A stretch of 64,000 nt of DNA. It comes from Gordonibacter sp. An230. Lineage in GTDB: Bacteria > Actinomycetota > Coriobacteriia > Coriobacteriales > Eggerthellaceae. The translations under genes and the position numbers were made by a program. The notes beneath the pieces are model-generated. The model did not search any database, was not told the DNA's origin, and saw nothing but the letters and a program-made list of their open reading frames with translations. Positions 1 through 64,000 of the stretch are shown here, piece after piece. Location of the stretch: NCBI RefSeq assembly GCF_002159915.1, contig NZ_NFJP01000004.1:62001-126000 (forward strand), written 5' to 3'. Positions within the stretch are counted from its first letter, which is position 1, and each line of letters starts with the position of its first letter.

Positions 1-1038
1 TCGCTCGACGCGCCTGTCTTCGTGTCCGAAGCCGCTGCGGCAGTGGGGGAGTCGTCGGCAGGGCTGCAGGCTGGAGACGTCATGGATCTGGAAACGGCGC
101 TCAAGGCGCTGCTCGTGCCGTCCGGAAACGATGCGGCCGTAGCCATCGCCGAAGCGGTGGGAGGCGGCGTGGAGCCGTTCGTCGAGCGGATGAACGCGAA
201 AGCGGCGGAGCTTGGCTGCACCGACACCGTCTATGAGAATCCTCACGGACTTGATTACGACCAGTATGCAGGCGATCTTCACAGCACGGCGGCGGACGTG
301 GCAACCGTGGTCCGCCATGCGATGAAAAACGACCTGTTCCGCTCCATCGTGGCTGGCGGCAGCACCGACATCGCTGTGACGCGCGGCGGTGCGGAAACGA
401 CTATCCATCTGGAGTCCACCGATGGCTTCCTCGACGTTTACGAGCACGCCATCGGCGTCAAGACCGGCTTTACCGCCCTGGCAGGCCCTTCGTTCGCAGG
501 CGCCGCCGACAACGGTGATCGCGAGCTGTACGCCATCGTCATCCATTCGTCCTCGGAGGCTCAGCGTTTCGAGGACGCCAAAACACTGTGCGAGTGGGTT
601 TACGGGCACCTTGTATCCTATCCTTTGGCCAACAGCCCCGAGACGACGATGTATGAAGGCATGGAGGTTCCCGTCGTCGCCAAGGTTGCCCATGAGGGTT
701 GGATCGACAAGACCGTGAACGCAACGCTGTCCGACCCGAGCGCGTCGATCGACATCTTCGACCTCAACGGCAACGTGAGCCAGACCACGTCCTTCGAGAA
801 GCTCGACGGTGACGTGCGCGCAGGCGACAAGGTGGGCACGATCACGTTCAAGCAACGCAACGAGGAGATCGCCACGCTCGACCTCGTTGCGTGCGAAGAT
901 CTCGACGCGCCCGACTTCTTCGAAGGCGTGGGCATCTGGTGGGACCGGTTGTTCCGCGGCTTCTCGGGCCAGCCCCAGTCAGCTCAGTCCGTCACGTTGA
1001 ACGAGACACCGCTCGTCATCGACAAGACCGCCGAATGA
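1..1038 (+). CDS. D-alanyl-D-alanine carboxypeptidase (penicillin-binding protein 5/DacF type), 5' truncated
   Basis: Serine DD-carboxypeptidase (peptidase S11) that trims the terminal D-Ala of peptidoglycan stem peptides outside the membrane. The frame is open from base 1, so the gene starts upstream of the window; a GTG at 22 is probably internal because the SxxK catalytic motif is missing. The second motif is visible as SGN within PSGNDAA, and the third as KTG within GVKTGFT. The usual C-terminal beta-rich domain follows the catalytic domain. The stop lies about 20 bases before the next gene, an FHA-domain protein, so co-transcription is likely. The family assignment is firm; the exact paralogue (DacA or DacF) cannot be decided. 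Confidence 0.93.
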   Translation, partial: SLDAPVFVSEAAAAVGESSAGLQAGDVMDLETALKALLVPSGNDAAVAIAEAVGGGVEPFVERMNAKAAELGCTDTVYENPHGLDYDQYAGDLHSTAADVATVVRHAMKNDLFRSIVAGGSTDIAVTRGGAETTIHLESTDGFLDVYEHAIGVKTGFTALAGPSFAGAADNGDRELYAIVIHSSSEAQRFEDAKTLCEWVYGHLVSYPLANSPETTMYEGMEVPVVAKVAHEGWIDKTVNATLSDPSASIDIFDLNGNVSQTTSFEKLDGDVRAGDKVGTITFKQRNEEIATLDLVACEDLDAPDFFEGVGIWWDRLFRGFSGQPQSAQSVTLNETPLVIDKTAE

Positions 1039-1061
1039 GCGGCCCCAAGAGAGGATACGCC

Positions 1062-1502
1062 ATGACCACGCTCTGCCCCGTATGCAACAATACAGTCGAT
1101 CCCGACGCCGCCGTCTGTCCTCAGTGCGGTTTCAAGCTGCTCGGCGCAACGCAGCGCTTCGAACCCGTAGCGCTCGAAGACGCCCCGCCTTCCGTGGACG
1201 CTGCACCGCAGGCGCGCGCCGTTCTCCACGTGGTGCGCGGTCCGTCCTCCGGCGTGACGTTCCAGCTCGGCGACGCTCCTCTGTCCATCGGACGCAGCCC
1301 GCAATGCGATGTGTTCCTGAACGACATGACCGTGTCGCGCTCTCATGCCACGGTGGAGCCCGACGAGGGCGGTTACGTCATTCGCGACGACAACTCCTTC
1401 AACGGCGTATGGGTGAACAACGACAGCGTTGAGAGCCGAAAGCTCGCATCCGGCGACATCGTCCAGATCGGAGCGTTCTGCCTCGTCTACAAAGAGGAAT
1501 GA
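1062..1502 (+). CDS. Zinc-ribbon plus FHA domain protein
   Basis: A 146-residue protein. An N-terminal zinc ribbon with two CxxC pairs (CPVC, CPQC, residues ~5-23) is joined by a Pro/Ala linker to an FHA domain (residues ~50-140) with the signature elements IGRS, SRSHA and NSFNGVWVN. FHA domains bind phosphothreonine peptides, so this is probably a reader of Ser/Thr kinase signalling in cell-wall or division control; that role is inferred from the family and from the carboxypeptidase upstream. The ATG at 1062 is preferred because an AGAGAGGA ribosome-binding site precedes it; an in-frame ATG at 1035 overlaps the upstream stop and is the alternative. Confidence 0.88.
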   Translation: MTTLCPVCNNTVDPDAAVCPQCGFKLLGATQRFEPVALEDAPPSVDAAPQARAVLHVVRGPSSGVTFQLGDAPLSIGRSPQCDVFLNDMTVSRSHATVEPDEGGYVIRDDNSFNGVWVNNDSVESRKLASGDIVQIGAFCLVYKEE

Positions 1503-1588
1503 GGGGTTGCGCCGCAAGGACGCGACGCCTTTGCGGCGCACTTTGCCGTACAATAGCCTTCGGGTCAGCATTCAAGGAAGGTTCGCCT

Positions 1589-3343
1589 ATGGAACTGTTG
1601 TCGGGTAACGAAGCCATCGCCCAAGGAGCATGGGAGGCCGGAGCGCGTATCGCAACGGCGTACCCGGGCACGCCGTCCACCGAGACCATGGAGGCGTTCG
1701 CATGCAAAGACGGCGTGTACGCGGAGTGGTGCGTGAACGAGAAGGTGGCTGCGGAAGTGGGTCTGGGGGCCTCCGCTGCAGGCGCGCGTGTGCTGTCGAC
1801 GATGAAGCATGTCGGAGTGAACGTGGCGGCCGATCCGCTCTTCACCGCAGCGTACACGGGCGTTGGGGGAGGGTTCGTGATCCTGGCTGCGGACGATCCG
1901 GGCATGTACTCGTCGCAGAACGAGCAGGACTCCCACTGGTACGCCCGCGCGGCGCACATCCCCATGCTCGAGCCCGCCGACTCGGCTGAGGCGCTGCGCT
2001 TCGCACGCGAGGCCTACGAGTTGTCCGAGCGCTTCGACGTGCCGGTGCTCATCCGTTCCACAGTGCGCGTGTCCCACACGAAGACACCGGTCGAGCCGGG
2101 GGAGCGGACCGAGGTTCAAGCCAAGCCCTACGAAAGCGATCCGGCGAAGTGGGTCATGATGCCCGCATTCGCAAAGCCTCGTCGCAAAACGCAGCTCGAA
2201 CGCATCGACGCGCTGCGTTCCTGGGTTGAGGAATGCCCTTACAACGAGGTCGTGGGCAGGGGAGACGACATAGGTGTCGTGTGCGCGGGAGCGACTTTCC
2301 AGCACGTGGCCGAAGCGCTTCCGGAGGCGAGCGTGTTCAAGCTCGGGTGCACCTGGCCCTTGCCGGCCGAGCGCTTGCGCGCCTTCGCCGCGAGCGTGAA
2401 AGCCCTCTACGTGGTGGAAGAGGCCTCTGAGTACCTTTCTGAGAGCGTGCGCGCTTTGGGCATCGAACTGGCCCCGTTCCCTGGCGAGATGCCGCGCGAT
2501 GGCGAACTCAGCCCAGGTCTTGTGCGCGCGGCATTCGGCTTGGAACGGCCTGCGCATCTGCCAGCGCCAGACAACGTGCCCGGACGGCCTCCGGCTTTGT
2601 GCGCGGGCTGTCCGCATCGCCTCGTGTTCAAGGAGCTCTCTCGTATGAAGGCCGTGGTGACGGGCGACATCGGCTGCTACACGCTCGGCGCGCTGCCGCC
2701 GCTCTCGGCCATGGACACGTGCGTGGACATGGGCGCTTCGGTATCCATGTCTCATGGATTTGAACTGGCTTGGTCAAACGTCGAGCATCGCCCCGTCGTG
2801 GGCGTCATTGGCGATTCGACATTCGCCCACTCGGGTCTGTCGGCGCTCATCTCCACCGTGTACAACAAAGGCGGCGGCACCGTGTGCGTGCTTGACAACC
2901 GTACGACGGCCATGACCGGCCGCCAAGGCAACCCCTTCAATGGAGAGACTTTGCAGAAGCGACCCTCGCGCGAGCTCGATCTCGAGGGCATCGTGCGCGC
3001 CGTTGGCGTGGAGGATGTGCGCACCGTCGATCCTAACGACGCGCTGGCCACCCGGCGCGCGCTCAAGGAGGCCGTAGCCAACCCGGAACTCTCGGTGCTC
3101 GTGTTCCGCAGCCCCTGCGTGCTCATCGACCGCGTGAGGAAGCCCGCCTTCGCCGTGACCGATGCGTGCACCGCCTGCGGCGTGTGCTCGACGCTCGGCT
3201 GCCCGGCCATCGCCAAGGACGCCGAGGGCCATGCGCTCATCGACCCCGTGCAGTGCATCGGCTGCGGCCAGTGCGCCCAGTATTGCGCGTTCAAGGCCAT
3301 CGTGCAGCCTGACGCGCCGTCGGAAGGAGGCTCCCATGGGTAG
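1589..3343 (+). CDS. iorA: Indolepyruvate:ferredoxin oxidoreductase, alpha subunit
   Basis: A 584-residue thiamine-diphosphate enzyme. With IorB it oxidatively decarboxylates aryl pyruvates from aromatic amino-acid transamination to aryl-acetyl-CoA, reducing ferredoxin. The N-terminal PFOR-like domain (AYPGTPSTE) is followed by the TPP-binding domain (GDIGCYTLG, GDSTFAHSG, DNRTTAMTGRQ). A C-terminal double [4Fe-4S] ferredoxin module has cysteines at 527, 530, 533 and 538, then 556, 559, 562 and 566. The start is chosen by the AAGGAAGG site just upstream of ATG 1589. It overlaps iorB by 8 bases and leads an operon with an ACT protein and paaK. Length and domain order are normal for IorA. Confidence 0.96.
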   Translation: MELLSGNEAIAQGAWEAGARIATAYPGTPSTETMEAFACKDGVYAEWCVNEKVAAEVGLGASAAGARVLSTMKHVGVNVAADPLFTAAYTGVGGGFVILAADDPGMYSSQNEQDSHWYARAAHIPMLEPADSAEALRFAREAYELSERFDVPVLIRSTVRVSHTKTPVEPGERTEVQAKPYESDPAKWVMMPAFAKPRRKTQLERIDALRSWVEECPYNEVVGRGDDIGVVCAGATFQHVAEALPEASVFKLGCTWPLPAERLRAFAASVKALYVVEEASEYLSESVRALGIELAPFPGEMPRDGELSPGLVRAAFGLERPAHLPAPDNVPGRPPALCAGCPHRLVFKELSRMKAVVTGDIGCYTLGALPPLSAMDTCVDMGASVSMSHGFELAWSNVEHRPVVGVIGDSTFAHSGLSALISTVYNKGGGTVCVLDNRTTAMTGRQGNPFNGETLQKRPSRELDLEGIVRAVGVEDVRTVDPNDALATRRALKEAVANPELSVLVFRSPCVLIDRVRKPAFAVTDACTACGVCSTLGCPAIAKDAEGHALIDPVQCIGCGQCAQYCAFKAIVQPDAPSEGGSHG

Positions 3344-3947
3344 CGCGACCACCGTGCTCCTCTGCGGCGTCGGCGGGCAGGGCACCATCCTCGCCGCCGA
3401 CCTCTTGGCCCATACAGCCCTCGAGTCGGGGTACGACGCGAAAGTGTCCGAAATCCATGGCATGTCCCAACGCGGCGGAGCGGTGACCACCGTCGTGCGC
3501 TTCGGGCAAGAACCCGTGCTCTCCATGGTGAGCGATCCCGGACGGGCCGACTGCGTCGTGTCGTTCGAGACCACCGAGGCCCTGCGCAACCTGGCCAACG
3601 TGCGCGAGGGCGGCTATCTCCTGGTGGCTGATGAGTCCATTCAGCCGCTGCCTGTGCTCATCGGGCGCGCGGCCATGCCCGAGCATCCGCAGGAGACGCT
3701 CGCGGCGGCCGGAGCCACGCTCATTCCCGCCGGCGAGATAGCCCGCGAGGTGGGCAGCCCGAAGTCAGTGAACGTGGTGCTGCTGGGGGCGCTCGCCACG
3801 CGCCTGGCCTTCCCGCAAAATGCCTGGGAACGCGTGATCGCGCGACGCGTGCCGACCCGAACTGTGGAGGCCAATGTGGCCGCGTTCCGAGCAGGGTTCG
3901 ATTTCGCCCGCGCAGCCGAAGAAGCGGAGAGGGGAAACGCGTCATGA
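3336..3947 (+). CDS. iorB: Indolepyruvate:ferredoxin oxidoreductase, beta subunit
   Basis: A 203-residue gamma-type PFOR subunit that partners IorA. The N-terminal GVGGQGT motif followed by MSQRGGAVTT is typical of the family and lies in the nucleotide/CoA-related fold of 2-oxoacid:ferredoxin oxidoreductases. ATG 3336 follows the strong ribosome-binding site GGAAGGAGG inside the end of iorA, so the two subunits are translationally coupled and made in equal amounts. The stop overlaps the next ATG by four bases. Assignment rests on adjacency to a clear IorA and on these motifs. Confidence 0.95.
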   Translation: MGSATTVLLCGVGGQGTILAADLLAHTALESGYDAKVSEIHGMSQRGGAVTTVVRFGQEPVLSMVSDPGRADCVVSFETTEALRNLANVREGGYLLVADESIQPLPVLIGRAAMPEHPQETLAAAGATLIPAGEIAREVGSPKSVNVVLLGALATRLAFPQNAWERVIARRVPTRTVEANVAAFRAGFDFARAAEEAERGNAS

Positions 3948-4378
3948 GCGTTCAGCAGATCAGCGTCTTTTTGGAGAGCCGTCCTGGGCACTTGCGCCGC
4001 GTGCTCGACGCATTCGAGGATTCGCACGTGAACGTGCGCGGCTACAGCGCGTCTGACACGGGCGACTACGGCATCGTGCGCTTCGTGGTGGACGACCCCG
4101 CCCGCGCGCTCGAGGTGCTGGCCGACATGGGCGCGGCAGCTACAGCTGCCGATGTGCTGTGCCTGCGCCTGAACGACGAGCCTGGCGAGCTTGCGCGCGT
4201 CATGGGGGTTATGGCCGACTGCGACATCAACGTGACGTACAGCTATTCGCTCATCTCCACGTTCATCGTGCTCTCAGTGAAGGATATCGCTCGAGCGGAG
4301 GAGCTTTTGGCCGCCCAGCCGGTGGAGCTCGTGCGCAAAGCCGACCTTGCTGCGCCGCTTGCGGACCGAAGGGCGTGA
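3944..4378 (+). CDS. Tandem ACT-domain protein
   Basis: A 144-residue protein built only of two ACT domains: residues ~4-68 start with QISVFLESRPGHL, and ~70-135 start with LCLRLNDEPGEL. ACT domains bind amino acids and regulate enzymes allosterically. This family sits beside iorAB and paaK in many anaerobes, so it plausibly senses aromatic amino acids or acids and tunes the neighbouring enzymes; the ligand is inferred. It is coupled to iorB by an ATGA overlap and to the next gene by a GTGA overlap. No catalytic domain is present. Confidence 0.9.
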   Translation: MSVQQISVFLESRPGHLRRVLDAFEDSHVNVRGYSASDTGDYGIVRFVVDDPARALEVLADMGAAATAADVLCLRLNDEPGELARVMGVMADCDINVTYSYSLISTFIVLSVKDIARAEELLAAQPVELVRKADLAAPLADRRA

Positions 4379-5748
4379 GCGTCGTGACCGACGTCACTGT
4401 GAAAGGCGCGGCGTTGGCCGCCGCCGCGGCAGGCGACTTCTCAGGCCTGCCCATCCACAACCCCTCCATCGAGTGCGCCTCGCGCGAACGCATCCGCGCC
4501 ATCCAGCTGGAGAAGCTGATCGCGCAGGTGGCCTGGACCTACGAGCGCGTGCCATGGTACCGAGCCCGCATGGAAGAGCGGGGCGTGTCGCCCGCCGACA
4601 TCCGCACGCTCGAAGACGTGCGCAAGCTGCCGTTCACGGACAAGTCCGCCCTGCGCGACACGTTCCCTTACGGCCTGTTCGCCGTGCCGCTTTCCGAGGT
4701 GGCGGAGCTGCATGCCTCCTCGGGCACCACGGGCAAGCCCATCGTGGTGGGCTACAACGCCCACGACATGGACATGTGGGCCGACTGCATCATGCGCCTC
4801 GTGCAGATGGCCGGCGTCGTGCCGGGCGACCGCGCGCAGATGGCGTTCGGCTACGGCATGTTCACCGGCGGCTTCGGCCTGCACTACGGGCTGCAGAGGC
4901 TCGGATGCATGATGATTCCCGCAGGCTCGGGCAACACCGAGCGCCATATCGCCATGATCGAGGATTACGGCACCACGGTGCTCGTCGCCACGCCGTCCTA
5001 CGCCCTGCACATGTGCGAGGTGGGGGAGAAGATGGGCTTCGACTGGGAGAAGTCGACGCTGCGCGTAGGGCTCTTCGGCGGCGAGCCGTGCCCTCCGGGC
5101 CTCAAGGCCGAGATCGAGGCTCGCATGCACATCGTGTGCACGGACAACTACGGCCTGACCGAGGTTATGGGTCCGGGCGTGTCGGGCGAGTGCCTCGCCT
5201 CGCGCGACACGCAGCACATCGCCGAGGACCACTTCCTCTGGGAGGTCGTCGACCCCGACACCGGCGAGCCGGTGGCGGAAGGCGAGATGGGCGAGCTCGT
5301 TCTCACGCCTCTCGGAAAGCAGGCTATCCCTGTGCTGCGCTATCGCACGCACGACCTGACCCGCGTGGTCACGGAGCCCTGCGCGTGCGGCCGCACCACG
5401 GCGCGCATGCAGAAAGTGCGGGCGCGCTCGGACGACATGCTCATCATCCGCGGCACGAACGTGTTCCCCTCCCAGGTGGAAGACGTGCTGGCCGGTATCG
5501 ACGGCGTCACGCCGCACTACCGCATCGTCGTGGACAACGAAGGCGGCCTCGACCGTATGACCGTGCACGCGGAGCTCAAGCCCGAGGCGTTCTCGGACTC
5601 GTTCGAGGACATGGAGAACCTGCGCCGCTCCATCGAGGAGAGGCTCAAGGGCATGCTCCTCGTGGGCGTGCGCGTGAAGCTCGTCGAGCCCGGCGGCATT
5701 GAGCGCTCGCTCGGCAAGACCAAGCATGTCGAGGATCTGCGGAAGTAG
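4375..5748 (+). CDS. paaK: Phenylacetate-CoA ligase (AMP-forming)
   Basis: A 457-residue ANL-superfamily adenylate-forming enzyme that interconverts aryl acetates and their CoA thioesters with ATP. Visible motifs are the ATP-binding loop SSGTTGKP (residues ~115-122), YGLTE, the hinge region RYRTHDL, and a PaaK-type C-terminal domain starting near IIRGTNVFP. Start GTG 4375 overlaps the stop of the ACT gene; a second GTG at 4384 is possible. In this operon it may run in reverse, making ATP and aryl acetate from the aryl-acetyl-CoA produced by IorAB, as proposed for fermentation of aromatic amino acids. That direction is inferred. Confidence 0.94.
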   Translation: MSVVTDVTVKGAALAAAAAGDFSGLPIHNPSIECASRERIRAIQLEKLIAQVAWTYERVPWYRARMEERGVSPADIRTLEDVRKLPFTDKSALRDTFPYGLFAVPLSEVAELHASSGTTGKPIVVGYNAHDMDMWADCIMRLVQMAGVVPGDRAQMAFGYGMFTGGFGLHYGLQRLGCMMIPAGSGNTERHIAMIEDYGTTVLVATPSYALHMCEVGEKMGFDWEKSTLRVGLFGGEPCPPGLKAEIEARMHIVCTDNYGLTEVMGPGVSGECLASRDTQHIAEDHFLWEVVDPDTGEPVAEGEMGELVLTPLGKQAIPVLRYRTHDLTRVVTEPCACGRTTARMQKVRARSDDMLIIRGTNVFPSQVEDVLAGIDGVTPHYRIVVDNEGGLDRMTVHAELKPEAFSDSFEDMENLRRSIEERLKGMLLVGVRVKLVEPGGIERSLGKTKHVEDLRK

Positions 5749-5819
5749 TTCTAGTCGGGGCCGCGCATGCTGAGGCCCCGACAGCAGCGGCGGCCCTACC
5801 GTCGATTTTGACGAGCGTC

Positions 5820-5962
5820 CTGCTGCAAAACTCCCGATTTCGGCGCTTCGCTTTCCAGGTCGACGAGCCATGCAAGCCATCACCTGGGCACATGCGGGCG
5901 AGCTCGTTCGAATCGACCATCTCGCGTTCGAGATACCGCCAAAATCGAAGGTTTTGCAGCAG
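5820..5962. repeat. Long imperfect inverted repeat between paaK and gluQ
   Basis: Two 26-base arms (5820-5845 and 5937-5962) are inverted copies with four differences; the outer 12 bases are identical (CTGCTGCAAAAC against GTTTTGCAGCAG). Three of the four differences would still form G-U wobbles in a minus-strand transcript. The 91-base interior holds shorter complementary segments (GGTCGA/TCGACC, CATG..GCC/GGC..CATG), so the whole could fold into one long branched hairpin. No open reading frame of note is inside. It fills most of the 279-base gap. It could be a structured RNA, a terminator or a relic of a small mobile element; nothing decides between these. Confidence 0.75.
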
Positions 5963-6027
5963 CTGGCACCGCTATGCGCTCCTACGGGAGGGCGATCGGC
6001 GATTGCGCATCGACAGGAGGAGGACCG

Positions 6028-6969
6028 ATGGGCGCAATTCCTTCGCATACCGACATTGTCGGCCGGTTCGCGCCGTCTCCGACGGGGCGGATGCACGCAG
6101 GCAACGTGTTCGCGGCGCTCGTGGCGTGGCTCGTGGCGAAATCGCAGGGCGGAAAGATCGTGCTGCGCATCGAGGATCTCGATGCCGAGCGCTCGAAGCC
6201 CGCATACGCAGATGCAGTGCGACGCGACTTTGAAGCGCTCGGGCTTCTCTGGGATGAGGGTCCGTACTTCCAGCACGACCGCACGGAGGCCTATCGCGCG
6301 GCCTTCGACGAGCTGCGCGCCCGCGACCTTGTCTACCCCTGTTTCTGCACGCGCGCCGACCTGCATGCGACCTCGGCGCCGCACCGCGGTGAGAAACCGG
6401 TGTACCCGGGCACCTGCCGCAACCTGAGCGACGAAGAGCGGATGGCTCGCGCACGAGAGCGCACGCCTGCACAACGCCTGATGGTGCCCGACGAGCGCAT
6501 CGCCTTCATCGATCAGGTGCAGGGGCCTTACGAACAGAACCTCGCCTCCGACTGCGGCGACTTCCTCGTGAAGCGTTCGGACGGCGCCTTCGCCTACCAG
6601 CTAGCCGTCGTCGTGGACGATGCGGCCCAAGGCATCACGTCGGTAGTGCGCGGCGTTGACCTCCTATGTTCGACGCCGCAGCAGCTCTACCTGCAAAGGC
6701 TGCTCGGCCTGCCGCATCCGACCTATGCGCATATCCCTCTTCTTGTCGCCGAACGCGACCGCCGGCTCTCGAAGCGCGATCACGACGCCGCACTCGACGC
6801 GCTGATCGAGCGCTTCAAGACGCCTGCTGGCGTCATCGGACATATCGCCGGCATCACAGGCCTCGCGCCCACCTGCGATCCCGTTACCCCCGAGGAGCTG
6901 TTGCGGTCATTCGACCTCGCCGCCCTTCACGCGACCTTTCCCGACCTCGTTCAGCTGCAGTGGCGCTAG
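6028..6969 (+). CDS. gluQ: Glutamyl-queuosine tRNA(Asp) synthetase
   Basis: A 313-residue GluRS catalytic-domain homologue without the anticodon-binding domain. It activates glutamate and attaches it to queuosine in the anticodon of tRNA-Asp. The N-terminal FAPSPTGRMHAGN holds the HIGH-like motif and RLSKRDHD (residues ~250-257) the KMSKS-like motif. A zinc-binding cluster is suggested by CFC and a later Tyr/Cys pair (residues ~108-130). At 313 residues it is the length of GluQRS, not of full GluRS (~470). Start ATG 6028 follows the strong site GGAGGAGG. Confidence 0.93.
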   Translation: MGAIPSHTDIVGRFAPSPTGRMHAGNVFAALVAWLVAKSQGGKIVLRIEDLDAERSKPAYADAVRRDFEALGLLWDEGPYFQHDRTEAYRAAFDELRARDLVYPCFCTRADLHATSAPHRGEKPVYPGTCRNLSDEERMARARERTPAQRLMVPDERIAFIDQVQGPYEQNLASDCGDFLVKRSDGAFAYQLAVVVDDAAQGITSVVRGVDLLCSTPQQLYLQRLLGLPHPTYAHIPLLVAERDRRLSKRDHDAALDALIERFKTPAGVIGHIAGITGLAPTCDPVTPEELLRSFDLAALHATFPDLVQLQWR

Positions 6970-7135
6970 GCTTCGAATCGAGCGGCTGCCATGGCTTTTC
7001 TTCCCCGCATCTCCATCCCAACCGCCTCCATCAAGTGAAAGAGCGCGGAAAAGAGGCGACGCGACCAGCCTCGGCCGTCGCCTCATGAGAAGGCGCGCCA
7101 AGCCCTCTGTCTTCGATACGCTCCCGGCATGTCCC

Positions 7136-7612
7136 TTACGCGAGGGCGGCGAGCATGCCGACAGCGATAACGGCGACGATAACGGCGACCACGAACACGA
7201 TGGTTCGCGTATGCAAGTGGTCGAGACGCGCTGTGCGGGCGCGTCTCGAAACGGCATCCTCCACCCCTTCCGGACGGTTGGGTCGCTGCACGACGAAGAA
7301 CCAAGCGAGCGCCACGACAAACGCGAGGAACGCGGCATTGTTGGCCATCGTCGCGATCGATGCGAGGTCGTGCGCGCCAGCGAGCCTTGCTGCCAGGAAC
7401 AGCACGAGCGTGGCCATGAGCGCGCAGCACACGGCGAGCACGACGGCCATGCGTCGCCCAAGTGCCCGACATGACGATGCGTCCTCTTCCGAACAGGACG
7501 CATCGTCCACGAGCAAGGCGAGCCATGAACCGCGCCAGAGCATAACGCCCATGATCGCGAACACGGCCAAAACGATGAGCGTTGCCGCAAAAGCGGCGAC
7601 GGTTGCTTCCAT
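7136..7612 (-). CDS. DUF3784-like integral membrane protein
   Basis: A 158-residue hydrophobic protein with about four predicted membrane segments: residues ~5-25, ~55-75, ~88-108 and ~135-155. A conserved-looking LWRG follows the first segment and an acidic stretch then leads to GRRMAVVL. The same pattern occurs in the 76-residue protein at 59781-60011, so the two are probably paralogues. Start ATG 7612 has the site AAGGAG. It lies 15 bases after menA and is likely its operon partner. Function is unknown; DUF3784 is named from the overall pattern only. Confidence 0.8.
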   Translation of the reverse strand: MEATVAAFAATLIVLAVFAIMGVMLWRGSWLALLVDDASCSEEDASSCRALGRRMAVVLAVCCALMATLVLFLAARLAGAHDLASIATMANNAAFLAFVVALAWFFVVQRPNRPEGVEDAVSRRARTARLDHLHTRTIVFVVAVIVAVIAVGMLAALA

Positions 7613-7627
7613 GGAGACTCCTTCGCG

Positions 7628-8635
7628 TCAGGGTACGAGCACGGCACCGCCAGCCAAGATGGCGGCAGCATAGAACGCTCCGAGGGCGACGTTCACGCCG
7701 CATACCTGCGCCATGGCGCCTATGCGCGAGATAGGTGCAAGCGGATTGGACAAAAGCGCCTTGAACAGGGGGTAAGCCGCCATCAGCATGAATGGCAGCA
7801 CCACGACTCCGCCCGGGAAAAACGCAATCACGAGCACGATGATGGCAGACACCCATGCGTACACCGCGCCGTGGTACAGCCGTCGTGTGCGCGCGCGGCC
7901 AAGCAGCACGGGCAACGTTCGGCGGCCCGACTCCGTGTCCTTCTCGATGTCGCATGCGTTGTTCGTGAGCATGATGAGCCCCACGCCGATGATGGTGGGC
8001 ACGGCCCACAAGAGCGCACGCAGATCGAAGGAGCCGGTCAGAGCTTGATAGCACGCGAGCGGAATGAGACCGCCCATCACGAACCCGCTCGCAAGCTCGC
8101 CGACGGGCAGATAGGAAAGCGGCGTCTTGCCGGCAGAGTACAACACGACGACGACTGCACCGGCACCGCCTATGGCAAGCGGGATCCAGCCGGCGACCCA
8201 AACGACGTAGGCTCCTATAACGAACGCTGCGGCCAAGAACCCGACAGCGAGGACGAGCGCCGAACGCGGGTTCACGTTGTTGTAAACGAGCACGGCATCG
8301 GCGGGGTCAACGTTGTCGTCGAGCGAGTCGGAGCCCTTCACGTAGTCGTAGTAGTCGTTGAACGTGTTCACAGCCGACTGCATGAGCACGCAGATGACGA
8401 GCAACGCGCACGTCATCATCACCGACACGGAAGGCATACGCGCAAGGGCGGCGGCGGTCGCCACGAGAGCGGGCAGGATTGCCGCCGGCCAAGTATGCGG
8501 CGCCGCAAGCTGAACGGCCATGCGAACCGTGAGGCGAGAGCGGGCGCTTTCCTCCCCGTTCCCCTTTCCGTTCGCCCCTTCCGAGCCAAAGGCCCCTCCG
8601 ACCCCGTCGACAGAACCATGCGCCCCTGCGCTCAT
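7628..8635 (-). CDS. menA: 1,4-dihydroxy-2-naphthoate polyprenyltransferase
   Basis: A 335-residue UbiA-family membrane prenyltransferase that joins a polyprenyl chain to 1,4-dihydroxy-2-naphthoate in menaquinone synthesis. The first aspartate-rich motif is NTFNDYYDYVKGSD (residues ~90-103) and the second NNACDIEKDTESGRRTLP (residues ~215-232), both binding magnesium-pyrophosphate. Eight or nine hydrophobic segments are visible. The first ~35 residues are a Gly/Ser/Glu-rich extension. ATG 8635 overlaps the stop of the upstream DUF2974 gene and is preceded by GAAGG. Other quinone-linked UbiA enzymes are possible, but the motifs fit MenA best. Confidence 0.9.
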   Translation of the reverse strand: MSAGAHGSVDGVGGAFGSEGANGKGNGEESARSRLTVRMAVQLAAPHTWPAAILPALVATAAALARMPSVSVMMTCALLVICVLMQSAVNTFNDYYDYVKGSDSLDDNVDPADAVLVYNNVNPRSALVLAVGFLAAAFVIGAYVVWVAGWIPLAIGGAGAVVVVLYSAGKTPLSYLPVGELASGFVMGGLIPLACYQALTGSFDLRALLWAVPTIIGVGLIMLTNNACDIEKDTESGRRTLPVLLGRARTRRLYHGAVYAWVSAIIVLVIAFFPGGVVVLPFMLMAAYPLFKALLSNPLAPISRIGAMAQVCGVNVALGAFYAAAILAGGAVLVP

Positions 8636-9804
8636 CCTTCGCTTCCTTTCCCTTGCCCATAACGCGCCCGCACGCGCGGCAACCTCGGCCGCGACGTGGG
8701 CTTGAACCGTCTGATCGCTTCATTTTTGAGAATGCCGCCGAGCGCGGCGACGGTCTGCCATACGAACCGCTTCGTCTCGGGGTCGAGCTGCGTAGCCGAT
8801 CCGAGCAACTGGCGAGCGTTGGCGAACAGCTTGTCTTGGAACTCGCCCCAAGAAACCGCCTCCGTGGAGGAGAGCAGCTCGAACACGGTGTCGACGAACC
8901 GTTCGCGCTCATCGGGAGTCCTTCCGCGCAGCCAAGCGTCGAGAGCCGCGTCGAACACCACAGCTGACGGGTTGAGCGCATCCTGGTATACGAAGTCTTG
9001 GCCCGCGGTCTGCCAGGTGAACGGCTCGTGCTGGAACACCGACAGCGCCGAAGACGCCACGACGCGATAATCGGCCCTCCGCTCGAGAATCATGCCGAAC
9101 GCCGAGGACTCCGGCACCGTTTTATGCAGGAGCAGGCAGAAGCGCTCCTCGTCGATGCGCGGCGAGGGATCCTCCAAAAACGAAGGGCCGTCGTGGTTGA
9201 ATACGCCAGCGATGCGGTCGAAGACGGACTCGTCCACAGTGAGCGCTGCGTACTCGGCGAGGTTGCCTCCCTTGGAATGCCCACCTAGGAGAAGGGTCCC
9301 GTCCACTGCAGACGCCACGCCCGAAACGTAGGCCGCAGCAGCTCGCTGAGAGGGAACGACCCGCTTGAAGCACAGGTTGAAATCTTCCTTCCAACCGGTG
9401 AAGCTCCCGTCGGTGCCACGGAAGGCCAGGTAAGACGCTTCTCCTTCGGAGGTGGGAAAGGACAGCGTCACCGCACTGAACTGCTTCTCCACTGTCTCGG
9501 ACACCTCGTTGGCGTAGAAGGAGGCGCGCACGTCGCGCATACGGCGGCTCGACGACAGCGCGCGCAGGAATGCGACCGTGCCTTTTGCGTCCTCCATCCA
9601 ACTGCCGAAGGTGAGCGCGTTCCAGTCCGTGAGCATTGCCACGTCATGGAGCAGCATGCGCTCGGAAGGGGAGGAGGGCAGGCAGGGAGCCATCTCGTAA
9701 TTGAGGTAGGCGAGCGTCGAGAACACGAGCGAGTCCACCGGATTAAACGGTGATTCCGCGAAGGTTCGCTGCTCCTTGGCCATATACGCTACGATGTTGC
9801 TCAT
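8632..9804 (-). CDS. DUF2974 (Mbeg1-like) alpha/beta-hydrolase-fold protein
   Basis: A 390-residue protein of the Mbeg1-like family, related to class 3 lipases. The nucleophile elbow GGHSKGGN (residues ~167-174) gives a candidate catalytic serine, and FNHDGPSF may carry an acid residue. No signal peptide is seen, so it is probably cytoplasmic. The substrate is unknown. A TACAAT -10 element ends six bases before the ATG and only a weak ribosome-binding site is present, so the mRNA may be leaderless. It overlaps menA by four bases and is the first gene of that operon. Confidence 0.85.
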   Translation of the reverse strand: MSNIVAYMAKEQRTFAESPFNPVDSLVFSTLAYLNYEMAPCLPSSPSERMLLHDVAMLTDWNALTFGSWMEDAKGTVAFLRALSSSRRMRDVRASFYANEVSETVEKQFSAVTLSFPTSEGEASYLAFRGTDGSFTGWKEDFNLCFKRVVPSQRAAAAYVSGVASAVDGTLLLGGHSKGGNLAEYAALTVDESVFDRIAGVFNHDGPSFLEDPSPRIDEERFCLLLHKTVPESSAFGMILERRADYRVVASSALSVFQHEPFTWQTAGQDFVYQDALNPSAVVFDAALDAWLRGRTPDERERFVDTVFELLSSTEAVSWGEFQDKLFANARQLLGSATQLDPETKRFVWQTVAALGGILKNEAIRRFKPTSRPRLPRVRARYGQGKGSEG

Positions 9805-9810
9805 ACCTGT

Positions 9811-9816
9811 ATTGTA
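9811..9816 (-). promoter_or_regulatory. Candidate -10 element for a leaderless transcript of the DUF2974-menA operon
   Basis: On the minus strand TACAAT is followed by six bases and then the ATG at 9804, so transcription would begin at or next to the A of the start codon. The -35 region is weak (TTGAGT with a 19-base spacer at best). The same geometry is seen at phoH (50549-50554). Confidence 0.5.
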
Positions 9817-9845
9817 GCCGATCAGATGGGACGGAACTCAAGACC

Positions 9846-10328
9846 ATGCGGGTTTGCACGCCAATCACCATACGGTATGCCGAAACGGACATGATGGGCA
9901 TCGTCTACCATGCGAACTATTTGCTGTACTTCGAGGATGCGCGCACCGCGTTTCTTGAAGCCATCGGGTTTCCCTACAAGCGCATCGAGGAAGCAGGGTT
10001 CGTATCGCCAGTGGTGGACCTCTCGATATCCTTCGGAGAGCCCTTGCGCTATGGAGACGCTGTCATGGTGCGCACGCGTGTCGTGTCCTCGCGTCCGACG
10101 AGGACTGTCTACGCCTACGAGGTGTTCAAGCAGGGGCAGGATCCCGACGCAGCTCGACCCTGCTGCACCGGAGAAAGCACCCACTGCCTCGTGGATGCGA
10201 AGACGTTCAAACCCGTGAGCGTGAAACGGGCGCTGCCCGAGCTCTACGAGCGCTACGCCGAGGCTCTCGAGCCGGCGGAAGGGGATCGCGCGCCTCGCGG
10301 CAGCAAGCAGGAGAGGGGAGATGAATGA
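9846..10328 (+). CDS. Acyl-CoA thioesterase, 4-hydroxybenzoyl-CoA thioesterase (YbgC/FadM) family
   Basis: A 160-residue hot-dog-fold thioesterase. The N-terminal pattern RYAETDMMGIVYHANYLLYFEDAR contains the active-site aspartate (ETDMMG) and HANY, as in YbgC-like enzymes that hydrolyse acyl-CoA or aryl-CoA esters. The first in-frame ATG is 9846; an ATG at 9826 is out of frame. It is divergent from the DUF2974 gene with 41 bases between starts, and its end overlaps the phosphatase gene. The natural substrate cannot be read from the sequence. Confidence 0.9.
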   Translation: MRVCTPITIRYAETDMMGIVYHANYLLYFEDARTAFLEAIGFPYKRIEEAGFVSPVVDLSISFGEPLRYGDAVMVRTRVVSSRPTRTVYAYEVFKQGQDPDAARPCCTGESTHCLVDAKTFKPVSVKRALPELYERYAEALEPAEGDRAPRGSKQERGDE

Positions 10329-10801
10329 TGAGCAAGCCATTCCGCATCATGTTCGTCTGCCACGGCAACATTTGCCGTTCCCCCATGGCCGAATTCGTGA
10401 TGAAAGATCTCGCGCGCAAGCAGGGGATGGAGCAAGCGCTTCTCGTGGCGTCGGCTGCTACGCACGATGACGAGATAGGAAGCCCCGTCCATCCTGAAAC
10501 GCAACGCATGCTCGCCTCAGCTGGCATCTCCTGCGACGGCAAGAGAGCGCGCCGGCTCAGTCGTGCGGATGCGGAGAAATGGGACTTGTTCGTGGTTATG
10601 GACGAGGCCAATCTGCGCGATACACGTCGCCAGCTTGGACGCAAGGTTGAAGGCCGCTGCGCGAAGCTGCTCGAATTCGCTGGTTCCGAACGCGATGTGG
10701 CCGACCCTTGGTACACCGGGGATTTCGAGACGACCTACGACGACGTCGTGGCCGGCTGCACAGGGCTTTTGTCCTGGATTCGCGCCGGAACGCGCTGCTG
10801 A
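10328..10801 (+). CDS. Low-molecular-weight protein-tyrosine phosphatase
   Basis: A 157-residue LMW-PTP. The P-loop VCHGNICRSPMAEF (residues ~9-22) holds the nucleophilic Cys and Arg, and DPWYTGDF near residue 127 holds the general-acid aspartate. Two adjacent ATGs (10325 and 10328) are possible; GGGGAG lies best for the second. It overlaps the thioesterase stop and lies 10 bases before a PAP2 gene, forming a three-gene operon. LMW-PTPs often act on capsule or signalling kinases; arsenate reductases share the fold, but the aspartate loop here is PTP-like. Confidence 0.93.
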   Translation: MSKPFRIMFVCHGNICRSPMAEFVMKDLARKQGMEQALLVASAATHDDEIGSPVHPETQRMLASAGISCDGKRARRLSRADAEKWDLFVVMDEANLRDTRRQLGRKVEGRCAKLLEFAGSERDVADPWYTGDFETTYDDVVAGCTGLLSWIRAGTRC

Positions 10802-10811
10802 GGCCAAGAGC

Positions 10812-11357
10812 ATGGATTACGCCATCCTCGACTTCGTCCAGGAGCACGTGCGCTCGCCCGCGCTCGATGCCGCTATGCTGTTTGCTACGCACCTTGGCGA
10901 CATCGCCCTCGTATGGCTCGCCGCTTCGGCCGCACTCATCGTGCAACCGAAGCGGCGAGCTTGGGGCATTGCCATGCTCGTTGCGGTGGCGGTGACGGCA
11001 GCGGTGGGAATGCTCGTCTTGAAACCTTTGTTTGGACGCGTACGGCCCTTCGAAGCGCTTGAATTCTCCGGATTGCTCATTCCAGCGCCATCGGGAAGCT
11101 CGTTTCCGTCGAATCATTCGATGGTGTCCTTCGCTGCCGCAACGGTGGTGTGCTGCCTGCCGAAAGACGGTCCGGGCGTGCGCATAGCAAAGGCGCTCGC
11201 CGTTCTGATCGCTGCGCTCATCGCACTTTCTCGCATCTACCTTTACGTGCATTACCCGTCCGACATCCTTGCCGGCGCCATCCTCGGCGTCTGTTTCGGC
11301 TTGCTGTCCGTAGGGCTCGTCAAAAGGCTCTGGCCCAAAGCCTTCTTACAAAGCTAG
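10812..11357 (+). CDS. PAP2-superfamily phosphatase (undecaprenyl-diphosphatase/lipid phosphatase type)
   Basis: A 181-residue membrane protein with the three PAP2 motifs: KPLFGRVRP (residues ~77-85), PSNH (~101-104) and SRIYLYVHYPSD (~140-151). About five hydrophobic segments are visible. Such enzymes dephosphorylate undecaprenyl diphosphate or phosphatidylglycerol phosphate at the outer membrane face; the substrate here is not certain. ATG 10812 follows the thioesterase and phosphatase genes closely. A perfect palindrome 54 bases after its stop probably ends the transcript. Confidence 0.92.
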   Translation: MDYAILDFVQEHVRSPALDAAMLFATHLGDIALVWLAASAALIVQPKRRAWGIAMLVAVAVTAAVGMLVLKPLFGRVRPFEALEFSGLLIPAPSGSSFPSNHSMVSFAAATVVCCLPKDGPGVRIAKALAVLIAALIALSRIYLYVHYPSDILAGAILGVCFGLLSVGLVKRLWPKAFLQS

Positions 11358-11410
11358 ATCTTCTCTTATTGCGCGCGACGAAAAGAGGCTGTTGCGAATG
11401 AGGCGGGGAA

Positions 11411-11448
11411 GGACGAGAGGACCGGTCGTACGACCGGTCCTCTCGTCC
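11411..11448. terminator. Perfect 38-bp palindrome between convergent genes
   Basis: Two 19-base arms meet without a spacer at the centre (TCGT/ACGA). It lies between the PAP2 gene (+) and the lipoprotein gene (-), whose stops face each other, so it is best read as a bidirectional terminator. There is no T-run on either side. Confidence 0.8.
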
Positions 11449-11494
11449 TCGCGATGGCTTTAGGACGGCATTCGGACAGCCGACCTTTTCGCAC

Positions 11495-12064
11495 CTACTC
11501 CGAGAACAGCGCAGTAGAAAGAGACTTCTCGGATTCGGGAGTGATTGTCCACATGTTTCCATCGAGCTGGAACTCCAGATTGATGGGTGCGGTTTCAGCA
11601 ACCGGGATGCTCTCGAGGGTCTCCATCATGACTTGACCGATTCGGTCATTGCGTTCGTACGGAGAGAGGTCCATCAGGGAATCGTCGTTCGCCATCTCTT
11701 CGTACGCCGCCTCAAGCGTCTCGGCGAAAACGCTGGTGCTTTTGCAGGTGAGCACGACGACGGCCGTCGCCTTATTGCCTTCGACCGTCACGGAGTCGAT
11801 CCGATAGTCGAACCCATCCAGATAGGTGGACGCGAAGTCTTTTGGATCGACACCGTACATGGTCAATTGGATCATTTCAGCATTAGTGGAAAGTTGGTCC
11901 AAAAGACTGTCGTCAAGGCGCTTCAGACTCTCAAGCTCTTCGGTCACCCCCTCACGTACGATCTCTTCCGAATTGCTCTGCGAGCAACCGGCAAGCGTTA
12001 ACCCTCCGAACGAAACCAGGGCCGCCGTCATCAAAGCAGCAAGCACCCTCTTGTTCGCCACCAT
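11495..12064 (-). CDS. Putative secreted lipoprotein of unknown function
   Basis: A 189-residue protein with a lipoprotein signal peptide: basic MVANKR, a hydrophobic core, then the lipobox LAGC with the lipidated cysteine near residue 27. The mature part is acidic and mixed alpha/beta, somewhat like DUF5105-type lipoproteins, but I do not recognise a family with confidence. Start ATG 12064 has the site GAAGGAG. It is monocistronic and faces the PAP2 operon across a palindromic terminator. Confidence 0.85.
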   Translation of the reverse strand: MVANKRVLAALMTAALVSFGGLTLAGCSQSNSEEIVREGVTEELESLKRLDDSLLDQLSTNAEMIQLTMYGVDPKDFASTYLDGFDYRIDSVTVEGNKATAVVVLTCKSTSVFAETLEAAYEEMANDDSLMDLSPYERNDRIGQVMMETLESIPVAETAPINLEFQLDGNMWTITPESEKSLSTALFSE

Positions 12065-12800
12065 CGCATCTCCTTCTCTAGTGGATATACAGCGCCCTAT
12101 ATTGTAACTTAAAAAACATCATTTTACCACCCGTTCGAGTTTCTGCTTTTCGTCCGCTGGTCTACCCGAAAAGATTCGCACTGCATAGCCAAAAGCGACC
12201 GGAAGAAAGACCGCGCGAATTCGCGCAGCGCCTGTCGAAGGGCACTTCGCTCAGGAATTCGATAACGCGCAAGCAGCTACAATTTGCGCGCAAGTCATGC
12301 TTCGCTTCGCCGACCGGTTAGACAGGCGCCGCCGGAAGAATCGCTGAAACAGGAGGGAACTCGATCGCGCGGCATTCGAAGAGCGGTCGCGAAGCCATAC
12401 TTGCGACGCGCAGGAGCCAACTAAGCGGATGATCGATTGAGCAGTTACTCCGCAAAGGACGTGACCGTCCCGTCGCGTCATGGATTTTGCATCCGCGCAA
12501 CGAGAACATGAACGTCAATAGCCGAAATTCGCAAAACCGATCACGACCGCGAAGCGCACCACGCAGGAGGCAGTCGCAGCGGTTTAAGCTCCCTTCGCGC
12601 AATCCATACAAAGCTACGCTCAGGTGATGCAGGTAGAGTCTTTTGCGAAAACGGCTCAACCTGCATTCAAGTTTACATAAGATATATTATCAATAATCTT
12701 GAAACCCAAAGAGGTGGAGGTCGTTCGGCACCGAGGATGCCCGCATGGCGTGCGCATCCAGGAAACGGACAAGCGGGCTCTCGATTCAGTGCGCGTAGCG
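12065..12800. other. Gene-poor stretch of about 735 bases
   Basis: No convincing gene is seen. Short open frames exist on both strands but lack good start sites and recognisable protein character. The first ~50 bases hold the promoter of the lipoprotein gene. A marked AT-rich patch lies at about 12660-12700, just beyond the end of the membrane-protein gene at 12801-13286. It could be a promoter or the edge of lost genes. Confidence 0.6.
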
Positions 12801-13286
12801 CTATCCCCAGGTCGAATTCGGTTCAATCACGCCTTCGGCACCGCTTCCCACGGCAAATCCCAGCTCACCGGTCTCTACCATCTGAATGATCTCGGGAAGC
12901 AAGGTGAAGAATGCCACTGCATTCAGTGCGAAAGCCACGGCGCACACGACCAGACCGACCATGCTTGATCGCCGCAATCTTGCCGCCACCGCGGAAAGCC
13001 GTGTGTTCCCAGCAGCCAATCTCCCGAACCTCCAAAGTGCGATAACGGCGCACACAACACCCGTCGCACTCAACGGCATGCCTCCGATAAAGACGGATAC
13101 GGGACCGGCAATGCTCGCCACCGTGGCAAGCGTGCGCGCGCTTTTGAAATCGGATACCTCCTGTGGATTCGGCAGCGATGCTGACGAGCCTTCGGAATCG
13201 CTCCGCACGCCAAGATCAAGATCGCGTTCCTGTCCATCTTCGGGTTCTCGAGGCGGCTCAGAAGAAGCATTTCGACCTACCATCAT
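12801..13286 (-). CDS. Hypothetical membrane protein with hydrophilic N-terminus
   Basis: A 161-residue protein. Residues 1-50 are polar and acidic (Pro, Glu, Asp and Ser rich). Three hydrophobic segments follow (about 60-75, 78-95 and 112-135 with Arg-rich loops), then a short acidic tail. The layout resembles the DUF4190-type membrane proteins of actinobacteria, but that is only a resemblance. ATG 13286 is chosen because GAAAGG lies eight bases upstream; a GTG at 13295 overlaps that site. No neighbour gives a clue to function. Confidence 0.72.
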   Translation of the reverse strand: MMVGRNASSEPPREPEDGQERDLDLGVRSDSEGSSASLPNPQEVSDFKSARTLATVASIAGPVSVFIGGMPLSATGVVCAVIALWRFGRLAAGNTRLSAVAARLRRSSMVGLVVCAVAFALNAVAFFTLLPEIIQMVETGELGFAVGSGAEGVIEPNSTWG

Positions 13287-13460
13287 TACCAGCACCTTTC
13301 ATTTGCCCATTCTAAGCTTTTGATCAGCTATTTTACCAACAAGGCTCGGAGAGCCGTTCTAAGGCCCCGTTTTGCCTTCGGACGACCTCTGACACCTGGA
13401 ATCCGGGGTTTTCGCATGCCGTCACGACCAAGTTGTGGCCCGCAAAACGTCTTTCGGTCC

Positions 13461-13850
13461 TCAATTCGCGGACAGAAGACCGGCTTCGGCCGAACGAAGC
13501 CGCTTGAGGCATTCTTCGAGTCCGGAAACTTGGCACTCGAGCGCCGCCTCCTGCGCGCGTACGATGGGCAATCGTTCGTCGGACGAAGCGATGCCGCGCC
13601 GCTGAAGCCGAACGTAGTACTGGATGCCCTCAATGGACAACCCGCTTTTGCGCAGCGCGTCAACGAAACGAAGCTGGGCAACGTCCGCATGAGAGAACGA
13701 ACGAACGCCGCGTCGGTCGCGTGCGAGCCCGGGAAAGAATCCGCACCTATCATAGTACCTGATAGTAAACGCGGATATGCCCGTCAAATCGGCTACCTCA
13801 GCGATACCGAGGCATGGAAGCTCGTTTGCGCCAGCATGTTCCGCAAACAT
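13461..13850 (-). CDS. MerR-family transcriptional regulator
   Basis: A 129-residue regulator. The winged HTH is residues ~12-80 (LGIAEVADLTGISAFTIRYY, then RRGVRSFSHADVAQL), followed by a short coiled-coil dimerisation helix. There is no cysteine pattern of metal sensors (single Cys in DRCGFF). Start ATG 13850 follows AAGGAGAAGG; upstream in-frame ATGs lie inside the palindrome and are less likely. The family usually binds a palindrome between -35 and -10, and a 45-bp palindrome lies 25 bases upstream. The ligand is unknown; the operator half-site resembles those of aldehyde-responsive NmlR/AdhR types. Confidence 0.88.
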   Translation of the reverse strand: MFAEHAGANELPCLGIAEVADLTGISAFTIRYYDRCGFFPGLARDRRGVRSFSHADVAQLRFVDALRKSGLSIEGIQYYVRLQRRGIASSDERLPIVRAQEAALECQVSGLEECLKRLRSAEAGLLSAN

Positions 13851-13874
13851 GTACGATCCTTCTCCTTCCATAGG

Positions 13875-13919
13875 CGCCTCTCCCATCAATTAGAGTAACT
13901 CTAATTGATGGGAGAGGCG
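13875..13919. promoter_or_regulatory. 45-bp palindrome upstream of the MerR gene, probable operator
   Basis: Two perfect 22-base arms (13875-13896 and 13898-13919) flank a single central base; the core reads TTAGAGTAACTCTAA. It sits between the dut stop and the MerR start. The core is like known MerR-family operators (inverted GAG..CTC halves). A TTGAGG about 17 bases from TAGAGT on the minus strand may be part of a promoter. It could also fold as a terminator for dut, though no T-run follows. Confidence 0.7.
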
Positions 13920-13922
13920 GCC

Positions 13923-14372
13923 TCAAAGACCCACACCGCTGCTTCCGAAGCCCCCAGATCCTCGATCAGTGTCAGGGAGTTCGTCGACCGCCTCGAAAGA
14001 CAACGGCGGCACCGGCATAATCACAAGCTGGGCGATGCGATCTCCCCGCTTCACAAAGAACTCCTCATGTGGATCGAGATTCACGAGCACGGCGCATATT
14101 TCGCCGCGATAGTCACTGTCTATGAGGCCGGGAGCGTTCACCAGCGAGACACCGTGCTTGACGGCGAGACCGCTGCGCGGAAGCACGAAGCCGGCGTACC
14201 CCCGCGGCAGGGCAAGAGCCACGCCACACGGAACGAGCCTGCGTTCAAACGGCCGCAGCACCTCATCGCGCGTTGATCGCAGATCGACCCCGGCGTCGCC
14301 CGCATAGGCGTAAGTCGGGAGAGGCAGGTCAGGGTCGAGGGCGCGAAGCGGCACACGTACCGGCGTCGTCAT
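13923..14372 (-). CDS. dut: dUTP diphosphatase
   Basis: A 149-residue trimeric dUTPase that hydrolyses dUTP to dUMP and pyrophosphate. All five motifs are visible in order: AGDAGVDL, PRSGLA, NAPGLIDSDYRGE, GDRIAQLVI and the C-terminal P-loop-like RGSGGFGSSG that closes the active site. ATG 14372 overlaps the nrdR stop, so the pair is translationally coupled; both serve nucleotide pool control. Length and motifs are standard. Confidence 0.97.
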   Translation of the reverse strand: MTTPVRVPLRALDPDLPLPTYAYAGDAGVDLRSTRDEVLRPFERRLVPCGVALALPRGYAGFVLPRSGLAVKHGVSLVNAPGLIDSDYRGEICAVLVNLDPHEEFFVKRGDRIAQLVIMPVPPLSFEAVDELPDTDRGSGGFGSSGVGL

Positions 14373-14815
14373 CGCAGCCCCTCGAGCGCCGCGGCAAATT
14401 CCTCGACGTTCTGGAAATCCTTGTACACGCTTGCGAAACGGACATAGGCCACGTCATCGAGCTTAGCGAGCCTCACAAGCGCCATGTCGCCAAGTTCCTT
14501 CGACCCGATCTCCGTCTTAGACGCATTGCGAAGCTCGGACTCGATGCTGTCGATGAGCGCCCCGATCTGCTCAGGTGAGATTGGACGCTTCGCGCACGCC
14601 ATCAGAAGCCCGCGCATCAGCTTCTGCCGATCATACGCCTCGGACGACCCATCCCGTTTGATCACGATGAGAGGATTCTCACCCAAGCGCTCATACGTGG
14701 TGAAGCGCCTTCCGCATTCAAGGCACTCTCGTCGGCGGCGAATAGCCGTACCGTCTTCGGAAGGACGGGAGTCCACGACCTTGGAATCGGGATTCCCGCA
14801 GGAGGGGCAGCGCAT
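14369..14815 (-). CDS. nrdR: Transcriptional repressor NrdR
   Basis: A 148-residue repressor of ribonucleotide reductase genes. The N-terminal zinc ribbon has CPSCG and CLECG (residues 3-34), followed by the ATP-cone (residues ~48-138, starting PLIVIKRDG). Binding of ATP or dATP controls its oligomeric state and DNA binding. ATG 14815 has the site AAGGAG. A sequence like an NrdR box lies 37 bases upstream. It is coupled to dut, and next to lexA as in other actinobacteria. Confidence 0.97.
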   Translation of the reverse strand: MRCPSCGNPDSKVVDSRPSEDGTAIRRRRECLECGRRFTTYERLGENPLIVIKRDGSSEAYDRQKLMRGLLMACAKRPISPEQIGALIDSIESELRNASKTEIGSKELGDMALVRLAKLDDVAYVRFASVYKDFQNVEEFAAALEGLR

Positions 14816-14851
14816 AGAGGCTCCTTCAATCGATTTTCATTCAGGTTAGCA

Positions 14852-14867
14852 TACAAGATATTGTGGT
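14852..14867. promoter_or_regulatory. Candidate NrdR box upstream of nrdR
   Basis: On the minus strand ACCACAATATCTTGTA is close to the known palindromic consensus (ACACWATATATWGTGT-like). NrdR sites normally come in pairs; I see only one. If real, nrdR-dut would be autoregulated. Confidence 0.4.
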
Positions 14868-15117
14868 TCAATCAACCGTTGGGAATCACCAGAATTGCTC
14901 CCGCTCACTTCGATGCGGAAGCTGACCGGAAGTGGCCAGGAAGGAGCACTCGCGTCTTGAAAAGGAGTCGATGCCGATATGCCGAACACGGTAGCGAAAG
15001 AAGCTCTTGGATTCTTGCGCCCCAGTAAACGCCAGTTGTCGCTGCGTCAGATCATGTTTGCGAAAAGGAACGAAACGCGTAGGAGCGAAGTCTCCGAGCG
15101 ATTAAATCGAGAAGCGT

Positions 15118-15152
15118 AAAAACCCTTCTCGCGCGCACTTCAGCTGAGAAGG
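15118..15152 (-). terminator. Intrinsic terminator after the SOS-controlled small gene
   Basis: On the minus strand CCTTCTC pairs with GAGAAGG across a 15-base loop, followed by GTTTTTA. It lies 55 bases downstream of the stop of the 105-residue gene. Confidence 0.65.
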
Positions 15153-15206
15153 CAGAAGACCAAAAGAGTCGAGTCCGTTTTGGCAGAGCAGCGATATGCG
15201 AACCCC

Positions 15207-15524
15207 TCAAAAAGTCGCAATGATAGCGACTAGCGATGACGCGGCGCAAACTCCGCCGACCACCACAGCCTGCCAGGGCTCGACGAATCCGTACGCCGCG
15301 CCCCGTGCGCTGCCGTCGCGCAGGGCGCGAACCATTTCGGTTTCGCACAGAAGACCCCGTATGCGCCTTAACGACCCGGCCAAACGATGCGATTCGCAAG
15401 CGATGCCCTGTGCACGCCAGCCGGGAAACGCGACAACGGCCCCTGTTCGCGGAGAAAACCCGAGGGTTTCCGACTTCAAAGCAGACGAACTCCAGGCAAA
15501 GCACCTCTCCTCGAAATTCTTCAT
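15207..15524 (-). CDS. Small tail-anchored membrane protein, divergent from lexA and LexA-controlled
   Basis: A 105-residue protein. Residues 1-80 are basic and Ser/Ala-rich with no recognised domain. Residues ~84-105 form one hydrophobic segment ending at the C-terminus, which fits a tail anchor. ATG 15524 follows the purine-rich site AGAGGAAAGAGGGAG. A near-perfect promoter (TTGACA, 17 bases, TATTAT) lies upstream with a LexA box in its spacer, and a terminator follows. SOS-induced division inhibitors sit at this place in other Gram-positives (YneA, DivS, ChiZ/Rv2719c), so a division-arrest role is likely but inferred. No LysM domain is present, unlike YneA. Confidence 0.72.
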   Translation of the reverse strand: MKNFEERCFAWSSSALKSETLGFSPRTGAVVAFPGWRAQGIACESHRLAGSLRRIRGLLCETEMVRALRDGSARGAAYGFVEPWQAVVVGGVCAASSLVAIIATF

Positions 15525-15542
15525 TTTTCTCCCTCTTTCCTC

Positions 15543-15618
15543 TTGCGTAGAACCTTTGTTCGCATATATAATAGAACGAACAAAAGTTCATGTCAATACA
15601 AATCGATACATTTGTTCG
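15543..15618. promoter_or_regulatory. Divergent SOS promoter region with three LexA boxes
   Basis: Three sites resemble the Gram-positive SOS box CGAAC-N4-GTTCG: 15549-15562 (AGAACCTTTGTTCG), 15577-15590 (CGAACAAAAGTTCA) and 15605-15618 (GATACATTTGTTCG, weaker). The first lies in the spacer of the lexA promoter (TTGCGT 15543-15548, TATAAT 15567-15572). The second lies in the spacer of the divergent promoter (TTGACA at 15591-15596 and TATTAT at 15568-15573, minus strand). LexA should repress both genes. Confidence 0.88.
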
Positions 15619-15638
15619 CTTAAAGGAAAGGACGGGGA

Positions 15639-16277
15639 ATGTCCGAGAAAGTGACGAAACGACAGCAGGCCGTGCTTGACTGCATCGAGGAGTGCATTCG
15701 GGAAAAGGGCTATGGTCCGACGGTGCGCGAAGTCTGCCAAACCCTGGGCCTCTCCTCCCCTTCAACGGTGCATGTGCATCTCAAAGCCCTCGAACAGAAG
15801 GGGCTCATCAAGCGTGATCCTCTCAAGTCGCGCTCCATTGCGCTCACCTACCCTCTTGAAGATGCGGCGCTTGCCACAAACGTAGTGCAACCAAGCTTCA
15901 ACAAGATCGTGAACGTGCCGCTCGTGGGCAATGTGGCAGCTGGATCCCCTATCCTTGCCGAGGAGAACATCACCGACACGATATCGCTTCCCACCGACAT
16001 CGTGGGCGACTCCCCTTCGTTTTTGCTCTCCGTACGTGGCGAAAGCATGATCGAAGCGGGCATCAACGATGGGGACTATGTCGTGGTGAAAGAGCAGCCG
16101 GTGGCGAACAACGGGGACATCGTCGTGGCTATCATAGACGATGGAGCGACGGTCAAGCGTTTCTACAAGGAAAGCGACCATATTCGCCTTCAGCCCGAGA
16201 ACTCCTCCATGGAGCCCATCATCACAACGGACTGCTCCATCGCAGGAAAGGTGGTCGCAGTTTTCCGCCGTCTGTAG
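15639..16277 (+). CDS. lexA: SOS repressor LexA
   Basis: A 212-residue repressor. The N-terminal winged HTH is residues 1-70 (GYGPTVREVCQTLGLSSPSTVHVHL) and the C-terminal S24 peptidase domain is residues ~88-212. The self-cleavage bond is Ala101-Gly102, the nucleophile Ser136 (GESM) and the general base Lys173 (TVKRF). Activated RecA stimulates self-cleavage and induces the SOS genes; recA in this window carries a matching box. ATG 15639 is preceded by AAAGGACGGGG. Three LexA boxes upstream show autoregulation. Confidence 0.98.
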   Translation: MSEKVTKRQQAVLDCIEECIREKGYGPTVREVCQTLGLSSPSTVHVHLKALEQKGLIKRDPLKSRSIALTYPLEDAALATNVVQPSFNKIVNVPLVGNVAAGSPILAEENITDTISLPTDIVGDSPSFLLSVRGESMIEAGINDGDYVVVKEQPVANNGDIVVAIIDDGATVKRFYKESDHIRLQPENSSMEPIITTDCSIAGKVVAVFRRL

Positions 16278-16695
16278 CCCGCGCAGTCTCTCGCACGAAG
16301 TCTGGCCACGCAGCTTTCGACAGCGGATCGGATCGATCCCCAGCGAAAGGACGATGGGCATGTCAGGCGCATTGAAGCTCGCAGAAGGCTGCCCGTGCTT
16401 TCCGCAATCGCACGGGCGCCTACTGGCTTGCATCCGTTCAGAGCGGATCGTTCCAAACGTCGGCGCGGCCAAACAGGTCGTGCAGCCTGGCGAGAACCTC
16501 TTGACGAGGCCGTTTCCGACGTCTGTCCATCAGGAATCGAGCGAGGCAATTCTGATAGCTGGGGAGGAGTCTAAGGCTCGATCATCCCGATTAAGCCCGA
16601 CCCCACGCTGCTTGTAAGATCCATTCCGCATGCGGTGCTTTATCATAGCGTCCGTCCGCAAAAACCGTTTCCGCCCAGGATGGGCAGCCAATACG

Positions 16696-16717
16696 CCCCC
16701 CCCCCCAAAAAAAAAAA
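16696..16717 (+). repeat. Homopolymer block C11A11
   Basis: Eleven C directly followed by eleven A. Such tracts are prone to slipped-strand change and to sequencing error. It lies 20 bases before a terminator-like hairpin and not in a gene. Confidence 0.9.
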
Positions 16718-16737
16718 GATCAAAGAGGATGCGGCAA

Positions 16738-16762
16738 AGGGGGCTTCAGCCCTCCCCTTTTT
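16738..16762 (+). terminator. Probable intrinsic terminator, plus strand
   Basis: GGGCT and AGCCC pair around a short loop with flanking G/C pairs, followed by CCCCTTTTTC. It lies 460 bases after the lexA stop, so it ends either a long lexA 3' region or a separate small transcript. Confidence 0.5.
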
Positions 16763-16836
16763 CTTTCCCTCCTCGGTTATAGGGCGGCCATTTCCAGTCG
16801 CTCCATGCTCTTCCAACAGCACGGAGCGACCGTCGA

Positions 16837-18153
16837 TCAGTCGTCACTAGTCGCGAAAGGACGGAACGCCTCCGCGAACGAAGGCGCGGCGAGCATGACG
16901 AGATGCGTGCCTTCCTCCTCATGCACTTCGGACAGGATTCTGCATCGTTCATGGGCGAGCGAGACGAGGTCGCCCCTTTTGTACGGCACGAGCACGTCGA
17001 GCCGTTCATCGCTCGCCGACGCCACGCGCGCGATATGCTCGATAAGCGTGTCGACGCCCTCCCCTGTCGCCGCCGACACGAACTGAGCTTGCGCGTAGCG
17101 CGCCCTGAGAGCGGCCATATCCTCCTCTTCGAGAAGGTCGCACTTGTTGAATACGAGCACCCGGCGAAGATCCTGCGCGCCGATCTGCCCGAGCACCTCC
17201 TCGACGGCGGTTATCTGCTCGCAGCGTTCCTCAGCAGAAGCATCCACCACTTGCAGCACAAGATCGGCTCCCGTGATCTCGTCGAGCGTTGATTTGAACG
17301 CCTCCACGAGCGTAGTTGGCAGTTTCTGGATGAAACCGACCGTATCGGTGATCGTGATCTCCCGGCCCTCAGGCAGCTCGAACCGACGTGTGGTTGAGTC
17401 AAGCGTGGCAAACAACTTGTCGTATGCGAGGACATCTGCGTTCGTCAATCGATTGAGCAGGCTCGACTTTCCCGCGTTCGTATAACCGGCCAACGCGACC
17501 TTGAACATGCCGCTTTCGTAACGGCATTCGCGCTGCACTGCGCGCACCTCGGAAAGGTGCGCGAGTTCGCGCTTGATGGAGGTGATCCGCTTGCGCACCA
17601 TGCGACGATCGACCTCGAGCTGGCTCTCGCCCTCGCCAAAACGCGATCCCACGCCGCCTCCCATGCGGTTTGAGGCAAGGTGGGCCCACATGCCTCTGAG
17701 CCGTGGAAGAAGGTACTCGTTCTGGGCAAGCCGCACCTGCAAGCGACCCTCCTTGCTGGTTGCGTGAAGTCCGAATATGTCGAGGATGAGGGCGGTACGA
17801 TCGATGACCTTAACATCGCGTCCTACCGTTTTCTCGAGATTCGCCTGCTGCGACGGGGTAAGCTCGTCATCGAGCACGACAAGATCGGCCGCGTGGGCGC
17901 GAGCGAGCTCGGCCACCTCCTCGGCTTTTCCGGCGCCGATGAAGGTCTTGGGATTCGGAGCCTCGAGCCTTTGAGAGGTCACCGCCACCACGTCCGCTCC
18001 GGCGGTGTCCACAAGGCGCTCGAGCTCGGCGAGCGAGGATGAAAGCGGCCATGCCGCACCCGGTCGGTCAATCCCAACGAGCACGGCGCGCTCGCGACGC
18101 TCTTCGGAAACGGTCATGGCGCCACGAGCGATAGCAGATTCGAATTCGGACAT
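16837..18153 (-). CDS. hflX: GTPase HflX
   Basis: A 438-residue ribosome-associated GTPase that splits stalled or stressed ribosomes. The HflX N-terminal domain (residues ~20-190) contains the glycine-rich GGGVGSRFGEGESQLE linker. The G domain (residues ~200-370) has GYTNAGKSSL (G1), DTVGF (G3) and NKCD (G4). Start ATG 18153 follows GAAAGGATG; longer in-frame starts lack a site. It follows miaA with a 186-base gap on the same strand; miaA-hflX order is common in bacteria. Confidence 0.96.
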   Translation of the reverse strand: MSEFESAIARGAMTVSEERRERAVLVGIDRPGAAWPLSSSLAELERLVDTAGADVVAVTSQRLEAPNPKTFIGAGKAEEVAELARAHAADLVVLDDELTPSQQANLEKTVGRDVKVIDRTALILDIFGLHATSKEGRLQVRLAQNEYLLPRLRGMWAHLASNRMGGGVGSRFGEGESQLEVDRRMVRKRITSIKRELAHLSEVRAVQRECRYESGMFKVALAGYTNAGKSSLLNRLTNADVLAYDKLFATLDSTTRRFELPEGREITITDTVGFIQKLPTTLVEAFKSTLDEITGADLVLQVVDASAEERCEQITAVEEVLGQIGAQDLRRVLVFNKCDLLEEEDMAALRARYAQAQFVSAATGEGVDTLIEHIARVASASDERLDVLVPYKRGDLVSLAHERCRILSEVHEEEGTHLVMLAAPSFAEAFRPFATSDD

Positions 18154-18339
18154 AAGACATCCTTTCCCTGATGCAACCGAAACGGCCGAAAACGACAAAG
18201 CACGATATTGAAAAGGTTGCCTCGGCTGCATGGACACCCCCGTCCGACGACGAGGGCGCAAACGCTTTGAAGCGCTCGCACATCATAGCATATCGACATC
18301 GCGCGGGCGCATTGGCGCCGCTTCGCAGAGGGCGCTCTG

Positions 18340-19302
18340 TTAACGGACGGCATCTCCTCTAAGCGCTTCGAGGGCCCGCTCGAGAAGGGCGTCCGAATCG
18401 CCGTCGTTCGCGTTGATCCAGCGGATGCGGGCATCTTTGCGAAACCACGTGCGCTGACGCTTGGCGTAGCGACGTGTGGCCGTCTTGATCTGCTCGACCG
18501 CCTGGGAAAACGACACCTTCCCGTCAAGCGCAGACGCAATCTCCTTGTATCCAATTGCCTGAGGGGCGGTGACGCCCTCGCGAAACCCCCTTGCGAGCAA
18601 TCCGGCGACCTCGTCGACGAGTCCTGCCGCCATCATGGCATCCACCCGTGCATCGATGCGATCCTTCAGCAAGGAGGGATCCACCGCCAAACCAACGAAC
18701 AAGGCAGGGACGACCTGAGGGATCGTTGCAAGCCGCGCCCGTTGCTCCGCATAGGAGCCCCCCGCCTCCAAAAGCTCGAGCGCGCGGGCGACGCGCTTCA
18801 CGTCGCCCGCGGGAATGAGGGCCGCGCTCGCCGGGTCGCGATCTGAGAGCATTCGCCAAAGCGCTGCGGACCCTTCCCGTTCGACTATGCGCGCGCATCG
18901 CTCGCGAACGGCATTGCCCACCTGCTCACCTGCAGGAAACTCATAGCCATCGATGGCGGCGCGAACGTAGAACCCCGTGCCCCCGGCCAACACGACGCGC
19001 CTCCCACGCGCATCGATGTTCTGAAAACACTTTCGCGCATAGCGCTGGAACAGCGCAGCCGAAAACGGTTGCCCAGGATCGACGAGGTCGAGGCCATGAT
19101 GGGGCACGAGCCTATCAGAAAATGGGATTTTACCCGTGCCGATGTCCATGCCCCGATACACCTGCATCGAGTCGGCACTCACCACCTCACCGCCCAATGC
19201 GAGCGCGATGGCCTGAGCAAGGTCGGTCTTGCCCGACGCCGTCGGACCGACCACACACACCACGGGAGCCCGCAGCATCATCGCAGCGGGATCAGCGACC
19301 AT
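18340..19302 (-). CDS. miaA: tRNA dimethylallyltransferase
   Basis: A 320-residue enzyme that adds a dimethylallyl group to A37 of tRNAs reading UNN codons. The N-terminal P-loop GPTASGKT (residues ~19-26), DSMQVYRGMDIGT and GGTGFYVRA are typical. The C-terminal region holds QRTWFRKD. Its start overlaps the end of miaB by 11 bases, so the two enzymes of the ms2i6A pathway are coupled. Length is standard. Confidence 0.96.
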   Translation of the reverse strand: MVADPAAMMLRAPVVCVVGPTASGKTDLAQAIALALGGEVVSADSMQVYRGMDIGTGKIPFSDRLVPHHGLDLVDPGQPFSAALFQRYARKCFQNIDARGRRVVLAGGTGFYVRAAIDGYEFPAGEQVGNAVRERCARIVEREGSAALWRMLSDRDPASAALIPAGDVKRVARALELLEAGGSYAEQRARLATIPQVVPALFVGLAVDPSLLKDRIDARVDAMMAAGLVDEVAGLLARGFREGVTAPQAIGYKEIASALDGKVSFSQAVEQIKTATRRYAKRQRTWFRKDARIRWINANDGDSDALLERALEALRGDAVR

Positions 19303-20653
19303 TCACGACCTCTCCTGACAGGTACCATGTCTTCGCCTCGTCGATGCGCACAGACACGATGGAGCCGGCGAGCGCCCTCGCCGTCGTCCCCGGGGGCACG
19401 GGGGCATGGACGGTCTGATTCTTAGGGCTCTTTCCTGCGAGCAACCCTTCGTCGCGCTTCGACGCGCCTTCGACGAGCACATTCACAATAGCGCCCAGAT
19501 CGGCCTGGTTCGCCTCGAACGCACGCGATTGAACGAGGTTCACAAGACGGTCGAAACGTCCTTGCACGACCTCATGCGGTACCGCGTCCTCCATCTTCGC
19601 CGCCGGAGTTCCCTCGCGCTTCGAGTAGATGAACGTGAACACCTGATGGTAGCCGACCTCGTCCACAAGTCGAAACGTGTCCTCGAAATCTTTGTCCGTC
19701 TCTCCTGGGAATCCCACGATGACGTCGGTGGACAAGGCGATATCAGGACACGCCTCGCGCAGCTTCCTCACGAGCTCGAGGTAGTGAGCCCGGGTGTAGC
19801 GGCGGTTCATGGCCGCCAGCACCGCATCGGAGCCCGACTGCACGGGCAGGTGCAACGCCGGCATGAGGGAGCGAAGAGAGGAGAACCGCTCGATCACCCC
19901 GTCGGTGAGATCCTTCGGGTGGCTTGTGGCGAATCGAAGCCTCGCAACGCCCGTGGCGTCGAGCGCATCGAGCACTTCGTCGAACCGCGGCGATCCGTAA
20001 AGGTCGCGTCCATAGGAGTTCACATTCTGGCCTAGCAGCGTGATCTCCTTCACGCCCGCATCTACATAGCGCTCCGCTTCAGCCACGATGTCCTCGAGCG
20101 GCCTCGACTTCTCCCGTCCGCGAACGTAGGGCACGATGCAGTAGGAGCAAAAGTTGTTGCATCCGATGGTGATGGGCAGCCAAGCCGCCCAATCGTGCTC
20201 ACGCGCCGTGGGCAACTCGGTTGGAAACGACGAGGCGGCGTCGAGCACCTCGACCTGGTGCCCCCCCTCATCGATGGCGGCCTCGAGCAAGCGCGGCAAC
20301 GATCCGAGGTTGTGCGTGCCGAACACCACGTCGAGATGGGGCAGCTCTTCGACGAGCTTCTCGCCGTCCCGCTGCCCGATGCACCCCCCAACGGCGACGA
20401 TGCGTTTCGATAGCGGCGTGCCCGTGCGAAGCGGCACGTTTTTAAGCGATGCGACCTGGCCGTACAGGCGCGTATCGGCCGCTTCGCGCACGCAGCAGGT
20501 CATGAACGCCACGATATCGGCGTCCTCGATCGCTTCGACGGGCAGCGCGCCAAGGCCCTCGAGCATGCCTGCGATGCGCTCTGAGTCGTGCTTGTTCATC
20601 TGGCATCCGAACGTGCGGATGCAGAACGTGAGGTTCGTGAATGGAGTCTGCAT
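19292..20653 (-). CDS. miaB: tRNA-2-methylthio-N6-dimethylallyladenosine synthase
   Basis: A 453-residue radical-SAM methylthiotransferase that converts i6A37 to ms2i6A37 in tRNA. The N-terminal UPF0004 domain has FGCQMN, CCVRE and GGCIGQ cysteines for one cluster. The radical-SAM motif CSYCIVPYVRGREKSR gives CxxxCxxC with the upstream Cys in NNFC. A C-terminal TRAM domain ends the protein. ATG 20653 is chosen because it lies just after the spoVS stop and directly before the domain; longer starts would overlap spoVS. It has no clear ribosome-binding site, which suggests coupling to spoVS. Confidence 0.95.
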   Translation of the reverse strand: MQTPFTNLTFCIRTFGCQMNKHDSERIAGMLEGLGALPVEAIEDADIVAFMTCCVREAADTRLYGQVASLKNVPLRTGTPLSKRIVAVGGCIGQRDGEKLVEELPHLDVVFGTHNLGSLPRLLEAAIDEGGHQVEVLDAASSFPTELPTAREHDWAAWLPITIGCNNFCSYCIVPYVRGREKSRPLEDIVAEAERYVDAGVKEITLLGQNVNSYGRDLYGSPRFDEVLDALDATGVARLRFATSHPKDLTDGVIERFSSLRSLMPALHLPVQSGSDAVLAAMNRRYTRAHYLELVRKLREACPDIALSTDVIVGFPGETDKDFEDTFRLVDEVGYHQVFTFIYSKREGTPAAKMEDAVPHEVVQGRFDRLVNLVQSRAFEANQADLGAIVNVLVEGASKRDEGLLAGKSPKNQTVHAPVPPGTTARALAGSIVSVRIDEAKTWYLSGEVVNGR

Positions 20654-20660
20654 GGGCGTG

Positions 20661-21005
20661 TCAGCGGGAAACGGGGCGGGCATCGAACGCATCGTCGCCG
20701 GATGCGGCGACATGCGAGTAACGCGGCTCGACGGCGAAGCGGATAGCCGTACGGTACTCTCCGTCGATCACGATATCGGCGAACGAGGGAACGCAGACGA
20801 TCTCTATGCCGACCGGCGACAGGAATCCGCGCGAGATGGCAATGGCCTTCACCGCTTGGTTCACCGCACCCGCGCCAACAGCCTGGATCTCAACGCACAC
20901 ACCGTCCTTCACCATGCCGGCGATGGCACCCGCCACAGATGCGGGCGACGACTTCGACGAAACCTTCAAACAGCCGACATCCGGCTTGCTACCGATCATG
21001 GACAT
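20661..21005 (-). CDS. spoVS: Stage V sporulation protein S (SpoVS) family protein
   Basis: A 114-residue protein. The SpoVS domain (residues ~10-90) with KVSSKSSPASVAGAIAG and AVGAGAVNQAVKAIAISR is highly conserved and ALBA-like. In Bacillus it affects coat assembly; the family is also found in non-spore-formers, where its role is open. A ~25-residue tail extends past the usual end (~86 residues). ATG 21005 follows AAAAAGGATATGC. It sits between an ATPase/rny pair and miaB, echoing the rny-ymdB-spoVS order of Bacillus. Confidence 0.92.
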   Translation of the reverse strand: MSMIGSKPDVGCLKVSSKSSPASVAGAIAGMVKDGVCVEIQAVGAGAVNQAVKAIAISRGFLSPVGIEIVCVPSFADIVIDGEYRTAIRFAVEPRYSHVAASGDDAFDARPVSR

Positions 21006-21144
21006 GCATATCCTTTTTCGTATGGTCCGTTACACGTGCGTTTGTCTTATGTAATATGCCGTCGTGCGTTCACGGCGCAATTTGGCGCCTGTGTCATTCT
21101 ACCCATTCCACGCATGGTTCGCAACCTGCGCATACGCCCGAACG

Positions 21145-22242
21145 TTAGAGCAGCTTCTCAACGGGGATGAAGACGCGGACCCCTTCCTTGCCCACGCGCA
21201 CCTCGGGCCGCACATCGGGCACGAGATAATAGTCGCGCGCCAACGAGGCGAAGGCGTTCGTCACATCGGCGGTGAACCGCTCGAGATCGGCTTGGTCGAC
21301 GCGCAGCCCCCGCGCGTCGCCGTTCCGCTTGGAGCGTTTCGGCGGTCTTTCCGTGCGGCTCCCTCCAGGCGTCCCCTCCCCCGCGATACGCACTCGGTTG
21401 ACAAGCGGTTCGAGCGGCTCGATCTCGCCGTCCATGACGCGCCGCGCTGAACGTTCGGAGATGACCAAGCCGAGCCGTGCAGCCTCTTCGGCGAGGGAAG
21501 CCGGATCCGCCGCCGTCGCAAGCCGCTTGCACACGGGGAGTTTCGCGGAGTCCGTGCAGAACGCACGTGAAGCAGAAGTGAGCGATGAGAGGCCGAAAGC
21601 GTAGAGCGTCGCCGCCACGTCGGTGGCCGAACCCACGTAGACCGTGCAGGTGCGGCGATGCTCGAGCGCGAACTCGCAAGCGGTCCGCAGGATGTTCTTC
21701 GGACCGCGCACAGCGATGCTGCCCGACTCGGTGCGTTCGAACGTGGGAAAGGTGGATTGGTCGGTCTTCTCGCCGAGCCTTCCGAGATCCGTCTCCACGA
21801 CAAACGACGAGCCCTTTCCCACGTCCGACGCGGCGATGCGCGCCGACACAGCGTTGACGGCGATGGAGTAGAGCGCCATGCCTCGCCCGTGCACGCCCCA
21901 CTTGTCCATGTGCATGGTGTCGAGCTTGGAGGTGACGCGGGGTTCGAACACGCGCTCGTGCATGGCGGACGGTATCCCGTCCCCATCGTCGAGCATGACG
22001 AGACGGCGGCGGCGATCTTCGCGCGTTGCGGCCATGAATATGCTCGCGGCATGAGCGTCGCGGGCGTTCCTCAGCATCTCGATGACGATGTCCTCTGTCG
22101 CCCGGATATCATGAGCGGCCTGGCGACGCTCGGCCTCTGCGCTCCTCAAGCGAACGAAGCCATCTCCGAGGTCAGCCTCGACACGAAGATGGCCGTCGCC
22201 ACACACGTTTTCTATGAAGCTCTCGAGCGCTTCGTCGACCAT
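21145..22242 (-). CDS. GHKL-type ATP-binding protein of unknown role
   Basis: A 365-residue protein with a histidine-kinase-like ATPase domain (residues ~40-150): N box IEMLRNARDAHA, G1 DDGDGIP and G2 GVHGRGMAL. There is no phosphoacceptor domain, membrane segment or sensor, so it is not a normal kinase; MutL-, Hsp90- or topoisomerase-like use of ATP is possible. The C-terminal ~200 residues have no recognised domain; a basic patch PPKRSKRN lies near residue 300. It follows rny by 12 bases and precedes spoVS, suggesting a shared transcript with RNA decay genes. Confidence 0.85.
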   Translation of the reverse strand: MVDEALESFIENVCGDGHLRVEADLGDGFVRLRSAEAERRQAAHDIRATEDIVIEMLRNARDAHAASIFMAATREDRRRRLVMLDDGDGIPSAMHERVFEPRVTSKLDTMHMDKWGVHGRGMALYSIAVNAVSARIAASDVGKGSSFVVETDLGRLGEKTDQSTFPTFERTESGSIAVRGPKNILRTACEFALEHRRTCTVYVGSATDVAATLYAFGLSSLTSASRAFCTDSAKLPVCKRLATAADPASLAEEAARLGLVISERSARRVMDGEIEPLEPLVNRVRIAGEGTPGGSRTERPPKRSKRNGDARGLRVDQADLERFTADVTNAFASLARDYYLVPDVRPEVRVGKEGVRVFIPVEKLL

Positions 22243-22254
22243 GCCGGACGCTTC

Positions 22255-23796
22255 CTATTTCGCGATGCCGATCGCTCGACTCTCGCGGATGACCACGACC
22301 TTCACCTGGCCGGGGTATTGCATCTCGTCCTCGATTCGCTGCGCGATGTCGTGCGCAAGCACCGTCGTGGCGGCCTCGTCCACCGTCTCCGGCTCGACCA
22401 TAACGCGCACTTCGCGCCCTGCCTGAATGGCATAGGTGCGCTCGACGCCCTTGTAAGAGCTCGCTATCTCCTCAAGTTTCTCGAGGCGCTTCACGTACGC
22501 GTCGAGCGTCTCCTTGCGGGCGCCAGGACGCGCCGCGCTCACGGCATCGGCTGCTTGAACGAGCACGGCGAGCACGCTCGACGGCTCCACATCGTTATGG
22601 TGCGCCTCGATGGCGTGAACGATCTCCTGCCTCTCGCCGAAACGCCGCGCAAGGTCGGCCCCGATGACAGCATGGCTGCCCTCGACTTCATGGTCCACGG
22701 CTTTGCCCAAATCGTGCAGAAGCCCCGCCCGTTTGGCCGGAACCGGATCAAGCCCCAACTCGGAAGCCATGACGCCCGTAAGGTAGGCCACCTCGAGCGA
22801 GTGGTTGAGCACGTTTTGTCCATAAGAGGTGCGGTAGCGCAGCCGCCCGAGCGTGCGCACGAGCTCGGGATGCAGGTCGTGAATGCCCGTGTCGAAAGCG
22901 GCCTGCTCGCCAGCCTCCTGGACGCGCTGGTTCACGAACGCCTCGGCCTTGGCGAACATCTCCTCGATGCGCGCAGGATGGATGCGCCCGTCGGCGACGA
23001 GGTTCTCCATGGTCACGCGCCCTATCTCCCGGCGCACCGGATCAAAGCACGATATGGTCACGCATTCGGGCGTGTCATCGATGATGAGGTTCGTGCCGGT
23101 AAGCTGTTCGAACGACCGGATGTTGCGCCCTTCGCGGCCGATGATGCGGCCTTTGAGGTCATCCGAAGGGATGTGTATGGTGGACACGGTCGTCTCCGCC
23201 GAGTGATCGGCAGCCACGCGCTGAATGGCCAGGCTCAAGATCGAACGGGCCTTCTTGTCGGCTTCGGCCTTTGTGCGGGCCTCGGCATCGCGGATGATAG
23301 CCGCGGATTCATGGGCGACCTCGTCCTTGAGCGTGTCGAGAAGCTCCGCCTTCGCCTCATCCGGCGACATCCCGGCAACGCGCTCGAGGCGGCGACTGAC
23401 CTCCTGCTCGGCAGCGCTCAGATCACGCTCGCGGCGGTCGAGCTGGCCTTGCTGGGATGATATCTGATGCTCGCGCGCATCGAGCGACTCCACGCGGCGG
23501 TCGAGCAGCTCCTCCCTCTGGGACAGGCGGCTTTCAGCTGCGCGCACCTCGCGCAAACGCTCTTTGTTCTCAGCCTGAGCCTCCTGCTTGAGGCGCAAAG
23601 CCTCGTCTTTCGCCTCGATGACGGCCTCACGGCGCAGCGTCTCGGCCTGCCGCTTCGCGTCGGACACCAGGGATTCGGCTTCTTGCGCCGCACGTTTGGT
23701 GGACGTGTTTGCCAGAAACCGGGTGACGACGAAGCCGAGGGCGATGCCGACGACGGCTCCGACGAGCAGCCAAACGATCTCAGTGATCTCGAGCAT
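22255..23796 (-). CDS. rny: Ribonuclease Y
   Basis: A 513-residue membrane-anchored endoribonuclease that starts mRNA decay in many Gram-positives. One N-terminal membrane helix (residues ~6-26) is followed by a long charged coiled coil (~30-190), a KH domain (~205-265, [15 protein letters not shown]), and an HD domain with HDLGKA and HNDVEP. ATG 23796 has the site AAAGGGGG; an earlier in-frame ATG at 23853 lacks support. It heads an operon with the GHKL ATPase and perhaps spoVS. Confidence 0.97.
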
Positions 23797-23853
23797 GCGC
23801 TCCCCCTTTCGTTCACATTGTCTGATAGTACGGTTGTCATAGTTTGCAATCAT

Positions 23854-23875
23854 AAAAAATCCCGGCGAAACCGGG
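23854..23875 (-). terminator. Intrinsic terminator upstream of rny
   Basis: CCCGG and CCGGG pair around TTTCG, followed on the minus strand by ATTTTTTA. It ends transcription arriving from recA-recX, 58 bases before the rny start. Confidence 0.8.
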
Positions 23876-23952
23876 CATGAGCGAACGCACGCGATACGGG
23901 TGGCATCGTATGAACTTTTCTATAAAAAGTACCCTTACCGGGTACGCATCAC

Positions 23953-24399
23953 TCAAGCTGTAACATATGATAAGGGTTGCAGTTGATTTGTAAAAGCCCC
24001 GTTGCCGGAAATATCTTCAAAACTCTCGGACGGAAAGGGGCTATCGGCCCTATGGGCAGCCGGCTCCTGCGACCCCGCCCTCCTCGGCGCCCGAGACCCG
24101 CGACCATCGACAGGGCTTCGCCGCAGATCGGAGGAACCGCGGCGAAGCGCCAGGCCACTCTCGCAAGCGACCAGCGCCCCCTCCCCAAAATCGTTCGAGC
24201 GCCCCGGCATGCACGGGGCCTCGAAGATCGCGCGGTCAGAATCACCAGGGCCGATCGCAAGCCCCTCGGGAATCGCGAGGATCGCACCAGCTCCAACGCC
24301 CGCAGACGTTCCGAGTCCTTTCTTCCGGGCCTCTTTCAAGGAGGAGGCGCCCTCCTTTGCCGCAAGCCGTTTCGGAATCATGCGCACGCGCTCAGGCAT
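23953..24399 (-). CDS. Possible hypothetical protein overlapping the recX end
   Basis: A 148-residue open frame starting with an ATG that overlaps the last codons of recX and ending 77 bases before a terminator. It is rich in Gly, Ala, Arg and Ser, with no membrane segment or known motif; the last ~20 codons are clearly less GC-rich than the rest. The coupled start and the following terminator favour a real gene; the composition and lack of any domain count against it. If it is not coding, this is a ~510-base untranslated tail of recX. Confidence 0.3.
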   Translation of the reverse strand: MPERVRMIPKRLAAKEGASSLKEARKKGLGTSAGVGAGAILAIPEGLAIGPGDSDRAIFEAPCMPGRSNDFGEGALVACESGLALRRGSSDLRRSPVDGRGSRAPRRAGSQEPAAHRADSPFPSESFEDISGNGAFTNQLQPLSYVTA

Positions 24400-25132
24400 C
24401 CTTGGACTCGGTCCAAAGGCGAGCCGCCGATGCGGCGATGTCCGCCCCGAACCCCTTCTGCACAAGACGGCGATACGCTGCATCCCGTTGGTTCTTCGCG
24501 CGAGGGGGACGACGCTCGAGCAGCGCGAGCGCCCGCTCAAGCTCCCCCGACCCCTCCTCGTCGGCATCCGCGAGCGCTCCCACGCCCTCCGGATCGATGT
24601 CGAGGTCGGAAAGCTCGGACGCGATCCCCTGCCGACCGCGCCCTTGCGCCAAGCGGCTGCGCACGAGCACGTCGGCGTAGCGCGCATCGTCCACAAGTCC
24701 GCAGGCGAGCGCCCTTCCAACCGCCTCTTCGACGTCGTCGGGATCGAAACCCTCCCGCACGAGGCGACGACGTAGCGCGGTGCTTGCCTGCTCCCGCGAG
24801 GCGGCCAAGCGCTCGATCTTGCGAAAAGCGGCCTCGCGGCCTCCCGTGCCCCGGGACCTTTTCGCCCCACCCGAGCCCGCGGCGCCTTCCCAGCAACCTT
24901 CCGAACGTGCGACGAGCTCCGCGCCATGCGCTTCCGGATGGTCGAGGAAAGGCTCCGAATCTCCGCGACGTCCCGGCAAGGACGTTTCAAAATCCGCATC
25001 GCGTCCTCTCGAAGACAACGCGCGCACTGACGACGAACCGGTCGCGCGACTGCGGAAAGAGGAACCGCTGCCCTCTATGGCAGCGATCTGCGAACGCAGC
25101 CGCGCACGGAGATCTTCAGGAGCCTCGGACAT
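24392..25132 (-). CDS. recX: RecA regulator RecX
   Basis: A 246-residue inhibitor of RecA. The RecX helical repeats occupy the C-terminal ~150 residues (REQASTALRRRLVREGFD, VEEAVGRALACGLVDDARYA). The N-terminal ~95 residues are a charged Ser/Arg/Gly-rich extension without known domain, so the protein is longer than many RecX. ATG 25132 lies one base after the recA stop, so the pair is tightly coupled. The assignment rests on these repeats and on the position after recA. Confidence 0.9.
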   Translation of the reverse strand: MSEAPEDLRARLRSQIAAIEGSGSSFRSRATGSSSVRALSSRGRDADFETSLPGRRGDSEPFLDHPEAHGAELVARSEGCWEGAAGSGGAKRSRGTGGREAAFRKIERLAASREQASTALRRRLVREGFDPDDVEEAVGRALACGLVDDARYADVLVRSRLAQGRGRQGIASELSDLDIDPEGVGALADADEEGSGELERALALLERRPPRAKNQRDAAYRRLVQKGFGADIAASAARLWTESKDA

Positions 25133-25133
25133 G

Positions 25134-26192
25134 CTACTTCTTCTTCGCAGGTTTGGCCACCGGCGAGAACGAGTCGGCCTCCTCCGCTGCGCGCGCGACA
25201 ATGGGGATGTCGAACGCCTCCCGCACCTTCGCCTCAAGCTCCTCCCGCAGATCAGGATTCTCCCTGAGCGTCTGCTTGGCGGCCTCGCGACCTTGACCGA
25301 GGCGCTCCTCGCCATAGGTGTACCACGCCCCCGACTTCTTGGCGACGCCCGCCTCCACAGCCATGTCGACGATGCACCCTTCGCGCGAGATGCCCTCGCC
25401 ATACATGAGGTCGAACTCGGCTTGTCGGAACGGAGGGGCCACTTTGTTCTTCACCACTTTGGCGCGAACGCGGTTGCCCACGATCTCACCGTCTTTCTTG
25501 ATGGAGTCAATCCGGCGGATGTCGATGCGCACGCTCGAGAAGAACTTGAGCGCACGACCGCCCGTCGTGGTCTCCGGGTTGCCGAACATCACGCCGATCT
25601 TCTCGCGCAGCTGGTTGATGAAGATGCACGTGGTGTTCGACTTCGAAAGCGACCCTGCCAGCTTGCGCAGCGCTTGCGACATGAGGCGCGCCTGCAGGCC
25701 CACCGTCGTGTCGCCGATCTCGCCTTCGATCTCGGCACGCGGCACAAGCGCGGCCACCGAGTCGACGACAACCGCGTCGATGGCCCCCGAGCGTACGAGC
25801 ATATCGCATATCTCGAGCGCCTGTTCTCCGGTGTCGGGCTGCGAGATGAGCACTTCGTCGATATCCACCCCCAAACGCGCGGCGTACACGGGGTCGAGCG
25901 CGTGCTCGGCGTCGATGAAGGCAACGATGCCCCCCATGGCCTGCGCCTCGGCAAGTATCTGCAAGGCGAGCGTCGTCTTGCCGCTCGACTCCGGCCCGTA
26001 CACCTCAACAATGCGCCCGCGCGGCACGCCACCGATGCCGAGGGCGGCGTCGAGCGGCAAAGAACCAGTGGGGATGACGCCTATGTTGAGATCTTGCCCG
26101 CCCTCGCCAAACTTCATGATGGAGCCTTTGCCGAATTTCGTCTCGATCTGATCGGTGGTCAGCTTGAGCATCTTCGATTTCTCTTCGTTCAT
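25134..26192 (-). CDS. recA: Recombinase RecA
   Basis: A 352-residue ATP-dependent strand-exchange protein and LexA co-protease. Walker A is GPESSGKTT (residues ~65-73), and the L2 region and INQLREKIG are present. The C-terminus is basic (KPAKKK), unlike the acidic tail of E. coli RecA. ATG 26192 follows AGAAGGAAG; an upstream in-frame start at 26252 would place the coding region over the SOS promoter. Expression is under a LexA box at 26257-26270. Confidence 0.99.
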
Positions 26193-26250
26193 GCGCTTCC
26201 TTCTCTTCCCCGGCCGTTCGCATGCCGACGACCTTGCTTTCGTCTTCTCC

Positions 26251-26278
26251 ATTATACGAACGTATGTTTGTTAGTCAA
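26251..26278 (-). promoter_or_regulatory. recA promoter with LexA box
   Basis: On the minus strand TTGACT (26273-26278), a 16-base spacer and TATAAT (26251-26256). The spacer is almost filled by the SOS box CAAACATACGTTCG (26257-26270). This is the same design as at lexA. Confidence 0.9.
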
Positions 26279-26498
26279 GCAGATTCGCGAAACAAGCTTG
26301 CGCATCTCAGCATAGCGCCGTCATTCGACGCCCGCATGGCGTGTGTCCAGCGGAAACCCGCTTCGACCAGGTGCCGCTCCTTCGCGAGGACGATACCCGC
26401 GCGCCGCGCCCTCGACGTATCTCCAACACGGTTCCAGCATCGTTCCAACGCCCCTCCGGACGCCCCGAACATACGGGCCCCTCGCGCGATGCGCGCGG

Positions 26499-27674
26499 TC
26501 ATAGGCGCGTCGAACCCTCCTCGAGCGATTCGAGCAGCGCCTTGAGCGCAGCGCGAACCGTCTGCTCGCGAACCTCGCGTCGTCCGCCTTCGAACGAAAG
26601 GAGGCGCGCTCGGCAACCTGCGTCGTCGGCCACGCCGAGCCACACCGTGCCCACGGGCTTGCCGGGTTCGGCTCCGCCCGGTCCGGCGATCCCCGTCACG
26701 GCCACCGCAACGTCGCAGCCGAGCTCGCGGCGCGCGCCCTCGGCCATCGCAACCGCTGTCTGCTCGCTCACCACGCCGAATCGCTCGATGTCGTCCGCAT
26801 CCACGCCGAGCACATCGCGTTTGACCGCTGCCGCATAGCTCACGATACCGCCCCTCACCGCCTCGGAGCTGCCCGGAACATCGGTGAGCGTCGCCGCCAC
26901 GAGGCCTCCCGTGAGGCTCTCGGCCGTACCCACCGTGCGCCCGGAGGCTCGTGCGGCATCGAGCACCCGCGACGCGAGCGCGTCGAGCGAGACTTCCGCG
27001 GCGTCGGCGTCAGGGGCCCCGTCGGCACGCGCGAGTCCGATGAGCCGCCGCGCCTTCGCGATGTAGTCGAGCATCGACACGACCGTCAGGACAAGCGCGA
27101 TGACCATCACGCCCCAGCTCAAAAGCCATAGACCGTCCGAGAACGCCGCATGGACGCTCCCGGCCATATGACTGTCCTTCACGGTGAACAAAACGATGGC
27201 CACCATCTGGAACACGGTCTTGGCCTTGCCGTACCAGCTAGCCGCGATCACCGCGCCCTCGCTCGCCGCCGTCATGCGCACGCCCGAAACGATGAACTCA
27301 CGCGCCAAGATGACGAGCACCACCCAGCTCGGCATCGACCCCAGCTCGACAAGCGCCAAAAGCGCTGCGGCGACGAGTATCTTGTCGGCGAGGGGATCCA
27401 TGAATTTGCCGAAGTCGGTCACTTCGCCTCGACTGCGCGCCAGGTAGCCGTCCAGCCAATCGGTGCAGGATATGAGGATGAAAATACCTGCTGCGACAAG
27501 CTCCTTCGCATCGTCGGCCACCTGCGGCAGCCCCAGCCACTGGGGCCACGGGCTGATGAGGGCCACCACGAACACCGGCACGAGGCAGATGCGCACGAGC
27601 GTGACGATGTTGGCCGGCGTCCACAAGCCTCCGGCAGGCGTGGGCCCCACACAACGCGACCCTCTCGGCGACAC
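26499..27674 (-). CDS. Fusion of phosphatidylglycerophosphate synthase (PgsA) and CinA C-terminal amidase domain
   Basis: A 391-residue protein. Residues ~10-205 are a CDP-alcohol phosphatidyltransferase with the full DG-x2-AR-x8-G-x3-D-x3-D motif (DGYLARSRGEVTDFGKFMDP and following) and several membrane helices, as in PgsA. Residues ~230-385 are a CinA C-terminal domain (GTAESLTGGL, GGIVSYA, GVVSEQTAVAMAEGA, AVTGIAGPGG), the nicotinamide-nucleotide amidase PncC fold. The frame is continuous through the joint. GTG 27674 is preferred (GGAAGGGGAG eight bases before); GTG 27683 overlaps the rimO stop. pgsA and cinA are separate neighbours in many actinobacteria, so this is a fused version. Confidence 0.92.
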   Translation of the reverse strand: MSPRGSRCVGPTPAGGLWTPANIVTLVRICLVPVFVVALISPWPQWLGLPQVADDAKELVAAGIFILISCTDWLDGYLARSRGEVTDFGKFMDPLADKILVAAALLALVELGSMPSWVVLVILAREFIVSGVRMTAASEGAVIAASWYGKAKTVFQMVAIVLFTVKDSHMAGSVHAAFSDGLWLLSWGVMVIALVLTVVSMLDYIAKARRLIGLARADGAPDADAAEVSLDALASRVLDAARASGRTVGTAESLTGGLVAATLTDVPGSSEAVRGGIVSYAAAVKRDVLGVDADDIERFGVVSEQTAVAMAEGARRELGCDVAVAVTGIAGPGGAEPGKPVGTVWLGVADDAGCRARLLSFEGGRREVREQTVRAALKALLESLEEGSTRL

Positions 27675-27679
27675 GGGGC

Positions 27680-29026
27680 TCACTCCCCTTCCATCTCGTA
27701 GAGCAGCGTGTCGCCGATGCGCACGCGCACCACCTCGCCCGGCTCGCCGGAGGGGAGGTAGGTGACTCCGTCGACCTCGGGCGCCTGGCACATCGCGCGT
27801 CCGTAGATCTGCCCGTCCTCTTCCGCGCCCTCCACGATCACATCCATCTCCCTGCCGATGCGCGCTGCGATGCGAGGCGCGCTCGCAGCGTCCGCAACGT
27901 CGCGCAGGCGCTGCGCCCGCTCCGCCTTCTCGTCCTCGTCGACCTGCCCGTCCAAACGCGCGGCACGGGTGCCCTCCTCGCGCGAGTAGGGGAACACGCC
28001 CACGTAGTCGAACAGCCCTTCCTCCACGAAATCGCACAGCTCTTCGAAAAGCTCCTCGGTCTCGCCGGGAAAGCCCACGATGAGGGTCGTGCGCAGCGTC
28101 GCGTCCGGCACGCGCGAGAGGATGCGCTCGACAAGCCTTTCGAACTCAGCACGCGAACCCGTGCGGTTCATCGCGCGCAAGATCCCCGCATCCACATGTT
28201 GCAAGGGGATGTCGAAGTAAGGGCACACGTTCGCATGCTCCGCCACGACATCGAGATAGGCTTCGGTGACGCCCTCTGGCTGCAGGTACATGACGCGCAG
28301 CCACGTGTCCGGAAACTCCTCGGCAAGCGTCGAGACGAGCTCGGCCAAGCTCGAAGGCTCTTCGAAGTCCTCGCCCCATCTGCCTGTGTCCTGCGCGATG
28401 AGCACGATCTCGCGCACCCCCGCCTCCACATGCGACGAAACCTCCGAACGCACCTGCTCCAACGTAAAGCTTCGGTAGCGCCCGCGGATGAAGGGAATAG
28501 TGCAGTACGAGCAGAAACGGTCGCAGCCATCCGATATCTTCACGTAGGCGTACGGAAGGGCAGCCCGCGCTCCGCCCTCTCGCCCCTCCGCCGCGCCACC
28601 CAACGGCTCACGGCCCTCGCGGACGTCCGGAAGCGGAAGCGAGACGCCGAGGGCGTCGGCCATGACGACCGCGATGTCGTCCTCTCGGGAGCACGGCAGA
28701 AACGCGCGCGCTTCGACGAGCTCGTCAGCCAGATCGTCGCCGTAGCGTGCCGGCATGCAGCCCGCCACCACGAGCGGCGCACCCGCCTCGACGTTGGGCA
28801 GCCCGGCAGCATCGAAGACGGCCTCTATGCTCTCCTCGGTTGCGCTTTGGATGAACGAGCATGTGTTCACCACCACGGCATCGGCGAGCCCGGGGTCGTC
28901 GGCCAGAGCGAACCCGGCCTCGGCGAGACGTGAGCGCATGCGCGCCGTGTCGGCCTCGTTCTTCGCGCATCCGAGCGTGACGAAGGCAACGGAAGGTCGG
29001 CGCGCGCCCTCGAAGTTCGCACCCAT
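27680..29026 (-). CDS. rimO: Ribosomal protein S12 methylthiotransferase
   Basis: A 448-residue radical-SAM enzyme that methylthiolates an aspartate of ribosomal protein S12. The N-terminal UPF0004 domain has LGCAKNEAD, NTCSFI and GCMPARY cysteines. CDRFCSYCTIPFIRGRYRS is the radical-SAM loop, and a C-terminal TRAM domain ends the protein. Signature LGCAKN rather than GCQMN separates RimO from MiaB. Its end overlaps the region where pgsA-cinA starts, so they share a transcript. Confidence 0.96.
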   Translation of the reverse strand: MGANFEGARRPSVAFVTLGCAKNEADTARMRSRLAEAGFALADDPGLADAVVVNTCSFIQSATEESIEAVFDAAGLPNVEAGAPLVVAGCMPARYGDDLADELVEARAFLPCSREDDIAVVMADALGVSLPLPDVREGREPLGGAAEGREGGARAALPYAYVKISDGCDRFCSYCTIPFIRGRYRSFTLEQVRSEVSSHVEAGVREIVLIAQDTGRWGEDFEEPSSLAELVSTLAEEFPDTWLRVMYLQPEGVTEAYLDVVAEHANVCPYFDIPLQHVDAGILRAMNRTGSRAEFERLVERILSRVPDATLRTTLIVGFPGETEELFEELCDFVEEGLFDYVGVFPYSREEGTRAARLDGQVDEDEKAERAQRLRDVADAASAPRIAARIGREMDVIVEGAEEDGQIYGRAMCQAPEVDGVTYLPSGEPGEVVRVRIGDTLLYEMEGE

Positions 29027-29037
29027 GCGACCAGGGC

Positions 29038-29535
29038 CTATCGATAGTTGACGTACTGCAACGGCTGGCCGTAGTCGCGACCCTTCAGAAAGGCGATGAC
29101 CTCCTGCAACGTGTCGCGAGACGAGGAGCTCACGCGCAGCTTGTCACCTTCGATCTGCACTTTCACCTTCAGCTTCGTGCCCTTGATATCCTTGTTGATG
29201 CGCCCGGCCACATCCTTCTCGATGCCTTCGACGATGCTCGCCGTCTGGCGCACGCTCTGCCCGGCGGCAGGCTGGACCTCGCCCCACTTGACAGCCGAAA
29301 GATCGATGCCTCGACGCACAAGCTTCGAGCCCACGACATCGACGACCTGCCTTGCCACGAACTCGGACGGGGCGGACACCGTCATGGATCTGCCCGCCTT
29401 GTCGAGCGAGATCTCCGCGCCGGAGTCTTTCAGGTCGTAACGCTGCGCAAGCTCCTTCCTCGCCTGCTGAAACGCGTTGTCGACCTCCTGCATGTCAACG
29501 GTCGACACGACATCGAAGCTGGATTCCTTCGCCAT
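29038..29535 (-). CDS. YajQ-family nucleotide-binding protein
   Basis: A 165-residue cytoplasmic protein with two ferredoxin-like (RNP-fold) domains. The start MAKESSFDVVS and the pattern QQARKELAQRYDLKDS are typical. Members bind nucleotides; some bind cyclic di-GMP, but that is not shown here. ATG 29535 has the site GGGAAGGAG. It lies 11 bases before rimO on the same strand. Confidence 0.94.
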   Translation of the reverse strand: MAKESSFDVVSTVDMQEVDNAFQQARKELAQRYDLKDSGAEISLDKAGRSMTVSAPSEFVARQVVDVVGSKLVRRGIDLSAVKWGEVQPAAGQSVRQTASIVEGIEKDVAGRINKDIKGTKLKVKVQIEGDKLRVSSSSRDTLQEVIAFLKGRDYGQPLQYVNYR

Positions 29536-29679
29536 GGCTGCTCCTTCCCAACGAGCGTCGCCCCGCTCGGAGCGCGCGTGATTCCGTATCGGAACAGGAT
29601 AGCGCATTTCCGGCCCGCAGCTAACGATTTCAAAGCTCGTCCACGGCGGCGGGCTCCGGAAGAAAGGGCGCAGGCGTCC

Positions 29680-30753
29680 TCAGACCCCTTCGTCCTCGCC
29701 TGCTCCCTCGTCCGCCGCGTCCGGATGGTCGGCCTTCCACTTCTCCAGAACGGCCGCGAAGTCCACCTCGTAGGTGTAGACCCCCGTGGACTCATCAGCC
29801 GCAGGCTCCACCCCCTCCCCGTTAACGGTGACGCTCACCGCGTCGGGATTCGAAGTGACCACCCGAAGGGGCACATCGGTCACCTCATAGTCGAGCGTTT
29901 CCGGACCGGCGACGCTGTCGCCGAACGTGATGACATCCCCCTCGTACACATCGAGCCAGGCCTCTTCGCCCGATGCCACCGAAACCTCCACCTTCGCGCT
30001 CGTGGGCGCGACCTCCTCGGGCTTCGTCTGGGCAGCATCTTCCTCCGGCCGCCCTTGGGCGTCCTCCGCATCGTTTTGCGACTCCTCGGTCGTCGGATCG
30101 GAGAGGCCCGAGACATGAACCTTCGGCCCGTCCTCCTCGGCTTTCTGTCCGCCGAACACGAACGCCAGCACGACCACGAGCAAGACGAGGACCGCGCCGC
30201 CGGCTATGACGAACGGAAGCTTCGACTGAACGGCATTGGGCGCCTTGGGCCCCGCATAGAAGTTGGTGTACTGGGTGTTGGGCAAAGCCGCATGCCGACT
30301 CGGATGCGTGCGGCCCTCGAGCCGACGCCCGCCCGCACCCGCCGCACGGGCTCCGTCGCCACGCGCGTAGTCGCGCCGGTCGTCGTACAGGGTGCGCCCG
30401 AAGGCGTTCTGTCGCGGAGGACGCTCCTCCTCGGACTGCGCCGCCCCAGAGCGCGTTCGCCTCGAACGCCCCCCTCCTTCGCGACGCAAGGGCTGGTCGG
30501 TGCGCGCGCAGCCCACTTGGTAAGCGTAAGCCTCGTCGATGTACTGGCGCGTCATCTCGCTGGGATTGAGCCCCACGAGCCGCGCGTAGGCGTTCACCAT
30601 GTTGCGCGTGTATCCCCGAGGGGGCATGCGAGCGAAGTCGCCCTCCTCGATAGCGCGCAGAATGTCGGGTCTGATGCGCAGGCGACGGGCCGCTTGGGCC
30701 AGATCGTACCCCTTTCGCTCGCGGGCTTCCCGCAGGATCGTTCCAAATGTCAT
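29680..30753 (-). CDS. RodZ-like helix-turn-helix membrane protein
   Basis: A 357-residue protein. The N-terminal HTH_25 domain (residues ~1-70, FGTILREARERKGYDLAQAA) is followed by a basic disordered linker, one membrane helix (~185-207), an acidic linker and a C-terminal beta domain (DUF4115-like, ~255-340). This is the layout of RodZ, which links MreB to the cell wall; in rods it sets cell shape. ATG 30753 is preceded by GAGG; a GTG at 30762 is possible. It follows ftsK by 13 bases. Confidence 0.88.
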   Translation of the reverse strand: MTFGTILREARERKGYDLAQAARRLRIRPDILRAIEEGDFARMPPRGYTRNMVNAYARLVGLNPSEMTRQYIDEAYAYQVGCARTDQPLRREGGGRSRRTRSGAAQSEEERPPRQNAFGRTLYDDRRDYARGDGARAAGAGGRRLEGRTHPSRHAALPNTQYTNFYAGPKAPNAVQSKLPFVIAGGAVLVLLVVVLAFVFGGQKAEEDGPKVHVSGLSDPTTEESQNDAEDAQGRPEEDAAQTKPEEVAPTSAKVEVSVASGEEAWLDVYEGDVITFGDSVAGPETLDYEVTDVPLRVVTSNPDAVSVTVNGEGVEPAADESTGVYTYEVDFAAVLEKWKADHPDAADEGAGEDEGV

Positions 30754-30766
30754 CCGCGCCACCTCG

Positions 30767-33289
30767 TCATTCCCTCGGGCCCGCCTCGTCGTTCGCCTCG
30801 AAGGCCTTCAGCGTCTCAAGCTCCATGGCGTCCACGAGCACCTCGCGGGGCTTACTGCCGTTCGGCGGCCCCACGACGCCCTTTTCTTCCAACAAATCCA
30901 TTATACGTCCTGCGCGCGAATAGCCCACCTTGAGCCGGCGCTGGATGTTAGATGTGGATCCGAGTCCGCTCGACACCACGATGTCCGCAGCCTCCCAGAC
31001 AAGCGGGTCGTCGCTCGCGCACGACCCTCCGCTGCCGTCCGGCTGCGACGCGCCGAGCGTGATGAGGTTCGTGGAGAGGATCTCGGAATGGTACTCCGGC
31101 TCACCCTGCTCTTTCAGCATTGTCACCACGGCGTTGATCTCGTCTTCGGACACGTAGCAGCCTTGGATGCGCTGGGGCTTGGCATACTCGGGTTTGCTGA
31201 ACAGCAGATCCCCCAAACCGATGAGGTTCTCGGCACCCGGCGTGTCAAGCACGACGCGCGAATCGATACCGGAAGCCACGTTAAAGGCGATGCGGTTCGT
31301 GATATTCGCCTTGATGAGGCCCGTGACCACGTTGGTGGAGGGACGCTGCGTGGCCACGATGAGGTGGATGCCCGCCGCGCGCGCCAGCTGCGCGATGCGG
31401 CTGATGGAGAACTCCACCTCCTTGCCCACGTTCATCATGAGGTCCGCGAGCTCGTCGATGATGATGACGATGTAGGGCAGCTCGGCTCCCAGCTCTGAGA
31501 CGACGGGCTCCCCGCCCGCCTCCTCGGCCTTCTTGGCGGCTGCCTGCTCAGCTTGCACTTTGGCGTTGTACTGCCCGATGTTGCGCGCGCCCACCTTGGA
31601 GAACACCTTCAGGCGCCGCTCCATCTCGGCCACTCCCCATGACAGCGCGCTCGCGGCCTCCTTGGGCTCGGTGACCACGGGTACGTAGAGGTGGGGGATG
31701 CCGTTGTAGGGCGTGAACTCCACGCGCTTGGGGTCGATCATGATGAAGCGCACCTCGGCGGGCGTGGCGCGCATGAGGATGGACATGATCATGGCGTTGA
31801 TGGACACCGACTTGCCCGAGCCGGTGGTGCCGCCGATGAGCAGGTGCGGCATCTTCGCAAGGTCGGATATGATCGAGCGCCCCTCAACGTCCTTGCCAAC
31901 GGCGATCATGAGCGGTCCGGCCGGAGCGTCTTTGATGACGTCCCCCAGAAGCACGCTCTGCCGCGTGCGGTTCGGCACCTCGATGCCGACGTAATTCGTA
32001 CCGGGGATGGGCGCGAAGATGCGCACGCCAGGCGCGGCCAGCGCAAGCGCGATGTCCGCCTCGAGCGCCGTGATGCGGCTCACGCGCACGCCGGCGGGAA
32101 GATCCACCTTGAACAGCGTCACCGTGGGTCCGGCCACCCAGCCCACCACCTCGGCCATGATGCCGAAGCTCTCGAGCGTCTCCTGCAGGCACCCCGCAGT
32201 TTCCTTGAGCTCGGCATCGCAGGCGAGATCCTTTTTGGGGTTCTTCGATGTGGCGAGCAGATCCATGGACGGCAGTTCAAACCCATCGGCGGGACGGGGC
32301 GCGGCAAGCGGCGTGGTCGACCGGGGCTTGGCGACGGAGGAGGCCTCGTCGGAACCCTCGTCGCGTGCCCGCCCCAGCTTGCGAGTGAGCGTCTGCGGGG
32401 CCTTGTCCGAAGCCTGCCCGTCGATCGGCTGCGAGGGGCGCTTCGCGCGAGACGCGCGCCCCTTGGCGATAGCCCCCTCCCCGTTTGAAGAGCGACCTTT
32501 GAGCGGAAGCACGTTCGTCGCGGCCGCCTCGAAGGCCTCCCCCATGGTGGGCACGACGGGAACCTTGGCCGCCGAGGAGCGCTTGATCCTCGAGAATGGA
32601 GGCGCGGCGAGAACGGAGGCGTCCTTCTCGGACTCGGATCGCGCAGCGCGGGCTTCCTGCACGCGCTCGACGAGCTTCGATATCGACACTCCGATCACTG
32701 CGAGCCCCGCCGCTGCGACGCCGACGAGGACGATGCACGACACCGCCTGGCCGAGCAAGGACAGCCCAACCCAGGCTATGCCTGCGCCTACGTAGCCGCC
32801 GCGCGCGACGAGCTCGCCAGGCAAGAACAGGTTGTCGGTGGCGTCAGGAGCGGAAGCGGGCGTAAAGAGCGAAAGCAGCGAAAGCGCCGCGATGAAGATC
32901 ATGACGAGGCCCACGGCGACGCGTGCCGGCACGCGCTCGCGTTCGAAACGGGCGAGGAAGCTCACCCCTATCGCAAGCAGGAGAAAGGGCAGAACGTAAG
33001 CTCCTAGGCCGAGCGAGAGGTGCAGGGTCTTGGACAGAAACGAGGTCACGATGGCATCGGAGGGCAGCACCGCCACTGCGAACAGCGCCACGGCGAGCAC
33101 CGAAACGGCAACGCCGGTTACGTCTCGACGCGTGCGCTCATCGAAAAACCGAGCCTTCTCGGATGACCGAGCTCGCGAGGCCTTCGCCCCGCGCTCCCCG
33201 ATCCGAGAAGGGGAGCCGGAACGCGCCTTCGGCTTCGAAGCGGACCGCCTCGCCTTCGATGTGTGTGCGGATGCTGGCTGTCGGGCCAC
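30767..33289 (-). CDS. ftsK: DNA translocase FtsK
   Basis: An 840-residue ATP-driven DNA pump at the division septum. About four N-terminal membrane helices (residues ~60-210) are followed by a charged linker (~220-350), then the motor: Walker A GGTTGSGKS, Walker B IIIDELADLM, and a C-terminal winged-helix gamma domain (IQRRLKVGYSRAGRIMDLLE) that reads KOPS. GTG 33289 is chosen for the site AAGGAGGG; an ATG further upstream adds 28 residues without one. It lies 98 bases after the RNase J stop. Confidence 0.96.
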   Translation of the reverse strand: MARQPASAHTSKARRSASKPKARSGSPSRIGERGAKASRARSSEKARFFDERTRRDVTGVAVSVLAVALFAVAVLPSDAIVTSFLSKTLHLSLGLGAYVLPFLLLAIGVSFLARFERERVPARVAVGLVMIFIAALSLLSLFTPASAPDATDNLFLPGELVARGGYVGAGIAWVGLSLLGQAVSCIVLVGVAAAGLAVIGVSISKLVERVQEARAARSESEKDASVLAAPPFSRIKRSSAAKVPVVPTMGEAFEAAATNVLPLKGRSSNGEGAIAKGRASRAKRPSQPIDGQASDKAPQTLTRKLGRARDEGSDEASSVAKPRSTTPLAAPRPADGFELPSMDLLATSKNPKKDLACDAELKETAGCLQETLESFGIMAEVVGWVAGPTVTLFKVDLPAGVRVSRITALEADIALALAAPGVRIFAPIPGTNYVGIEVPNRTRQSVLLGDVIKDAPAGPLMIAVGKDVEGRSIISDLAKMPHLLIGGTTGSGKSVSINAMIMSILMRATPAEVRFIMIDPKRVEFTPYNGIPHLYVPVVTEPKEAASALSWGVAEMERRLKVFSKVGARNIGQYNAKVQAEQAAAKKAEEAGGEPVVSELGAELPYIVIIIDELADLMMNVGKEVEFSISRIAQLARAAGIHLIVATQRPSTNVVTGLIKANITNRIAFNVASGIDSRVVLDTPGAENLIGLGDLLFSKPEYAKPQRIQGCYVSEDEINAVVTMLKEQGEPEYHSEILSTNLITLGASQPDGSGGSCASDDPLVWEAADIVVSSGLGSTSNIQRRLKVGYSRAGRIMDLLEEKGVVGPPNGSKPREVLVDAMELETLKAFEANDEAGPRE

Positions 33290-33387
33290 GCCCTGCCCTC
33301 CTTCGTGCTGCGTTTGCTGTGCGATTCCGAATGGTTTCGGCGAATAGAGCGCTGCATGCGCACGAGGGCGCATGCAGCCATTATAGC

Positions 33388-35283
33388 CTAAACCTCAAGC
33401 AAATTGACAACGACCATGGGACGCGTCTTCGTGCGCTCCCATAGAAGCGACAAAAGCGCGTCTTTGCCGGCCTTCTTGAGCTCCTTGGCGCCTCCGCCTT
33501 TGTCGAGCTGGCGAAGAAGGGCGTTCTTCACCGCAGCTTGAGCCTCGCGAACGAGGAAATCGTCGTCGCCTCCGGTGATGCCGTGCATCTCGACCTGCAC
33601 CGCTCCAGAAAGCCCCTTCCTCTTCCCCGACACCGCGGCCGCGACGGCCGCGAAGCCCTGCGCCGCAAGGGCGCTGCGCTCGTCGAGCACATCCTGAGAC
33701 GTATCGCCAACCGACAGCCCGTCCACGAACACGATGCCGGACTGCACCGTCTCGCCGCGCCGCACGCCGCGCGACGACAGCTCAAGAGACTCTCCGTTCT
33801 CGCAGATGAACACGTTGTCGCTTGGCACGCCCGTGGCTTCGGCCAGCCTGGCATGAGCGCGCAGATGCGTGGCTTCGCCGTGCACCGGCATGAACGCCTT
33901 GGGCTGCACGATGGAAAGCACAAGCTTCAGCTCCTCGGCACCGGCGTGGCCGGACACGTGCACGCGCGCACGGCTCTTGTCGTAGACGTCCGCACCGATC
34001 TTGGCCAGCCCGTTTATGACGCGCGTGACAGCCTTCTCGTTGCCAGGAACGGGAGTGGCCGATATGATGACCGTGTCGCCCTCCTCCATGGCGATGGTGC
34101 GATGCTCGCCATTGGCGATGCGCGCCAACGCCGAGAGCGGTTCGCCTTGACTGCCCGTGCACATGATGACGACCTGCTCGGGCGGGATACCCTTGAGGTC
34201 GTAGGCGTCGATAAGGTCGGCGTCGCTGACGTCGAGATAGCCGAGACGTCGCGCGATGTCGGTGTTCTGGATCATCGAGCGGCCCGTGACCACCACTTTG
34301 CGGCCGTTGGCCACCGCCGCGTCGCAGATCTGCTGCATGCGGTGGATGTGGCTGGCGAACGAAGCGATGATGACGCGGCCCTTGGCCTGTGCGATGATCT
34401 TCGCCAACTCCTTGCCAACCTCGGCCTCCGACGGCGTGAAGTTGGGGTTCTGAGCGTTCGTGGAGTCGCTCATCATGAGGTCCACGCCGATCTGACTGAA
34501 CTTCGACAGCGCGCCGAAGTCGGTGGTCACACCGTCGATGGGCGTCTGGTCGAGCTTGAAGTCGCCCGTGTGCAAAACGTTGCCGGCCGGACTCTGGAGG
34601 AACACGCCCACCGCGCCCGGGATGGAGTGGTTCACGGCGAAGAACTCGGCCGTGAAGCAGCCGAGCTTGACCTGGTCGCCGGGTTTTATCTCGACGAGCT
34701 TGGCATTCTTGATCCTGTGCTCGGCGAACTTGCCCTCGATGAGCCCGAGCGTCATCTTCGTGCCGTATATGGGCACGCTTCGGTCGAGGTCCTTCATGAG
34801 GTACGGCAGCGTGCCGGTATGATCCTCGTGGCCGTGCGTGATGATGATGCCGCGCAGCTTGTCGGCGTTCTCGAGCACATGGGTGTAATCGGGCAGGATG
34901 AGGTCGACGCCCGGATGGTTGTCGTCGGGGAACATGAGACCCGCATCATCGAGAACCATGTCGCCCTTGCACTCGAAGACCGTCATGTTCTTGCCGATGG
35001 CGTCGAGGCCGCCGAGCGGTATGATCTTGAGCGTGGCGTTCGGATCCTTCTTCGGCGAGGCGAAGCTGCGCCTCCGCTGGCCATCCTGGCGCCGGCGGCC
35101 TCCCTGCCCCTGCGACCCCGCCTTTGTGAGCTGGGGCCGCTCATGCTCAAGCTGCACATGCTTGTACGACCGCGTCTTCTTGGTGCCGCTTTCGCCGCCA
35201 TGGGCGTCGCCTTTGCGGGTCGCACGGCCATTCTGGCGCGCATCTCCATTGCCGCGCGCTCCGCGCGGTTTCTTTTCTTCCAT
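33388..35283 (-). CDS. Ribonuclease J
   Basis: A 631-residue metallo-beta-lactamase/beta-CASP RNase with 5' exo- and endonuclease activity. The zinc motif THGHEDHTG (residues ~150-158) and the beta-CASP motifs are clear, and a C-terminal RNase J domain is present. The first ~85 residues are a Lys/Arg/Gly/Gln-rich low-complexity extension, absent from Bacillus RNase J but common in actinobacteria. ATG 35283 follows GAAGGAAGG. It sits between dapA and ftsK, a conserved actinobacterial order. Confidence 0.96.
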   Translation of the reverse strand: MEEKKPRGARGNGDARQNGRATRKGDAHGGESGTKKTRSYKHVQLEHERPQLTKAGSQGQGGRRRQDGQRRRSFASPKKDPNATLKIIPLGGLDAIGKNMTVFECKGDMVLDDAGLMFPDDNHPGVDLILPDYTHVLENADKLRGIIITHGHEDHTGTLPYLMKDLDRSVPIYGTKMTLGLIEGKFAEHRIKNAKLVEIKPGDQVKLGCFTAEFFAVNHSIPGAVGVFLQSPAGNVLHTGDFKLDQTPIDGVTTDFGALSKFSQIGVDLMMSDSTNAQNPNFTPSEAEVGKELAKIIAQAKGRVIIASFASHIHRMQQICDAAVANGRKVVVTGRSMIQNTDIARRLGYLDVSDADLIDAYDLKGIPPEQVVIMCTGSQGEPLSALARIANGEHRTIAMEEGDTVIISATPVPGNEKAVTRVINGLAKIGADVYDKSRARVHVSGHAGAEELKLVLSIVQPKAFMPVHGEATHLRAHARLAEATGVPSDNVFICENGESLELSSRGVRRGETVQSGIVFVDGLSVGDTSQDVLDERSALAAQGFAAVAAAVSGKRKGLSGAVQVEMHGITGGDDDFLVREAQAAVKNALLRQLDKGGGAKELKKAGKDALLSLLWERTKTRPMVVVNLLEV

Positions 35284-35478
35284 ATCGAACCTTCCTTCGG
35301 GCGTGATGCAGGGCACGCGTAAACGAGGACCCGCACAGAGCCCAGTCCGTATCGGCGAGCCACGGGCCCTCCGTCCACAGCTCGCGCCCGCATCGCGCGG
35401 CTATCGCAGGACGCCGCCTGGCGACGCTCTGCTCCAATTCTTCGCGCGCGGACGAGCCTCCCCTTCCACGCGTCCTTT

Positions 35479-36378
35479 CTACACTTCGAGCACGCCGACT
35501 TCCCTCATGATGGCGGCCAAGCGCTCGGACTGCGCGGGGGTCGCGTCCACGAGCGGAAGGCGCACGCCTCCCACCGGGAAGCCCAAGAGCTTGAGCGCCT
35601 CTTTCACGAGGATGGGGTTCGACGTTTCGAACAGGCCCTTCATAAGCGGCATGAGCGCCTCGTTCGCGGCCGCGGCCGCTTCCCAGTCGCCCGCCGCGCA
35701 CAGATCCACGATCTCCTTCATGCGCGCAGGGGCCACATTGCCGATGGTGGAGATGACGCCGGCGCCGCCCAAGCGCATGATGTCGAACGTGGCGGCGTCG
35801 TCGCCCGAGTACACGGCGAAGCCTTCCGGCGCGCCCTCCACAATGGCCTTCACCTGGTCCAGCTTGCCCGACGCCTCCTTGACGGCCACGACGTTGGCGC
35901 ACTCGCGCGCCAAGCGCAGCGTGGTCTCGGCCTCCATGTTCACCACGCAGCGGCCCGGGATGTTGTACAGGATGACGGGCAGCTCCACCGCGTTCGCGAT
36001 GGTGCGGAAGTGCTGGTAGATACCCTCTTGCGGGGGCTTGTTGTAGTACGGCACCACGCACATGAAGCCGTCGACGCCAAGCTCCGCCACCTCGCGTGCG
36101 AAGTCCACCGTGTCGGCCGTGCAGTTGTCGCCCACGTTCGCGATGACGGGCACGCGACCGCCCACGGCCTCCACCACGGCGCGGAACAAATCCATCTTCT
36201 GCGGATAGAACACGGTCGGGCTCTCACCCGTCGTGCCGTTGATGATGAGCGAGTCACTGCCGCCCTCCACAAGACGCGTGGCGAGCGCCTGCGCCTTGTC
36301 TGCATCGAGCTCGAGGTTCTCGTCGAATGGAGTGACCATGGCCGGGATCATGCGGCCGAAACGGGGCTCTTGCGACAT
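35479..36378 (-). CDS. dapA: 4-hydroxy-tetrahydrodipicolinate synthase
   Basis: A 299-residue TIM-barrel aldolase that condenses pyruvate with aspartate semialdehyde in lysine and diaminopimelate synthesis. The Schiff-base lysine is in VVAVKEASG (residue ~163), with YNIPGR and NGTTGESPT as further signatures. ATG 36378 has the site GAGGAG. dapB lies 110 bases upstream on the same strand; a small hairpin (GACGGAT/ATCCGTC) lies in the gap. Confidence 0.97.
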   Translation of the reverse strand: MSQEPRFGRMIPAMVTPFDENLELDADKAQALATRLVEGGSDSLIINGTTGESPTVFYPQKMDLFRAVVEAVGGRVPVIANVGDNCTADTVDFAREVAELGVDGFMCVVPYYNKPPQEGIYQHFRTIANAVELPVILYNIPGRCVVNMEAETTLRLARECANVVAVKEASGKLDQVKAIVEGAPEGFAVYSGDDAATFDIMRLGGAGVISTIGNVAPARMKEIVDLCAAGDWEAAAAANEALMPLMKGLFETSNPILVKEALKLLGFPVGGVRLPLVDATPAQSERLAAIMREVGVLEV

Positions 36379-36488
36379 GCTGACTCCTCATCTCATTGCA
36401 CGGCGGAGGACGGATGGCATCCGTCGGGCCAAACCTTGCCTATCGTACAAACGTTTATTATGCCACGAACGCAGGCTTGGTACCGCGC

Positions 36489-37256
36489 TCACAACATGAA
36501 GTTCTCCAAACCTACAATCAGGCCCGACCGCTCGCCCACGCTGCGGATGCCCAGCAGCACGCCCGGCATGTAGGACTCGCGGTCCCACGAGTCGTGGCGG
36601 ATGGAGAGCGTCTGGCCGAGCGAGCCGAACACGACCTCCTGGCTGGCCACGTAGCCCATGGAGCGTATGGAGTGCACCGGCACGCCCTCCACGAGCGCGC
36701 CGCGGGCGCCCTCGGCGCCCTCGATCTCGGTCTCGCGCCCCGGCGCCTCGCTCGCGCGCCCGCCGCGCGCCGCGGAGATGATCTCGGCCGTGCGCACCGC
36801 GGTGCCCGAGGGGGCGTCCTTCTTGTTGCAATGGTGGAACTCCATGACCTCGGCCTCCGGGAAGTAGGGCGCCGCGGCCTTCGCGAACTCCATCATGAGC
36901 ACGGCGCCCGTGGTGAAGTTCGGCGCGTAGAACAGGCACGTGCCCGCAGGGGCGAGCGCAACCAGCTCCTCGAGCACGGCGTTCGAGAGCCCGGTGGTGC
37001 CCACCACGCAGTCGACGCCCGCCGGCAGCGCCGCGCGCAGGTTGCCCGCCACGACGGAGGGCTGCGTGAAGTCCACGAGCACGTCGAACTCCGCGCCCTC
37101 GAGCGCCTCGGCCACGCTGGCGAACACGGGGAACGCCCCGCTTTGCCCGTGCGGGTCGATGCCGCAGGCCACCTCCATGTCCGGCGCGGCGCCCACCGCC
37201 TCCACGACGGTGGCGCCCATGCGGCCCGCGCACCCCGACACTGCTACTCTGATCAT
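36489..37256 (-). CDS. dapB: 4-hydroxy-tetrahydrodipicolinate reductase
   Basis: A 255-residue NAD(P)H-dependent reductase, next step after DapA. The Rossmann motif GCAGRMG (residues ~8-14) and the substrate-binding signature EFHHCNKKDAPSGTA (residues ~148-162) are visible. ATG 37256 has a weak upstream AAGG; longer starts have no support. dapB-dapA appear to form one lysine/diaminopimelate unit. Confidence 0.96.
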   Translation of the reverse strand: MIRVAVSGCAGRMGATVVEAVGAAPDMEVACGIDPHGQSGAFPVFASVAEALEGAEFDVLVDFTQPSVVAGNLRAALPAGVDCVVGTTGLSNAVLEELVALAPAGTCLFYAPNFTTGAVLMMEFAKAAAPYFPEAEVMEFHHCNKKDAPSGTAVRTAEIISAARGGRASEAPGRETEIEGAEGARGALVEGVPVHSIRSMGYVASQEVVFGSLGQTLSIRHDSWDRESYMPGVLLGIRSVGERSGLIVGLENFML

Positions 37257-37477
37257 GCGATTCCTGCCTTTCATTTTGCATCCGCTCGTTATCCTACCAC
37301 GCTCGCGCCGGAGGAAAGCGCGTCTTCGGCCGGGCGGTTCGCCTCCTCGACGGCGTGGCCGCACCTCGGCGAGAAAAATGTTATCATTTTACAAGGGTTT
37401 ATGATTCATCCCGCTATGCTATCCGCGACAGAAAAAGTAGATCGCTGCTTTGAGATTCGGACCGAAAGGAAACGATC

Positions 37478-37684
37478 GTGTACTACGTCTTCAAGCTCAC
37501 TTTCCCTTTGATCATCGTCGGCCTTGGAATATTCATGACGGCAATGCCGCTGAAAGCGACGAAGAAGGAATTGCGCGAAGAGCCTGGACAGGCAAAGAAG
37601 ACCCGGAGAAATGGGGTGATCGTGATCATCACCGGACTGGCAATGTTCGCCATCTCCCTTTTCTCAACGTTGCTCGTGCTTTAG
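37478..37684 (+). CDS. Small two-helix membrane protein
   Basis: A 68-residue protein with two hydrophobic helices (residues ~8-24 and ~47-67) joined by a basic, polar loop (KKTRRNG). GTG 37478 follows GAAAGG at normal spacing. It stands alone, divergent from dapB, and faces pnp. I do not recognise a family; it could be DUF3784-related by its size and layout. Confidence 0.7.
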   Translation: MYYVFKLTFPLIIVGLGIFMTAMPLKATKKELREEPGQAKKTRRNGVIVIITGLAMFAISLFSTLLVL

Positions 37685-37807
37685 CATCCCGCTCGGTGCC
37701 CGCAGAGGCGCTTTCGGCCATCGTCGCTCGGCTTCCGCTCCCGAAACGACCGCGTCGCGGCTTCGCGTTACGCGCAGAATGACAACCGGAGGCTCATGGA
37801 CTCAGGG

Positions 37808-37835
37808 GAGCGGGGGCCGCATGCGGCCCCCGCTC
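37808..37835. terminator. Perfect 28-bp GC-rich palindrome after pnp
   Basis: Two 14-base arms with no loop bases, 33 bases after the pnp stop and between convergent genes. No T-run follows on either strand. Confidence 0.75.
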
Positions 37836-37868
37836 AATCGACCTTCCGGCGCCTATGCGCCGGAAACG

Positions 37869-40100
37869 CTACGCGTCATGGCGTCGGCGCGGCGTGCGCC
37901 CACCCGCACCGCGGCCCTCGCGGCCGCTGCGGCCCGGACGGTTGTCCCGATCAGGACGGCCCTCGCGCTGCGGACGGTCGGAGCGCTCGCGGGAGGGCGC
38001 CGAGCCTTCGGGGGCGTCCGGCTTGTCGAGGCGGTCGAGCGATATCTTGCCCGTGCTCGGATCCACCTCGAGCACCTTCACCTTCACGACGTCGCCCAAG
38101 CTGAGCACGTCCTCCACCTTGCCAACGCGGCCGTTGGCAACGCGCGATATGTGGAGCAGGCCGTCCTTGGCGGCGGTGAGCTTCACGAACGCGCCGAAGT
38201 CCTTGATGCCAACGACCTCTCCCTCGTACTCCTCGCCCACCTCGGGCTCCTTAACGATGCCGAGGATCATGGCCTTGGCGGCCTCGCCGGCCTCGCCCTC
38301 CACGGCCGCGATGTGGATGGTGCCGTCCTCCTGGATGTCGATCTGCGCGCCCGTCTCGTCTTGGATGCCGCGAACCACCTTGCCGCCGCTGCCGATGACG
38401 TCGCGGATCTTGTCCACGGGGATGTGGATCGTCTCGATGCGCGGTGCGAAACGAGAAAGCTCGGCGCGCGGCTCGGCGATGGTGTCGAGCATGGCAGAGA
38501 GGATGTGGGCGCGCCCCTCCTTGGCCTGCGCGAGCGCGCGTGCGAGTATGTCCACGGACAGGCCGCGGGCCTTGTTGTCCATCTGCAGGGCCGTGATGCC
38601 CTTCTCCGTGCCGCACACCTTGAAGTCCATGTCGCCGAGGAAGTCCTCGATGCCCTGGATGTCGGAGAGGATGACCACGTCGTCGCCCTCCTTGATGAGG
38701 CCCATGGCGATGCCTGACACGGGCGCCTTGATGGGCACGCCCGCGTCCATGAGGGCGAGCGTCGAGCCGCAGGTGGAGGCCATGGACGACGAGCCGTTGG
38801 ATTCGAGCACCTCGCTCACCACGCGGATGGCGTAGGGAAACTCGTCCTCGTTCGGCAGCACCGGCAGGAGCGCGCGCTCGGCGAGCGCCCCGTGACCGAT
38901 CTCGCGGCGCTTCGGCGCGCCCATGCGGCCGGTCTCGCCCGTGCAGTACGGAGGGAAGTTGTACTGGTGCATGTAGCGCTTGCCCTCGGCGGGATCGATG
39001 GTGTCGAGGCGCTGCCACTCGTTGAGCATGCCGAGCGTGCAGACGCTCATCACCTGCGTCTGACCGCGCTGGAACAATCCCGAGCCGTGGACGCGGGGCA
39101 GGTACCCCGGCACGATGTGGAGCGGACGGATCTCGGCGGGCGCGCGACCGTCGGCGCGCTCGCCTGTCTCGATGACCATGGCGCGCATGGCCTTCTTCTC
39201 GAGTTTCTTGAGCTCGGCGGCGATGTCGGCCTTCCAAGCGTCGCGCTCTTCGTCGGTGAAGCTCTCCTCCTTGATGCGGGCCTTGAGCTCCTCCACCTTG
39301 GCCATGCGGGCGAGCTTGTCGGCATCGCGCAGGGCTGCGCCCATCTCGTCGAGACGAGGGGCCACGCGCTCGGCGATGGAAGGATCGGCCACGTGCACCG
39401 GCCACTCGACCGGCTCGATGGCGCAACGGTCGAGGAAGCGCTGCTGCGCCTCGCAGAACGCCGCGATGGCCTCCTGGCCGAACGCCATGGCGGCCAGCAT
39501 GTCCTCCTCGGAGATCTCGTCGGCGCCGGCCTCGACCATGGAGATGTAATCGGCCGTGCCGGCGATGGTGAGCTCGAGGTCGGAGCGCTCGGACTCCTCG
39601 AACGTCGGGTTCACGATGAACTCGCCCGTCTCGACGTCGCGGCCGATGCGCACGCAGGCGGCCGGGCCGTCGAAGGGCGCCGCCCCCAGCATGAGGGCCG
39701 CGGACGCGCCGCCCACGCAGATGGTGTCGGGCGGGTTGACGCTGTCCACGACGAGCGTCGTGCATACGATGTGCACCTCGCGCTTGAAGCCTTCGACGAA
39801 ACCCGGGCGGATGGGGCGATCCACCATGCGGGCCGTCAGCGTGCCCTTGTCGGAAGGGCGCGCCTCGCGCTTCAGGTAGCCGCCGGGAATGCGGCCCACG
39901 GCGTACATCTTCTCGATGAAGTCCACCGTGAGGGGGAAGAAGTCGTAGTCCTTCTCCTCCTTCGAGATCACAGCCGTGACGAGCACGGTCGTCTCGCCTT
40001 GGGTGACGAGCACGGCGCCGGTGGCCTGCTTGGCAAGCTCGCCCGTCTCAAGGCGGTAGTGCTTGCCGTACAGCTCGAAGGATTCGACGATTTTTTCCAT
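37869..40100 (-). CDS. pnp: Polynucleotide phosphorylase
   Basis: A 743-residue phosphorolytic 3'-5' exoribonuclease. Two RNase PH domains (residues ~1-140 and ~320-540), a KH domain (~560-620, IRDVIGSGGKVV) and an S1 domain (~630-700) are in the usual order. The tail (from ~700) is rich in Arg, Gly, Asp and Pro with repeated GR and RDR units, an RNA-binding-like disordered tail. It follows rpsO across GC-rich hairpins, the widespread rpsO-pnp order. Confidence 0.98.
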   Translation of the reverse strand: MEKIVESFELYGKHYRLETGELAKQATGAVLVTQGETTVLVTAVISKEEKDYDFFPLTVDFIEKMYAVGRIPGGYLKREARPSDKGTLTARMVDRPIRPGFVEGFKREVHIVCTTLVVDSVNPPDTICVGGASAALMLGAAPFDGPAACVRIGRDVETGEFIVNPTFEESERSDLELTIAGTADYISMVEAGADEISEEDMLAAMAFGQEAIAAFCEAQQRFLDRCAIEPVEWPVHVADPSIAERVAPRLDEMGAALRDADKLARMAKVEELKARIKEESFTDEERDAWKADIAAELKKLEKKAMRAMVIETGERADGRAPAEIRPLHIVPGYLPRVHGSGLFQRGQTQVMSVCTLGMLNEWQRLDTIDPAEGKRYMHQYNFPPYCTGETGRMGAPKRREIGHGALAERALLPVLPNEDEFPYAIRVVSEVLESNGSSSMASTCGSTLALMDAGVPIKAPVSGIAMGLIKEGDDVVILSDIQGIEDFLGDMDFKVCGTEKGITALQMDNKARGLSVDILARALAQAKEGRAHILSAMLDTIAEPRAELSRFAPRIETIHIPVDKIRDVIGSGGKVVRGIQDETGAQIDIQEDGTIHIAAVEGEAGEAAKAMILGIVKEPEVGEEYEGEVVGIKDFGAFVKLTAAKDGLLHISRVANGRVGKVEDVLSLGDVVKVKVLEVDPSTGKISLDRLDKPDAPEGSAPSRERSDRPQREGRPDRDNRPGRSGREGRGAGGRTPRRRHDA

Positions 40101-40241
40101 ACTGCTCTTTCTTTCTCTTCTGCCTTGGACGCCCTAGTGCGGCCAAGCTTCTTCGACGCGGCGGCCCCGTGCCGCCGGTCGCGAGCGAAGGCGCCCATGC
40201 GCCTCCGACCGCATCGCGCGCGCCCTCGCAGGGCGCCTATG

Positions 40242-40267
40242 CGAGAGCCCGCCAAGGCGGGCTCTCG
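40242..40267 (-). terminator. Strong hairpin between rpsO and pnp
   Basis: A 12-base perfect stem with a 2-base loop, starting seven bases after the rpsO stop. A second hairpin (GCGCCC/GGGCGC) lies just beyond. No T-run follows; it may be a partial terminator or an RNA-processing or stabilising element before pnp. Confidence 0.65.
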
Positions 40268-40274
40268 TACGCTG

Positions 40275-40562
40275 CTAGATGGTGTCGCGGATGCCGAGCT
40301 TCTTGATGAGGGCGCGGTACTCCTCGATATCGCGGTTCTTGATGTACTTCAAGAGGCCGCGGCGTTTGCCGAGAAGCATCATGAGGCCTCGGCGGGTATG
40401 GTTGTCCTTCTTGTGCACCTTGAGGTGCTCGGTGAGGTTGCGGATGCGCTCGGTGAGGATGGCCACCTGCACCTCCGGGCTGCCGGAATCGGCCTCGCCC
40501 TTGCCGTACTCCTTGATGAGCTCCGCCGTGCGCTCCTTCGTGATGCTGAGCTTGCTGGGCAT
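40275..40562 (-). CDS. rpsO: 30S ribosomal protein S15
   Basis: A 95-residue primary 16S rRNA-binding protein of the small subunit. The signature [18 protein letters not shown] and [18 protein letters not shown] are clear. ATG 40562 has the site GAAAGGTGG. The ~130-base leader to the promoter contains hairpins (GCATGCG/CGCATGC) that may mediate S15 autoregulation, as known for this gene elsewhere; that is inferred. Confidence 0.98.
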
Positions 40563-40696
40563 GTTCTTCCACCTTTCTCGCGGCCTTCGCCGCATCGTCG
40601 CGCGCGAGGCGCGTTGCGTGCGCGCTTCCCTCTGAGAGGCATGCGGTGGACGCATGCGGACCAAGCGGGAAGTGCCTGCGTTTTCGCAGCCCGCCT

Positions 40697-40725
40697 ATTG
40701 TACCGACAAGCCGCGCACCCGGCAA
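40697..40725 (-). promoter_or_regulatory. Candidate rpsO promoter
   Basis: On the minus strand TTGCCG (40720-40725), a 17-base spacer and TACAAT (40697-40702), followed by a leader of about 130 bases to the rpsO start. Confidence 0.6.
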
Positions 40726-40777
40726 GCGCGCTCGGCGCCGCCCACAGCTTTCGCACAAAGCGGCAGCTTGGGGAGCC

Positions 40778-41230
40778 TCAAGGAAGGTCGAGCCGCATGA
40801 AGACGTCGGCCGCCGGATTGTCGTTGTAGCGGTCGATCTCGCGAAAGCCCAGCCGACGGTAGAGCGCGATGGCACCTCGACTCGCAGACGTCGTGTCGAG
40901 GAACACGGCGGCGTCGCCACGAAGGCGGGCGCGGGCGATGGCGCGCTCGGCAAGGCGGCGGCCCCATCCCCGACCCTGTAGGCGCTCGTACAGGAACAGC
41001 GTTTTGAGCTCGCTCGCACCTGGTTCGAGCTCGCGCAGGCCCACGCAGCCCACCACGTCCCTGCCGTCCTCGACGAGGCACCAAAAGGCGTCGAATCCGT
41101 CCTCTATGCGCTCGAGGTACGCGTGGCGGCCCGCCAGGTCGAACGAGCGCCCCGATTCCGGGAGGCAGCGCTCGAGGAACGCGAAGAGCGCATCGTTGAG
41201 CGGAGGCTCGTAGGCGACGAGCTCGATCAT
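40778..41230 (-). CDS. GNAT-family N-acetyltransferase
   Basis: A 150-residue acetyltransferase. The acetyl-CoA loop is visible as RLQGRGWGRRL (Q/RxxGxG/A, residues ~83-93) and the C-terminal ALYRRLGFREI is typical. The substrate is unknown. ATG 41230 overlaps the stop of the HepT gene, so it is translationally coupled to the MntA-HepT pair. It may belong to that module or only follow it. Confidence 0.88.
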   Translation of the reverse strand: MIELVAYEPPLNDALFAFLERCLPESGRSFDLAGRHAYLERIEDGFDAFWCLVEDGRDVVGCVGLRELEPGASELKTLFLYERLQGRGWGRRLAERAIARARLRGDAAVFLDTTSASRGAIALYRRLGFREIDRYNDNPAADVFMRLDLP

Positions 41231-41559
41231 AGGCTCTCGAGCCGCCTTATGAAGTCCGGCACGTCCGACAGCACGGCATCCGCGACGATCGACCAGTTGG
41301 TGTCGATGCAATCGTGCACGCGACGATGCCGCATGCCGACAATTTTGCACCAGGGGAAGTCGGGGTGGGCTTCCTTGAACGCGTCCGGCAAGCAGCATAC
41401 CTGCTCGCCGATATTGTAGAGAGGCGCGGTGATGGTCCACTGGACGACGCGATCGGTCATGATCGCATCTCGATCGATGGCATTGTCTCGGAGGTGCGCG
41501 ATCAAGCCATGCCCCAAGGACCCGATAAGCGCAAGGCGGCGTTCATCGTCCAGCTTCAT
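41227..41559 (-). CDS. HepT-like (DUF86) ribonuclease toxin
   Basis: A 110-residue HEPN-domain protein, partner of the MNT-type gene that it overlaps (ATGA). HEPN toxins of this family are RNases with an RX4HXY active site. Here the motif reads RHRRVHDC (residues 77-84): Arg77 and His82 are kept but the tyrosine is a cysteine (Cys84). In characterised pairs the antitoxin inactivates the toxin by attaching AMP to that tyrosine, so regulation here may differ, or the toxin may be inactive. The family call rests on motif, size and pairing. Confidence 0.8.
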   Translation of the reverse strand: MKLDDERRLALIGSLGHGLIAHLRDNAIDRDAIMTDRVVQWTITAPLYNIGEQVCCLPDAFKEAHPDFPWCKIVGMRHRRVHDCIDTNWSIVADAVLSDVPDFIRRLESL

Positions 41560-41855
41560 GCGACGAGCACCCGATCTTTCATGACCTCGCGGTAGAACGC
41601 CGTTCCGCGGTCGAGCTTCTCGAGCTCGTACACGTCCACCCGCTTGCCGAAGGCAAGATGCAGCTCTTCCGCGATGGCGAAGATGTCGGTCGGTGCAAAA
41701 GAGGAACCTCCCTCGATGAGAACGTCGAGATCGGAATCGGCTTCGGCATCTCCGCGAGCATACGAACCGAACACGTATGCGTCGCGCGCATGGTACTTGC
41801 GAACCAAGCGCCTCAGCTCGGCTTCAAGCTGTCCGAACGGCAAAACGCCTTTCAC
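41556..41855 (-). CDS. MntA-like minimal nucleotidyltransferase antitoxin
   Basis: A 99-residue nucleotidyltransferase. The GSX10DXD motif is complete: GSYARGD at residues 30-36 and DLD at 42-44, with a further acidic residue in KRVDVYE. Such MNT proteins AMPylate and silence a HepT toxin. GTG 41855 has the site AAGGAGCGGC. It overlaps the HepT gene and lies 77 bases after the sensor-kinase stop, so the three genes may extend the two-component operon. Confidence 0.85.
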   Translation of the reverse strand: MKGVLPFGQLEAELRRLVRKYHARDAYVFGSYARGDAEADSDLDVLIEGGSSFAPTDIFAIAEELHLAFGKRVDVYELEKLDRGTAFYREVMKDRVLVA

Positions 41856-41932
41856 TGCCGCTCCTTTCCCTCGCGATGCGTCCGGTCGCTTCCTCCAGCA
41901 TACCACGCCCCTTTCGACGCAGCCCGGCGACG

Positions 41933-43087
41933 TTACCCGCGCGCCACGCTCGGGCCCTGGGGGATCCAGACGGTGAACGACGTGAGGCCGGCGTCGCTCG
42001 AGGCGTAGATGTCGCCCCCGTGGGCACGCGCCGTCTCCCTCGCGATGGCCAATCCCAGCCCTGCGCCGCCCGCTTGCCCGCCGCGCGCCTCGTCGGCGCG
42101 GTAGAATCGTTCGAAGATGCGCTCGAGGTGCTGGGGGGAAAGCTCTCGTCCGCGGTCGGTGACGGTGATCTCCCACCACACGTAGCCGCCCTCCCCTTTC
42201 GCGAGGGAAGTGCGGACCACGACGTCGGTGCCGGGATCGGCATAGGCCACCGCGTTCTTCAAAACGTTGTCGACCACGCGTGCCACCTTGCCCGCGTCGG
42301 CGAACACGCACAGCTCCTGCGGCCCCTCGTAGACCAGACGCAGCCCACGCGCCTCGGCGAGCGGGAAGAACTCGTCGATCACCTGGCCGCAGAACAGCGC
42401 ACCGTCGAAGCGCGAGCGCTCGATGGGAATGGCATGCAGGTTGTAGCGCGTGATCTCGAAGAACTCGTCGAGCAACTCCTCGAGCCTGTACGCTTTCTCA
42501 AGCGTGACGCCCGTGTAGCGCGCCCGCGCGGGCGCAGGCAGGTCGGGCGATTCCTCGAGCAGCGTCAGATACCCGATGATGGAGGTGAGCGGGGTCTTGA
42601 TGTCGTGGGCCAAGTAGGCGACGAGCTCGTTTTTGCGCTCTTCTGCCGCCTTCGCGGCACGTTCGGCGCGCTCGCGCTCCTCTTTGATCGCGCCGAGCGC
42701 CGCAGCGGTCTCGGACAGCTCCGGGGGAAGCGGGGCGACGTCATCGCGCTTGGCGAGGATGCCCTCGGCCGCCCTGTAGAGCGCGTCGAAGTACGACAGC
42801 GCACGGTTCACGCCCGATCGGACGAAGAGGAAGACGCCCGCGGCGTACAGGAGCGCCACCATGGGGAGGTAAAGCGTCGTCAGCGCGTCGTACATCCGCC
42901 ACGATGCGCCCCGGTTGCCGCCCATCACCTCGAAGTACAAGAAATTGGAAAGCTCGGGCTTCACGAGCGCGTCGAACGACAAGAACACGGCGGCGAAGGC
43001 CGCCGTGAAGATCGCGATGCCCGCCATCGTGCGCCCCACGATGGCGCGGGCGAGCCGCGCGCGCTGAGGCGCCTGATTCGTCGGCAT
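41933..43087 (-). CDS. VanS-like sensor histidine kinase
   Basis: A 384-residue membrane sensor kinase. Two N-terminal membrane helices (residues ~20-42 and ~75-97) enclose a short outer loop, followed by a linker, the HisKA domain with AHDIKTPLTSIIGYL (phospho-His near 180) and the HATPase domain (NVLKNAVAYA, GGAGLGLAIA). The stretch LEKAYRLEELLDEFFEITRY is strongly VanS-like. No vanHAX genes are nearby, so glycopeptide resistance is not implied. ATG 43087 follows GGAGGAGGG. It is 19 bases after its regulator gene. Confidence 0.93.
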   Translation of the reverse strand: MPTNQAPQRARLARAIVGRTMAGIAIFTAAFAAVFLSFDALVKPELSNFLYFEVMGGNRGASWRMYDALTTLYLPMVALLYAAGVFLFVRSGVNRALSYFDALYRAAEGILAKRDDVAPLPPELSETAAALGAIKEERERAERAAKAAEERKNELVAYLAHDIKTPLTSIIGYLTLLEESPDLPAPARARYTGVTLEKAYRLEELLDEFFEITRYNLHAIPIERSRFDGALFCGQVIDEFFPLAEARGLRLVYEGPQELCVFADAGKVARVVDNVLKNAVAYADPGTDVVVRTSLAKGEGGYVWWEITVTDRGRELSPQHLERIFERFYRADEARGGQAGGAGLGLAIARETARAHGGDIYASSDAGLTSFTVWIPQGPSVARG

Positions 43088-43106
43088 TCCGACCCTCCTC
43101 CTCTCC

Positions 43107-43787
43107 CTACTCCAGCTTGTAGCCCACGCCCCACACCGTCTCGACGAACTCCTGCGACGAGTCGACGGCGGCAAGCTTCTTGCGCAGATGGCGGATGTGC
43201 ACCATAACCGTGTTGTTGGACTGGGCGTTGGCCTCCTCTCCCCACACCCCCTCGAAGAGGTCGCGCGAGGAGACGGGGCGGCCCTGTGCGTGCAGGAGGC
43301 GCGCGAGGATCGCGAACTCCTTGGGCGTGAGGGGAAGCGCCTCGCCATGCAACGTCGCCGCGTAAGCGTCCTCGTCGAGGGCGATCCCGCGCGCTTCCAA
43401 CACGGAACGAGCAGGGGATGCGACGCGGCGAAGACGGGCGCGCACGCGTGCCACGAGCTCGCGAGGCTTGAAGGGCTTGACCACGTAGTCGTCGGCGCCA
43501 AGCTCTAAGCCGACCACCTTGTCAACCTCCTCGTCCTTCGCAGTGAGGAACACGATGGGGACGCTGCTTGCACGACGTATCTCCCGACAGCATGCGAACC
43601 CGTCCATACCCGGCATCATGATGTCGAGCACCACGAGATCGACCGGCTCGACATCGAAGGCGGCGAGCAAATCCGCAGCACAGTAGAACGCACGCACGTC
43701 CAAACCCGCCTCGGCCAGAAGCTGACCGACCAAATCGGCGATGGCCCGATCATCGTCGCAGACGAAAACCCGCTTCTTCTCCTCCAC
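43107..43787 (-). CDS. VanR-like response regulator, OmpR family
   Basis: A 226-residue regulator. The receiver domain (residues ~5-120) has the acidic pair DDD, phospho-Asp in VVLDIMMPG (~53), and the Lys in VKPF. A winged-helix DNA-binding domain follows (~130-226, ending ETVWGVGYKLE). EVDKVVGLELGADDY is close to VanR. GTG 43787 has the site GGAAGGGGC. The operon runs regulator then kinase. A direct repeat ATTAAG-N5-ATTAAG upstream may be its binding site. Confidence 0.95.
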   Translation of the reverse strand: MEEKKRVFVCDDDRAIADLVGQLLAEAGLDVRAFYCAADLLAAFDVEPVDLVVLDIMMPGMDGFACCREIRRASSVPIVFLTAKDEEVDKVVGLELGADDYVVKPFKPRELVARVRARLRRVASPARSVLEARGIALDEDAYAATLHGEALPLTPKEFAILARLLHAQGRPVSSRDLFEGVWGEEANAQSNNTVMVHIRHLRKKLAAVDSSQEFVETVWGVGYKLE

Positions 43788-43869
43788 GCCGCCCCTTCCC
43801 GTCCGGTCCTGCTTTTCGTCTCGGCCATTGTAGCCCCAGAGGGGGCAATGCGTTTCCACACGTTTCGGA

Positions 43870-43886
43870 ATTAAGGAAAGATTAAG
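43870..43886. promoter_or_regulatory. Candidate response-regulator binding site (ATTAAG-N5-ATTAAG)
   Basis: Two identical hexamers one helical turn apart (43870-43875 and 43881-43886) lie between the regulator gene and the divergent C39-like gene. The arrangement fits the PmrA-type consensus HTTAAK-N5-HTTAAK bound by OmpR-family dimers. Autoregulation and control of the C39 gene are inferred. Confidence 0.55.
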
Positions 43887-43961
43887 CAATCGGTTGCCCG
43901 ATCTTCCGAGACGACAAGGAGGTTTTCGGTGCACAATCTGGGACGACGGAAAGGAGAATCC

Positions 43962-44747
43962 ATGACATACACCAACTCGATCAGACCAGCGCCTCTCGAG
44001 AACGCCGCAGGTCGCAGGTTCGACCGCCTCGCCCGGACACCGCGTCGAGGGCGGCGCGCGAGGCCTGTGTTCGCACGCCGCCCGCCTCGCCCGAGCCGCA
44101 TCGTCCGCCTCGTATGCGCCCTCGCGCTCGCCTGCATTCTCGGCCTGGTCGCCTGGTGGACGGTCGAAGCGTTCGAAAAGCTGACGACAGGGGCGCAGGG
44201 CGCGCCCGTCAACGAGCCCGCCGGGCCCCGCAGCACGCCGAAGGAGCAATGGCACGCAGGCGAGGTTCCCGAGCTCTACCAGCGCGATCCTTCCTGGGCC
44301 TCAGAGCGCTACGCCGGTGACGCCTTCGGCGAGTCGGGATGCGGTCCCACGTGCCTGTCCATGGTGTACATCGCTCTCACCGGGCACGATGACCGGACGC
44401 CGGCCGATATGGGCGCTCTCTCCGAAGCCCTCGGCTGCGCGACGCCCGACGGAACCGCCTGGACGTTCATGACGGAGGGCGCGGCCGAGGCGGGGCTTGT
44501 CGCCGAGGAGCTTCCCGCGAACGAGGCGAGCGTGCGCGGAGCGATCCTGTCAGGTTCGCCCGTCATCGCGAGCGTCGGGCCGGGCGACTTCACCACGACA
44601 GGCCACTTCATCGTACTCGCAGGCATCGACGAACGCGGGCAACTCGTCGTACGCGACCCCAACAGCCCTGAGCGCACGGCTCGGACCTGGAAGTTCGACG
44701 AAGTGCTCAGCCAGTGCCTCAATCTGTGGGCCTACACGGCCGCATGA
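43962..44747 (+). CDS. Membrane-anchored C39-like cysteine peptidase
   Basis: A 261-residue protein. A basic N-terminus and one membrane helix (residues ~48-68) are followed by a linker and an extracytoplasmic C39-like peptidase domain (~100-261). The catalytic Cys127 is in SGCGPTCLSM, His215 in TTGHFIVLAG and Asp232 in RDPNS. The domain entry VPELYQRDPSW is the usual start. ATG 43962 has the site AAAGGAG. It is divergent from the VanRS-like genes, which probably regulate it. There is no ABC transporter, so it is not a bacteriocin exporter; the substrate may be a cell-wall or secreted peptide. Confidence 0.88.
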   Translation: MTYTNSIRPAPLENAAGRRFDRLARTPRRGRRARPVFARRPPRPSRIVRLVCALALACILGLVAWWTVEAFEKLTTGAQGAPVNEPAGPRSTPKEQWHAGEVPELYQRDPSWASERYAGDAFGESGCGPTCLSMVYIALTGHDDRTPADMGALSEALGCATPDGTAWTFMTEGAAEAGLVAEELPANEASVRGAILSGSPVIASVGPGDFTTTGHFIVLAGIDERGQLVVRDPNSPERTARTWKFDEVLSQCLNLWAYTAA

Positions 44748-45025
44748 GAGGGGACGCCATCCGATGCGGCGCCCGCAGAGTCCGCCTCGCGCGCCTCACG
44801 CAAACCGCGCACGAGCTGGTCGGCGCAGGAAGTCGAGCGACGCCCGCACGTGTTGCCCTCCAGCACGGCGGCCACTTCGTCCACCGTCATGCCCTCGACC
44901 AGCTTCGAGATGGCCTTGAGGTTGCCGTCGCAACCGCCAACGAAATCCACATGGGCGACACGCTCGCCATCGAGTTCGAGGTGAATGGCGCGCGAGCACA
45001 CGCCGCGAGGAATATAGGTGTGCAT
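44732..45025 (-). CDS. TSCPD-domain protein (TIGR03905 family)
   Basis: A 97-residue protein with VDFVGGCDGNLKAISKLVEG and the C-terminal STSCADQL form of the TSCPD motif, seen also at the end of some ribonucleotide reductases. Three cysteines (GGC, NTC, TSC) suggest metal binding. Function is unknown. ATG 45025 has the site AAAGGAG. Its 3' end overlaps the convergent C39-like gene by 16 bases, and it follows recO by 22 bases. Confidence 0.88.
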   Translation of the reverse strand: MHTYIPRGVCSRAIHLELDGERVAHVDFVGGCDGNLKAISKLVEGMTVDEVAAVLEGNTCGRRSTSCADQLVRGLREAREADSAGAASDGVPSHAAV

Positions 45026-45047
45026 GTTCGTCTCCTTTCGGTTAAGC

Positions 45048-45815
45048 TTAGAACAACCCGCAGGTGAACAAAAAATCGAGGGACTTGAGGTTCGCGCCCA
45101 CATGCTCGCGAACCCAGCGCTGAGAGAACCTGAGCGCGGCGAAGGATGCGGACGGATCCACGTCCATGGCCTCTATCTCGGCGAACGTGGAGCCGAGAAA
45201 CGCCCGGCACCATCCCAGGGTGGAAACGGGAAGCGCGACCGCCTCCACCTCGCCGCGGCACGCAGAGCACACGACGCCGCCCTCGCTGTACGACAGCGCC
45301 GCTTCGTTTGCTGCGCGCAAGTCGATCACCCGCCCGCACACGGCGCACACGTCGAAGCTCGGCCTCAACCCCGCGAAGGCGAGCGCCTTCAGAAGATGGC
45401 CGGCGACGATCGCAGGCGCGCGCGCCGCCTCGACGCGGCCCAAGCTCGAAAGCGCAGCGCGCGTCAGCGCGAACAGCCGAGGGTTCTCGAGGCCGTCTTG
45501 GGCGACGCGGCCCACGAGCTCGGCCATAGGCGCGGCGCAGGCGGCGTGCTCCAAATCGCGGCGCAGGCGCTCGTTGCTCTCCACGAGGCGCGCCTCCTTG
45601 ACGATGTCGAGGCTCCGGCCGCGAGCCACGAGCGCGTCGACCACCGAGTACAGCTCGAGGCGGGAGGAGAACGGGCTCGTCGGCTTGCGCGCCCCCTTCG
45701 CGACCACGCGCAGCTGCGAGCCGTCCTCGGACAGAAGCGTTACGATCAGGTCGCTCTCACCGAGCTTCGTCTTGCGCAGCACGATGCCGCGCGCATCGTA
45801 AGTGGGCTGGGGCAC
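45048..45815 (-). CDS. recO: DNA repair protein RecO
   Basis: A 255-residue RecFOR-pathway protein that helps load RecA onto SSB-coated DNA. An N-terminal OB fold (residues ~1-80, GIVLRKTKLGESDLIVTLL) precedes a helical domain with a zinc site (CAVCG and CSAC, residues ~160-195). GTG 45815 is five bases after the PASTA gene, with TAAGG as a modest site. Era and RecO are commonly close, as here. Confidence 0.94.
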   Translation of the reverse strand: MPQPTYDARGIVLRKTKLGESDLIVTLLSEDGSQLRVVAKGARKPTSPFSSRLELYSVVDALVARGRSLDIVKEARLVESNERLRRDLEHAACAAPMAELVGRVAQDGLENPRLFALTRAALSSLGRVEAARAPAIVAGHLLKALAFAGLRPSFDVCAVCGRVIDLRAANEAALSYSEGGVVCSACRGEVEAVALPVSTLGWCRAFLGSTFAEIEAMDVDPSASFAALRFSQRWVREHVGANLKSLDFLFTCGLF

Positions 45816-45820
45816 GGGCC

Positions 45821-47350
45821 TTACGATCCCGTGATGGAGGCCACCGTGTTGTCGGCGTTCCACACGATGGTGCCGGACACCGAGCGCGCCTCCAGCGGAA
45901 GCGTCACGCCCAGAAGCGTCGTGTAGGGCTTGGCCGTGATGGTGAACGACGTGGTCTCGCTCCCCTCGTAGGCCACCGCATCGCAGCTCGACACGAGGTA
46001 GTCGACACCGCCGATGTTGATCGAAGCGCCTTCGGAGAACAGGCCCCATGTCGCGCTCTCCAGCTCGGCAGCTCGGGAAAGCGCCACGTTGACGACCACG
46101 GAGGCTCCGGGGGCCGCATTGGAGCCCGCCGCCGGATCGGTGCCGATGGCCGTCCCCGCCTCCACGCTCTCGTCGTAGACATAGGAAACCGCAGCGGAGA
46201 AGCCCTTCTCCTCGAGAGCCGCTTTCGCCTCGTCCCACGTCATGCCCGTGACGTCGGGGATCGTGTAGGGAACCGCCACCGTCACGGTGATCGGCGTGGA
46301 GGCGGTCGCCTTCGTACCGGGCGCCGGGTCGATGGACAGCACGAGCCCCTCGTGCTCGCCGGACTCCTCCGTTGCGTACGTCACGTTCTCGAACCCTTCG
46401 GCCGACAGCAGGTTCGCTGCCTCGTCGCGCGGGACGCCCACCGTTCCCTCGGGAATCGAACGCGAAGCCGCCACATGGATGGTGACCTCCGTGCCCTCTT
46501 CCATACGCGTGCCGGCACCGGGATCCATGAGGAGCACGACGCCTTCGGTCTCGTCGGACTTCACCTCGAGCACGCGCACCGAGAATCCCTTTCCTTCGAG
46601 CGCGTAAACGGCATCGGTCTGCGTCATCCCCACAACGTCGGGGAGCATCTTGCCGCCCCACAGCTCAAGGCAGTACGTTGCGCCGGCAGCCGCGAGTCCG
46701 AGCGCGGCCAGACAGGCGAGCACGATGGCGACCACCTTGGCCTTGCCGCCCCGCTTCGCGTTCGCATCGGGCGCGCGAAACTCCTTCTGCTTCGGCGCGG
46801 AGTCGCCCTCTACGCGGGGCATCTCCATCGTGTCGCCAGAACGCCAGGAAGCGGCAGGAGGCACGTAGCTCGCATCGACAAGGCACTCGTCGATGCCCGT
46901 TAGATCGGCGCCATGCACGACCTCCTCGGCAGCCGGCCGCTTCGGCACGAAGGGGGCGAGATCGTCGGCAGCGCGTGCGACGTCCGCGCCCTCTTCCGAA
47001 GAACCCTCCTCGGAAGCGCCGGGAAGCGGGCCGAAGTCGTACGCGTCGCCGTTCTCGTCCACGTTCACGCCCGCCACATCGATGGAGGGCAGCGCCGAGG
47101 GGTCGAGGGGACCAGAGGCGCCCGCGCGGGCCTTCGACGGCGAGGGCGCAGGGTCGGAGCTGACGGAGGAATCGTCCTTGTCGCCTCCGCCGGGAACGGC
47201 CTTCGACGCACCCGCGTCGGCGGCGGAATCGGATTCGGCCTTATCAACGGCGGCGGCGAGCTCCGCGATCTTGCCCGAAAGCGGTAGACCGCAGTCGTTG
47301 CAGAACCGCGCGCCGTCGCGGTTCTCCGAATGGCAATGAGGACAGATCAT
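45821..47350 (-). CDS. Zinc-ribbon, single-pass membrane protein with three PASTA domains
   Basis: A 509-residue protein. An N-terminal zinc ribbon (CPHC, CNDCG, residues 3-23) and a long acidic linker are cytoplasmic. One membrane helix (~210-232) follows, then three PASTA domains (~235-435) and a C-terminal beta domain. PASTA domains bind uncrosslinked peptidoglycan and normally belong to Ser/Thr kinases or PBPs; no kinase domain is present here. ATG 47350 follows GAGGGAG. A TACAAT at 47388-47393 may be its -10. A wall-sensing role is inferred. Confidence 0.9.
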   Translation of the reverse strand: MICPHCHSENRDGARFCNDCGLPLSGKIAELAAAVDKAESDSAADAGASKAVPGGGDKDDSSVSSDPAPSPSKARAGASGPLDPSALPSIDVAGVNVDENGDAYDFGPLPGASEEGSSEEGADVARAADDLAPFVPKRPAAEEVVHGADLTGIDECLVDASYVPPAASWRSGDTMEMPRVEGDSAPKQKEFRAPDANAKRGGKAKVVAIVLACLAALGLAAAGATYCLELWGGKMLPDVVGMTQTDAVYALEGKGFSVRVLEVKSDETEGVVLLMDPGAGTRMEEGTEVTIHVAASRSIPEGTVGVPRDEAANLLSAEGFENVTYATEESGEHEGLVLSIDPAPGTKATASTPITVTVAVPYTIPDVTGMTWDEAKAALEEKGFSAAVSYVYDESVEAGTAIGTDPAAGSNAAPGASVVVNVALSRAAELESATWGLFSEGASINIGGVDYLVSSCDAVAYEGSETTSFTITAKPYTTLLGVTLPLEARSVSGTIVWNADNTVASITGS

Positions 47351-47705
47351 GCTGACATACTCCCTCGCAAATGACACCTACAGCGTAATTGTAGCGGAAA
47401 ACGGCGCCCGCGCCCCGGACAAACGCCTGCCCGACCCCCATCGTGACAATACCTGCAGAACTACGGACCCGTTCGAAGGGCGAACGGGCAGAGCCGGACC
47501 CGCGCAGGGAAAGGCAAAGCACAGGCAGTCGACTTCGCCGGTGAGAGGCCCTCTCCTCCGGAAACCCCCTCGCGAGCCGTACGATCAGGCGCTTCCAAAG
47601 CGGCGCGAAGGTGCGGAGGTCGGCAAGCCCGATCCCTCTCGAGCCATTCTTCGAATCCGACGGCTCCTGCGCGCTGTTCGCCCGCCCCGAACGGAACGAA
47701 CGGCC
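47351..47705. other. 355-base gap between era and the PASTA gene
   Basis: It contains the probable promoter of the PASTA-recO operon near 47388 and one perfect 8-base stem hairpin (47468-47475 with 47481-47488). The hairpin may end era transcripts but lies 220 bases from the era stop. No gene is seen. Confidence 0.6.
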
Positions 47706-48614
47706 CTAGGCGCCTTCGCCATAGCCGAAACGGCGGATCTGGTTCGCGTCGCGCCGCCAGTTCTTCTTCACCTTCACCGACAGGTCCAAGAACACGCGCG
47801 TGCCGAGCAGCTGCTCGAGGTCGAGGCGCGCCTCCGTGCCCACCTGCTTGATGGCAGCGCCGCCCTTGCCGATGATGATGCCCTTCTGGCTGTCTCGCTC
47901 CACGTAGACGACGGCGTAGATGCGGTGAAGGTCCTTCTTGCGATCGTAGGTCATCTCCTCCACGCTCACGCCGATGGCATGGGGCACCTCATCGCGAAAG
48001 GAACGCAGTATCTTCTCGCGGATGAACTCGGCCACCACCACCTCGATGGGCTGGTCGGTCTCCATGTCGGCGGGAAACCATGCGGGCCCCTCGGGCAGCA
48101 GCGACACCACCGTGTCGACAAAGTCCTGCACATGCTCGCCGGTCACGCTCGACAGCTCCATCACCGCGTCCCACGACCCTAGCCGCACAGCGGCGAAACG
48201 CTGCCTGTCGAGCTCGGCGTCGTCCACGAGGTCGATCTTCGACAGCACGAGGATCTTCTTCGAGCGGGTGCGAGAAAGCTGCGCCGCCACCCATTCGTCG
48301 CCCGTGCCCACGGGCTTGGACGCGTCCACGAGGAAGGCTGCCACGTCCACGTCTTCGAGCGCCTTGAGCGCAGATGTGTTCAACTCCTCGCCGAGCGCGT
48401 CGTGGGGCTTGTGCAGCCCCGGCGTGTCCACGAGGACGAGTTGGAAGCCCTCGCGGGTGAGCACCGCGCGGAAACGGTGGCGCGTCGTCTGCGCCGTGTT
48501 CGACGTGATGGCGATCTTCTTGCCCATGATGGCGTTCACGAGCGTCGACTTGCCGGCGTTCGGCCTTCCCACGAGCGTGACGAAGCCCGACTTGAACGGT
48601 TCGTTTGTTTCCAC
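47706..48614 (-). CDS. era: GTPase Era
   Basis: A 302-residue GTPase for 16S rRNA maturation and 30S assembly. G1 is GRPNAGKS, G3 DTPGL and G4 SKID; the C-terminal KH domain contains IIGKGGAAIK. The start is uncertain: GTG 48614 has AAGGA at good spacing, while ATG 48620 and GTG 48629 lie on or before that site. It follows dgkA on the same strand in the phoH-ybeY-dgkA-era operon. Confidence 0.97.
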   Translation of the reverse strand: METNEPFKSGFVTLVGRPNAGKSTLVNAIMGKKIAITSNTAQTTRHRFRAVLTREGFQLVLVDTPGLHKPHDALGEELNTSALKALEDVDVAAFLVDASKPVGTGDEWVAAQLSRTRSKKILVLSKIDLVDDAELDRQRFAAVRLGSWDAVMELSSVTGEHVQDFVDTVVSLLPEGPAWFPADMETDQPIEVVVAEFIREKILRSFRDEVPHAIGVSVEEMTYDRKKDLHRIYAVVYVERDSQKGIIIGKGGAAIKQVGTEARLDLEQLLGTRVFLDLSVKVKKNWRRDANQIRRFGYGEGA

Positions 48615-48636
48615 AGACATCCTTTCCACCTGCGTG

Positions 48637-49086
48637 CTATGAGGTCAGAATCGCCAAGATGGGCGGCAGGTACACAGCGCATGCCACCGCAACTGCGGCG
48701 AGGGACAAGACGAGCACGGCGCCCGCAGCGCAGTCTTTCGCGCGACGGGCGAGCTCGTGGTACTCGGGAGAGACGAGATCCACCACCGACTCGACGGCCG
48801 TGTTCGCGAGCTCGGCGGCTATCACGGATCCCACGCACACGAGCACGGCCGCCCATGACGGGCCATCGATACGCAGCGCGCACCCCAACACGACGGCCGC
48901 CGCAGCAACGACGAGGTGTATCTTCATGTTGCGCTGAGAGCGCGCGGCGTAGACGACTCCGCTCCAAGCGCATCCGAACGCGCGGGTCAGCGGAAAGCGC
49001 GCGCGCGATCCGCTCGCTTTATCCTCGTCGTTTCGGACGAAGCCGCTCGCCGTGCGCGCGGCCCGGCGGCGCTCCTCCTCGTCCAT
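48637..49086 (-). CDS. dgkA: Diacylglycerol/undecaprenol kinase
   Basis: A 149-residue integral membrane lipid kinase; Gram-positive members phosphorylate undecaprenol. Three membrane helices follow a ~40-residue charged N-terminus. The signature region holds AAELANTAVESVVD with the catalytic glutamate, and RRAKDCAAGAVL. ATG 49086 follows GGAAGGACC. It lies between ybeY and era, the usual order. Confidence 0.94.
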   Translation of the reverse strand: MDEEERRRAARTASGFVRNDEDKASGSRARFPLTRAFGCAWSGVVYAARSQRNMKIHLVVAAAAVVLGCALRIDGPSWAAVLVCVGSVIAAELANTAVESVVDLVSPEYHELARRAKDCAAGAVLVLSLAAVAVACAVYLPPILAILTS

Positions 49087-49118
49087 GGCGCAAGGTCCTT
49101 CCACGGCGATCGTCGTCC

Positions 49119-49580
49119 TCAGCGCTTCGACCAGGCTCCGAGGATCTCGGCCTCGCGCCTCTCCATGACCTCGGCCTCGTCGTCGGCGACATGGTCGTAA
49201 CCGCACAGATGCAAAAGGCCGTGCACGAGAAGCAGGCTGACCTCCTCCTCGAACGTGGTTCCGAATTCGCGCGTCTGACGCGCCGCCACGTCGGGCGCGA
49301 TGACGACGTCGCCCAGCTCGAAGACGGGAGCCGCCTCCTGAGCCGTAAGCGAAAGGTCGTCATCGGCCCCATCGCACTCGAAGGACAGCACGTCGGTGGG
49401 GCCGGACTTCCGGCGATAGCGCTCGTTGAGCTCGGCGATGGCCTCGTCGGTGACGAAGCTCACGGACACCTCCGTGCTCTCGGGCTTTCCCTCGCGGGCG
49501 AGCACGAACTGGACGAGCTCGTGCAAGGGCAGTTTCTCGAGGTCGTCTTTGCGGTAATCGTAGTTGATCTGGATGTCCAT
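49119..49580 (-). CDS. ybeY: Endoribonuclease YbeY
   Basis: A 153-residue zinc metallo-endoribonuclease for rRNA processing. The metal motif HGLLHLCGYDH (residues ~117-127) is complete. ATG 49580 lies five bases after the phoH stop with AAAGG upstream. The protein has its standard length, ending after the VMERREAEIL helix. Confidence 0.96.
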   Translation of the reverse strand: MDIQINYDYRKDDLEKLPLHELVQFVLAREGKPESTEVSVSFVTDEAIAELNERYRRKSGPTDVLSFECDGADDDLSLTAQEAAPVFELGDVVIAPDVAARQTREFGTTFEEEVSLLLVHGLLHLCGYDHVADDEAEVMERREAEILGAWSKR

Positions 49581-49585
49581 GGTGT

Positions 49586-50542
49586 TCAAGCCTTTCTTTC
49601 TGCCCGATCGTAGGCCGCGACGATGGCTGCCACGAGCGAATGGCGCACGACGTCCTTGCCGGAGAACCCGCAAAACGCGATGTCCTCGATGCCGTCGAGC
49701 ACGTCGCGCACGCCCTTGAGCCCCGAGACGCCGCGCGGCAGGTCGAGCTGGGTCGCGTCGCCCGTCACCACCATCTTCGAGCCGAAGCCCAGGCGCGTGA
49801 GGAACATCTTCATCTGCTCGGGCGTGGTGTTCTGCGCCTCGTCGAGGATGATGAAGCTGTCGTTCAGGGTGCGCCCGCGCATGAACGCGAGCGGGGCGAT
49901 CTCGATGACGCCGCTGTCGATGAGCTGGGTGGCGCGCTCCATGTCGGTCATGTCGAACAGCGCATCGTAGAGCGGGCGGATGTAGGGGTCCACCTTCTCG
50001 GTGAGCGTGCCCGGAAGAAAGCCCAGGCTCTCCCCCGCCTCCACCACCGGGCGCGTGAGGATGATGCGGCCGACCTCCTTGCGCTTGAGCGCGGCCACGG
50101 CCATGGCCATGGCGAGGTAGGTCTTGCCGGTGCCCGCCGGACCGATGCCGAAGGTGACGGTGTGCTCGCGGATGGCGTCCACGTAGCGCTTCTGACCCGC
50201 GGTCTTGGGGCGGATGGCCCGCCCGCGGTACGTGAGCAGGATGTCCTCGCGCAGCGCAGCAGGGCTGAACTCGGCCGTGCGCAAGAGGTCGATGGCGTGG
50301 CGCACGTACTCGAGCGTGGGCTCGCCGCCGCCTTCCACGAGCTTGATGAGGTCGGAGAACAGCGCCGTGAGCGACTGCACCTCGAGCGGGTCGCCCTCGA
50401 GCACGATGGTGTCGCCGCGCACGGTGATGCGGGCGGCGAAGGCGTCTTGCACGACATGGAGTATCTCGTCGGCCGGTCCCACGATGAGCGCCATGTTCAC
50501 GCTGCGCGGGGCCGTGAGGGTGATTTGCGTCTGGTCTGTCAT
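49586..50542 (-). CDS. phoH: PhoH-like ATPase
   Basis: A 318-residue P-loop NTPase, probably RNA-related, with Walker A GPAGTGKT (residues ~133-140) and Walker B FIILDEAQNTT. It heads the phoH-ybeY-dgkA-era operon. There is no ribosome-binding site: TACAAT lies six bases before the ATG, so translation may begin on a leaderless mRNA. Its precise job is unknown, but the link to YbeY and Era points to ribosome or RNA metabolism. Confidence 0.95.
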   Translation of the reverse strand: MTDQTQITLTAPRSVNMALIVGPADEILHVVQDAFAARITVRGDTIVLEGDPLEVQSLTALFSDLIKLVEGGGEPTLEYVRHAIDLLRTAEFSPAALREDILLTYRGRAIRPKTAGQKRYVDAIREHTVTFGIGPAGTGKTYLAMAMAVAALKRKEVGRIILTRPVVEAGESLGFLPGTLTEKVDPYIRPLYDALFDMTDMERATQLIDSGVIEIAPLAFMRGRTLNDSFIILDEAQNTTPEQMKMFLTRLGFGSKMVVTGDATQLDLPRGVSGLKGVRDVLDGIEDIAFCGFSGKDVVRHSLVAAIVAAYDRAERKA

Positions 50543-50548
50543 GAGGGC

Positions 50549-50554
50549 ATTGTA
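50549..50554 (-). promoter_or_regulatory. Candidate -10 element for a leaderless phoH transcript
   Basis: TACAAT, then six bases, then the ATG at 50542 on the minus strand. No clear -35 is seen. The geometry is identical to that at 9811-9816. Confidence 0.5.
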
Positions 50555-50635
50555 CCACGTCGTCCGCCGAGCCGCGCGGGCGATACCGAACCGAGACGAA
50601 ACGGTCCGTCGCAGGATGCGGCGGAAAGCGCGACG

Positions 50636-51706
50636 TCAGGCAGCGGAATAGGCGTAGAGCGCCATGGTCTGGGAGATCACCTGGTCGACATCCCATGATT
50701 GATCGGATCGCACGGCCGAGTAGGGATCGTTGATCCTAAGCCTCCCCTCGTCGTCAACACCGGTGATCACGAAGAAGTGACCGCCTTCGGTGAAGTCACC
50801 AGGACCGACGTTGCAGATGACGATCCGGCCGGCCGCGAGGGCGCCGCGCAGGGCATCGGCGTCTACGGTGATCTGCTCGCAGAAAAGGCCCAAGCTCGGT
50901 GCTTCGGCGACAAGGAAGGTTTGATCCGTGCCATCGAACTCCGTCTCGTAGCCGCCCTCGCGCGCACGCTGTCCCATGTCGTAGGGCGACAGATCGCCCT
51001 TGCCGGTAAGTCCCTGATAGACCATCGAAAGAGACGTCGGACAGCAGCCCGTGAGCGCGAAGGCCGTCGACGAGTACACGGTGCCGCCCCAGCGCACATC
51101 TCACTGGTAGAGCCGAGGAACCTCGCCCTGAGCAGGAGCGTCGCACGGGTCGGCCGTCTCGGCGGGGTACAGATCGGGAAAAGAGCGAACGAACGGCACC
51201 GCTAGCGGCTCCTCGGCGGCCAGCTTGAGAAGCTTGCGCTGCACGGCCTCGCCGTCCACGGCGAAAGCCTCCGGGTGCGCGGCGATCCAAGCCTCGTCCC
51301 CACCCGACTCGGCCGCCTGAACGAGGGAAGCGGCAAGGTCGCCTCCGAGGATCGCCGCGAGCGCGGCCTCGTCCACCGGATCGGGTTCGGGCTCGGGCGC
51401 CGGCGCGACGGAGGGCTCGGGCGCCGGCGAAGGAGCCGAATCGGGCTCGTACGATGCCGAGCATCCTCTTGCGGCGAGGACGGCAAGGGCCAAAATGGCG
51501 GCGAATGCCGCGCCGAGCGCCGCAAGGCCCTTGGGACCGAGGCGTTCGGCAGTCCTAGACGCGACCTCGACAAGCGCGGACGCATCGAAGCGCGCGATCT
51601 TTCGACGCGGGGGGCTCTGACGCTCTCGCATGCGGGCGCGCCGGTCCTCGAGGCGCCGTCGAGCGAGTTCGCGCGTCTCTTCACGATCAGGGCCGATCAT
51701 GGGCAT
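50636..51706 (-). pseudogene. C39-like cysteine peptidase interrupted by an in-frame TGA
   Basis: Two parts in the same frame, split by TGA at 51101-51103. The upstream part (201 residues from ATG 51706) has a basic N-terminus, one membrane helix (residues ~65-85), a Pro/Glu linker and the domain entry VPRLYQ. The part after the stop continues DVRWGG and carries all catalytic elements: Cys in TGCCPTSLSM, His in GGHFFVITG, Asp in INDPYS. The family usually has QWD at this point, so TGG to TGA is the simplest cause; the paralogue at 43962 has QRD. GTG 51097 could restart the domain without its anchor. The start overlaps the mtaB stop. Confidence 0.82.
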
Positions 51707-53028
51707 CAGAGCTCCTCTGCGGGACATTCGGGCAGGCGGATTGGCACGAGAGACCCCAGCGCAGCACCGGGCGGGGCGGCCACGCGATGATGGCTTTCGA
51801 CAGTGGCGAGACCGTCCTCCTCGACAAGGGCGAGCTCGACCGAACCCGCGCGCCGAGCGTAATCGGCGCGGCGCAGCTCGTCGGACAGCGCGCGCAAACG
51901 CGCGGCGCGCGCGGCCTTCGCAGCGGCACCTACCTGGTCTTCCCTCGCCGCCGCAGGAGTCCCTGCGCGCCTTGAGTACGGAAACACGTGGATCTTCGAG
52001 AAGCCGCAAGCTCGCGAGAGCGAAAGCGTCTCCTGGAAGTCCCCGTCCGTCTCTCCTGGAAAGCCCACGATGACGTCGGTCGACAGCGCGATGCCCGAAA
52101 CGCGCTCGCGCAGCTCGTGCACGAGCGCTAAATACGCTGCGGCGTCGTAAGGGCGCGCCATCTCGCGCAGCACCTTTGAGCTGCCGGACTGCAGGGGCAG
52201 GTGCAGATGGCGGCACACACGGCCCTCGGAACGCGCCAGCACCTCGACGAGATCGCCGCCCACATCGCGCGGCTCTATGCTCGAGATGCGGAAGCGCACG
52301 GGCGGCTCGTTCGGCGCGCGCAGATCGGCCGTCTCGTCGAGGAGCATTTCCAGCAAATCGGGAAGGCGCGTCTCTCGCGCATCGCAGCGGGACGCGCCAA
52401 CGTCGCGATACGACCCTAGATTGATGCCCGTGAGCACGATCTCCTTCGCGCCGGCGGCGGCGTAGGCGGCGCACTCGCGCACGACCTCGTCGGCAGGGCG
52501 GCTCGCCGCTCGCCCGCGGGCCACGTGCACGATGCAGAACGAGCACGCGTTGTCGCAGCCATCCTGCACCTTCACGCCCACGCGCGTGCGGAACCCCGTC
52601 CCAACGCGAAGGAGGGACGCACCGTCATGGGCCACGGGCACGGACGCCTCCTCCGCCGCGACCGCGTCGCCCTCGCCGAGGGTCGCTTGCGATGAGGACA
52701 GGGCGTCGGCCACTTCCGCAATGCGCTCGCGCAGCGCGGCTTTCCCCACCACCTCCACGCGATCGTCGAGCCCCTCGAAGAACGAAGGGTCGAGCGCGGC
52801 GGCGCAGCCAGTCACGACCACGAGCGCCCGGTCGTTCGCCCGCAGGGCGCGTCGGACGGCTTTGCGGGTCTTCTTCTCGGCCTCCCCGGTGACCGTGCAC
52901 GTGTTGACCACGACGAGGTCGGCGTCCTCCTCGCGCGTCTCCCTGCCGCGCGCAGCGAGCAGCGCCGCCGCATCGTCGGACTCGACGCGGTTCACCTTGC
53001 AGCCCAGGTTGACGACGGCGAAGTTCAT
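51706..53028 (-). CDS. mtaB: tRNA t6A37 methylthiotransferase
   Basis: A 440-residue radical-SAM enzyme that converts t6A37 to ms2t6A37 in tRNAs reading ANN codons. The N-terminal domain has LGCKVNRVES, NTCTVTGEAE and GCAA cysteines. The radical-SAM loop is CDNACSFCIVHVARG. The GCKVN signature and CTVT mark MtaB rather than MiaB or RimO. It overlaps rsmE at its start, and the broken C39 gene at its end. Confidence 0.95.
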   Translation of the reverse strand: MNFAVVNLGCKVNRVESDDAAALLAARGRETREEDADLVVVNTCTVTGEAEKKTRKAVRRALRANDRALVVVTGCAAALDPSFFEGLDDRVEVVGKAALRERIAEVADALSSSQATLGEGDAVAAEEASVPVAHDGASLLRVGTGFRTRVGVKVQDGCDNACSFCIVHVARGRAASRPADEVVRECAAYAAAGAKEIVLTGINLGSYRDVGASRCDARETRLPDLLEMLLDETADLRAPNEPPVRFRISSIEPRDVGGDLVEVLARSEGRVCRHLHLPLQSGSSKVLREMARPYDAAAYLALVHELRERVSGIALSTDVIVGFPGETDGDFQETLSLSRACGFSKIHVFPYSRRAGTPAAAREDQVGAAAKAARAARLRALSDELRRADYARRAGSVELALVEEDGLATVESHHRVAAPPGAALGSLVPIRLPECPAEEL

Positions 53029-53819
53029 GCGCGCGCCATCCGATCGAGTTCATGGAGCACGAGCGCGGGAGCCACGATGCCGGCTGTCTCGGTGCGCAGG
53101 ATGGAGGGGCCCAGCGTGACGGCCGAGGCTGCAGGGTTGCAGGCGAGGAGCGCGTCGACCTCGCGCGGCGAAAGACCGCCCTCAGGCCCCACCACCACCG
53201 CCACGCGCGCGTCTCGCGGCGTCGCGGCGCGAAGGGCGAGACCCTTTCCTATCGCATCCTCCAGGCGAGCCGACGCCTCGGCCTCCTCCCAGCATACGAG
53301 CACGACAGTCGCCTGCTCCAGCAGTCTGCACGCCTCGGAGAGCTCCACAGGCTCGCTCACCTCGGGAACCGCGCGCTGACCCGACTGCATGGCCGCGCTC
53401 TTGGCGATGGCGCGCCAGCGCTCGGCCTTCGCTGCAGCCTTCTTGCGGTCGAGCCTCACGACGGAACGCTCGCACGCAAGCGGGACGAACCCCGCCACCC
53501 CCAACTCGGTGGCATGGCGGATCACCGTCTCCATCTTGTCCCCCTTGGCGAGCCCCTGCACCAGCACCACGGTCGAACGGCCCTCGCCGCGCCCGTCGAG
53601 TCGCTGGGCGATGCGCACGAGCGGCAGCGTGTCGGAGAAGTCCACGATCTCGCACTCGAAGTAATCCTGCGAAGCGTCCACCACGGCGACGTGCTCGCCC
53701 GGCACCAGGCGCAGGACGCGCGCGTGCTTCGCATCGTCGGCGGCCAAACGCAGCGGGAAAGCCGCGTTCGACTCGCCGGCGAGCACCTGGTCGTTCAAGA
53801 AGAAATGGGGAAGCGACAT
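53025..53819 (-). CDS. rsmE: 16S rRNA m3U1498 methyltransferase
   Basis: A 264-residue SPOUT-class methyltransferase. The N-terminal PUA-like domain is followed by the knotted domain with VVVGPEGGLSPREVDAL and LGPSILRTETAG, which bind S-adenosylmethionine. It lies between dnaJ and mtaB, the order found across Gram-positives. The gene end overlaps mtaB by four bases. A 200-base gap to dnaJ holds no gene. Confidence 0.96.
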   Translation of the reverse strand: MSLPHFFLNDQVLAGESNAAFPLRLAADDAKHARVLRLVPGEHVAVVDASQDYFECEIVDFSDTLPLVRIAQRLDGRGEGRSTVVLVQGLAKGDKMETVIRHATELGVAGFVPLACERSVVRLDRKKAAAKAERWRAIAKSAAMQSGQRAVPEVSEPVELSEACRLLEQATVVLVCWEEAEASARLEDAIGKGLALRAATPRDARVAVVVGPEGGLSPREVDALLACNPAASAVTLGPSILRTETAGIVAPALVLHELDRMARA

Positions 53820-54019
53820 GTCTCTCCGAATCTCGCGTAGGTCAAAGCCCGTCGATCAGCGCAAAGGCTCCGCAACTTGACACTCCCAAGCCACGTGCGA
53901 GCGCGATGCGCAAACGCCCGAACCGCCAAGCGCGCCCGCGCACGGGAAGGGGCCGAATCGACGCCGCGGAGCGCTTGCGCGACTTCCGACATCGGCCCCG
54001 TCCCCAGCGACCGTCGGGC

Positions 54020-55153
54020 TCAATTGAAGGCGTCGCGCAGCTTCTGCAAGGGCGTGCGAGCGTCGGCCACGTCCTCGCCCATCTCCTGCGCCAGGCGCTC
54101 GAGCAGCTCGCGCTGCTTCTTCGTCACCTTCTTGGGCACCACCACGTTCACATGCACGAGCATGTCTCCGCGCGAATCGCTGCGGAACTTCGGCATGCCG
54201 AAGTTCCGCACGCGCACCACCTGCTCGTTCTGGCAGCCTTCGGGAATGCGCACCTGCACTTTCTCGCCCTCGAAGATGCCGTCGATCTCAATCTCGGCGC
54301 CAAGAGCGGCCTGCACGATGGACACGTTCGCGCGCGCATGCAGGTTGTCGCCGTCCCGTTCGAAGAACTCATGCGGCTGGATGCGCACCGTGACGATGAG
54401 GTCGCCCGGACGCGCGCCGTGCATGCCGGCCTCGCCAAAGCCCGACAGCCGCAGCTGCTGGGCATCGCGAATGCCGACGGGGACCTCGACGGTAACGCGC
54501 TGCCGGTCGGGCACGCGACCCTGTCCTTCGCACTCCGGACACGGGTTCTCGATGGTGCGCCCGGTGCCGCCGCAGGATTTGCACGTGGCGGCCGTCTGCA
54601 TGTCGCCGAGGAAGGTGCGCTGGACGGTGACCACGCGTCCTTGGCCGTGGCAGTCAGGGCAGGTGACCTCTCTCCCATCGGGCCCCATACCTGAACCGTC
54701 GCAGTCGGGGCATGGAGCCAGGCGGTCGTAGACGATCTCCTTTTTCGCGCCAGCCGCCACCTCCTCAAGGGAAAGCCGCAGGCCCACGCCCATGTCCCGC
54801 CCTTCTTTGCGCTGGGGGGTTCGCCCTCCGGCCGCTCCGCCGAAAAACGAGCTGAAGATGTCGCCCATGCCGAAGCCGCCGCCGAACAAATCCTCGAAAT
54901 CGACGTAGCCGCCGCCGTAGGAGCCGCCGCCCGTCGCACCGGGAACGGTGCCGAAGCGGTCGTAGGCGCTGCGTTTCTGCGCGTCGGAGAGCACGTCGTA
55001 CGCCTCGTTGAGCTCCTTGAACTGCTCCTCGGCGTCGGGCGCCTTGTTCACGTCGGGATGCAGTTCGCGGGCACGCCGACGAAACGCTTTCTTGATCTCG
55101 TCCTCGGTTGCCTCGCGGGAGACTCCCAGGACTTCGTACAGGTCCCTGGCCAT
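54020..55153 (-). CDS. dnaJ: Chaperone protein DnaJ
   Basis: A 377-residue co-chaperone that stimulates DnaK. The J domain (residues 1-70) has HPD in LHPDVNK, a Gly/Phe region follows, then four zinc repeats ([32 protein letters not shown]) and two C-terminal substrate domains. ATG 55153 has the site GAAAGG. It lies 69 bases after hrcA and is presumably controlled by HrcA through the CIRCE element upstream. Confidence 0.97.
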
Positions 55154-55222
55154 CTGAGATCGTTGCCTTTCTTCGGAAGACGCGCGGCCCTCGCCGCCGC
55201 GCCTTCCTCGATCATCGGTTCC

Positions 55223-56236
55223 TTACACGTCTTCGAGCGCCGCGCTCGCAATGCGCACCGCCCGGATGACTCTCGAATAATCCATGCGCGTGGGGCCCAC
55301 CACCGCCACGACTCCCGCAGAGGCGCCGCGACCGTAGCGGCTCGCCACCACCGACACGCCCGAAAGCGCCTCGTCGCCGTTCTCGCTGCCGATGCGCACG
55401 CTCGGCGCGCCCGCCCCCTGCCGCGCCGCGTCGTCGAGGATATGCAGCAGCACGGTGTCGTCCTCGAGCACCCGCATGACGGGCAAAAGCGCTTGGGATT
55501 GGCTGAACTCGGGCTTCGTCAGAAGCGAGCTGACCCCGAGCCGATGCGCCCGGGACGGTGCGCTCTCCTGCAAGCACGACAGCACCTCGTCGAGCGCCAT
55601 GCGCACGAGAGGGTCGCGGAACGCTTCGACCATGCCCTCGCCCAAGCCGTCCTCGACCTCTTGCAGCGACTTGCCGCCCATCGCATCGCCAAGGAAGCGC
55701 TGCACGCGCGCGAGTTCGTCGGGGGACACCTCGTCGGCGAACTCCATCTGCCGGTTGAACACCTGGCCGTCTTCGGTGACGAGCACGACGAGGGCCTTGT
55801 GCGGCGTGAGCGACACGAGAGAGAGCTGCTTGATGCGCAGATTGAGCACCGAAGGCGCCAGCACGATGGACAGGCAGTCGGTGAGCCTGGTGAGGGCCGA
55901 AGAAGTCTGCTCGAGAAGCGCGTCGAGCTCGCTTGCGCTGCGGCGCAGCTCGTCCACCACGGGACGGTACCGCTCGTCGTCTTCCGCAAGGTCGCAAGAA
56001 AGCAGGTTGTCCACGAACGCCCGGTAGCCGAAATCGGTCGGAACGCGGCCAGCCGAGGTGTGAGGCTGCGTGATGTAGCCGCCATCCTCGAGCACGGACA
56101 GCTCGTTGCGCACGGTGGCAGGGCTCACGCCCAGGTGGTACCGCTCGGTCAGCGTGCGCGACCCCACCGGCAGGGCGCGCGCGACGTACTCTTCGATGAG
56201 GGCGGCGAGTACCCGCTGTCTTCGATCCGAAAGCAT
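55223..56236 (-). CDS. hrcA: Heat-inducible transcription repressor HrcA
   Basis: A 337-residue repressor of heat-shock genes that binds CIRCE. The N-terminal winged HTH (residues ~1-75, SPATVRNELSVLEDGGYITQPHTSAGR) is followed by the GAF-like and inserted dimerisation domains. ATG 56236 follows GGAAGGTGGAG. A CIRCE element lies 64 bases upstream, so hrcA-dnaJ is autoregulated. Confidence 0.97.
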   Translation of the reverse strand: MLSDRRQRVLAALIEEYVARALPVGSRTLTERYHLGVSPATVRNELSVLEDGGYITQPHTSAGRVPTDFGYRAFVDNLLSCDLAEDDERYRPVVDELRRSASELDALLEQTSSALTRLTDCLSIVLAPSVLNLRIKQLSLVSLTPHKALVVLVTEDGQVFNRQMEFADEVSPDELARVQRFLGDAMGGKSLQEVEDGLGEGMVEAFRDPLVRMALDEVLSCLQESAPSRAHRLGVSSLLTKPEFSQSQALLPVMRVLEDDTVLLHILDDAARQGAGAPSVRIGSENGDEALSGVSVVASRYGRGASAGVVAVVGPTRMDYSRVIRAVRIASAALEDV

Positions 56237-56299
56237 GCTTCTCCACCTTCCTCTCTCGTAGCCCGCTTCCCCGAACCCAAACCACGGTAGCGAACCATA

Positions 56300-56326
56300 T
56301 TAGCAGCCGAATTCCGAGAGTGCTAA
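56300..56326 (-). promoter_or_regulatory. CIRCE element upstream of hrcA
   Basis: TTAGCAGCC-N9-GAGTGCTAA matches the consensus TTAGCACTC-N9-GAGTGCTAA with two changes in one arm. On the minus strand TAATAT next to the element may be the -10, with TTAGCA 18 bases away as -35, so HrcA would block the promoter. Confidence 0.88.
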
Positions 56327-56525
56327 CGACAAAGGGGAAATATGGAGAAACTTGACGGTTACTGCACATAGGCCGCCCGGTCCGAGCGACACGCGCGGCA
56401 TCCTGCGCGCCTTGAGCGTGGCGGGCGAGGCGGAATCCCTCGTCCGCCGCCGAACGCACGGGGCGGAGGTGCTGCGGAGAGGGGCGCGCCGCGCGGGAAT
56501 GCCCTTTTACGCGAGGGCGACAGGA

Positions 56526-57638
56526 TCAGGGTGCCAAGTCGAACAGCGCACCGTACAGCTCGTTGCCGCAGAGCCAACCGCGCTCGGTGGGCTTGAAGCG
56601 CCCATCCTCGCGCACGACGAGACCCTGCGCCTCGAGGCTTGCGAACGTGGCGAGCGCTTTCGGCAGCAGCGCAGATGCGCGCTCCACCTGGGTTTCCGAC
56701 ACGCCGCACGTCATCCGCATGCCCAACATGAGGTCCTCGGCCGCAGTCTGGCGCGCATCCAAGTCGTCGGTGACCCGCCCGTCTTGCACGCGCATGCGCC
56801 GTTCGGCGTTCTGCGTCATCGTGGCGGCGGAGCGCCCAAGGCCCAGGTACGGGCGGCCCGTCCAATACGCGATGTTGTGACGGCACTCCCGCCCAGGCAG
56901 GGCGTAGCTCGCCACCTCGTAGCGCGCGAAATCGGCCTCGGCCAGCACGCGCGAGGCGATTTCCATGTGCGCGGCCTCGGCGTCGTCGTCCGGCTCGGGC
57001 ATCTGTCCGCGCATGACCGCGCGGTGAAACGGCGTGTGGGGCTCTATCGTGAGCGGGTACACGCTCACGTGCGTCGCGCCCAGCTCAACAGCCTCGCGCA
57101 CGCTGGCTTCGAAACTCTTTCCACTTTGGCCCGGAATTCCGCACATGAGATCCACGCTCACGTTGTCGAAGCGCTCCCGCGCGGCCTCGACAGCCCGGCG
57201 CGCGTCGTCAGCCGAATGCGCGCGGCCGAGCACGGACAGCACGTCGTCGTCGAAGCTCTGCACGCCGATGGACAAACGGTTCACGCCCAACGCCCAGACA
57301 TCGCGCACCATGTTCCCGGTCAGGCTCTCGGGGTTCGCCTCCATCGTGCACTCCACCTCGGGCGTGAGGTGCATCGACAGCGACAGGGTGTACAGCAGCA
57401 TGGACAGCCGCGACGACCCTACGTGCGAGGGCGTGCCTCCGCCAAGGTACACCGTTTCAACTGCCGCCAGCTCGCCCTCGCGAGCCTTGCGGCGGATCTG
57501 CAAAGCCAGGTCCTCCACGTAAGCGTCGATGCGCGCATCGTCGGCGGGCACGGCCTCGGTGGCGAAGTCGCAGTAGCCGCAGCGCCTCACGCAGAACGGC
57601 AGATGCAGGTAGAGCGCCTTGTAGGGATCGTGCGGCAT
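56526..57638 (-). CDS. hemW: Radical-SAM haem chaperone HemW
   Basis: A 370-residue protein, formerly called oxygen-independent coproporphyrinogen oxidase-like. The cluster motif CVRRCGYCDF (CX3CX2C) lies near residue 20, with GGGTPS and a HemW-type C-terminal domain. It probably delivers haem rather than making it, fitting an organism that uses haem proteins. ATG 57638 has the site GAGGAG. Position between lepA and hrcA is the common Gram-positive order. Confidence 0.95.
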   Translation of the reverse strand: MPHDPYKALYLHLPFCVRRCGYCDFATEAVPADDARIDAYVEDLALQIRRKAREGELAAVETVYLGGGTPSHVGSSRLSMLLYTLSLSMHLTPEVECTMEANPESLTGNMVRDVWALGVNRLSIGVQSFDDDVLSVLGRAHSADDARRAVEAARERFDNVSVDLMCGIPGQSGKSFEASVREAVELGATHVSVYPLTIEPHTPFHRAVMRGQMPEPDDDAEAAHMEIASRVLAEADFARYEVASYALPGRECRHNIAYWTGRPYLGLGRSAATMTQNAERRMRVQDGRVTDDLDARQTAAEDLMLGMRMTCGVSETQVERASALLPKALATFASLEAQGLVVREDGRFKPTERGWLCGNELYGALFDLAP

Positions 57639-57726
57639 GATAACTCCTCTCAACGTGCATGCGGCAAGGGGACGGGCCCGTCACGCCCTCATGAGGCGGG
57701 AGGAACCGGATTTCGTCGCGCTTTCG

Positions 57727-58710
57727 TCACGCCCTGTCGGCTTCGCGGGCGCGGACGCACTCCAGCAGCTCGTCGAACACGCGGTCGAAGTCCTCCACGG
57801 ACACGCAGGCGTTGATCTTCGCGCGCGCCGCGGCGGCGCCCGGCAGGCCCGCCAGGTACCACATGGCGTGCTTGCGCATGCGCACGATGTTCTTCCCCTC
57901 GCGCCGCGCGAGCAGGCGCGCGTGGCGGCGCGCCATGGCGATGCGCTCGCGGGCATCGGGGGCCGGCGGCTCGGGCACGCCCGCAAGTGCGGCCTTGGCC
58001 TGGGCGAACACCCAGGGGTTGCCCTCCGCGCCACGGGCGATCATCACGGCGTCGCAACCGGTGCGCGCCGTGAGCGCCACGGCGTCGGCGCCCCCTCTCA
58101 CATCGCCGTTGCCGATGACGGGCACGTCCACGGCCTCCTTCACGCGCGCGATGACGCCCCAGTCGGCGCTGCCGCGGTAGAGCTGCTCGGCGAAGCGGCC
58201 GTGCACCGCAACGGCGCACGCGCCCGCATCCTCCATGCGCCGCGCGAAGTCCGGCGCCGTCTCCGCGCCCATCGCCCAGCCGCGGCGGAACTTCACGGTC
58301 ACGGGATGCGCGACCGCCGCGCGGATCGCCCGCACGATGGAGGCCGCGAGCTCCGGCTCCCTCATGAGCGCCGAGCCGTCGCCCTTCGACACGATCTTGC
58401 GCGCGGGGCATCCCATGTTGACGTCCAGGTACGCCAGCGACTCCCCCATCTCCTGCTCGATCCAGGCGGCTTGCGCGGCCATGGTGTCGGGCTCGTGGCC
58501 GAACAGCTGGACGGCAACCTGGTCCTCGCCGGGCGCGAGGGCAAGCAGATGGCGCGTCTTCTCGTTGGCGTAGGAGAGCCCCTTCGCCGAGACCATCTCG
58601 GTGAAGGCGAGGTCGGCCCCCTGCTCGCGGCAGAGCGCCCGGAACGCCTCGTCGCTCACGCCCGCCATAGGCGCGAGGAGGAGGCGGTGCTTTTGGAAGA
58701 ACTCGTGCAT
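57727..58710 (-). CDS. dusB: tRNA-dihydrouridine synthase
   Basis: A 327-residue flavin TIM-barrel enzyme that reduces uridines in tRNA. The N-terminal LAPMAGVSDEAFR and the active-site cysteine in NMGCPARKIVSKGDGSAL are typical of the DusB/NifR3 group, as is IGNGDV. ATG 58710 has AAGCAGG upstream. The upstream gap contains a long inverted repeat. Assignment to DusB rather than another Dus is likely but not certain. Confidence 0.92.
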   Translation of the reverse strand: MHEFFQKHRLLLAPMAGVSDEAFRALCREQGADLAFTEMVSAKGLSYANEKTRHLLALAPGEDQVAVQLFGHEPDTMAAQAAWIEQEMGESLAYLDVNMGCPARKIVSKGDGSALMREPELAASIVRAIRAAVAHPVTVKFRRGWAMGAETAPDFARRMEDAGACAVAVHGRFAEQLYRGSADWGVIARVKEAVDVPVIGNGDVRGGADAVALTARTGCDAVMIARGAEGNPWVFAQAKAALAGVPEPPAPDARERIAMARRHARLLARREGKNIVRMRKHAMWYLAGLPGAAAARAKINACVSVEDFDRVFDELLECVRAREADRA

Positions 58711-58748
58711 ATCCTGCTTCCTTTGCACGCGTTTTCGTCGCGACAGGT

Positions 58749-58873
58749 CAAAAAACGCGCGGTTTGGCAATTACGGTCGAGCGGTGAAAAACGCCGACCT
58801 GGGATTATAGCGGCAACCCGTGGCGAGCACGCTCCGAAACGCGCTTTCCGATTGCCAAACCGCGCGTTTTTTG
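58749..58873. repeat. Long inverted repeat with perfect 23-bp arms upstream of dusB
   Basis: The arms 58749-58771 and 58851-58873 are perfect inverted copies (core CAAAAAACGCGCGGTTTGGC) separated by 79 bases. Each arm ends in a run of six A or T, so in each outward direction the arm resembles a terminator tail. A close copy of the core lies at 62454-62472. No gene is inside. It may be a cruciform, a structured RNA or a small repeat family. Confidence 0.85.
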
Positions 58874-58994
58874 GCAGGAAGGGCGTTCGGGCGCGGCATG
58901 CTCCCGGCTTCGGCGCCCCCGTACGGAATCGCCGTGCGAGGCCTTCCGGCTTCGGCGGCGCGACCAGTCCCGACCTGGGATGGCGGCCAGCACG

Positions 58995-59513
58995 CTATGC
59001 CCAGACCACGCGACTCGTGCGCTCGTGCGCCTTTCCCTCGGCGGCAGCGTACCCCAGCGCGCAGATGCCGTGCACCTCGGCGGTGGCCGGCACGCCGAGC
59101 GCGTCGAGCTCCGCGCGCACGGAAGGCTCGTCGCAGATGCCCTGCAGCTGGTTGATCCACACGCTGCCCAGGCCCAGGCTGTGGGCGGCCAGCATCATGC
59201 TCTGCATCGCGCAACCGTCGTCTTCGCGGCCGAACGGGGCGCCCTTCTCGTGCGCCACGATCACGATGGCCGCAGGGCCGTACATGTCGTAGGCGTCGCG
59301 GCCCAGCGCCTCGCGGACAACCGCTGACAGCCGGGCGATACGGGCGCGGTCGTCCACCACCACGAACGTCCACTCCTGCCGGTTGTTCGCCGAGGGGGCC
59401 CACTGCCCGCACGCGACGACGGCCTCCAGGTCCTCGCGCGCGACCGGCTCGTCCCGGAACACGCGCACGGAGCGGCGGGACAGGATGTTCTCGATGACGG
59501 GGTTCTCTCTCAC
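58995..59513 (-). CDS. Nitroreductase-family protein
   Basis: A 172-residue FMN-dependent oxidoreductase. The N-terminal SRRSVRVFRDEPV (residues ~11-23) binds the FMN phosphate, with ANNRQEWTFVVV and GLGSVWINQLQ as further family features. Some members reduce nitro groups or quinones; the substrate is unknown. GTG 59513 is chosen because AGAAGGAGG lies just before it; an ATG at 59531 lies ahead of that site. It is monocistronic or follows the small membrane genes. Confidence 0.9.
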   Translation of the reverse strand: MRENPVIENILSRRSVRVFRDEPVAREDLEAVVACGQWAPSANNRQEWTFVVVDDRARIARLSAVVREALGRDAYDMYGPAAIVIVAHEKGAPFGREDDGCAMQSMMLAAHSLGLGSVWINQLQGICDEPSVRAELDALGVPATAEVHGICALGYAAAEGKAHERTSRVVWA

Positions 59514-59570
59514 GGGGCTCCTCCTTCTCATGCCGGTTCGAGGGCAGCCGGGCGCAGGCGCATCCCGGCG

Positions 59571-59771
59571 CTAGGCGGCCAGCAGGTCAATCATGCTGAC
59601 GCCTGCGAGCACCAACAGCACCACGATGCCCGCCACGGCCAGCAGGCAGCCGCAGCCGAGCACCATCTTCGTGCCGCCCGACATGGAGGACCGCACCTGC
59701 TCGCGCGCGGCCTTCTTCTCGTCGAACGGGTCGTCCAGCCAGTCGAACTCTTCCTTGCCTTTCCGTGCCAT
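59571..59771 (-). CDS. Small single-helix membrane protein
   Basis: A 66-residue protein with a charged N-terminus (FDWLDDPFDEKKAAREQV) and one C-terminal hydrophobic helix (residues ~36-62) that begins with GCGCLLAV. A weak GGAA precedes ATG 59771. Nine bases separate it from the next small membrane gene. No family is recognised. Confidence 0.68.
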   Translation of the reverse strand: MARKGKEEFDWLDDPFDEKKAAREQVRSSMSGGTKMVLGCGCLLAVAGIVVLLVLAGVSMIDLLAA

Positions 59772-59780
59772 ATATCGTTC

Positions 59781-60011
59781 CTAACCTTCGAACTGCGATA
59801 ATGCGAATATCATCAAAACCGCCACAAACATGAGGAACAGGACCAGGACAGCCAGGCCACGGCCCATGCTTTTCCGGTCGGCCTCCTTGAGCGAACCCGC
59901 TTCTTCGGGAAACACCGAGATGATCTCGACATTGCCCCTCCACAGCACCACGGCGAGGACTAAAAAGGCGACGACGGCTAGTGCGGCCATCGCAATAGCC
60001 GTCGCGCCCAT
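59781..60011 (-). CDS. Small two-helix membrane protein, DUF3784-like
   Basis: A 76-residue protein with helices at residues ~5-24 and ~50-72 and an acidic loop between. LWRG after the first helix and GRGLAVLVL before the second match the larger protein at 7136-7612. Its ATG lies just after the lepA stop, so it is probably translated from the lepA transcript. Function is unknown. Confidence 0.72.
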   Translation of the reverse strand: MGATAIAMAALAVVAFLVLAVVLWRGNVEIISVFPEEAGSLKEADRKSMGRGLAVLVLFLMFVAVLMIFALSQFEG

Positions 60012-60012
60012 C

Positions 60013-61815
60013 CTAATCGTCCACCTTCAAGATGGCCATGAACGCCTCTTGGGGCACTTCCACGCTGCCAATGCTCTTCATGCGCTTCTTGCCGGCCTTC
60101 TGCTTCTCCAAAAGCTTGCGCTTGCGGCTGATGTCGCCGCCGTAGCACTTGGCCAGCACGTCCTTGCGCTTCGCCTTCACCGTCTCGCGGGCCAGCACGC
60201 GCCCGCCGATGGCGGCCTGGATGGGCACCTCGAACATCTGGCGCGGGATGATGCCGCGCAGCTTCTCGGTGAGCACGCGGCCGCGGTCGTAGGCCTTGTC
60301 CTTGTGGATGATGAACGACAGCGCGTCCACCGGCTTGCCGGACAGCAGGATATCGAGCTTCACGAGCTTGCTGGGCTTGTACCCGTCGAACTCGTAATCG
60401 AGGCTCGCGTAGCCCTTCGTGTTGGACTTGAGCTTGTCGAAGTAGTCCATGATGAGCTCGGAGAGCGGTATCTCCCACAGCATCTCGACCGTGGTGGGAG
60501 AGAGGTAGTTCATGGTGACGAACGTGCCGCGCCGCGCGGTGGTGAGCTCCATGACGGCACCCACGAAGTCGGGCGGGATGAGGATCTTCGCCTTCAAGTA
60601 AGGCTCCTCGATGCGCTCGATCTCGCCGGGATCGGGCATCTCCTGAGGGCTGTGCAGGCTGACCATCTCCCCCCCTTGGCGGTACACGTGGTACTCCACG
60701 GAGGGCGCGGTGGCCAGCAGGTCGAGGCCGAACTCACGCTCGAGGCGCTCCTTGATGACCTCCATGTGGAGCAGCCCCAGAAAGCCCACGCGGAAGCCGA
60801 AGCCGAGCGCGTGCGACTTCTCCGGCTCCCAGGCAAGCGCCGGATCGTTGAGCGAGAGCTTCTCGAGCGCCTCCTTCAAGGGCTCGTACTGGTCGCCGTC
60901 GATGGGGAACAGGCCCGTGTACACCATGGGCTTGGCGTCGCGGTAACCGGGCAGGGGCTCCTCCACGCCGCCGCGCACGGCGGTGACCGTGTCGCCCACC
61001 TTCACCTGGCGCACGTCCTTGAGACCCGTGACCAGGTAGCCCACCTCGCCCACCGCAAGCTCGGGCAGCGGGGTCTCGGCAGGGCGCCGCGCGCCCACCT
61101 CCTCCACGAGCACCTCGGCCCCGGTGGCCATCATGAGCACCTTGTCGCCCTTCTTGAGCGAGCCGTCCACCACGCGGATGAGCGCAACCACGCCGCGATA
61201 GGGGTCGAAGTACGAGTCGAAGATGAGCGCCCTCAACGGCCCGTCGGAGCTGCCGGTGGGCGCCGGTATGTTGTACACCACAGCCTCGAGCAGATCGTGC
61301 ACGCCCGCGCCGGTCTTGCCGGAGGCGAGCACCGCGTCGTCGGCGGGAATGGCGAGGCCCTCCTCTATCTCCTCGCGCACGCGGTCGGGCTCGGCGGCCG
61401 GCAGGTCGATCTTGTTGATGAGCGGGATGATCTCGAGGTTCGCGTTCATGGCCATCATGGCGTTGGCCACGGTCTGCGCCTCCACACCCTGCGTGGCGTC
61501 CACCACGAGCACGGCGCCCTCGCACGCGGCCAGCGAGCGGGACACCTCGTAGGTGAAGTCCACGTGGCCCGGCGTGTCGATGAGGTTGAACTGGTAGGTC
61601 TGGCCGTCGTCGGCCGTGTAGTCCACGCGCACGGCCTGGCTCTTGATGGTGATGCCGCGCTCGCGCTCGATGTCCATGCTGTCGAGCAGCTGCTCCTGCA
61701 TGTCGCGGCTCGCCACGGTGCCGGTGAGCTCGAGGATGCGGTCCGAGAGCGTCGACTTGCCGTGGTCGATGTGCGCGATGATGGAGAAGTTGCGGATGTG
61801 GTTCGGGTCGGTCAT
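60013..61815 (-). CDS. lepA: Elongation factor 4 (LepA)
   Basis: A 600-residue ribosome-binding GTPase. G1 is AHIDHGKST (residues ~14-22), G3 DTPGHVDF and G4 NKID. Domains II, III and V and the LepA-specific C-terminal domain ([25 protein letters not shown]) are complete. ATG 61815 lies within the usual start context; the frame upstream is open but lacks a better site. It begins the lepA-hemW-hrcA-dnaJ gene string. Confidence 0.98.
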
Positions 61816-61984
61816 GTCCTGTCTTTCGCTTCGTAGCCTTGGAAGAACGAGGACCATTCTACCTTATTCGGCCCCCCTGGCGACACCCGCCTCAGGCTGC
61901 GGGGACGGTAAGCGCCGAAAACCCACGGACGGGCATCCCGGGCAAACCGGGACCACGGGGTGCGAATAGGGCGGGTGGGAATCG

Positions 61985-62428
61985 TCACAGCTCGACCGTC
62001 GCCGCATCGGATCGAGAGGAATCCACGTGCACGAGCACCGATCTGGAGCTGGCCCCCTCGTCGACGCAGAGGGCCCACAGACCGTCCTTGAGCGTAAGCT
62101 CGGCACGACCGTCCTCCGCAGACGCTCGCTCGCGCTCCTCGGGAACGTAGCGCGACCCGTCTTCGGACAGGAACAGCGGAACGCACACGGACACGCTCTC
62201 CGACCGCGTCTCCACGATCACCTGCGATGCGCTTTCGAGAACGCCGTCGGGAACCCCGGCAAGCTCGAAGACGGCCTTCTCGTCGGCATGGCAGGACGAG
62301 CAGGCCGCGCCCGCACCGATCACCTGGTGCTGCCCGCCGCCCGAGCATCCAGCGGGCAGAGCCGCGGCCGCGAAGGCCGCGAGGACGAGGGCGACTGCGC
62401 GCGCTCCTCGCTGGGAGAAGACGGGCAT
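61985..62428 (-). CDS. Lipoprotein with a CXXCH haem-binding motif
   Basis: A 147-residue exported protein. The signal peptide ends in the lipobox PAGC (lipidated Cys28). A single CSSCH at residues 43-47 is a c-type haem attachment motif. The rest is beta-rich and acidic and has one more cysteine pair candidate (SVCV, ALCV). It may be a small surface cytochrome or haem protein, in line with respiratory Coriobacteriia; the motif alone does not prove haem. ATG 62428 has the site AAAGGAG. It is divergent from rpsT. Confidence 0.75.
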
Positions 62429-62797
62429 GGGAGCTCCTTTCGAACGCGAAAAGAAAAAACGCGCGATTTCGCGATTCTTCGTGCAAACCATCGAAACCTT
62501 TGCTATTCTATCGCATTGTGCATACAGCGATACGTGCGCGCGATGCCCTCATCGCCGAATCCGCAGACGTGGCTGCTCTCGAGGATTCGTCTCGCTGGCG
62601 ACCTGACCGGTCAGGGAACGGAGAAATCCCGCCCGCTCCTCTCGTGCTCGCACCGCCTCGATAAGAGACGGGCCGATCCTGTGCGGATCGCGCGCGACGG
62701 TCGGCGCCGCCGGCCCCTCGGACCGCGCGCCCGCAACGCTTTTGCGCGTAAAGGACGTAGCAAAAAATCGAGCACGACCCATTGGAGGAAGAAACCC
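62429..62797. other. 369-base divergent region between the CXXCH lipoprotein and rpsT
   Basis: A TATTCT near 62507 may be the -10 for rpsT, giving it a long leader of ~280 bases that is GC-rich and could be structured. The A-run motif at 62454-62472 lies 26 bases upstream of the lipoprotein start. No gene is seen. Confidence 0.5.
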
Positions 62798-63307
62798 ATG
62801 GCCAACATCAAGAGCCAGAAAAAGCGCATCATCACCAACGAGAAGGCCCGTCTGCGCAACCGCGCGGTGAAGAGCCAGCTCAAGACCGCAACCCGCCACG
62901 TGAAGGATGCCGTGGCCGCAGACAACGGCGCCGAGGCCTACGCCGCCGCTTGCGCCGCATGCCGCCTCATGGACAAGGCTGCCGCGAAGGGCGTCATCCA
63001 CAAGAACCAAGCCGCCAACCGCAAGAGCGGCATCATGAACCTCGTCAACGGCATCGTCACGGACGCCGATCGCGCCGCCTATGTGAAGCCGGAGAAGAAG
63101 GAGCAGAAGACCGGTTCCAAGAAGGCCGAGCGCAAGGCGGAGCGCAAGGCGGAAATGAAGGCCGCCTCCGAAGCGAAGGCGAAGCGCCGCGAGAAGCAGC
63201 TCAAGGAGGAGGCCGCCGCCGCGAAGCGCAAGGCGAAGGAGGCCGAAGAGGCCGCCAAAGCCGAAGCCGAGGCTGCCGCCGAGGGCGCCGAAGAAGCCGC
63301 CGAGTAA
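62798..63307 (+). CDS. rpsT: 30S ribosomal protein S20 with long C-terminal extension
   Basis: A 169-residue protein. Residues 1-~90 are a full S20 ([40 protein letters not shown]). Residues ~97-169 are an added tail: first Lys/Arg/Glu/Ala repeats ([20 protein letters not shown]), then Ala/Glu-rich helix. S20 is normally 85-90 residues, so the tail nearly doubles it. ATG 62798 has the site GGAGGAAG. Codon use stays continuous through the tail with no sign of frameshift. Confidence 0.95.
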
Positions 63308-63350
63308 CCGATCCGACAGGGTATCGCCCAGCGATCCTTCCGCATATCAA

Positions 63351-63390
63351 GAGCCGAGAGGCCCCCGGAGCACCGGGGGCCTCTCGGCTC
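63351..63390. terminator. Strong 18-bp stem hairpin after rpsT
   Basis: A perfect 18-base stem with the loop AGCA, 43 bases after the rpsT stop. No T-run follows on the plus strand. The region from here to 63775 contains no gene that I can support. Confidence 0.8.
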
Positions 63391-63775
63391 GAAGAGGATG
63401 AACGACCCACCGCTGGCGCACGCGTCTTCGAGCACTTGCACGAATCGACGATACCTCGCAGCTCGCAGCCTTCCGCCGACGAATCAGGAGCGACACGGCT
63501 CGGCATGCTGCGGCCCAATTCACAGCGGGATCGGCCTTTTCGCCGCAGAATCCGTCGGATCGCTATCGAAACCGGCCCCGTCCACAAGGCCCCTCGTTTC
63601 GCCATGCATCTTCGCGAGCTGGGAAGACGCAGCATGCAATGCGGCGATGGCCCCCTTTTTTCTCCTGGAATCCGGCATTGATCGGCGAAAGTTTGCGCAT
63701 CGCGAGACGTTCGGCGCGAACGAGCGCTCGAATCGTCGCAGAAAAGCCCCGACGCGGAGGCGCGCAGCAACAGCC

Positions 63776-64000
63776 CTACCGTCTCGCGGCAACGCTCAGC
63801 GCCCATTCGAGAAAGGCGGCGTGCGCGTCCGCACCGCTTTTCATGGCACGCTCGGCATCGCGAGCCGACACAAGGGCCGAGCGCAGCTCGGCGACGGAGA
63901 AACCACGGGCCCACGCAGCATGGTTCTTGACGCGCCACTCGGGCGCCTTGAGCGCTGCGGCGATGCCGCGGGGGTTTCCGCGATCGATCATGCTGCGCGC
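63776..64000 (-). CDS. holA: DNA polymerase III delta subunit, C-terminal part (runs off the window)
   Basis: The last 74 residues of a gene whose 5' part lies beyond base 64000; the frame is open to the edge. The helical C-terminal clamp-loader domain is recognisable: LKAPEWRVKNHAAWARGFS and LVSARDAERAMKSGAD. HolA loads the beta clamp as part of the tau/gamma complex. Its place next to rpsT and lepA is the common order and supports the call. Confidence 0.82.
   Translation of the reverse strand, partial: ARSMIDRGNPRGIAAALKAPEWRVKNHAAWARGFSVAELRSALVSARDAERAMKSGADAHAAFLEWALSVAARR

Follow-up and report, generated by a model that had tools for sequence, protein, structure and literature searches.

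Among the SOS division inhibitors described so far, YneA of Bacillus subtilis and ChiZ (Rv2719c) of Mycobacterium are encoded next to lexA, are SOS-controlled and possess one membrane helix, properties which they share with the product of a small gene located opposite lexA in Eggerthellaceae, for which SOS control is predicted. The helix of YneA is reported to bind TM7 of FtsW and to be necessary and sufficient for midcell localisation, while a YneA deprived of LysM still localises and fails to inhibit division, for which LysM is required (PMC13396833). How FtsW is blocked is stated as unresolved in the Discussion of that 2026 paper, in which ChiZ, SosA and SidA are also predicted, with low confidence, to bind TM7 of FtsW, SidA on the side opposite to that bound by YneA (PMC13396833). 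According to a review, the LysM of ChiZ is seemingly not needed (PMC3989709). In Mycobacterium, Rv2719c-nrdR-Rv2717c is reported as a single LexA-controlled operon (PMC4181829), and the order lexA, inhibitor, nrdR is the one found in Eggerthellaceae. Compared to YneA and ChiZ, however, the small protein has neither LysM nor an ectodomain, its helix is placed at the C-terminus, and it contains a conserved cytoplasmic N-terminal part.

Inhibitors without LysM are also described. SosA of Staphylococcus resembles the small protein in being divergent from lexA, LexA-controlled and small, with one helix and no LysM, but its helix is located at residues 10-30 and is followed by a required extracellular C-terminal part that has no equivalent in the small protein; SosA lacking 30 or 40 C-terminal residues was inactive (PMC6851548). 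DivS of Corynebacterium glutamicum is, by description, SOS-induced, encoded near lexA and devoid of LysM (PMC3989709, PMC6851548), but differs by its predicted extracellular C-terminus (PMC6851548). SidA of Caulobacter is reported as an SOS-induced inner membrane protein of 29 amino acids interacting with FtsW (PMC4211646). It is closest in size to the forms of 23 to 38 residues presented below; the likeness is one of size and regulation, and Caulobacter belongs to another phylum. TisB and DinQ are, in the available descriptions, likewise SOS-regulated single-helix peptides. They are membrane toxins accompanied by antisense RNAs and are not known to be encoded beside lexA. No description of an SOS checkpoint protein from Eggerthellaceae was found in listings of the open-licence PubMed Central literature; the gene analysed here would provide these common gut bacteria with theirs.

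The gene opposite lexA and its control region

The window, that is the whole stretch of 64,000 nucleotides that was analysed, contains a gene of 105 codons with an ATG start on the minus strand, flanked by nrdR and lexA (Table 1). In a preliminary description of this DNA, the reading frame had been presented together with a promoter containing a LexA box in its spacer, a strong ribosome-binding site and a terminator. The reading frame is real and divergent from lexA, and a ribosome-binding site-like match to AGGAGG (five of six positions) precedes it. The terminator was not recovered: a scan of the region gave none, and the 97 nt past the stop codon fold like shuffled sequences (z -0.15). By eye, one can discern a CCTTCTC/GAGAAGG repeat that has a long loop and is accompanied by a T run.

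The promoter TTGACA-N17-TATTAT, with 11 of 12 matches, is the sole promoter-like site that a scan gave between positions 14800 and 15700, for which shuffling gave a mean of 0.5. Its spacer does contain a LexA-type box (box 1), as described before, and a second strict box that had been missed (box 2) is located past the -10 element. Both follow the pattern GAACN4GTTC and lie 28 bp apart. Box 2 is found between TTGCGT (15543-15548) and TATAAT (15567-15572) of the likely lexA promoter. The -10 elements of the two promoters overlap, and each spacer holds one box. Two strict boxes at a spacing of 28 bp are present at 74 of 97 distinct Eggerthellaceae loci; TTGACA occurs together with TATTAT at 51 of these 74, and a third box of the GAACN4GTT type at 50 (with a spacing of 28 bp in 21 and of 29 bp in 29). 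Genome-wide, the bare GAACN4GTTC pattern is not enriched, with 55 sites versus 85 for the reversed pattern, and it is therefore their position and their conservation, and not their number, that speak for LexA boxes.

Upstream of nrdR, the sequence ACAAGATATTGTGG was observed at window positions 14853-14866, which resembles an NrdR box. This resemblance suggests that nrdR may also be under the control of its own, autoregulated promoter.

Table 1. Location of the small gene, its control elements and other features in the window
Feature	Position	Strand	Basis or remark
Promoter of the small gene, TTGACA-N17-TATTAT	15568-15596	-	Promoter scan; TTGACA exact in 65 of 74 and TA...T in 71 of 74 aligned loci
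LexA-type box 1, GAACAAAAGTTC	15578-15589	.	Between the -35 and -10 elements of TTGACA-N17-TATTAT
LexA-type box 2, GAACCTTTGTTC	15550-15561	.	Past the small gene's -10, between TTGCGT and TATAAT of the likely lexA promoter
Degenerate third box, ATACATTTGTTC	15606-15617	.	On the lexA side, at a further 28 bp
Likely lexA promoter, TTGCGT-N18-TATAAT	15543-15572	+	Sequence; TATAAT here in 58 of 74 loci
Candidate SOS division inhibitor gene, 105 codons	15207-15524 (stop codon included)	-	Conserved divergent ORF, purifying selection
Coding part for the C-terminal helix predicted to span the membrane (83-104) and for the last residue	15210-15278	-	AlphaFold2, hydropathy
lexA	15639-16277	+	TIGR00498 (E 4.9e-68), PF01726, PF00717
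nrdR, downstream neighbour	14369-14815	-	Named by eye from sequence; order kept in relatives
recA	25386-26174	-	PF00154

As stated in the preliminary description, the 105-residue protein has a single hydrophobic segment at its very C-terminus and no LysM. AlphaFold2 predicts a helix at residues 83-104, with block-mean pLDDT values of 88, 97 and 96 over residues 81-105; the model as a whole reaches a mean pLDDT of 69.8 and a pTM of 0.33, the chain outside the helix being poorly determined. Searches of Pfam and NCBIfam (E up to 10) as well as of PHROGs and PADLOC (E up to 1) gave no match to this protein, and LysM was matched in none of 54 scanned family members. Two LysM proteins were found in the window's genome, encoded on contigs C73 and C2, while lexA is on C34. 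Most members share the motif MKNFExxYPV-[DE]GTSALKP, followed by IIxFP and, directly before the helix, by L-R-x-G-[ST]-x-x-G. Within GTSAL, conservation over 72 rows is 94% for G, 100% for A and 90% for L. The part preceding the helix carries a net positive charge in 59 of 72 members, and charged residues after the helix are lacking in 72 of 72. By the positive-inside rule, which relates charge to membrane topology, this charge distribution suggests that the protein is oriented N-in/C-out.

Conservation, selection and reduced forms

In total, 110 Eggerthellaceae loci were collected, drawn from the best 80 loci of a LexA scan and from loci of further genomes of the family. Merging identical loci and requiring at least 300 bp upstream left 97 distinct ones, among which near-copies remain; L033, with 34 bp upstream, was dropped. 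A strict distal box is carried by 92 of them. Outside the 92 are L029, L065, L066, L074 and L207, where no strict box falls within the range considered; an ORF bearing the motif is still present at L029. ORFs were picked by a rule that was set after the first loci had been inspected: a start located between 15 and 45 nt beyond the distal box, a hydropathy of at least 1.8 over 18 residues, not more than seven residues after the helix, and a length of at least 20 residues. Applying this rule, a divergent ORF ending 0-7 residues past a membrane helix (84 of 84 picks) and having its start 17-40 nt beyond that box was found at 84 of the 92 loci, compared to 16 of 4600 first-order Markov shuffles. 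A stricter count, demanding an ATG start and a gap of 20-27 nt, gave 80 of 92 loci versus 1 of 4600 shuffles. One pick of 41 residues, at L192, is probably wrong, the profile described below giving a stretch of 109 codons there. Any charged residue within the last 18 residues is present in only three of the 84 ORFs.

At eight of the 92 boxed loci the small gene was not found, and nrdR starts 126-235 bp from lexA. At these loci, L052, L061, L063, L064, L067, L078, L132 and L190, lexA and nrdR face each other and a LexA-type box is kept. They are regarded as independent losses of the presumed inhibitor, and their existence indicates that some lineages can dispense with the small gene.

A profile of 54 members (A1), which had been built from lexA neighbours, produced 61 matches in 60 of 79 genomes of the family; lexA was found in 76. 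The preliminary description had proposed to check if the gene is always divergent from lexA in relatives, and all 61 matches are divergent, at a distance of 104-357 bp. The outcome named there as refuting, a lack of any homologue or conserved frame opposite lexA in relatives, did not occur. Re-finding lexA neighbours with this profile is expected, and the informative result is that no match occurred elsewhere. The 16 lexA-bearing genomes without a profile match include G007 and G100, which belong to a genus with the 23-residue form, a form invisible to the profile. When the single sequence was used to search 60 relatives, E values below 0.001 were obtained in seven genomes only, each match adjoining lexA. 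Matches at E 0.0029-10 in 35 further genomes were mostly short and out of place, and were not counted.

For the analysis of selection, 32 pairs were chosen by hand, four of which were saturated. Ka/Ks was 0.00-0.54 in all 28 unsaturated pairs. Pooled over the 13 pairs, likewise hand-picked, that were taken for regional values, it was 0.32 for the first 36 residues, 0.50 for the middle and 0.24 for the last 40 residues. Because of the shuffle control, purifying selection and conserved synteny (61 of 61), the small gene is real, conserved and under purifying selection.

The size of the gene varies considerably. Eight of the 84 ORFs consist of only 23 codons, for example MARYEFPIAFALSTIASFVIFFA; seven of these loci are from Adlercreutzia and one is from Enterorhabdus. 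Seven more loci of the Adlercreutzia genus were inspected, and the 23-residue form is present in six, the seventh having 34 bp upstream only. Among the eight distinct DNA versions of the 23-residue forms, variation affects 20 of the 22 third codon positions, together with 12 first positions and 5 second ones, with a mean pS of 0.58, a mean pN of 0.16 and a Ka/Ks of 0.16; L023 and L027 are separated by nine synonymous changes and no others. In the distant family f13, all seven loci (nine genomes) contain an ORF of 36-38 residues consisting of a basic part plus helix, with uncertain start codons, and comparison of L228 and L230 revealed 22 synonymous versus two other changes. Three of the seven f13 loci are without any box, even when the relaxed pattern is allowed, and LexA control is less clear in this family. 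Short ORFs were also detected at the same place at one f11 locus (36 residues) and at one f14 locus (29 residues). In Adlercreutzia, only a helix of 23 residues, itself under selection, is left of the gene product, and in f13 about 37 residues are left.

LysM-bearing counterparts outside the family

The 63 lexA loci analysed outside the family (L136-L184, L193-L206) include 42 with a divergent ORF specifying a helix followed by a LysM-like motif; judged by eye, the divergent ORF of L183 looks like this arrangement. The Pfam LysM model matched all three motif-positive ORFs that were scanned (E 1.3e-10 to 2.8e-7), and gave no match to the degenerate L204. In three families of the same order, f4, f10 and f2, a protein with helix and LysM is encoded at the same place opposite lexA. 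We believe f4 and f10 to be Atopobiaceae and Coriobacteriaceae. In proteins of these two families, the motif [DG]G[TNS]xALxx...FxVIEGG precedes the helix and LysM follows it, the N-terminal motif being shared with Eggerthellaceae; in f2, LysM is present and no clear N-terminal motif was seen. When the parts preceding the helix were compared by hhalign between Eggerthellaceae and 15 LysM proteins of f2, f4 and f10, a probability of 90 and a score of 31.5 were obtained, covering 18 N-terminal columns only. The best of 200 column shuffles scored 11.3 and the reversed control 9.0. The N parts of 27 outgroup LysM proteins are different, and profile comparison with those of Eggerthellaceae gave no match.

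The preliminary description had assigned to the small protein an architecture different from that of the known inhibitors. This holds with regard to the missing LysM in Eggerthellaceae, but not for the locus in the order as a whole, since f4, f10 and f2 carry helix and LysM at the same place. As the helix-LysM proteins of f4 and f10 share place and N-terminal motif with it, the small protein of Eggerthellaceae looks like an orthologue that lost LysM, and not like an unrelated inhibitor. A LysM remnant was not detectable after the 84 Eggerthellaceae stop codons, three matches at E 2.4 to 6.2 being obtained with a model built from the 42 loci that double as its positive control, and the absence of LysM is therefore not due to a frameshift.

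Loss of LysM probably occurred more than once. Both available genomes of genus g62 within f4 (L150, L238) encode the motif and a terminal helix without LysM, the frame running straight on to nrdR. LysM is present at 10 of 12 f4 loci in the LexA tree, and g62 has lost it separately from Eggerthellaceae. In this tree, Eggerthellaceae form a clade (100/100), as do f2, f4 and f10 together (98/98). Over the 118 rows that were classified, LysM presence switches four times or more, with labels assigned partly by hand, a recount made without L206, L207 and L192, and L203 (contig end) and L208 (partial lexA) left unclassified. Helix-only forms are also found in f3, f5, f6, f8 and f9. One clade of all helix-only forms is absent from the LexA tree, yet such a clade is not rejected (AU p 0.348). 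The core finding, a LysM-less orthologue with a natural series leading down to a bare helix, is considered sound at the level of sequence comparison.

The divergent ORFs of L178 (f16) and L199 (f7) specify a helix with only about 21 residues behind it. They could possibly represent a halfway stage of LysM loss.

Possible function and alternative explanations

Several broad features of SOS division inhibitors are apparent from the sequence: a small gene divergent from lexA, LexA-type boxes over its promoter, and a product with a single membrane helix. Together with the link to LysM-bearing forms, selection, topology and the published findings on helices and FtsW, position and regulation make a LexA-controlled, membrane-anchored SOS division inhibitor the best reading of the small gene. 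That its product is the Eggerthellaceae orthologue of the lexA-divergent inhibitors of the YneA/ChiZ type, with a cytoplasmic N part and a C-terminal helix, is given a probability of roughly 0.6. Upon DNA damage, RecA would be activated, LexA would cleave itself, and the small protein would then be made and inserted N-in/C-out. Docked by its helix on FtsW, the septal peptidoglycan synthase, and the partners of FtsW, the protein would delay septation until the DNA has been repaired. Lacking an ectodomain, it could exert this block only through its helix within the membrane, as with the 29-residue SidA. In full-length forms, the conserved cytoplasmic GTSAL...IIxFP segment could perhaps aid the block, and the N part would be a dispensable accessory.

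A more far-reaching proposal, which we regard as tentative and somewhat more doubtful than not, is that the SOS inhibitors of Coriobacteriia were repeatedly whittled down to a nearly bare helix, blocking FtsW purely inside the membrane and without any wall-binding part. If true, docking would be separated from inhibition, contradicting for this lineage the result that the helix of YneA only localises. Forms that discarded LysM and kept LexA boxes and purifying selection would constitute natural experiments on which part inhibits. The helix-only forms would provide a test of the YneA model, in which the helix docks and LysM inhibits, and, should they work, they would be among the smallest genetically encoded FtsW inhibitors.

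The main rival to a division inhibitor is a protein that still docks without LysM and does something milder. As a relic of divisome docking, it would reach the septum by its helix, would not block synthesis and would act via its cytoplasmic part, for example by recruiting or titrating a partner or by mildly tuning FtsW. Because YneA without LysM localises without inhibiting (PMC13396833), loss of LysM could mean loss of the inhibitory step, and conservation of the cytoplasmic GTSAL...IIxFP segment (Ka/Ks 0.32; G 94% and A 100% of 72 rows) is consistent with a function on this side of the membrane. However, this part is discarded in the 23-residue forms, which are those under the strongest selection, and the gene stays under LexA boxes; we consider such a relic unlikely. 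A membrane toxin of the TisB/DinQ kind, induced by SOS, depolarising the membrane and slowing growth without being a divisome inhibitor, would agree with the forms of 23 to 38 residues, SOS-controlled single-helix peptides of similar size being described in E. coli. This explanation appears quite improbable in view of the fixed place opposite lexA, as with division inhibitors, the extended cytoplasmic part that most members conserve, the nearly charge-free helix (3 of 84 with any charge in the last 18 residues) and the probable homology to LysM forms.

It is also conceivable that the ORF is a leader coupling expression of nrdR or lexA to SOS, the peptide itself being of little importance. At the 55 loci with both located, the distance from the stop codon to nrdR downstream is 54-391 bp, and the operon reported in Mycobacterium (PMC4181829) would suit this explanation, but all 28 unsaturated pairs have Ka/Ks values far below 1, with the strongest selection in the helix, which is hard to reconcile with it. 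Moreover, eight loci have lost the gene and yet keep lexA and nrdR in place, leaving a leader function very improbable. Overlapping ORFs are present on both strands in the window, as would be expected if the small gene were a chance ORF in G+C-rich DNA; the shuffle control, purifying selection and synteny mentioned above refute this in effect, and its probability is negligible.

LexA-type boxes elsewhere in the genome

Twelve other box regions were read in the genome to which the window belongs, and only one of them, L215, precedes a convincing SOS gene. Its strict box, GAACGGATGTTC at position 2001, is located 55 nt ahead of a gene read as uvrB. The other regions are within genes or ahead of implausible ORFs. 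In the window, the recA promoter TTGACT-N16-TATAAT contains a relaxed box, AAACATACGTTC, in its spacer (26258-26269, plus strand), which is the same layout as that of the small gene's promoter. L210 and L211, on different contigs, have the same box GAACAAATGTTC at position 2001, in L211 as its reverse complement. In both, an ORF of 120 codons with an implausible protein sequence lies 77 nt behind the box, and the two ORFs are nearly identical. The two regions are probably copies of a repeated element bearing a LexA-like box.
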